Source of the DNA: JBFLXN01 sp040755715 [NCBI: Candidatus Edwardsbacteria bacterium]
GTDB lineage: Bacteria > Edwardsbacteria > AC1 > JBFLXN01
Length of the DNA stretch: 14,847 bases
Direction of reading: 5' to 3'
Assembly (NCBI GenBank): GCA_040755715.1
Contig: JBFLXN010000014.1
Location: 12,447 to 27,293 of the forward strand
A program made the position numbers and the translations under genes. Below are positions 1-14,847 of this stretch, one piece after another. The notes under the pieces are model-generated. The model searched no databases, was not told the origin of the DNA, and saw nothing but the letters and a program-made list of their open reading frames with translations. How positions within the stretch are numbered: position 1 is the stretch's first letter; each line of letters begins with the position of its first letter.

Positions 1-802
1 ATGGAGGTACAGGTCCAACGTATTTGAACTTTATCCTTCCATCATAAATTGTGCTTAGTCTATCTACTAATCTATCAAATTCTTCCACCCGGGGCTTTTC
101 TACCAAGAAAGCTAAGTTTGTTATCATATTATCGCCAAATATTTTATTGCTGCGCATATCAACATAAGCTTCTTTTAAGACATCCAGAATGTCCTTCTGT
201 TCTTTGGCTTTTTTTCGCTCCAGGGCATCTTTGACCTTCTCGCCTAATGTTATCCTATCTCCATATGTTTGAAGGGAACTTTTTGATGCTATTCTTTCTT
301 TCAAAATCTTGATATCTTTATTCTCTTCAATAATCTCCCCAAAGATTACTTTCATATTGCTCCAAAGGGCCTTAAGTCCTAATTCTATCTTATTATCCAT
401 TTTGATTAAAAGCTCTTTCAGTTCTTCATACCTGGCTTTAAGTACTTCCTTCCTTATCCTTTCTTCAGCACAAACTCCATCTTTACCACTGGCAACAGTG
501 CCAAACTTTACGGGTAAGATGGTAAGATCATCCATTATCAGTTCTTCCAAAACCTTCTGGTGAGCTATGGTATTTTCTCTTGAAATAGAATATTTCATAA
601 TTGGTGAAGGGCTGATTACCGCTGCGATATCTTGATAAGAGATGCTATAAACTGTATCAGCTCGTGCTCCGATTGCCGGGGAAGTAAATTTCCTCTCTTG
701 ATTCGTTCCAATTATACCGTAGATATACCTTCCCTCTACTACATTTAAATCGCTGTTATCTTGTATCTTTGTCTTATTGCCAACCTCTTGTCCTGAACTC
801 AT
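1..802 (-). CDS. gvpF: GvpF/GvpL family gas vesicle protein, third paralog (3' end outside window)
   Basis: GvpF/GvpL proteins are minor gas vesicle proteins needed for assembly; family members bind GvpA and act early in nucleation. I translated 267 residues before the window ends. The family hallmarks are visible: an N-terminal EGRYIYGII strand (residues 23-31), a central charged helical part, and the start of the C-terminal signature KYVGPVPP (260-267), which is close to the end in this family, so only about 20 residues should be missing. The ATG at 802 overlaps the stop of the preceding paralog in an ATGA, with AGGAAG upstream, pointing to translational coupling. It has about 22 extra N-terminal residues compared with its two neighbours. 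It is colinear with both paralogs in this window. Whether to call it gvpF or gvpL cannot be settled from the sequence alone. Confidence 0.88.
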   Translation of the reverse strand, partial: MSSGQEVGNKTKIQDNSDLNVVEGRYIYGIIGTNQERKFTSPAIGARADTVYSISYQDIAAVISPSPIMKYSISRENTIAHQKVLEELIMDDLTILPVKFGTVASGKDGVCAEERIRKEVLKARYEELKELLIKMDNKIELGLKALWSNMKVIFGEIIEENKDIKILKERIASKSSLQTYGDRITLGEKVKDALERKKAKEQKDILDVLKEAYVDMRSNKIFGDNMITNLAFLVEKPRVEEFDRLVDRLSTIYDGRIKFKYVGPVPP

Positions 803-1566
803 TGGCTTTCTTCCTGTCCCCATTTTATAACCAATTCCGCAAAATTAAATGGGGCTACCGGCCCTATATATTTAAACTTCAATCTATCCTTATATCTTTG
901 ACTCAGGTCCTCTATGTAGTCGTCAAATTCTCTTTCATGGGCTTTATCTACCAAGAAGGCGCAATTTAATATCATATTATCGCCTGCTATCTTATTTTTG
1001 CGGAGGTCAACGCATTTAGGCCTTAATACATCTAAAATATCCTCGCTTTGGGCTTCTCTTTTTTCTCCCAGGGCTTCTTTAACTTTTTTGCCCACCTCCA
1101 CCTTTTCATCTAAGGATAGTGCAGTAGATTCTCCGGTTAACCTCTCCTTCAAACTCTTTATTTCCTTATGACTCTCTCTGATTTCCTTAAAAATATTTTC
1201 CATATCCTGCCAGAAAACCTTTAAGCCCAACTCTATCTTATTATCCATACTTCTTAATAGATTCTTAAGTTCTTGATACTTCTTCATTAAAAGATGCCTG
1301 ACCTCTTCGGCGCTGGTGGCGATAGTGCAGAATCTAACAGGGAGCACAGTATAATCCTTCATTACCTCCTCTATTACCTTTTCATGGGCAATAAGGTTTT
1401 CCCGGCTAATCACATATTTAGTCATTGGAGTGGAACTAATAACACAGGCTAAATCACGAAAACATAAAGTGTGGACCTCGTCTCCTCTGCCTCCAATCCC
1501 TATAGGTCCAAAATTTCTCTCACCAGATTCATTAATTACACAATATAGATATTTTCCCTCATCCAT
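799..1566 (-). CDS. gvpF: GvpF/GvpL family gas vesicle protein, second paralog
   Basis: A complete 255-residue GvpF/L protein of about the usual family length. It opens with EGKYLYCVI (residues 3-11) and closes with KYIGPVAPFNF, the two conserved ends of the family, with a charged helical middle. The family is an assembly factor for gas vesicles and contacts GvpA; this is family knowledge, not seen here. An AAGGAG lies about 11 bases before the ATG, and 15 bases separate it from the J-domain-bearing paralog upstream. Its TGA overlaps the next paralog's ATG. Three successive GvpF/L genes imply a mixed F/L complex or specialised subunits. There is no J domain on this copy. Confidence 0.92.
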   Translation of the reverse strand: MDEGKYLYCVINESGERNFGPIGIGGRGDEVHTLCFRDLACVISSTPMTKYVISRENLIAHEKVIEEVMKDYTVLPVRFCTIATSAEEVRHLLMKKYQELKNLLRSMDNKIELGLKVFWQDMENIFKEIRESHKEIKSLKERLTGESTALSLDEKVEVGKKVKEALGEKREAQSEDILDVLRPKCVDLRKNKIAGDNMILNCAFLVDKAHEREFDDYIEDLSQRYKDRLKFKYIGPVAPFNFAELVIKWGQEESQ

Positions 1567-1581
1567 TTGTCACTATGCTCC

Positions 1582-2622
1582 TTATGGTCTGATTATCTCA
1601 ACCATAATAAAATTTTTCTGCTTATTATCCTCAAAAGATATATCTTCTCCTTGATAACAACTGGTTAATAACTTATAAGCACAGGTTACTTTTTCAAACC
1701 TTTCTTTAAGCTGGCTATTTTCAGGGTGCTTATCAGGGTGATTTCTTTGAGCGAAGTTCCGATAGGACTCTTTTATCTCCTCCAAAGAAATCTTATCTTG
1801 CAAGTCTAGTAATCTCTTTGCCTCATCTATCTGGTCGAATCCAATCCTTTTTAACTGGCAAGTAGCAAAACTGTAAGGAGGTAGGGGACCTACGCATCTA
1901 AAATTCATCTTCTGTTTGTATTCTTTATCCAACTCCTTAAGTGCAGCGTCAAAATCTGTCTCTTTAACCTTTTCCAGTAAAAAGGCGCAGCTTAAAATCA
2001 TCTTATCATCCATCAATTGATGCTTTTGAAAATCGCATGTTATGCCTTTTAAGAAATCTATTATAGAGGTTTGCTCTTTTTCTCTTCTCTTATCCAGGGC
2101 ATCTTTAATCATCATTCCTATCTTTATTCTATCCTGGAAAGTTTGGCTGGAAGGTTTTTTAGCAATTTCCGCCTTAAATTCTCTTATTTGACTATCTTCC
2201 TCTCCGATCTCCTTTATAATGCTATTTAAATCATTATAGGTAGCTGCCACATCAAGCTCTATCTTGCCATCCATATTGATAAGCAGTTCTTTAAATTGAG
2301 GATACCCTCTTTTTAGAACCTCTATAACCTCATCATCGTTAAAAACAAATGTCCCAAACTTCATAGGTATAATAGTATGGTCCTTCATAATTTTCTCGAT
2401 TATTGTCTGATGTTTCACCAAAAAACGGCCTAACGATTCTTTAAGCATAGATGAATAATCTTGAACAGGCGAATTACTAATTACGCAAGCAATATCTTGG
2501 TGAGCTACTGTGTAAACCTCTTCACCATCATTAATTCCACAGAGGCCGAAAGACTTTCTCTCTTTCTCCTTTATTAAACCATAAAGATATCTTCCCTCTT
2601 CCATAATGCTTGAGCCTCTCAT
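1582..2622 (-). CDS. gvpF: GvpF/GvpL family protein with a C-terminal DnaJ (J) domain
   Basis: The first two thirds (residues 7-257) are a GvpF/L protein: EGRYLYGLI near the N-terminus and CVGPLPPYSF at 243-252. The last part (about 266-324) is a J domain, with ISLEEIKESYRNFA as helix II, the diagnostic HPD at 295-297 followed by KHPE, and helix III ending in AYKLL. J domains stimulate the ATPase of Hsp70/DnaK, so this protein may bring DnaK to GvpA or to the nucleation site; that is inference. The two paralogs downstream lack this domain. At 346 residues it is about 90 longer than the family norm. Start choice: the ATG at 2622 has AAGGAA eight bases upstream, but the ATG at 2604 matches where the second paralog begins, so either may be used. 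It follows the Cdc48-type gene after 67 bases. Confidence 0.9.
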   Translation of the reverse strand: MRGSSIMEEGRYLYGLIKEKERKSFGLCGINDGEEVYTVAHQDIACVISNSPVQDYSSMLKESLGRFLVKHQTIIEKIMKDHTIIPMKFGTFVFNDDEVIEVLKRGYPQFKELLINMDGKIELDVAATYNDLNSIIKEIGEEDSQIREFKAEIAKKPSSQTFQDRIKIGMMIKDALDKRREKEQTSIIDFLKGITCDFQKHQLMDDKMILSCAFLLEKVKETDFDAALKELDKEYKQKMNFRCVGPLPPYSFATCQLKRIGFDQIDEAKRLLDLQDKISLEEIKESYRNFAQRNHPDKHPENSQLKERFEKVTCAYKLLTSCYQGEDISFEDNKQKNFIMVEIIRP

Positions 2623-2653
2623 TTCTTAGATTCCTTAGCCATTAGCACAACAT

Positions 2654-2666
2654 ACGCCTTCGGCGT
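2654..2666 (-). other. Small hairpin between the Cdc48-type gene and the first gvpF/L
   Basis: ACGCC and GGCGT form a perfect five-pair stem around a three-base loop, in the 67-base gap after the Cdc48-type stop codon. No run of T follows on the minus strand, so it is not a normal intrinsic terminator. It could stabilise the upstream message or be part of a small dispersed repeat. Confidence 0.35.
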
Positions 2667-2689
2667 CTTATTTCTAACGGGGTTTATTT

Positions 2690-4834
2690 TCATTGTTCTT
2701 TTATCAATTTCAGAGCCTCATCAAAATGTTTCCTCTTGATACCAAATTCTTCAATTGCCTTTTCATCAGGCTTACCTTTTACCTTTTGCAGAAACTCCCT
2801 TATCGCAAGCATAGAGGCCTGCCGACAGATTGCTTCTATATCTGCACCTGTAAGTTTATCGGTTTTGTTCACCAATTCTTTAAGGTCGACATCTTTATCC
2901 AACGGCTTACCTTTAGTATGTATCTTGAAAATTTCGAGTCGCGTCGCTTCATCAGGAATGGGAAATTCTAAAAGCAAATCAAATCTACCCGGGCGCAGCA
3001 CTGCAGGATCAAGCATATCAAATCTATTAGTTGCGCCTAAAACAACCACCCCTTTTAGCTCCTCTATTCCATCCATCTCTGTAAGAAACTGACTGATTAC
3101 CCGTTCTGTGGTGCGCGTAGAATCTCCTCCCCCTGCACCTCGAATGGGAACTACCGCATCTATTTCATCAAATAACACAATCGTCGGCGAGGCTTGTTTT
3201 GCCTTTTTAAAAACCTGGCGAATTCCTTTTTCTGACTCCCCCAAGTACTTAGACATTAATTGTGGACCTTTAACCGAAATAAAATTGACCCCACTTTCAT
3301 TAGCCACTGCCTTGGCCACTAAGGTCTTGCCTGTGCCTGGTGGTCCGTGAAGCAATATCCCTTTTGGGGGTCTGGTCTTGGCTTTGGTAAAAAGTTCAGG
3401 GTACTTTAAAGGCCACTCAATTGCCTCAATAAGTTGCTTCTTTATATCTTCTAATCCGCCCACATCGCTCCATTTTACATCCGGTATCTCAATAAATACT
3501 TCACGGATAGCCGAGGGTTCTATTTCTTTCAAGGCCTCCATAAAATTATCCATAGTAACTTCTAATTCCAAAAGGGTCTCATAAGGTATCTCTGCTAACT
3601 CGAAGTCTACCTTGGGTAATATCTTTCTCAAACAAACCATGGCTGCCTCTCTTGCCAGAGCTTCTAAATCTGCCCCAACAAATCCATGGGTGATTTCTGC
3701 CAGTTTCTCTAAGCTTACATCCTCAGATAGAGGCATACCTCTTGTATGGATCTGCAGTATCTCTAAGCGAGCATTCTTATCGGGAATAGGAATCTCAAGT
3801 TCCCGGTCAAATCGACCTGGCCGCCTTAAAGCTGGATCCAGTACATCAGGAATATTTGTTGCCCCGATACAAATTACTCTCCCTCTTGATTCTAATCCGT
3901 CTAACAATGCTAAGAGTTGCGCTACAACTCTCTTCTCAACCTGTTTTTCTCCTCCCATCTCCTCCCGTTTAGGGGCAATGGCATCCAACTCGTCGATAAA
4001 AACTATAGCTGGGGCGTTGGCTTGGGCATCTTCAAAGATAGACCGCAGCCGCGCTTCTGACTCGCCATACCACTTCGCCATAACTTCGGGCCCCGAAATA
4101 CTGGTAAAATACGCGTCGGTTTCATTGGCAACTGCCCGCGCAATTAATGTTTTTCCACAACCCGGGGGCCCGTGGAGTAAAATTCCTTGCGGGGCTTCAA
4201 TACCGAGCCTTTCAAATACCTCTGGATATTTAAGAGGCAATTCTATCATCTCCCTGATCCTCTGTATCTGTTTATCCAAGCCGCCTATATCTTCATAAGA
4301 TACCTTCAGCCCCCGTCTTTCTACTTCTTCCTTTACTTCCATTCTGATAGTCGTAGGAGGCTGAATTAAAACCACTTCATTCTTGGGAACTGTATCCAAT
4401 ACTTTAAAATCACAAGATCTAGCGCCAAATAAAGTGGCTCTGACTCTATCTCCAGCCACTAAAGGGAGGCCTTCTAAAAGGCGACCAATATATTGAGTAT
4501 CTTTTTCGCCTCGCAGTCCTCCAATAGTAATAGGGGATAAGGTAATTCTTTCGGCTGACTTATAAGATACCTTTTCAACAGTAGCCTTCTCATCCAGGCC
4601 AATTTGAGCATTCTCTCTGATAATTCCGTCTATTTGAACAATCCCTTTGCCTCTATCCTCTATATATGCAGGCATTACCTTACAAGCTGTTTTGCGTTTG
4701 CCCTCAATCTGAACAACATCTCCGACCTCACAGCCAAAAATCTTGAGGTCCTTAGGGTCCATTCTGGCTATACCCCTTCCCACATCGCGGGGTCTTGCTT
4801 CTGCTACTTTTAAGGTTAATTTTTTATTGGCCAT
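2690..4834 (-). CDS. Cdc48/VCP/VAT-type double AAA+ ATPase
   Basis: A 714-residue homolog of Cdc48/p97/archaeal VAT, a hexameric unfoldase that threads proteins through its pore using ATP. Order of domains: an N-terminal substrate/adaptor-binding region (about 1-170, [20 protein letters not shown]); D1 ATPase with Walker A GPPGCGKT (222-229), pore loop KWYGES (254-259), Walker B IVFIDE (277-282) and RRPGRFD; D2 with Walker A GPPGTGKT (497-504), KYLGES (529-534), Walker B IVLFDE (552-557) and LRPGRFD. Both ATP sites look intact and length is typical. The start fits the family N-terminus although the ribosome binding site is poor (GGAG only one base from ATG). It lies between hsp20 and gvpF/L genes, on the same strand, so it probably serves gas vesicle assembly, disassembly or quality control; that role is inferred. 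Cdc48-type proteins are much commoner in archaea than bacteria. Confidence 0.95.
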
Positions 4835-4848
4835 GCTCCAGCTCTAAT

Positions 4849-4917
4849 AAAAAAGGGAAGCCAGGGAAGAATAAGAAGTAAATCCATATTTTTTAGCTTA
4901 CCTTCCCTTTACTTCCC
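4849..4917 (-). terminator. Possible intrinsic terminator/attenuator between hsp20 and the Cdc48-type gene
   Basis: On the minus strand two GGGAAG blocks, one of them just before and one just after the hsp20 stop codon (4912-4917, 4902-4907), pair with two CTTCCC blocks (4864-4869, 4855-4860), and the second is followed directly by six T (4854-4849). A loop of about 32 bases separates the arms. An AAGTAAA/TTTACTT pairing offers an alternative fold. The layout suits partial termination lowering expression of the Cdc48-type and gvpF/L genes; it is not proof of a terminator because the loop is long. Confidence 0.4.
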
Positions 4918-5448
4918 AAGTTTGGTGAGTTTTATCTCTAAAATCCCGTTTTTATATGTAGAAGAAATGGGCTCCACCTCAACTTTGGAAGGAAGGAGAA
5001 CTTCCTTTTTATACTTCCTCTCACCTTTTTCAGCTGATATATTGAGGATATCGTCTTTTATTTCTGTCTTAATATCTGCCTCCTCAATGCCAGGAAGCTC
5101 TGCTACTACCAGAATATGGTCTTTCTCATCAAAGACATCGACTATGGGTTCTCTGACCTCTTCTACAACTGGACCCTTTGGAGTCTCTCTAATATTTCCG
5201 AATGGCACAACCTCTGCTCTCTCTCCTGCTAAGGTCCTTACTGTGAAACCAAAGATACCCTTTGCTCCCTTTGGCAAACCTTTAATCTCTCCTACCTTTT
5301 TAATCTCTCCTATCTCTTTGCCCAATTCAGCAGCCATCTCGATCAAATTACCGATTCCTTTAAAAAGTCCTCCAAAAGAAAGCTTGCCTATCCCAAAATC
5401 AATCTCAAACCCTTTCTCCTCTTCTTTTTTCTTCTTTTCTTCAGCCAT
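4909..5448 (-). CDS. Hsp20-family small heat shock protein, GvpH-like
   Basis: A 179-residue small heat shock protein. The alpha-crystallin domain occupies about residues 100-179: REPIVDVFDEKDHILVVAELPGI, then LNISAE, and the C-terminal NGILEIKL strand. The N-terminal part is glycine-rich and amphipathic (FGIGKLSFGGLFKGIGNLI), preceded by a lysine/glutamate tract KKKKEEEK. Hsp20 proteins hold unfolded or aggregation-prone proteins without ATP; gas vesicle clusters in several groups carry one, called GvpH in haloarchaea, which interacts with other Gvp proteins there. By context it should protect GvpA or minor Gvp proteins. GGGGGTG precedes the ATG. It follows the winged-helix array after 56 bases and precedes the Cdc48-type ATPase, so holdase and unfoldase genes are adjacent. 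Assignment to Hsp20 is firm; the GvpH label rests on context. Confidence 0.9.
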   Translation of the reverse strand: MAEEKKKKEEEKGFEIDFGIGKLSFGGLFKGIGNLIEMAAELGKEIGEIKKVGEIKGLPKGAKGIFGFTVRTLAGERAEVVPFGNIRETPKGPVVEEVREPIVDVFDEKDHILVVAELPGIEEADIKTEIKDDILNISAEKGERKYKKEVLLPSKVEVEPISSTYKNGILEIKLTKLGK

Positions 5449-5504
5449 ATCTCATTCACCCCCATCTATCTCGCCATCTGAAAGACTTATTATTCACATT
5501 TAAA

Positions 5505-5768
5505 CTATTTCTTCTTGCCTTTTTTTGGGGCTTTCTTTGCTTCAGGTGCTTCTGGAGGACCCTCCAATACACTTCTTCCTGCATAGGTCAGTTTATAGGT
5601 AACCCTACCAGCCTTAGTTATAAAACCAGATTTTGCTAAGGACCTCAGAAGCATATCTACATAATCCGGATAAAACCTAAGTCTTCTTGCTATCGTTAGG
5701 GCACAGCCCTTACTCTTTAGCTCACCAACCATCTTTAAGACCTTTAGTTCACTTTCAACTACTGCCAT
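5505..5768 (-). CDS. Small winged-helix protein 4 of the tandem family, lysine-rich tail
   Basis: An 87-residue protein whose first 70 residues match the pattern of its three upstream neighbours: an opening ESELKVLKMV helix, an ALTIARRL helix, then YVDMLLRSLAKSGFI as recognition-like helix and YKLTYAGRSVL as wing and final helix. This is a winged helix-turn-helix layout, read by eye. The tail EAPEAKKAPKKGKKK is strongly basic, which could bind nucleic acid or an acidic partner. A clear AAGGAGG precedes the ATG. It is the last of four tandem members and sits just before hsp20. No specific function can be given; DNA-binding regulator or protein adaptor are both possible. Confidence 0.75.
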   Translation of the reverse strand: MAVVESELKVLKMVGELKSKGCALTIARRLRFYPDYVDMLLRSLAKSGFITKAGRVTYKLTYAGRSVLEGPPEAPEAKKAPKKGKKK

Positions 5769-5789
5769 TTTTGACCTCCTTTTTTTATT

Positions 5790-6002
5790 CTATTTTACCA
5801 ATGCCTCTCTTCCCTTTGCTGTGATCCGACACATCCCATTTGCCAATAGGTCGATATAATCAGCTCTTGCCAAAGAGGTATAAAGTAGTCTGGCATAGTT
5901 TGTATCTATCCTCATTTTCCTGCCAACTAAGTGAATGGAAACTTCACCTCCCTCTTCATCGATTATCTTTAATGCCTCCAATTCACTACCACTTACTCCC
6001 AT
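5790..6002 (-). CDS. Small winged-helix protein 3 of the tandem family
   Basis: A 70-residue protein that is almost only a winged-helix domain: SELEALKIIDEEGG, VSIHLVGRKMRI, NYARLLYTSLARADYIDL and CRITAKGREAL. It shares the order and spacing of the other members, in particular the tyrosine in the third helix followed by L..SLA and a hydrophobic end, and the K/T-x-x-G turn before the last helix. Its ribosome binding site AAGGAGG lies inside the last codons of the preceding member, with only five bases between the two genes, so translation is probably coupled. Function unknown; being a single compact domain, it could dimerise and bind DNA, or act as an adaptor. Confidence 0.75.
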   Translation of the reverse strand: MGVSGSELEALKIIDEEGGEVSIHLVGRKMRIDTNYARLLYTSLARADYIDLLANGMCRITAKGREALVK

Positions 6003-6007
6003 TTCTC

Positions 6008-6253
6008 CTAAAGACCTCCTTTTAAGATACCAATCGGTCCCTTTGCCTTAACCGGACTAATCACCTTTTGGCCTTGGGGTGTAACTCTATATCTCCCATT
6101 GGCCCTTTCCACCAGATACCCATCTTTGACTAGACCATGACAAATTTCAGCTACATACTCCGATGAGACCCCCATCTTGCGAGCTATGGATTCTTTATCT
6201 GACTCCTCTGCCTCTCTAATTATCTTTAAAACCTGCGATTCACTTCCGGTCAT
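6008..6253 (-). CDS. Small winged-helix protein 2 of the tandem family
   Basis: An 81-residue protein with the same plan as its neighbours: GSESQVLKIIREAEESDKE, SIARKMGVSSEYVAEICHGLVKDGYLVE and YRVTPQGQKVI. The middle segment is the clearest helix-turn-helix of the set, with GVSSEYV as turn and recognition helix. A short tail VKAKGPIGILKGGL follows. GAGGG lies upstream of the ATG and the 16-base gap to the previous member suggests co-transcription. It resembles transcription-factor winged helices of the MarR/PadR general type only in fold; I do not recognise a named family. Confidence 0.78.
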   Translation of the reverse strand: MTGSESQVLKIIREAEESDKESIARKMGVSSEYVAEICHGLVKDGYLVERANGRYRVTPQGQKVISPVKAKGPIGILKGGL

Positions 6254-6269
6254 ATTTCTTTCCCTCGAT

Positions 6270-6614
6270 CTAAATAGGTCGAGCAGCTAATAGTTGCTCC
6301 TTACGCAAAGTAAGCCTTTTTATCTCCTTTCTCAACCTCCCTGCCTCAAGGGGGAGCCTGGAGATATCTGATCTTATCCTACTTTCCAAATGGTATAGTT
6401 GACTGAGGAGGGCATCAGCACCTTTAGGTGAAAGACTATAAAATCCCCTCGTAGGTTGAGCTAAATAGCCATTCTTAGCCAAACATTCCATGAGATAGCT
6501 TGCATATTCGGTTGATATCCCCATAAGATGAGCCATCTTCCGACTACTTATTTTATCTCTACTTTTATCTCTACCTTCAACAATTTTCAATATCTTTATT
6601 TCGTTTGGAGACAT
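6270..6614 (-). CDS. Small winged-helix protein 1 of the tandem family, with C-terminal coiled coil
   Basis: A 114-residue protein. Residues 1-70 form the shared winged helix: NEIKILKIVEGRDKS, KMAHLMGISTEYASYLMECLAKNGYL and FYSLSPKGADALL. Residues 71-114 form a charged heptad-like helix (LESRIRSDI, AGRLRKEIKRLTLRKEQLL) that could mediate dimerisation or bind another Gvp protein; no other member has it. AAGGGAAG lies just before the ATG, and it starts 11 bases after the TPR gene. It is the first of the four-gene array and may be the best preserved in function. No specific role can be assigned. Confidence 0.77.
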   Translation of the reverse strand: MSPNEIKILKIVEGRDKSRDKISSRKMAHLMGISTEYASYLMECLAKNGYLAQPTRGFYSLSPKGADALLSQLYHLESRIRSDISRLPLEAGRLRKEIKRLTLRKEQLLAARPI

Positions 6615-6625
6615 TTCTCTTCCCT

Positions 6626-7354
6626 TTAAATTTGATGGCCGGTCAACCTTACATATTCTTCCAATTCCAGAAGAGCCTCAGGCTTCTTACCTATTACATT
6701 ATATAAAAGACCTAAATTATAGTGGGCCTCGGCAAACTGGGGGTCGAGCTCTATAGCCTTCTTATATTCACTGATAGCCTCGGAAATCTCACCCTTCTTC
6801 TTAAAAGATAAGGCTAAATTGAAATGGGTCTTTGCATCAGTAAAATCCAACTCAATAGCCTTCTTTAATTCCTTAATAGAATCATCAAGCCTCTCTAATA
6901 CTCCATATACTACACCTAAATTATAATGCGCTTCTCCTAACTTTGGGCCAATCTCAATCGCCTTTTTGTATTCCTCCAAGGCTTTCTTATAATTTCCTAT
7001 TTTATCATAGGCTGTACCCAGATTATTATGGGCGCGAGCATTCTTCGGGTTTATCTCGATAGCTTTTTTGTATGCTGAAATAGCTTCTTCAAAATTACCC
7101 AGGTTTAGATAAAGTATACCCAGATTATCCCAGGCCTGGTCTAAGCGGGGATTAATCTCTAAGGCTTTTTTGTATTCCTCTATAGCTAGCCAGTATTGCT
7201 TTTTGTCTTTATAGATTATACCTAAGTTGTTATGGGCCTCGGGCAAATTGGGATCCAACTCCAATGCCTTCAGGTATTCTGCTATAGCCTGGTCGTGATG
7301 GCCATTGCTTTTAAAACAGTTTGCCCGCTCAAAATGGACTTGGGCTTCTTCCAT
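6626..7354 (-). CDS. TPR-repeat protein
   Basis: A 242-residue protein made almost wholly of seven tetratricopeptide repeats of 34 residues, starting near residue 4 and running to the end. Each has the expected W/N-L-G-x-x-Y, A-I-x-x-Y-K-K-A-I-E-I-x-P pattern, for example EAHNNLGIIYKDKKQY and AISAYKKAIEINPKNA. TPR superhelices bind peptides or protein tails and often dock chaperones. There is no signal peptide or membrane segment, so it should be cytoplasmic. In this cluster of chaperone-like genes it may scaffold DnaK, GvpN or GvpF/L; that is inference. The only good ribosome binding site, GAGGAG, is about 15 bases before the ATG, further than usual, within a spacer that includes CGATAGCGACGAACG. 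Confidence 0.9.
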   Translation of the reverse strand: MEEAQVHFERANCFKSNGHHDQAIAEYLKALELDPNLPEAHNNLGIIYKDKKQYWLAIEEYKKALEINPRLDQAWDNLGILYLNLGNFEEAISAYKKAIEINPKNARAHNNLGTAYDKIGNYKKALEEYKKAIEIGPKLGEAHYNLGVVYGVLERLDDSIKELKKAIELDFTDAKTHFNLALSFKKKGEISEAISEYKKAIELDPQFAEAHYNLGLLYNVIGKKPEALLELEEYVRLTGHQI

Positions 7355-7381
7355 CGTTCGTCGCTATCGCTCCTCACTTTT

Positions 7382-7413
7382 GGTTAAATAGTAATTGGCT
7401 AAATTATTTAACC
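7382..7413 (-). repeat. Inverted repeat just after gvpN copy 2, shared with gvpN copy 1
   Basis: GGTTAAAT (7382-7389) and ATTTAACC (7406-7413) form a perfect eight-pair stem three bases after the stop codon of the second gvpN. The same two arms occur close to the 3' end of the first gvpN at 10985-11008, with a shorter loop. There is no T-run of terminator quality. It could stabilise the gvpN message or be a dispersed palindrome. Confidence 0.55.
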
Positions 7414-7415
7414 AT

Positions 7416-8336
7416 TTAACAAATTTGTTTAATTAAATCTACCATCTTTCCTTTAATATCTATCTTTTCCCTATCTACAGAATCTATTTCCGAATCCAGG
7501 ATATCCAGACAGGTCTGCACAAAACCTTCATCAGAAGAGCTGGCATCGGAGCTAGACAACCTCATCACCCTGCCAATCATTATAGCAGCGCGTATAGTTG
7601 GAATAGCTCCATCTTTATCCTGGCCTCTCAGGGCTCTTACAATGTCTACTATCTTCTCGGCGTCTGAGCGAGATATGTCCGCCTTAGCAGTAGTGATAGC
7701 TACCTCGGTATCACGATCATAATGTTGCAGTTTTATGGTAATCATCCTATCCCGAAGCGCATCTTGAGCCCTATACACACCGGCGTACTCATGGGGGTTG
7801 CTGGTAAAGATGGCACGGAAGTTTGGATGAACTCTTAAGTATCCCTCTATCCCTCTGGCTGCTGGAAGGTCCAAAATTCTTTCCTCCAAGACAGATAAGA
7901 GGACATTATTTGCCTCTGCCTTGGATCTTGTGAACTCATCATAAACAAGGGTAAATCCATGTTTACAGGCTACGGTCAATCGATTATCTACCCATCTTCC
8001 TACTACATCCTCTTCAGCCTTGAGAACTGAATGGATGAAATTATCTACTAGTTTCTTCTTACGGTATCCAAATTCTGAGCCTACTAAATCAGAGGTGCCA
8101 AATTCGTCATCTCCGTGAATTAAAATAGTTGGCTGTCCTAACTGAGCCGCTAAATACATAGCCAGAGAAGTCTTACCTGTCCCTGCCGGGCCTGAAAAGT
8201 GAATTGGAAAGCCAGCCTGAATATACAAAAGTGCCCGCCTTATTATATCCTTTACATAGGGCGTCTGGACAAAAGTGGGTTGCTCCTTAGCCAACATTAT
8301 TGGCTGAACTTCGGCAATCGTATCAATCTCATTCAT
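7416..8336 (-). CDS. gvpN: GvpN, AAA+ ATPase, second copy
   Basis: GvpN is a MoxR-like AAA+ ATPase required for full growth of gas vesicles. From the chosen start it has 306 residues, with Walker A GPAGTGKT (49-56), Walker B TLVYDE (129-134), sensor FTSNPHEYAG and an arginine-finger-like LRDRM. The ATG at 8336 is preferred over one 19 codons earlier because GGAGGG lies seven bases upstream and because the protein then matches the first GvpN in length (305). It overlaps the end of the GvpO-like gene by eight bases in an ATGAATGA. The whole protein aligns to the first copy without large gaps, including the unusual RWVDNRLTVACK block. Two GvpNs could form a mixed hexamer or act at different stages. 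Catalytic residues look intact in both. Confidence 0.95.
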   Translation of the reverse strand: MNEIDTIAEVQPIMLAKEQPTFVQTPYVKDIIRRALLYIQAGFPIHFSGPAGTGKTSLAMYLAAQLGQPTILIHGDDEFGTSDLVGSEFGYRKKKLVDNFIHSVLKAEEDVVGRWVDNRLTVACKHGFTLVYDEFTRSKAEANNVLLSVLEERILDLPAARGIEGYLRVHPNFRAIFTSNPHEYAGVYRAQDALRDRMITIKLQHYDRDTEVAITTAKADISRSDAEKIVDIVRALRGQDKDGAIPTIRAAIMIGRVMRLSSSDASSSDEGFVQTCLDILDSEIDSVDREKIDIKGKMVDLIKQIC

Positions 8337-9486
8337 CTTCTTTCCCTCCTCCCTTTTCTTGGTTAACGATATCTGCTTCCTCTTCTGGGACAAATTCTAA
8401 TTTCCCATCCTTCCAACCAATCTCTATCTCCTCGGTTACTATGGGAGGTTTGCCTTTTCTTTTCACATTGCGCAGCCTCATCTCCTCCCAAGGTTCGATG
8501 GTGGCAAGCCATCCGTCTGCCGTGCGTTCTAAGCTAATAAGACGGCCTATTTCTGAAAACTTATCTTCCAGAAGCTGCCTGGCTTCGTCTTCATTATCTA
8601 TATTAAAAGATATCCCCCTCAGCGACTCTCTGAGAGGCTTGGTCAGAAGTTCTTCTCTCAGACTCTCTATTACTTCTTCATCTTCTACTTCCTCAAAGGA
8701 GGATATCTGGAAGTTCTCATCAATCTCCACTCTATATATAATAGGTATATCAAACCCCGAAATCCTGCGACACTTCTTCTCTTCCCAGGGTTCTATCCAT
8801 ATCAAACATCTGTTTTCTTGCCATTCGATATCAAAGACCTCGCCAGCGTTCTCTGATACTTCTTCTAAAAGACCAGATGCCATCTTAGGATCTGCAGCAT
8901 CCTTCTGATCCTTTAGCCTTTCACCAAACTCTATCAGGGCTTCGTTTAAGACCTCTTTATGCTTCTCAATTCTCATCCTTATCTCTTCTTTTTTTCTCTT
9001 TTCTTCTTCTTTTCTCTGCTTCCAAACAACTGCTTCTCGTTCTAAATCATGCAATCTGGTATCTTGGGTTCTCTTCCCTAATGCCCTGGCCCATTCTGCG
9101 GCTATTAACTTCTTCCTGAGCGCTACAATAGTAGCCATATTCAAAGGTATTTGTTTCTTCTTTCCATCCTCTTCTTTTTGCCAGGGTTTATATTGAACCC
9201 ATGCTATTTCATCCCTTGACTCCGCTCGGGATAGGTCAAACAATCTTTGCTTATCATAATCCACTACCTTTTTAACGATGGTCTCTCGAAAGGAAAGCCC
9301 TAAAGATTCCTCCTTTTTTAACATTTCTTTTTGTTTAAGTCTTGCTTCCATCTCCTTCTTTTCTTTCCATGCTAAAGCTGCCTTCTCTAAAAGAGATGGA
9401 GATTCAATTTTTCTTCTAAATATCCGGTCCTTTTCTTTGGATATTTCCTTTATAGCTTTTGCTTTTACACTGATTCCTTTTTCCAT
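8329..9486 (-). CDS. Coiled-coil protein with two C-terminal GvpO-like domains
   Basis: A 385-residue protein. Residues 1-195 are very rich in lysine and glutamate and read as long helices (for example REAVVWKQRKEEEKRKKEE). The C-terminal half holds two similar units, about 201-268 and 298-368, each with A..LLE, a short segment, then an aromatic strand and IEPWEE (231-236 and 330-335), a basic stretch, and a Y/E-V-E-I strand followed by an acidic linker. This order (ER-x-DGW, hydrophobic strand with E-x-x-E-x-x-R, then YEVELDEDGEL-type strand) is what I know of GvpO, a small gas vesicle protein of about 140 residues or less in actinobacteria and haloarchaea. The assignment is by eye and moderate. 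The ATG overlaps the previous stop in a TAATG, so translation is coupled. A fused, duplicated GvpO would be unusual. Confidence 0.6.
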   Translation of the reverse strand: MEKGISVKAKAIKEISKEKDRIFRRKIESPSLLEKAALAWKEKKEMEARLKQKEMLKKEESLGLSFRETIVKKVVDYDKQRLFDLSRAESRDEIAWVQYKPWQKEEDGKKKQIPLNMATIVALRKKLIAAEWARALGKRTQDTRLHDLEREAVVWKQRKEEEKRKKEEIRMRIEKHKEVLNEALIEFGERLKDQKDAADPKMASGLLEEVSENAGEVFDIEWQENRCLIWIEPWEEKKCRRISGFDIPIIYRVEIDENFQISSFEEVEDEEVIESLREELLTKPLRESLRGISFNIDNEDEARQLLEDKFSEIGRLISLERTADGWLATIEPWEEMRLRNVKRKGKPPIVTEEIEIGWKDGKLEFVPEEEADIVNQEKGGGKEDE

Positions 9487-10253
9487 TACTCTAATACCTT
9501 CTCTCCATTAGGGGTAAGGGTGTATAAGAGGCCGTGCCGTAGGAGAAGTCTTTTTTTGACTAAAGCGTCACAGAGTTGTTCTGCATAAGCGGATGAAACA
9601 GGTGGTGACATATTCCTGCCTACTGCAACCCTGTCAGCCTGGCCCAATTCTTTAACTACTTCCAGGGCCTCGCGCTCACTTCCTGCTACTGAACGAACCA
9701 GTTCTTCTTTTACCTTATCTTGAGACCTCTCTTCAGTGAAACTGCCGACCTCTTCTAATTCCTCTTCTTGTAGTTCCCAAGGTTGTTCCTCTTCTTCCTT
9801 TACAGTTACAACGCCTTTTCCTCGGCATTTTATGCAGACAAGTTTATTAGTGGGCTCCTTACCTGTGCCCCGACAATGAGGGCATATATCAACAGGCTCT
9901 TCTACATGAATGACTCCTTTACCTCTACAGGCAGTGCAGGTAACATTACTTCTGGGCTTCTCTTCTCCGCTGCCTTTACAATAAGCGCATCTTACGGTTG
10001 GCGGCTCAACGGAGACTGTACCCGCGCCTCTACAAACAGAACATTTTGAACCTCTGGGCTTCTCGCCTGCCCCATTGCAAAATCCACAAGGATATATCTC
10101 GTCTTCCAAAATCTCACCTACTTGATGGCTAGCGTATTGACCTGCTGGTCTTAATTTAACCGGTTGCCATATCCATTCATCCTTTAATTTTTTTATACCC
10201 GTCTTTCCGGTGCGTATCCTTTTATATGAGCTTGAATCCCATTCCCAATCCAT
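9486..10253 (-). CDS. DnaJ-type zinc-finger protein with six CxxCxGxG motifs and a C-terminal winged helix
   Basis: A 255-residue protein. Six CxxCxGxG motifs begin near residues 56 (CGFCNGAG), 71 (CSVCRGAG), 89 (CAYCKGSG), 106 (CTACRGKG), 124 (CPHCRGTG) and 140 (CIKCRGKG). In DnaJ four such motifs build two zinc sites that help substrate handling; six suggests three sites. There is no J domain. After an acidic linker (about 154-185), residues 190-255 form a winged helix like the small proteins at 5505-6614 (SEREALEVVKELG, AYAEQLCDALVKKRLL, YTLTPNGEKVL). The ATG at 10253 is preferred over one 11 codons earlier because AGGAGGTAAA lies directly before it and the earlier one would overlap the upstream gene. 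Likely role: chaperone-like binding of a Gvp protein, joined to the winged-helix family; inferred. Confidence 0.85.
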   Translation of the reverse strand: MDWEWDSSSYKRIRTGKTGIKKLKDEWIWQPVKLRPAGQYASHQVGEILEDEIYPCGFCNGAGEKPRGSKCSVCRGAGTVSVEPPTVRCAYCKGSGEEKPRSNVTCTACRGKGVIHVEEPVDICPHCRGTGKEPTNKLVCIKCRGKGVVTVKEEEEQPWELQEEELEEVGSFTEERSQDKVKEELVRSVAGSEREALEVVKELGQADRVAVGRNMSPPVSSAYAEQLCDALVKKRLLLRHGLLYTLTPNGEKVLE

Positions 10254-10273
10254 TTTACCTCCTCGTTTACTCG

Positions 10274-10669
10274 TCAGTAGGTCCAATCTATCTTCTTCAT
10301 ATGTCCGGGGGTCTTCATTTGCTTGGCATCTTTATTCGTCTCCTCATCCGATTCTTCTATCCCGCCTTTTGGGACCTTGGGTAACTCTTTTTCTTTCTGC
10401 AGTAGGTCTTTTTTTATATCTCGCCATGAATCTGAAACCTCTTTCAGCTGTTTTCCTAAAATCTCGCCATATCTTTCCACCCGTTCTTTTTCCTTAGTTT
10501 TTATGTACATATCTAAATATTCCTGTCCCTCGGTTTTTGGCTTTGAACAAACCCTGGATTGAATATTGGTTTTTGAAGGAATACTATCGCCTCTACTTGG
10601 CTTCCTCTTTCTTCCCTCCTCATCTGCCCAAGGAATAAATTTCCCCCTTTCTTTTTTAAAGTCTGTCAC
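10274..10669 (-). CDS. Hypothetical hydrophilic protein
   Basis: I do not recognise this 131-residue protein. It starts with GTG, preceded by an AGAGGTG. It is very polar: lysine/arginine-rich at the N-terminus (KKERGKFIPWADEEGRKRKPSRGD), a helical middle (residues about 51-95, YLDMYIKTKEKERVERYGEILGKQL) that could form a short coiled coil, and a disordered-looking tail ending KKIDWTY. No membrane segment or cysteine cluster is visible; one cysteine only. The tight spacing (20 bases) to the downstream zinc-finger gene supports a single operon. It may be a small accessory gas vesicle protein. It follows a repeat-rich 98-base gap after the AbrB-like gene. Confidence 0.7.
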   Translation of the reverse strand: MTDFKKERGKFIPWADEEGRKRKPSRGDSIPSKTNIQSRVCSKPKTEGQEYLDMYIKTKEKERVERYGEILGKQLKEVSDSWRDIKKDLLQKEKELPKVPKGGIEESDEETNKDAKQMKTPGHMKKIDWTY

Positions 10670-10687
10670 TCTCCATCACCTCTTTCT

Positions 10688-10770
10688 ACACGAACATTCA
10701 CGAATTTTTGGACACGAATTTCCACGAATTCGTGTTGATTCGTGTTTATATACGTGTTAATTCGTGTTTA
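10688..10770. repeat. Palindromic CACGAA/TTCGTG repeat cluster
   Basis: The gap between the AbrB-like gene and the hypothetical gene is filled by copies of CACGAA on one side and TTCGTG on the other. The core is a long imperfect hairpin at 10712-10745: ACACGAAT, three unpaired bases, CACGAA directly joined to TTCGTG, three bases, ATTCGTGT. Similar TTCGTGT-type repeats are a common intergenic type in many bacterial genomes. It overlaps the stop codon of the AbrB-like gene. It could end or protect transcripts, or be a dispersed repeat. Confidence 0.6.
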
Positions 10771-10938
10771 GCGAGCAGCCTTGCGCTTATTGATAATCAG
10801 ATATGGACCGTTATTTGGTCCCTGAACCTTAATCTCAACTAACTGCCCTTTTTCTAATTTCATTTCTCGGCAAATATTGCTGGGAATAGCAATTCTACCC
10901 TTCTCATCAACCCTTGAAAATCCTCTCATCAGTGCCAT
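10768..10938 (-). CDS. AbrB/MazE-like small protein (SpoVT-AbrB fold)
   Basis: A 56-residue protein, short but clearly coding: a strong AAAGGAGGAGG lies just before the ATG, and the sequence fits the swapped-hairpin AbrB/SpoVT fold, with the conserved start VDEKGRIAIPSNICREM (residues 10-26), then KLEKGQLVEIKV and a C-terminal YLIINKRKAAR. Such proteins dimerise and bind DNA, either as transition-state regulators or as antitoxins. No toxin gene is next to it: the neighbours are gvpN and a hydrophilic protein. A local regulator of the gas vesicle cluster is the likely role, inferred from position. Confidence 0.85.
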   Translation of the reverse strand: MALMRGFSRVDEKGRIAIPSNICREMKLEKGQLVEIKVQGPNNGPYLIINKRKAAR

Positions 10939-10961
10939 TTCCTCCTCCTTTCAGTCAGAAT

Positions 10962-11037
10962 TGGTTAAGTGGTAATTGGTGATTGGTTAAATAATATTTC
11001 ATTTAACCTTTTAACCAGTTAACCAGTTACCAATTAA
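10962..11037 (-). repeat. AT-rich inverted repeats after gvpN copy 1
   Basis: The gap after the first gvpN contains a perfect GGTTAAAT/ATTTAACC stem (10985-10992 and 11001-11008) around eight bases, flanked by further GGTAATTGG and CCAGTTACC type arms, so a long hairpin is possible on either strand. The same eight-base arms follow the second gvpN (7382-7413). No clear T-run follows. Confidence 0.55.
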
Positions 11038-11951
11038 CAATACTGGTCAATCAATCCGTTTATAACTTCCCTTACCTTTGCCTGATGGGTCCTGGAGCCA
11101 ACTCTGCTTGTCTCTGAAGTCAATATCTCTAACGCTGTTTCCCTGAAGATGGGATTATCTTTAGAGACTACCCCCCTTCTTACCTTCAAGGTCTTACCAA
11201 TCATAATGGGACCGCGAATAGTGGGGGCGTACTCGCATTTCCCTGATTCCCTCAAGCCTTTCACAATATTGACTATTCTTTCTGAATCCTCCCGCGAAAG
11301 TCCTGTCTTGGCTTCGGTAATAGCTATCTCTGTCTCTTTATCAAAGTGGTCCAAATCGATAGTAATCATCCTATCCCGAAGGGCATCCTGGCTTCTATAA
11401 ACACCCGCATATTCCTCAGGATTGGAAGTAAAGATAGCTGTAAAGTTAGGGTCAACGCGAAGGTAACTTTCTCCACCTCCCCTTGCGGCAGGTAGATCAA
11501 GCATCTTTTCTTGAAGGACGGAAAGTAAGGTATTGTTGGCTTCAGGCCGGGAACGAGTAAATTCGTCGTAGATTAGGGTAAATCCATATTTGCAAGCAAC
11601 AGTTAAGCGGTTATCCACCCAGCGCCTCTGCATATCCTCTTCGGTCTTTAATACTGAGTGGATAAAATTATCTACTATCTTTCTTAGGCGGTAGCCATAT
11701 TCTCCTCCTACTAAATCTGACGAGGAGAATTCTTCATCTCCGTGGATCATTACTACTGGCCGGCCCATTTTAGAGGCTACATGCATAGCTAGAGTAGTCT
11801 TTCCCGTCCCAGATATTCCTCTAAAATGTATTGGGAATCCAGCAGAGATATAAGCTAAGGCCCTTTCAGTTATAGCTTTTACCTGGTCGGTCTCCACAAA
11901 ATTGGGCAAGGGCCGCGGCTCTAATACTGTGGTAAGTTCTTCAACTGGCAT
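11034..11951 (-). CDS. gvpN: GvpN, AAA+ ATPase, first copy
   Basis: A 305-residue GvpN, the MoxR-like AAA+ ATPase of gas vesicle clusters, needed for vesicles to widen and grow to full size. Walker A is GISGTGKT (45-52), followed by the family block HGDEEFSSSDLVGGEYGYR (70-88), RWVDNRLTVACKYG, Walker B TLIYDE (125-130), FTRSRPEANN, the sensor FTSNPEEYAG and LRDRM. All key residues look intact. The ATG has AAGGAGGTG five bases upstream, within an unusually structured 163-base leader, so its translation may be regulated. It is the more GvpN-typical copy by context, next to the GvpA and GvpC-like genes. A second copy lies at 7416-8336. Confidence 0.96.
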   Translation of the reverse strand: MPVEELTTVLEPRPLPNFVETDQVKAITERALAYISAGFPIHFRGISGTGKTTLAMHVASKMGRPVVMIHGDEEFSSSDLVGGEYGYRLRKIVDNFIHSVLKTEEDMQRRWVDNRLTVACKYGFTLIYDEFTRSRPEANNTLLSVLQEKMLDLPAARGGGESYLRVDPNFTAIFTSNPEEYAGVYRSQDALRDRMITIDLDHFDKETEIAITEAKTGLSREDSERIVNIVKGLRESGKCEYAPTIRGPIMIGKTLKVRRGVVSKDNPIFRETALEILTSETSRVGSRTHQAKVREVINGLIDQYC

Positions 11952-12114
11952 TTTACACCTCCTTGTTTGTTAACAAGCGCATCTGCCGTTATGCCATCAG
12001 CAGATGGGCTAATCACGCCCTCGATACAACCTGTATCGAAACTAAGGCGCGATTTCTGTTGTTATACTTTTCCCCTGCGAAACAGGAGGGGCACTATTCT
12101 GTTAAAATCAGTAT
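11952..12114 (-). promoter_or_regulatory. Structured leader upstream of gvpN copy 1
   Basis: This 163-base gap can form four hairpins on the minus strand in a row: 12072-12091 (CCCCT/AGGGG); 12011-12054, a rod with a nine-pair outer stem (AATCGCGCC with GGCGTGATT, one G-U pair) and an eight-pair inner stem (TCGATACA/TGTATCGA); 11980-12006 (CATCTGC/GCAGATG); and 11962-11977 (CTTGTT/AACAAG), whose last arm shares three bases with the AAGGAGGTG ribosome binding site at 11956-11964. That is a plausible translation-control layout. I do not recognise a known riboswitch, and stacked repeats could give the same picture. Confidence 0.5.
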
Positions 12115-12438
12115 TTATACAACACCCTTGCCTCTACAAGTAAGACAAGGAAGACTAACTGGAGCCGATCCAGTGCCTTTGCATTCAGGACAGGTCTTTG
12201 CGCCTTTGGGCACAGTAACCATGCCTTTGCCTCCGCATACAGTACAGGTAAGTCTCGTATCAAAGTAAACACCTGTCCCCTTGCAGAAGGCGCATTTTGC
12301 GGTTGGTGGAGTAACTCTTACCTTACCTGTGCCTGAACACACCTGGCAGATAGACAAAGGAGAGAGAAGCCCGAAGGGGTCTTTGCCTAGTCCCTTGCAG
12401 AAGGCACATTTTATTTCGGCACCTTTTACTTCAGCCAT
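12115..12438 (-). CDS. Small DnaJ-type zinc-finger protein with six CxxCxGxG motifs
   Basis: A 107-residue protein consisting of six CxxCxGxG-type motifs at residues 11 (CAFCKGLG), 31 (CQVCSGTG), 49 (CAFCKGTG), 65 (CTVCGGKG), 83 (CPECKGTG) and 98 (CLTCRGKG). It is the DnaJ central zinc region without J domain or C-terminal substrate domains, and with six rather than four motifs. Such modules bind zinc and have thiol and holdase activity in DnaJ. It resembles the zinc part of the protein at 9486-10253, so the two are probably paralogs. It follows the GvpC-like gene after 53 bases and precedes the gvpN leader. A role in holding GvpA or GvpC is inferred. Confidence 0.87.
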   Translation of the reverse strand: MAEVKGAEIKCAFCKGLGKDPFGLLSPLSICQVCSGTGKVRVTPPTAKCAFCKGTGVYFDTRLTCTVCGGKGMVTVPKGAKTCPECKGTGSAPVSLPCLTCRGKGVV

Positions 12439-12491
12439 TTTATCGCCCTCTCTTTATTGAACATTTATTAAACAAAGAACTCCCTTTAGAA

Positions 12492-13163
12492 TTAGCTTCT
12501 TCTCTTTATTCTTTTTTTACCTTTTCTTTTAGCCGGCACCTTCACTTCAGCCTCAACCACCGCTTTCTCTTCTGCCAGTGCTATAGGGGATGGCTTTTCT
12601 TTTCTGGTAGTTGCCATTGTAGACAACAAATCCTTCCACGCTCCAGCAACCGCTTCTCTTTCTTTCTTATAATCTGCCAGAAGGTCAGCAACAGCAGCGG
12701 CTCTTTCTTTATCCTCTGCTTTAAAACCCTGAACAAGCTTAGAAACCTCATTAGCTCTATCTTTACTTTCTGCTGTAAACTGCTTAATGAGCTTTTGAGT
12801 ATCAGCGGCTCTGGCTTTGTCTTCTTCTTTGCATTCACCTAAGAATTTAGCTGTCTCAGCGGCTCTGGCTTTGTCTTCTTCTTTGCATTCACCTAAGAAT
12901 TTAGCTGTCTCAGCGGCTCTGGCTTTGTCTTCTTCTTTGCATTCACCTAAGAATTTAGCTGTCTCAGCGGCTCTGGCTTTGTCTTCTTTGTTAGCTTCCT
13001 TTATAAGCCTGTGGGCTTCATCCTTTATGGCTACATTCTCATCGTGAAGAGTTTTTATTATCTGCTTCGTCTCCCTTTTAATATCTTTGATACGCCCAAC
13101 CCTGTCCTTATAAGCATTAGCCATATCTTCAGCCAGGGATTTGAAATCATCTGCCACTGCCAT
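12492..13163 (-). CDS. GvpC-like coiled-coil protein with 18-residue repeats
   Basis: A 223-residue helical protein. Residues 59-166 are six units of 18 residues (59-76, 77-94, 95-112, 113-130, 131-148, 149-166); the first three share EDKARAAETAKFLGEC and the last three have diverged (for example AEDKERAAAVADLLADYK). Eighteen residues is exactly five helical turns, so equivalent side chains fall on one face, as expected for a helix lying along a surface. GvpC, the outer shell-strengthening protein, is also a repeat helix, though its classic repeat is 33 residues. The N-terminal cap (Y18, V22, R30, E31, H40) and the C-terminal W176 region match the protein at 13609-14247. The tail is basic (KRKGKKRIKRRS). 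It directly follows gvpA copy 1. GvpC function is inferred from position and architecture. Confidence 0.8.
   Translation of the reverse strand: MAVADDFKSLAEDMANAYKDRVGRIKDIKRETKQIIKTLHDENVAIKDEAHRLIKEANKEDKARAAETAKFLGECKEEDKARAAETAKFLGECKEEDKARAAETAKFLGECKEEDKARAADTQKLIKQFTAESKDRANEVSKLVQGFKAEDKERAAAVADLLADYKKEREAVAGAWKDLLSTMATTRKEKPSPIALAEEKAVVEAEVKVPAKRKGKKRIKRRS
12803..12988 (-). repeat. Perfect 54-bp tandem repeats inside the GvpC-like gene
   Basis: Three identical 54-base units (12803-12856, 12857-12910, 12911-12964) are followed by a 24-base partial copy (12965-12988). Each encodes one 18-residue protein repeat, so changes in copy number keep the reading frame. Perfect identity at the DNA level indicates a recent expansion. 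Confidence 0.97.
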
Positions 13164-13233
13164 ATCTATTCTACCTCCTTCTTTTTAATTTAAAATAATT
13201 ATGAAGACATACTTGGGATTTAAGCAGTAGCTC

Positions 13234-13259
13234 TATAAAGGGGCTTCTGCGCCTCTATA
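13234..13259 (-). other. Hairpin downstream of gvpA copy 1
   Basis: On the minus strand TATAGAGG and CCTTTATA form an eight-pair stem with one G-U pair around a ten-base loop, about 38 bases after the gvpA stop codon. The matching hairpin after gvpA copy 2 has a standard A-U pair at that position, so the stem survives a base change. No T-run follows. It may protect the gvpA message from 3' decay and raise GvpA level over downstream genes. Confidence 0.55.
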
Positions 13260-13521
13260 CTCCCAAGGACATCTCGCACTTCTCTACTTGGTTGTGGTTA
13301 TGCAGCTGCTGGTAGCAGACCCACTGCCTCAGCATATTTTAAAAAGGTCTCAACAGATGCGACCACGACCCTGGCCTCAATAGCTAATAGCTCAATGCCT
13401 ACGAGGGATATTCTCACCCAGGCATCGACTACTATGCCCTTGTCCAGAATTCGGTCAACCACTTCCACCAAGCTGGAAGATGCGATCGCCTTTTCTACTG
13501 CCATCTTCTACACCCCCTTTC
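13240..13521. repeat. gvpA duplication, copy 1 (nearly identical to 14320-14601)
   Basis: This segment, from the 3' hairpin through gvpA to its ribosome binding site, is nearly identical to 14320-14601. Within the gene I count two base differences. Similarity fades out on either side, although related hairpins continue on both flanks. Confidence 0.93.
13298..13504 (-). CDS. gvpA: GvpA, major gas vesicle shell protein, copy 1
   Basis: A 68-residue GvpA, the small hydrophobic protein that polymerises into ribs and makes the gas-permeable, water-excluding vesicle wall. The family sequence is obvious: [56 protein letters not shown], giving helix, two beta strands with the DAW-VR-SLVGIE-L turn, and helix. 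Length is typical. AAAGGGGGTG lies eight bases before the ATG. It differs from copy 2 by one residue (I32 instead of V32). A hairpin leader precedes it and another hairpin follows, fitting a message that must be abundant. It is paired with the GvpC-like gene 134 bases downstream. Confidence 0.98.
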
Positions 13522-13608
13522 ATTTTTTCCCGCCAAGCTATATCTTAGCAGCCGGGATCCCGCTCTGCGGGAAGATTCCGCTTTTCTCAATGTGAGGAGC
13601 GGTTAACC
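13522..13608 (-). promoter_or_regulatory. Leader of gvpA copy 1 with several hairpins
   Basis: On the minus strand, the gap between the 51-residue-repeat gene and gvpA can form a small CCCGC/GCGGG hairpin (13559-13571), an overlapping GCGGAA/TTCCGC alternative, and a longer imperfect hairpin at 13529-13556 (CCCG/CGGG plus GCTA/TAGC) that ends eight bases before the AAAGGGGGTG. The leader of copy 2 has a different sequence but a similar hairpin in the same place. I found no convincing promoter boxes. Confidence 0.45.
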
Positions 13609-13612
13609 TCAC
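13592..13612 (-). other. Hairpin at the stop codon of the 51-residue-repeat gene
   Basis: GTGAGG and CCTCAC pair perfectly around the nine-base loop TTAACCGCT, and the stop codon TGA lies in the first arm. The hairpin at 14740-14760 has the same loop but for one base and one changed pair that keeps pairing (T-A to A-T). No T-run follows. Confidence 0.5.
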
Positions 13613-14247
13613 TTCCCAACAGTGGCCATTACCCTTTGCCATTGATTACCTATTTCATCCTTTACTCGCTCAAACTCTTCTAATATTTTACTTACTTCTG
13701 CATTTTCATATTTACGTTCAATATAAAAAGCCTTCACCATTGCCTTAAAATCTTTAATCCTAACAAAAGGTCCTTTTTCAAGTAACATCCTAAGGGCGGT
13801 ATTTAATTCTTCCTGGTCACGGTGAAAATCCTTCAGTATCTTTGTAACTCTTCTTTCCCTCTCTTTAGGTCGATTTAGCATCCTCTCTTTTAAAATCTTA
13901 AAGTCCTCTAAGGTAGAGGGGTTCTTTATCGTAAGGATCTCCCTTAGTTCGGCTACTGTCTCTTCTTCTTCCTTGCAGAAATCCTCTACCATCTGGCTGA
14001 CTTCTTTTTCTCTTTCTCCTTGCTGGCTTCGAATCCCAGCCATCATTGTATCAAAGTCTTTCTTCCTTAAACATTCGGTCTTAGCCAACATTTCCTTCAA
14101 TCTATTAGTTAATTGCTCCTGTTGTATATGGTAGTTCTTAACCCTTTGATTAACCTCTCTCATTAAAGAGGTAACCGTCTTCACCTTTGATTCGTATGAG
14201 CTGACGATTTGCCCAACTATATTGCGAAGTTGTTTTGGATCTTCCAT
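13609..14247 (-). CDS. GvpC-like coiled-coil protein with three 51-residue repeats
   Basis: A 212-residue, highly charged helical protein. Landmarks recur with an exact period of 51: DF at 64, 115 and 166; a second aspartate/glutamate-phenylalanine at 89-90, 140-141 and 191-192; and LREIL/LRMLL segments between. This gives three units of about 51 residues from residue 48 to 199. Its first 45 residues match the start of the 18-residue-repeat protein at equal positions (Y18, V22, R30, E31, H40) and both end near a tryptophan (NQWQRVMATV against GAWKDLLSTM), so the two are paralogs with different inner repeats. It directly follows gvpA copy 2 (130 bases). AAAGGAAAAG precedes the ATG. By position and repeat architecture it is a candidate outer-shell or ordering protein like GvpC; no sequence motif proves it. 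Confidence 0.8.
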   Translation of the reverse strand: MEDPKQLRNIVGQIVSSYESKVKTVTSLMREVNQRVKNYHIQQEQLTNRLKEMLAKTECLRKKDFDTMMAGIRSQQGEREKEVSQMVEDFCKEEEETVAELREILTIKNPSTLEDFKILKERMLNRPKERERRVTKILKDFHRDQEELNTALRMLLEKGPFVRIKDFKAMVKAFYIERKYENAEVSKILEEFERVKDEIGNQWQRVMATVGK

Positions 14248-14314
14248 AAACTTTTCCTTTAAGTTAAAAATACGAATAAATACAGAGATATACTCAGGAT
14301 TTAAGCGGTAGCTC

Positions 14315-14339
14315 TATAGAGGGCTTCTGCGCCTCTATA
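14315..14339 (-). other. Hairpin downstream of gvpA copy 2
   Basis: TATAGAGG and CCTCTATA form a perfect eight-pair stem around a nine-base loop, the counterpart of the hairpin at 13234-13259. No T-run follows on the minus strand, so processing or 3'-end protection is more likely than full termination. Confidence 0.6.
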
Positions 14340-14601
14340 CTCCCAAGGACATCTCGCACTTCTCTACTTGGTTGTGGTTATGCAGCTGCTGGTAGCAGAC
14401 CCACTGCCTCAGCATATTTTAAAAAGGTCTCAACAGATGCGACCACGACCCTGGCCTCAATAGCTAATAGCTCAATGCCTACGAGGGATACTCTCACCCA
14501 GGCATCGACTACTATGCCCTTGTCCAGAATTCGGTCAACCACTTCTACCAAGCTGGAAGATGCGATCGCCTTTTCTACTGCCATCTTCTACACCCCCTTT
14601 C
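14320..14601. repeat. gvpA duplication, copy 2 (nearly identical to 13240-13521)
   Basis: Second copy of the segment containing gvpA, its ribosome binding site and its 3' flank. The near-perfect identity reaches outside the gene, which points to a recent duplication or to gene conversion. Confidence 0.93.
14378..14584 (-). CDS. gvpA: GvpA, major gas vesicle shell protein, copy 2
   Basis: The second 68-residue GvpA, identical to copy 1 except V32 for I32. All family features are present: the N-terminal helix [15 protein letters not shown], the [25 protein letters not shown] strands and the C-terminal helix. It is the first complete gene of the transcription order here. AAAGGGGGTG lies before the ATG, the same as in copy 1. 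Upstream is a leader with a hairpin (14609-14637) and an 81-bp palindromic insertion. The 51-residue-repeat gene follows. Two gvpA copies are common in gas vesicle clusters and raise shell protein output; a functional difference between the two is unlikely given one conservative change. Confidence 0.98.
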
Positions 14602-14608
14602 TTGTTTA

Positions 14609-14637
14609 CCCCGTTTGATAGTCTTTATCTAACAGGG
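14609..14637 (-). promoter_or_regulatory. Leader hairpin of gvpA copy 2
   Basis: On the minus strand CCCTGTT and AACGGGG pair (one U-G), then one mismatch, then GATA/TATC around a five-base loop. It ends eight bases before AAAGGGGGTG, as does the leader hairpin of copy 1, which has a different sequence. A 5' hairpin of this kind often protects abundant messages. Confidence 0.5.
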
Positions 14638-14658
14638 TGAATTCCGCTTTTAGAGAGG

Positions 14659-14739
14659 GGGGACAGTCCCGATTTTACGAAACCCCCCTTTAATTCCCCC
14701 TTTTACTAAGGGGGGCATAGGGGGGTGGGACAGTCCCCT
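14659..14739. mobile_element. MITE-like palindromic element with 6-bp direct flanks
   Basis: An 81-bp element whose ends are GGGGACAGTCCC and GGGACAGTCCCC, inverted copies of each other apart from the central base. Inside, ACCCCCC/GGGGGGT and CCCCC/GGGGG make nested stems. It is flanked by GAGAGG on both sides (14653-14658, 14740-14745), as expected of a target duplication. The paralogous leader at gvpA copy 1 has the surrounding sequence (the hairpin and AAAAGCGGAAT on the minus strand) but not this element. It encodes nothing, so any mobility would need an enzyme supplied elsewhere. Confidence 0.65.
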
Positions 14740-14760
14740 GAGAGGAGCGGTCAACCTCTC
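14740..14760 (-). other. Hairpin at the end of the upstream partial gene
   Basis: GAGAGG and CCTCTC pair perfectly around TTGACCGCT on the minus strand, the counterpart of 13592-13612. It overlaps one of the two direct flanks of the palindromic element. Confidence 0.45.
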
Positions 14761-14846
14761 CCTGACTTTTTAGTCCCGTTAGAAGTTTTATTTTTAATGG
14801 GATTAGTCAGCGCATCTTTGACAATCTTTACAAGTCTATTTAGAGT
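14751..14846 (-). CDS. C-terminal end of an upstream gene (partial)
   Basis: An open frame enters from the window edge and gives 31 residues before TGA: it begins TLNRLVKIVKDALTNP and ends KKSGRG. The first half reads as an amphipathic helix and the tail is basic and polar. The other two minus-strand frames hit stops at once. Its stop lies in a hairpin like the one at the end of the 51-residue-repeat gene, and it precedes a gvpA, so it may be another GvpC-like protein of a repeated module; too little is present to identify it. Confidence 0.4.
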   Translation of the reverse strand, partial: TLNRLVKIVKDALTNPIKNKTSNGTKKSGRG

Positions 14847-14847
14847 C

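What the first reader, a model, noticed from the sequence alone, without database searches (positions are those of the whole stretch)
1582..2622. A J domain fused to GvpF/L, with DnaJ-type zinc modules on separate proteins: a split DnaJ for gas vesicles
Seen: the GvpF/L protein at 1582-2622 ends in a J domain with intact HPD (residues 295-297). Two other genes in the cluster (12115-12438 and 9486-10253) carry six CxxCxGxG motifs each but no J domain. Known: DnaJ joins a J domain, four CxxCxGxG motifs and substrate domains in one chain. Inference: the cluster spreads DnaJ functions over GvpF/L and zinc proteins, so DnaK would be recruited by GvpF/L while zinc proteins hold GvpA or GvpC.
Basis: partly seen in the sequence, partly recalled or inferred. 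Interest (0 to 1): 0.78.

Follow-up and report, generated by a model that had tools for sequence, protein, structure and literature searches.

The report
Gas-vesicle chaperone carrying a J domain
A helper protein for building bacterial gas bubbles (GvpF/L) carries a built-in "J domain" that in other proteins switches on the Hsp70 chaperone, and this fusion is kept across many bacterial groups, which suggests that these bacteria use Hsp70 to handle the very water-repelling bubble protein.

Summary
The gene at 2622-1582 (minus strand) encodes a GvpF/L domain followed by a J domain above Pfam's cut-off, with HPD at residues 295-297. AlphaFold2 (pLDDT 93) gives a GvpF fold plus J helices I-III. 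The fusion recurs in 75 of 79 related loci with labels of 22 phyla. HPD is intact in 106 of 106 fusions found (94 at 95% non-redundancy), and H, P and D are three of nine invariant residues in 49 aligned. The GvpF/L domain alone marks this paralog (101 of 103, against 1 of 361 others). Several J+ clusters also encode an Hsp70; 13 of 15 of these group apart from host DnaK. "The J domain recruits Hsp70 to GvpF/L" is thus well supported, though untested at the bench. The "split DnaJ" half is not: zinc proteins and fusion occur independently in 64 complete clusters (27 both, 30 J only, 3 zinc only, 4 neither; p=1), and the zinc proteins have six evenly spaced motifs, unlike DnaJ. My ten searches of an open-access library showed neither the fusion nor the linked Hsp70 in print.

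The parts
1582..2622 (-). J-fused GvpF/L (346 aa), GvpF/L domain + J domain + C-terminal strand
   Evidence: AlphaFold2 pLDDT 93.4
1864..2595 (-). GvpF/L domain, residues 10-253
   Evidence: PF06386 207 bits; fold match to GvpF crystal structures 6l5d (Z 21.4, rmsd 2.3, 239 aligned) and 4qsg (Z 20.7, rmsd 3.8, 239 aligned)
1657..1836 (-). J domain, residues 263-322 (helices I-III; helix IV replaced by a tail)
   Evidence: PF00226 43.9 bits; predicted helices 262-271, 280-294, 303-322; J-domain structures in Foldseek and VIA-align
1732..1740 (-). HPD motif, residues 295-297
   Evidence: invariant in 49 of 49 aligned fusions and present in 106 of 106 found
1591..1611 (-). C-terminal beta strand, residues 338-344, after the J domain
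   Evidence: DSSP of the model; hydrophobic pattern kept in the alignment
799..1566 (-). GvpF/L paralog without J domain
   Evidence: PF06386 218 bits
2..823 (-). GvpF/L paralog without J domain in the part seen, cut by the window edge
   Evidence: PF06386 189 bits
2690..4834 (-). CDC48-family AAA ATPase, directly upstream of the J-fused gene (gap 67 bp)
   Evidence: TIGR01243 958 bits; gap
4909..5448 (-). Hsp20 small heat-shock protein (perhaps GvpH-like)
   Evidence: PF00011 34.3 bits, cut-off 20.8; PF05455 GvpH 19 bits, below its cut-off of 22
9486..10253 (-). Zinc protein with six CxxCxGxG motifs and a C-terminal part that looks winged-helix-like
   Evidence: the winged-helix label is by eye, from resemblance to the small genes 5505-6614
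12115..12438 (-). Zinc protein with six CxxCxGxG motifs (probably three two-motif modules)
   Evidence: AlphaFold2 pLDDT 85
7416..8393 (-). GvpN (second copy)
   Evidence: TIGR02640 355 bits
11034..11951 (-). GvpN (first copy)
   Evidence: TIGR02640 332 bits
13298..13504 (-). GvpA shell protein, likely client
   Evidence: PF00741 60.5 bits; NF006874 127 bits
14378..14584 (-). GvpA shell protein, second copy, one residue different
   Evidence: translation; not scanned on its own

Best explanation
The gene encodes a client-dedicated J-domain protein (class C type: a J domain on a client-specific partner, without DnaJ's G/F, zinc or C-terminal domains). Its GvpF/L domain binds newly made GvpA or a GvpA-like minor shell protein, as GvpF does elsewhere. 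Its C-terminal J domain presents HPD to an Hsp70, triggers ATP hydrolysis and hands over the hydrophobic client, keeping it soluble until it enters the growing vesicle. The Hsp70 is the host DnaK in lineages without a linked one. In others, including the two nearest relatives whose contigs reach that far, it is probably an Hsp70 encoded at the end of the gvp cluster. Shown here by computation: the fusion, the J fold, the conservation of HPD, that it is one paralog class, and the linked Hsp70s. Inferred: client binding (from GvpF in other organisms), Hsp70 stimulation, pairing with the linked Hsp70, and that the window's organism has such an Hsp70 beyond the window's left edge.
For: J domain above curated cut-off with a confident fold. 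HPD intact in 106 of 106 fusions, 94 of 94 at 95% and 89 of 89 at 80% non-redundancy; invariant in 49 of 49, among nine invariant columns of the whole protein. Fusion in 75 of 79 related loci, one per locus. GvpF/L domain alone, cross-validated: 101 of 103 J-fused rows typed as this paralog, 1 of 361 others; the tail of that one looks like a broken J. In trees the J rows group together (22 of 23 in one fork, SH-aLRT 94; 24 rows on one side of a branch, support only 67). Octadecabacter arcticus GvpF/L WP_015497776.1, named only 'GvpL/GvpF family' in its record, falls in that group and has PF00226 at 28.0 bits (cut-off 27.8) with HPD. An Hsp70 lies within 2.3 kb of a GvpF/L gene on the gvp contig of G001 (L001, 79% identical fusion), G002 (L005), G007, G008, G637, G666 and G820 (places; distances worked out by hand). 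13 of 15 gvp-linked Hsp70s form one side of a branch (100/98) apart from host DnaK. A strong Hsp70 match (E<1e-100) in 78 of 80 genomes: 29 of 30 and 49 of 50, counted by hand. Literature: GvpF is GvpA's only partner in a haloarchaeal screen (PMC7688916, abstract and passages) and its proposed chaperone (PMC11445434, passages; PMC10903477, passage).
Against: No biochemical test. GvpF-GvpA binding was shown for GvpF of other organisms; in this cluster the J-less paralogs could bind GvpA instead, and the J-fused one could serve another client. In PMC11445434 GvpF-GvpA2 binding appeared only when other Gvp proteins were removed, and GvpG supersedes it. Helix IV of the J domain is missing. No linked Hsp70 on the gvp contig of many J+ genomes (by hand: G003, G005, G006, G128, G236, G280, G300, G327, G335, G338, G346, G453, G762; the list is capped, weak matches only), and 0 of 4 J- clusters with long flanks (G558, G618, G761, G769) is too few to show an association. 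Two of 15 linked Hsp70s fall outside the clade. One J+ genome, G845, shows no strong Hsp70 (it may be incomplete). J- gvp clusters exist, so the J domain is not needed everywhere. The one J-type domain without HPD (L195) is outside the 106 because the J model did not find it.
Confidence: 0.74

Rival explanations
1. Split DnaJ: the J-fused GvpF/L and the six-motif zinc proteins together make up one DnaJ-like machine, with the zinc proteins holding GvpA or GvpC.
For: Both kinds of gene sit in one co-directional cluster in the window and in 27 of 64 non-redundant complete clusters; the zinc proteins match the DnaJ central-domain profile and all 12 cysteines are invariant in 40 of 40 aligned.
Against: No association: J only 30, zinc only 3, neither 4 (p=1). 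In the family-search set the trend is opposite (2 both, 20 J only, 3 zinc only, 3 neither, p=0.05; without the CDC48 rule 2, 20, 5, 3, p=0.007); in the similarity-picked set 26, 14, 0, 1 (p=0.37). Genome-wide: short zinc protein in 7 of 23 J+ and 4 of 7 J- genomes. Even spacing unlike DnaJ, strand order that suggests adjacent pairing; the cleanest local structural match is to anti-TRAP, none is significant (Foldseek best E 0.032, BSD2). The Octadecabacter cluster has the fusion and no protein with two or more CxxCxGxG in the 20.7 kb scanned.
Confidence: 0.1
2. The J domain is a scaffold or oligomerisation module that no longer acts on Hsp70.
For: Helix IV is replaced by a tail and a strand; J domains with structural roles are known (recalled; chains of a radial spoke and of a respiratory complex appear among the matches).
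Against: HPD, which is needed for Hsp70 and not for the fold (recalled), is invariant in 49 of 49 while most other J positions vary; only 1 J-type GvpF/L of those classified lacks an intact J.
Confidence: 0.12
3. The J-fused GvpF/L serves disassembly or quality control: it brings Hsp70, together with CDC48 and Hsp20 of the cluster, to misassembled or collapsed vesicles rather than to nascent GvpA.
For: CDC48 and Hsp20 are neighbours in the window and in many of the regions scanned; CDC48 is an unfoldase (recalled).
Against: CDC48 and Hsp20 are also present in J- clusters (L232, L234, L239, L246, L250), so they do not mark a J-specific pathway; GvpF in other organisms is thought to act on new GvpA.
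Confidence: 0.15

Closest known systems
GvpF/GvpL gas-vesicle assembly proteins (PF06386; structures 4qsg, 6l5d)
   Same: Full GvpF fold over residues 8-256, Z 21.4 (rmsd 2.3, 239 aligned) and 20.7 (rmsd 3.8, 239 aligned); gene neighbourhood with gvpA, gvpN and hsp20.
   Different: Adds a C-terminal J domain of about 60 residues and a closing strand; the two solved GvpF chains are 250 and 253 residues long and match only residues 6-254.
Class C J-domain proteins (a J domain on a client-specific partner; class recalled)
   Same: J domain with HPD on a protein whose other domain is specific for one client or place; no G/F, zinc or C-terminal DnaJ domain listed for it.
   Different: I know of no class C protein with a GvpF/L domain (recall); helix IV is missing.
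DnaJ (class A)
   Same: J domain; CxxCxGxG motifs occur in the same cluster.
   Different: Motifs are on separate proteins, six rather than four, evenly spaced, and not inherited together with the J domain.
Anti-TRAP / BSD2 / DUF5351 zinc proteins
   Same: CxxCxGxG pairs without a J domain; 28-column match to anti-TRAP at 0.7-1.0 A, not significant by E-value; PF15777 and PF17302 matches.
   Different: Six motifs in one chain, inside a gvp cluster; whole-chain matches are weak (best Z 4.3).

Membership tests
GvpF/L (PF06386) | Match above the curated cut-off over the whole profile | tested here: met
   207 bits, cut-off 23.6, profile 1-244 of 245
GvpF/L (PF06386) | GvpF fold and location in a gvp cluster | tested here: met
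   GvpA and GvpN
GvpF/L (PF06386) | Binds GvpA | not testable with these tools
   Reported for other GvpF proteins only
J-domain proteins (PF00226) | J-domain profile match above cut-off | tested here: met
   43.9 bits, cut-off 27.8
J-domain proteins (PF00226) | HPD between helices II and III | tested here: met
J-domain proteins (PF00226) | Helix IV (present in full-length J domains; recalled as dispensable for Hsp70 contact, so not counted as defining) | tested here: not met
   Model shows three helices, then a loop and a strand
J-domain proteins (PF00226) | Stimulates Hsp70 ATPase | not testable with these tools
   needs purified proteins
DnaJ (class A), as one machine split over proteins | G/F region and C-terminal substrate domains present on some cluster protein | tested here: inconclusive
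   No such Pfam match listed for the 19 of 20 window genes scanned, but a low-complexity G/F region is poorly detected
DnaJ (class A), as one machine split over proteins | J part and zinc part inherited together | tested here: not met
   27/30/3/4 table, p=1
DnaJ zinc domain (PF00684) | Profile match above cut-off | tested here: met
   42.0 and 49.6 bits, cut-off 32.7
DnaJ zinc domain (PF00684) | Four motifs with DnaJ spacing | tested here: not met
   Six motifs, spacing 15-20 throughout in the two window proteins
Hsp70 (PF00012), the gvp-linked gene in a relative | Full-length Hsp70 match | tested here: met
   L260 588 aa, 715 bits, profile 1-594 of 599; outside the window

The most novel reading that the evidence does not exclude
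Gas-vesicle clusters of many phyla encode a dedicated Hsp40/Hsp70 system: a J-fused GvpF/L that delivers GvpA, and in several lineages a cluster-borne Hsp70 clade that evolved with it, so that vesicle assembly in these bacteria is an Hsp70-driven process with CDC48 and Hsp20 as helpers.
Probability: 0.5. Interest if true: 0.75.

Novelty: new variant of a known kind. Interest (0 to 1): 0.62.

Why it matters
How cells keep the very hydrophobic GvpA soluble until it joins the shell is named as an open question in a 2024 review (PMC10903477, passage). A J domain fixed to GvpA's presumed chaperone points to Hsp70 as a missing partner and makes this testable by one point change (HPD). It could also matter for moving gas vesicles into new hosts as ultrasound reporters, since an Hsp70 partner might be limiting there (inference). 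For annotation, such genes can pass as plain GvpL/GvpF family members, as the Octadecabacter one does.

Tried and rejected
Split DnaJ: tested by co-occurrence in loci and genome-wide, by motif spacing and by fold; not supported. J+ clusters always having a linked Hsp70: rejected by reading the Hsp70 places. A viral origin: the one scan of viral contigs found no relative. Own genome of the window: none held. In the Foldseek and VIA lists of the zinc model no row is significant; families that are not listed are not excluded.

Weak points of the counts. The first set of loci was picked by similarity to P0001 and its paralogs, with the best 80 of 179 kept, so its J share is biased; it holds near-copies (L043 and L044 are one contig in two assemblies). 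The second set (85 of 838 genomes with a match) is drawn from three phyla only (their names are my inference from the centre loci; the tool names none) and gave 90 regions. Of 170 sources (79 loci, 90 regions, window) 70 passed as complete clusters (GvpA, GvpN, CDC48, at least two GvpF/L) and 64 stayed after removal of those over 90% identical; the other 100 were dropped. A complete cluster whose contig is cut just beyond GvpN could still hide a zinc gene; one search checks this for 16 J+ genomes without one. The J-fused counts leave out domains of 200 residues or less (103 of 106 J-fused used). In the tree L060 is labelled as a J- cluster though it has a J fusion, L049 and L064 are cut contigs, and 3 of 130 rows were dropped as too short. 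One search included G250, a genome without a GvpF/L match, by a slip, so 79 of the 80 genomes are gvp genomes, and not all of these are J+. Most loci are metagenome bins, so single phylum labels may be wrong (e.g. L056, an archaeal label on a low-coverage contig).

Papers: ten searches in an open-access library; in the listings and passages seen, none describes a J domain on GvpF/L or an Hsp70 in a gvp cluster. Most listed papers were not opened; subscription papers and preprints were not searched. For PMC2963123, PMC10903477, PMC10470525, PMC7688916, PMC11445434, PMC3551663, PMC3646047, PMC2405808 and PMC6107691 I saw passages found by term (for PMC7688916 also the abstract and outline); for all others only the search listing.

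Full report
What is in the window. The gvp genes lie on the minus strand with gaps of 163 bp or less, save one of 364 bp after the first gvpN. In transcription order: GvpA, a coiled-looking protein, GvpA, a second one, a six-motif zinc protein (12438-12115), GvpN, a 131-aa protein, a larger six-motif zinc protein (10253-9486), a 385-aa protein, a second GvpN, a TPR protein, four small genes that look winged-helix-like, Hsp20, a CDC48-family ATPase, the J-fused GvpF/L (2622-1582), and two further GvpF/L genes, the last cut by the window edge.

The J domain. Pfam gives PF00226 at 43.9 bits, cut-off 27.8; the PDB sequence search aligns residues 270-323 with a J domain at E 4.9e-7, and more below it. 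AlphaFold2 on 49 fusions (A3) gives mean pLDDT 93.4 and pTM 0.84: GvpF fold, then helices 262-271, 280-294 and 303-322, then a strand 338-344. VIA-align gives Z 21.4 to GvpF 6l5d (rmsd 2.3, 239 aligned). For J domains it gives Z 8.3 (2ctw, rmsd 4.3, 66 aligned) and 7.9 for the J domain bound to DnaK in 5nro (rmsd 2.7, 61 aligned), middling values tied with unrelated rows, so the J fold rests on sequence and Foldseek (probability 1.00, E 0.009) as well. Helix IV is missing. A strand before the J domain (254-260) and one after it (338-344) suggest that the domain is mounted on the GvpF/L body and not on a floppy linker; I had no coordinates, so this is inference.

Conservation. The search of genome contigs kept the best 80 of 179 relatives, 79 loci. 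In these and the window there are 76 J-fused GvpF/L genes, one each in 75 of 79 loci and the window, all with HPD. With the second set there are 106, all with HPD; 94 remain at 95% and 89 at 80% non-redundancy, again all with HPD. In A3 the invariant residues of the whole protein are G169, L191, P246, P248, Y250, F252 and H295, P296, D297. The 75 loci carry labels of 22 phyla; 10 have none.

One paralog class. A profile made from the GvpF/L domain alone, tested by two-fold cross-validation, types 101 of 103 J-fused domains as J-type and 1 of 361 others; the tail of that one, L195, looks like a broken J remnant without HPD. The tree of 127 GvpF/L domains puts 22 of 23 J rows in one fork (SH-aLRT 94) together with one row that I had taken for J-less, from the Octadecabacter arcticus plasmid pOA238_160. 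That protein (360 aa) proved to have a J domain with HPD (28.0 bits, cut-off 27.8). In a second tree of 79 rows the 24 J rows are on one side of a branch, with weak support, 67. One origin is likely but not proven.

An Hsp70 in the cluster. A search for PF00012 in 30 and 50 genomes showed a further Hsp70 on the gvp contig of several J+ genomes. In G001 (home of L001, the closest relative, 79% identical fusion) it lies some 65 bp after a GvpA-domain gene and 1.3 kb after a GvpF/L match, same strand; G002 (L005) has it 1.3 kb from a GvpF/L match too. L002-L004, closer to the window than L005, lie on contigs of 3.7 to 18.1 kb and do not settle the matter. Further cases are G007, G008, G637, G666, G820 and loci L017, L052, L055, L056. 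A tree of 32 Hsp70s puts 13 of 15 gvp-linked ones on one side of a branch (bootstrap 100, SH-aLRT 98), apart from the host DnaKs; the other two (G008, L056) are elsewhere, and four rows have long branches. For 10 of the 13 I saw a J fusion in the same genome or locus; the gvp contigs of G619, G767 and G778 are too fragmentary to tell. Many J+ clusters, among them most of the Bacteroidota-type ones examined, have no linked Hsp70. A strong Hsp70 (E<1e-100) was found in 78 of 80 genomes, not in G845 and G211, so a general partner is nearly always at hand. The window stops before the place where its own linked Hsp70 would be.

The zinc proteins. They are conserved: all 12 cysteines are invariant in 40 of 40 aligned. 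Their six motifs are evenly spaced, while the only true DnaJ in the first set of loci has four at 16, 26, 14. In the model, strand 7-10 (before motif 1) and strand 39-42 (after motif 2) flank a first module and strands 46-48 and 73-75 a second, which fits three modules 1+2, 3+4, 5+6; strand partners were not shown, so this is inference. Foldseek has no significant match; the cleanest local one is anti-TRAP, 28 columns at 0.7-1.0 A. Co-occurrence with the J fusion in 64 complete non-redundant clusters is 27 both, 30 J only, 3 zinc only, 4 neither (p=1). In the similarity-picked part it is 26, 14, 0, 1 (p=0.37); in the family-search part 2, 20, 3, 3 (p=0.05, opposite sense). With a looser rule (no CDC48 needed) it is 31, 31, 5, 4 of 71 (p=1), and 2, 20, 5, 3 (p=0.007, opposite sense) in the family-search part. 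Genome-wide, 7 of 23 J+ genomes and 4 of 7 J- genomes have a short zinc protein; the other genomes show DnaJ-length frames or nothing. So the two parts do not depend on each other.

Mechanism. GvpF was the only GvpA partner found in a haloarchaeal screen (PMC7688916, abstract), and it is the proposed primary chaperone of GvpA2 in another system, where its binding shows only when other Gvp proteins are absent and is superseded by GvpG (PMC11445434, passages). Adding a J domain to such a protein is the known logic of class C J proteins (recalled): bring Hsp70 to one client. I take this as the most likely working. Client and ATPase stimulation are untested.

Verdict. The J-fused GvpF/L is a new variant of a known kind (a client-specific J protein), and the linked Hsp70 makes a dedicated chaperone pair in some lineages plausible.

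Noticed in passing
L260:3767-5530 (G001), outside the window: Hsp70 gene in the gvp cluster of the closest relative, grouping apart from host DnaK; followed by a 161-aa gene without a Pfam match at E<=0.001 and a 768-aa protein with two ArsA-type ATPase stretches.
   Followed up: partly
L260:5599-6693: A 365-aa protein joins a GvpA domain to a Vps36/GRAM/PH-like region.
   Followed up: no
window 2690-4834: A CDC48-family ATPase with N domain (958 bits to TIGR01243) sits in the gvp cluster, and relatives do so in J+ and J- clusters. Two paper searches listed no account of it; of 8 papers one was opened.
   Followed up: partly
window 5505-6614 and 9486-9800: Four small genes in a row that look winged-helix-like (weak Pfam matches), resembling by eye the C-terminal part of the larger zinc protein.
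   Followed up: no
window 12492-13163: Protein with three identical copies of an 18-residue repeat (by eye); possibly a GvpC-like shell protein.
   Followed up: no
window 7416-8393 and 11034-11951: Two GvpN genes in one cluster.
   Followed up: no
L195:12394-13293 (G312): The only J-type GvpF/L domain without an intact J domain; lone, with no other gvp gene scored in its 19.9 kb region.
   Followed up: no
L231, L239, L246, L250 (family-search regions): A second cluster type with zinc proteins but no J domain; three of the four regions (not L231, where none was scored) also show CDC48 and Hsp20.
   Followed up: partly
PMC2405808, passage: Psychromonas ingrahamii has DnaK-like genes 1232-1233 not far from its gas-vesicle genes 1248-1262; whether they belong together was not checked.
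   Followed up: no
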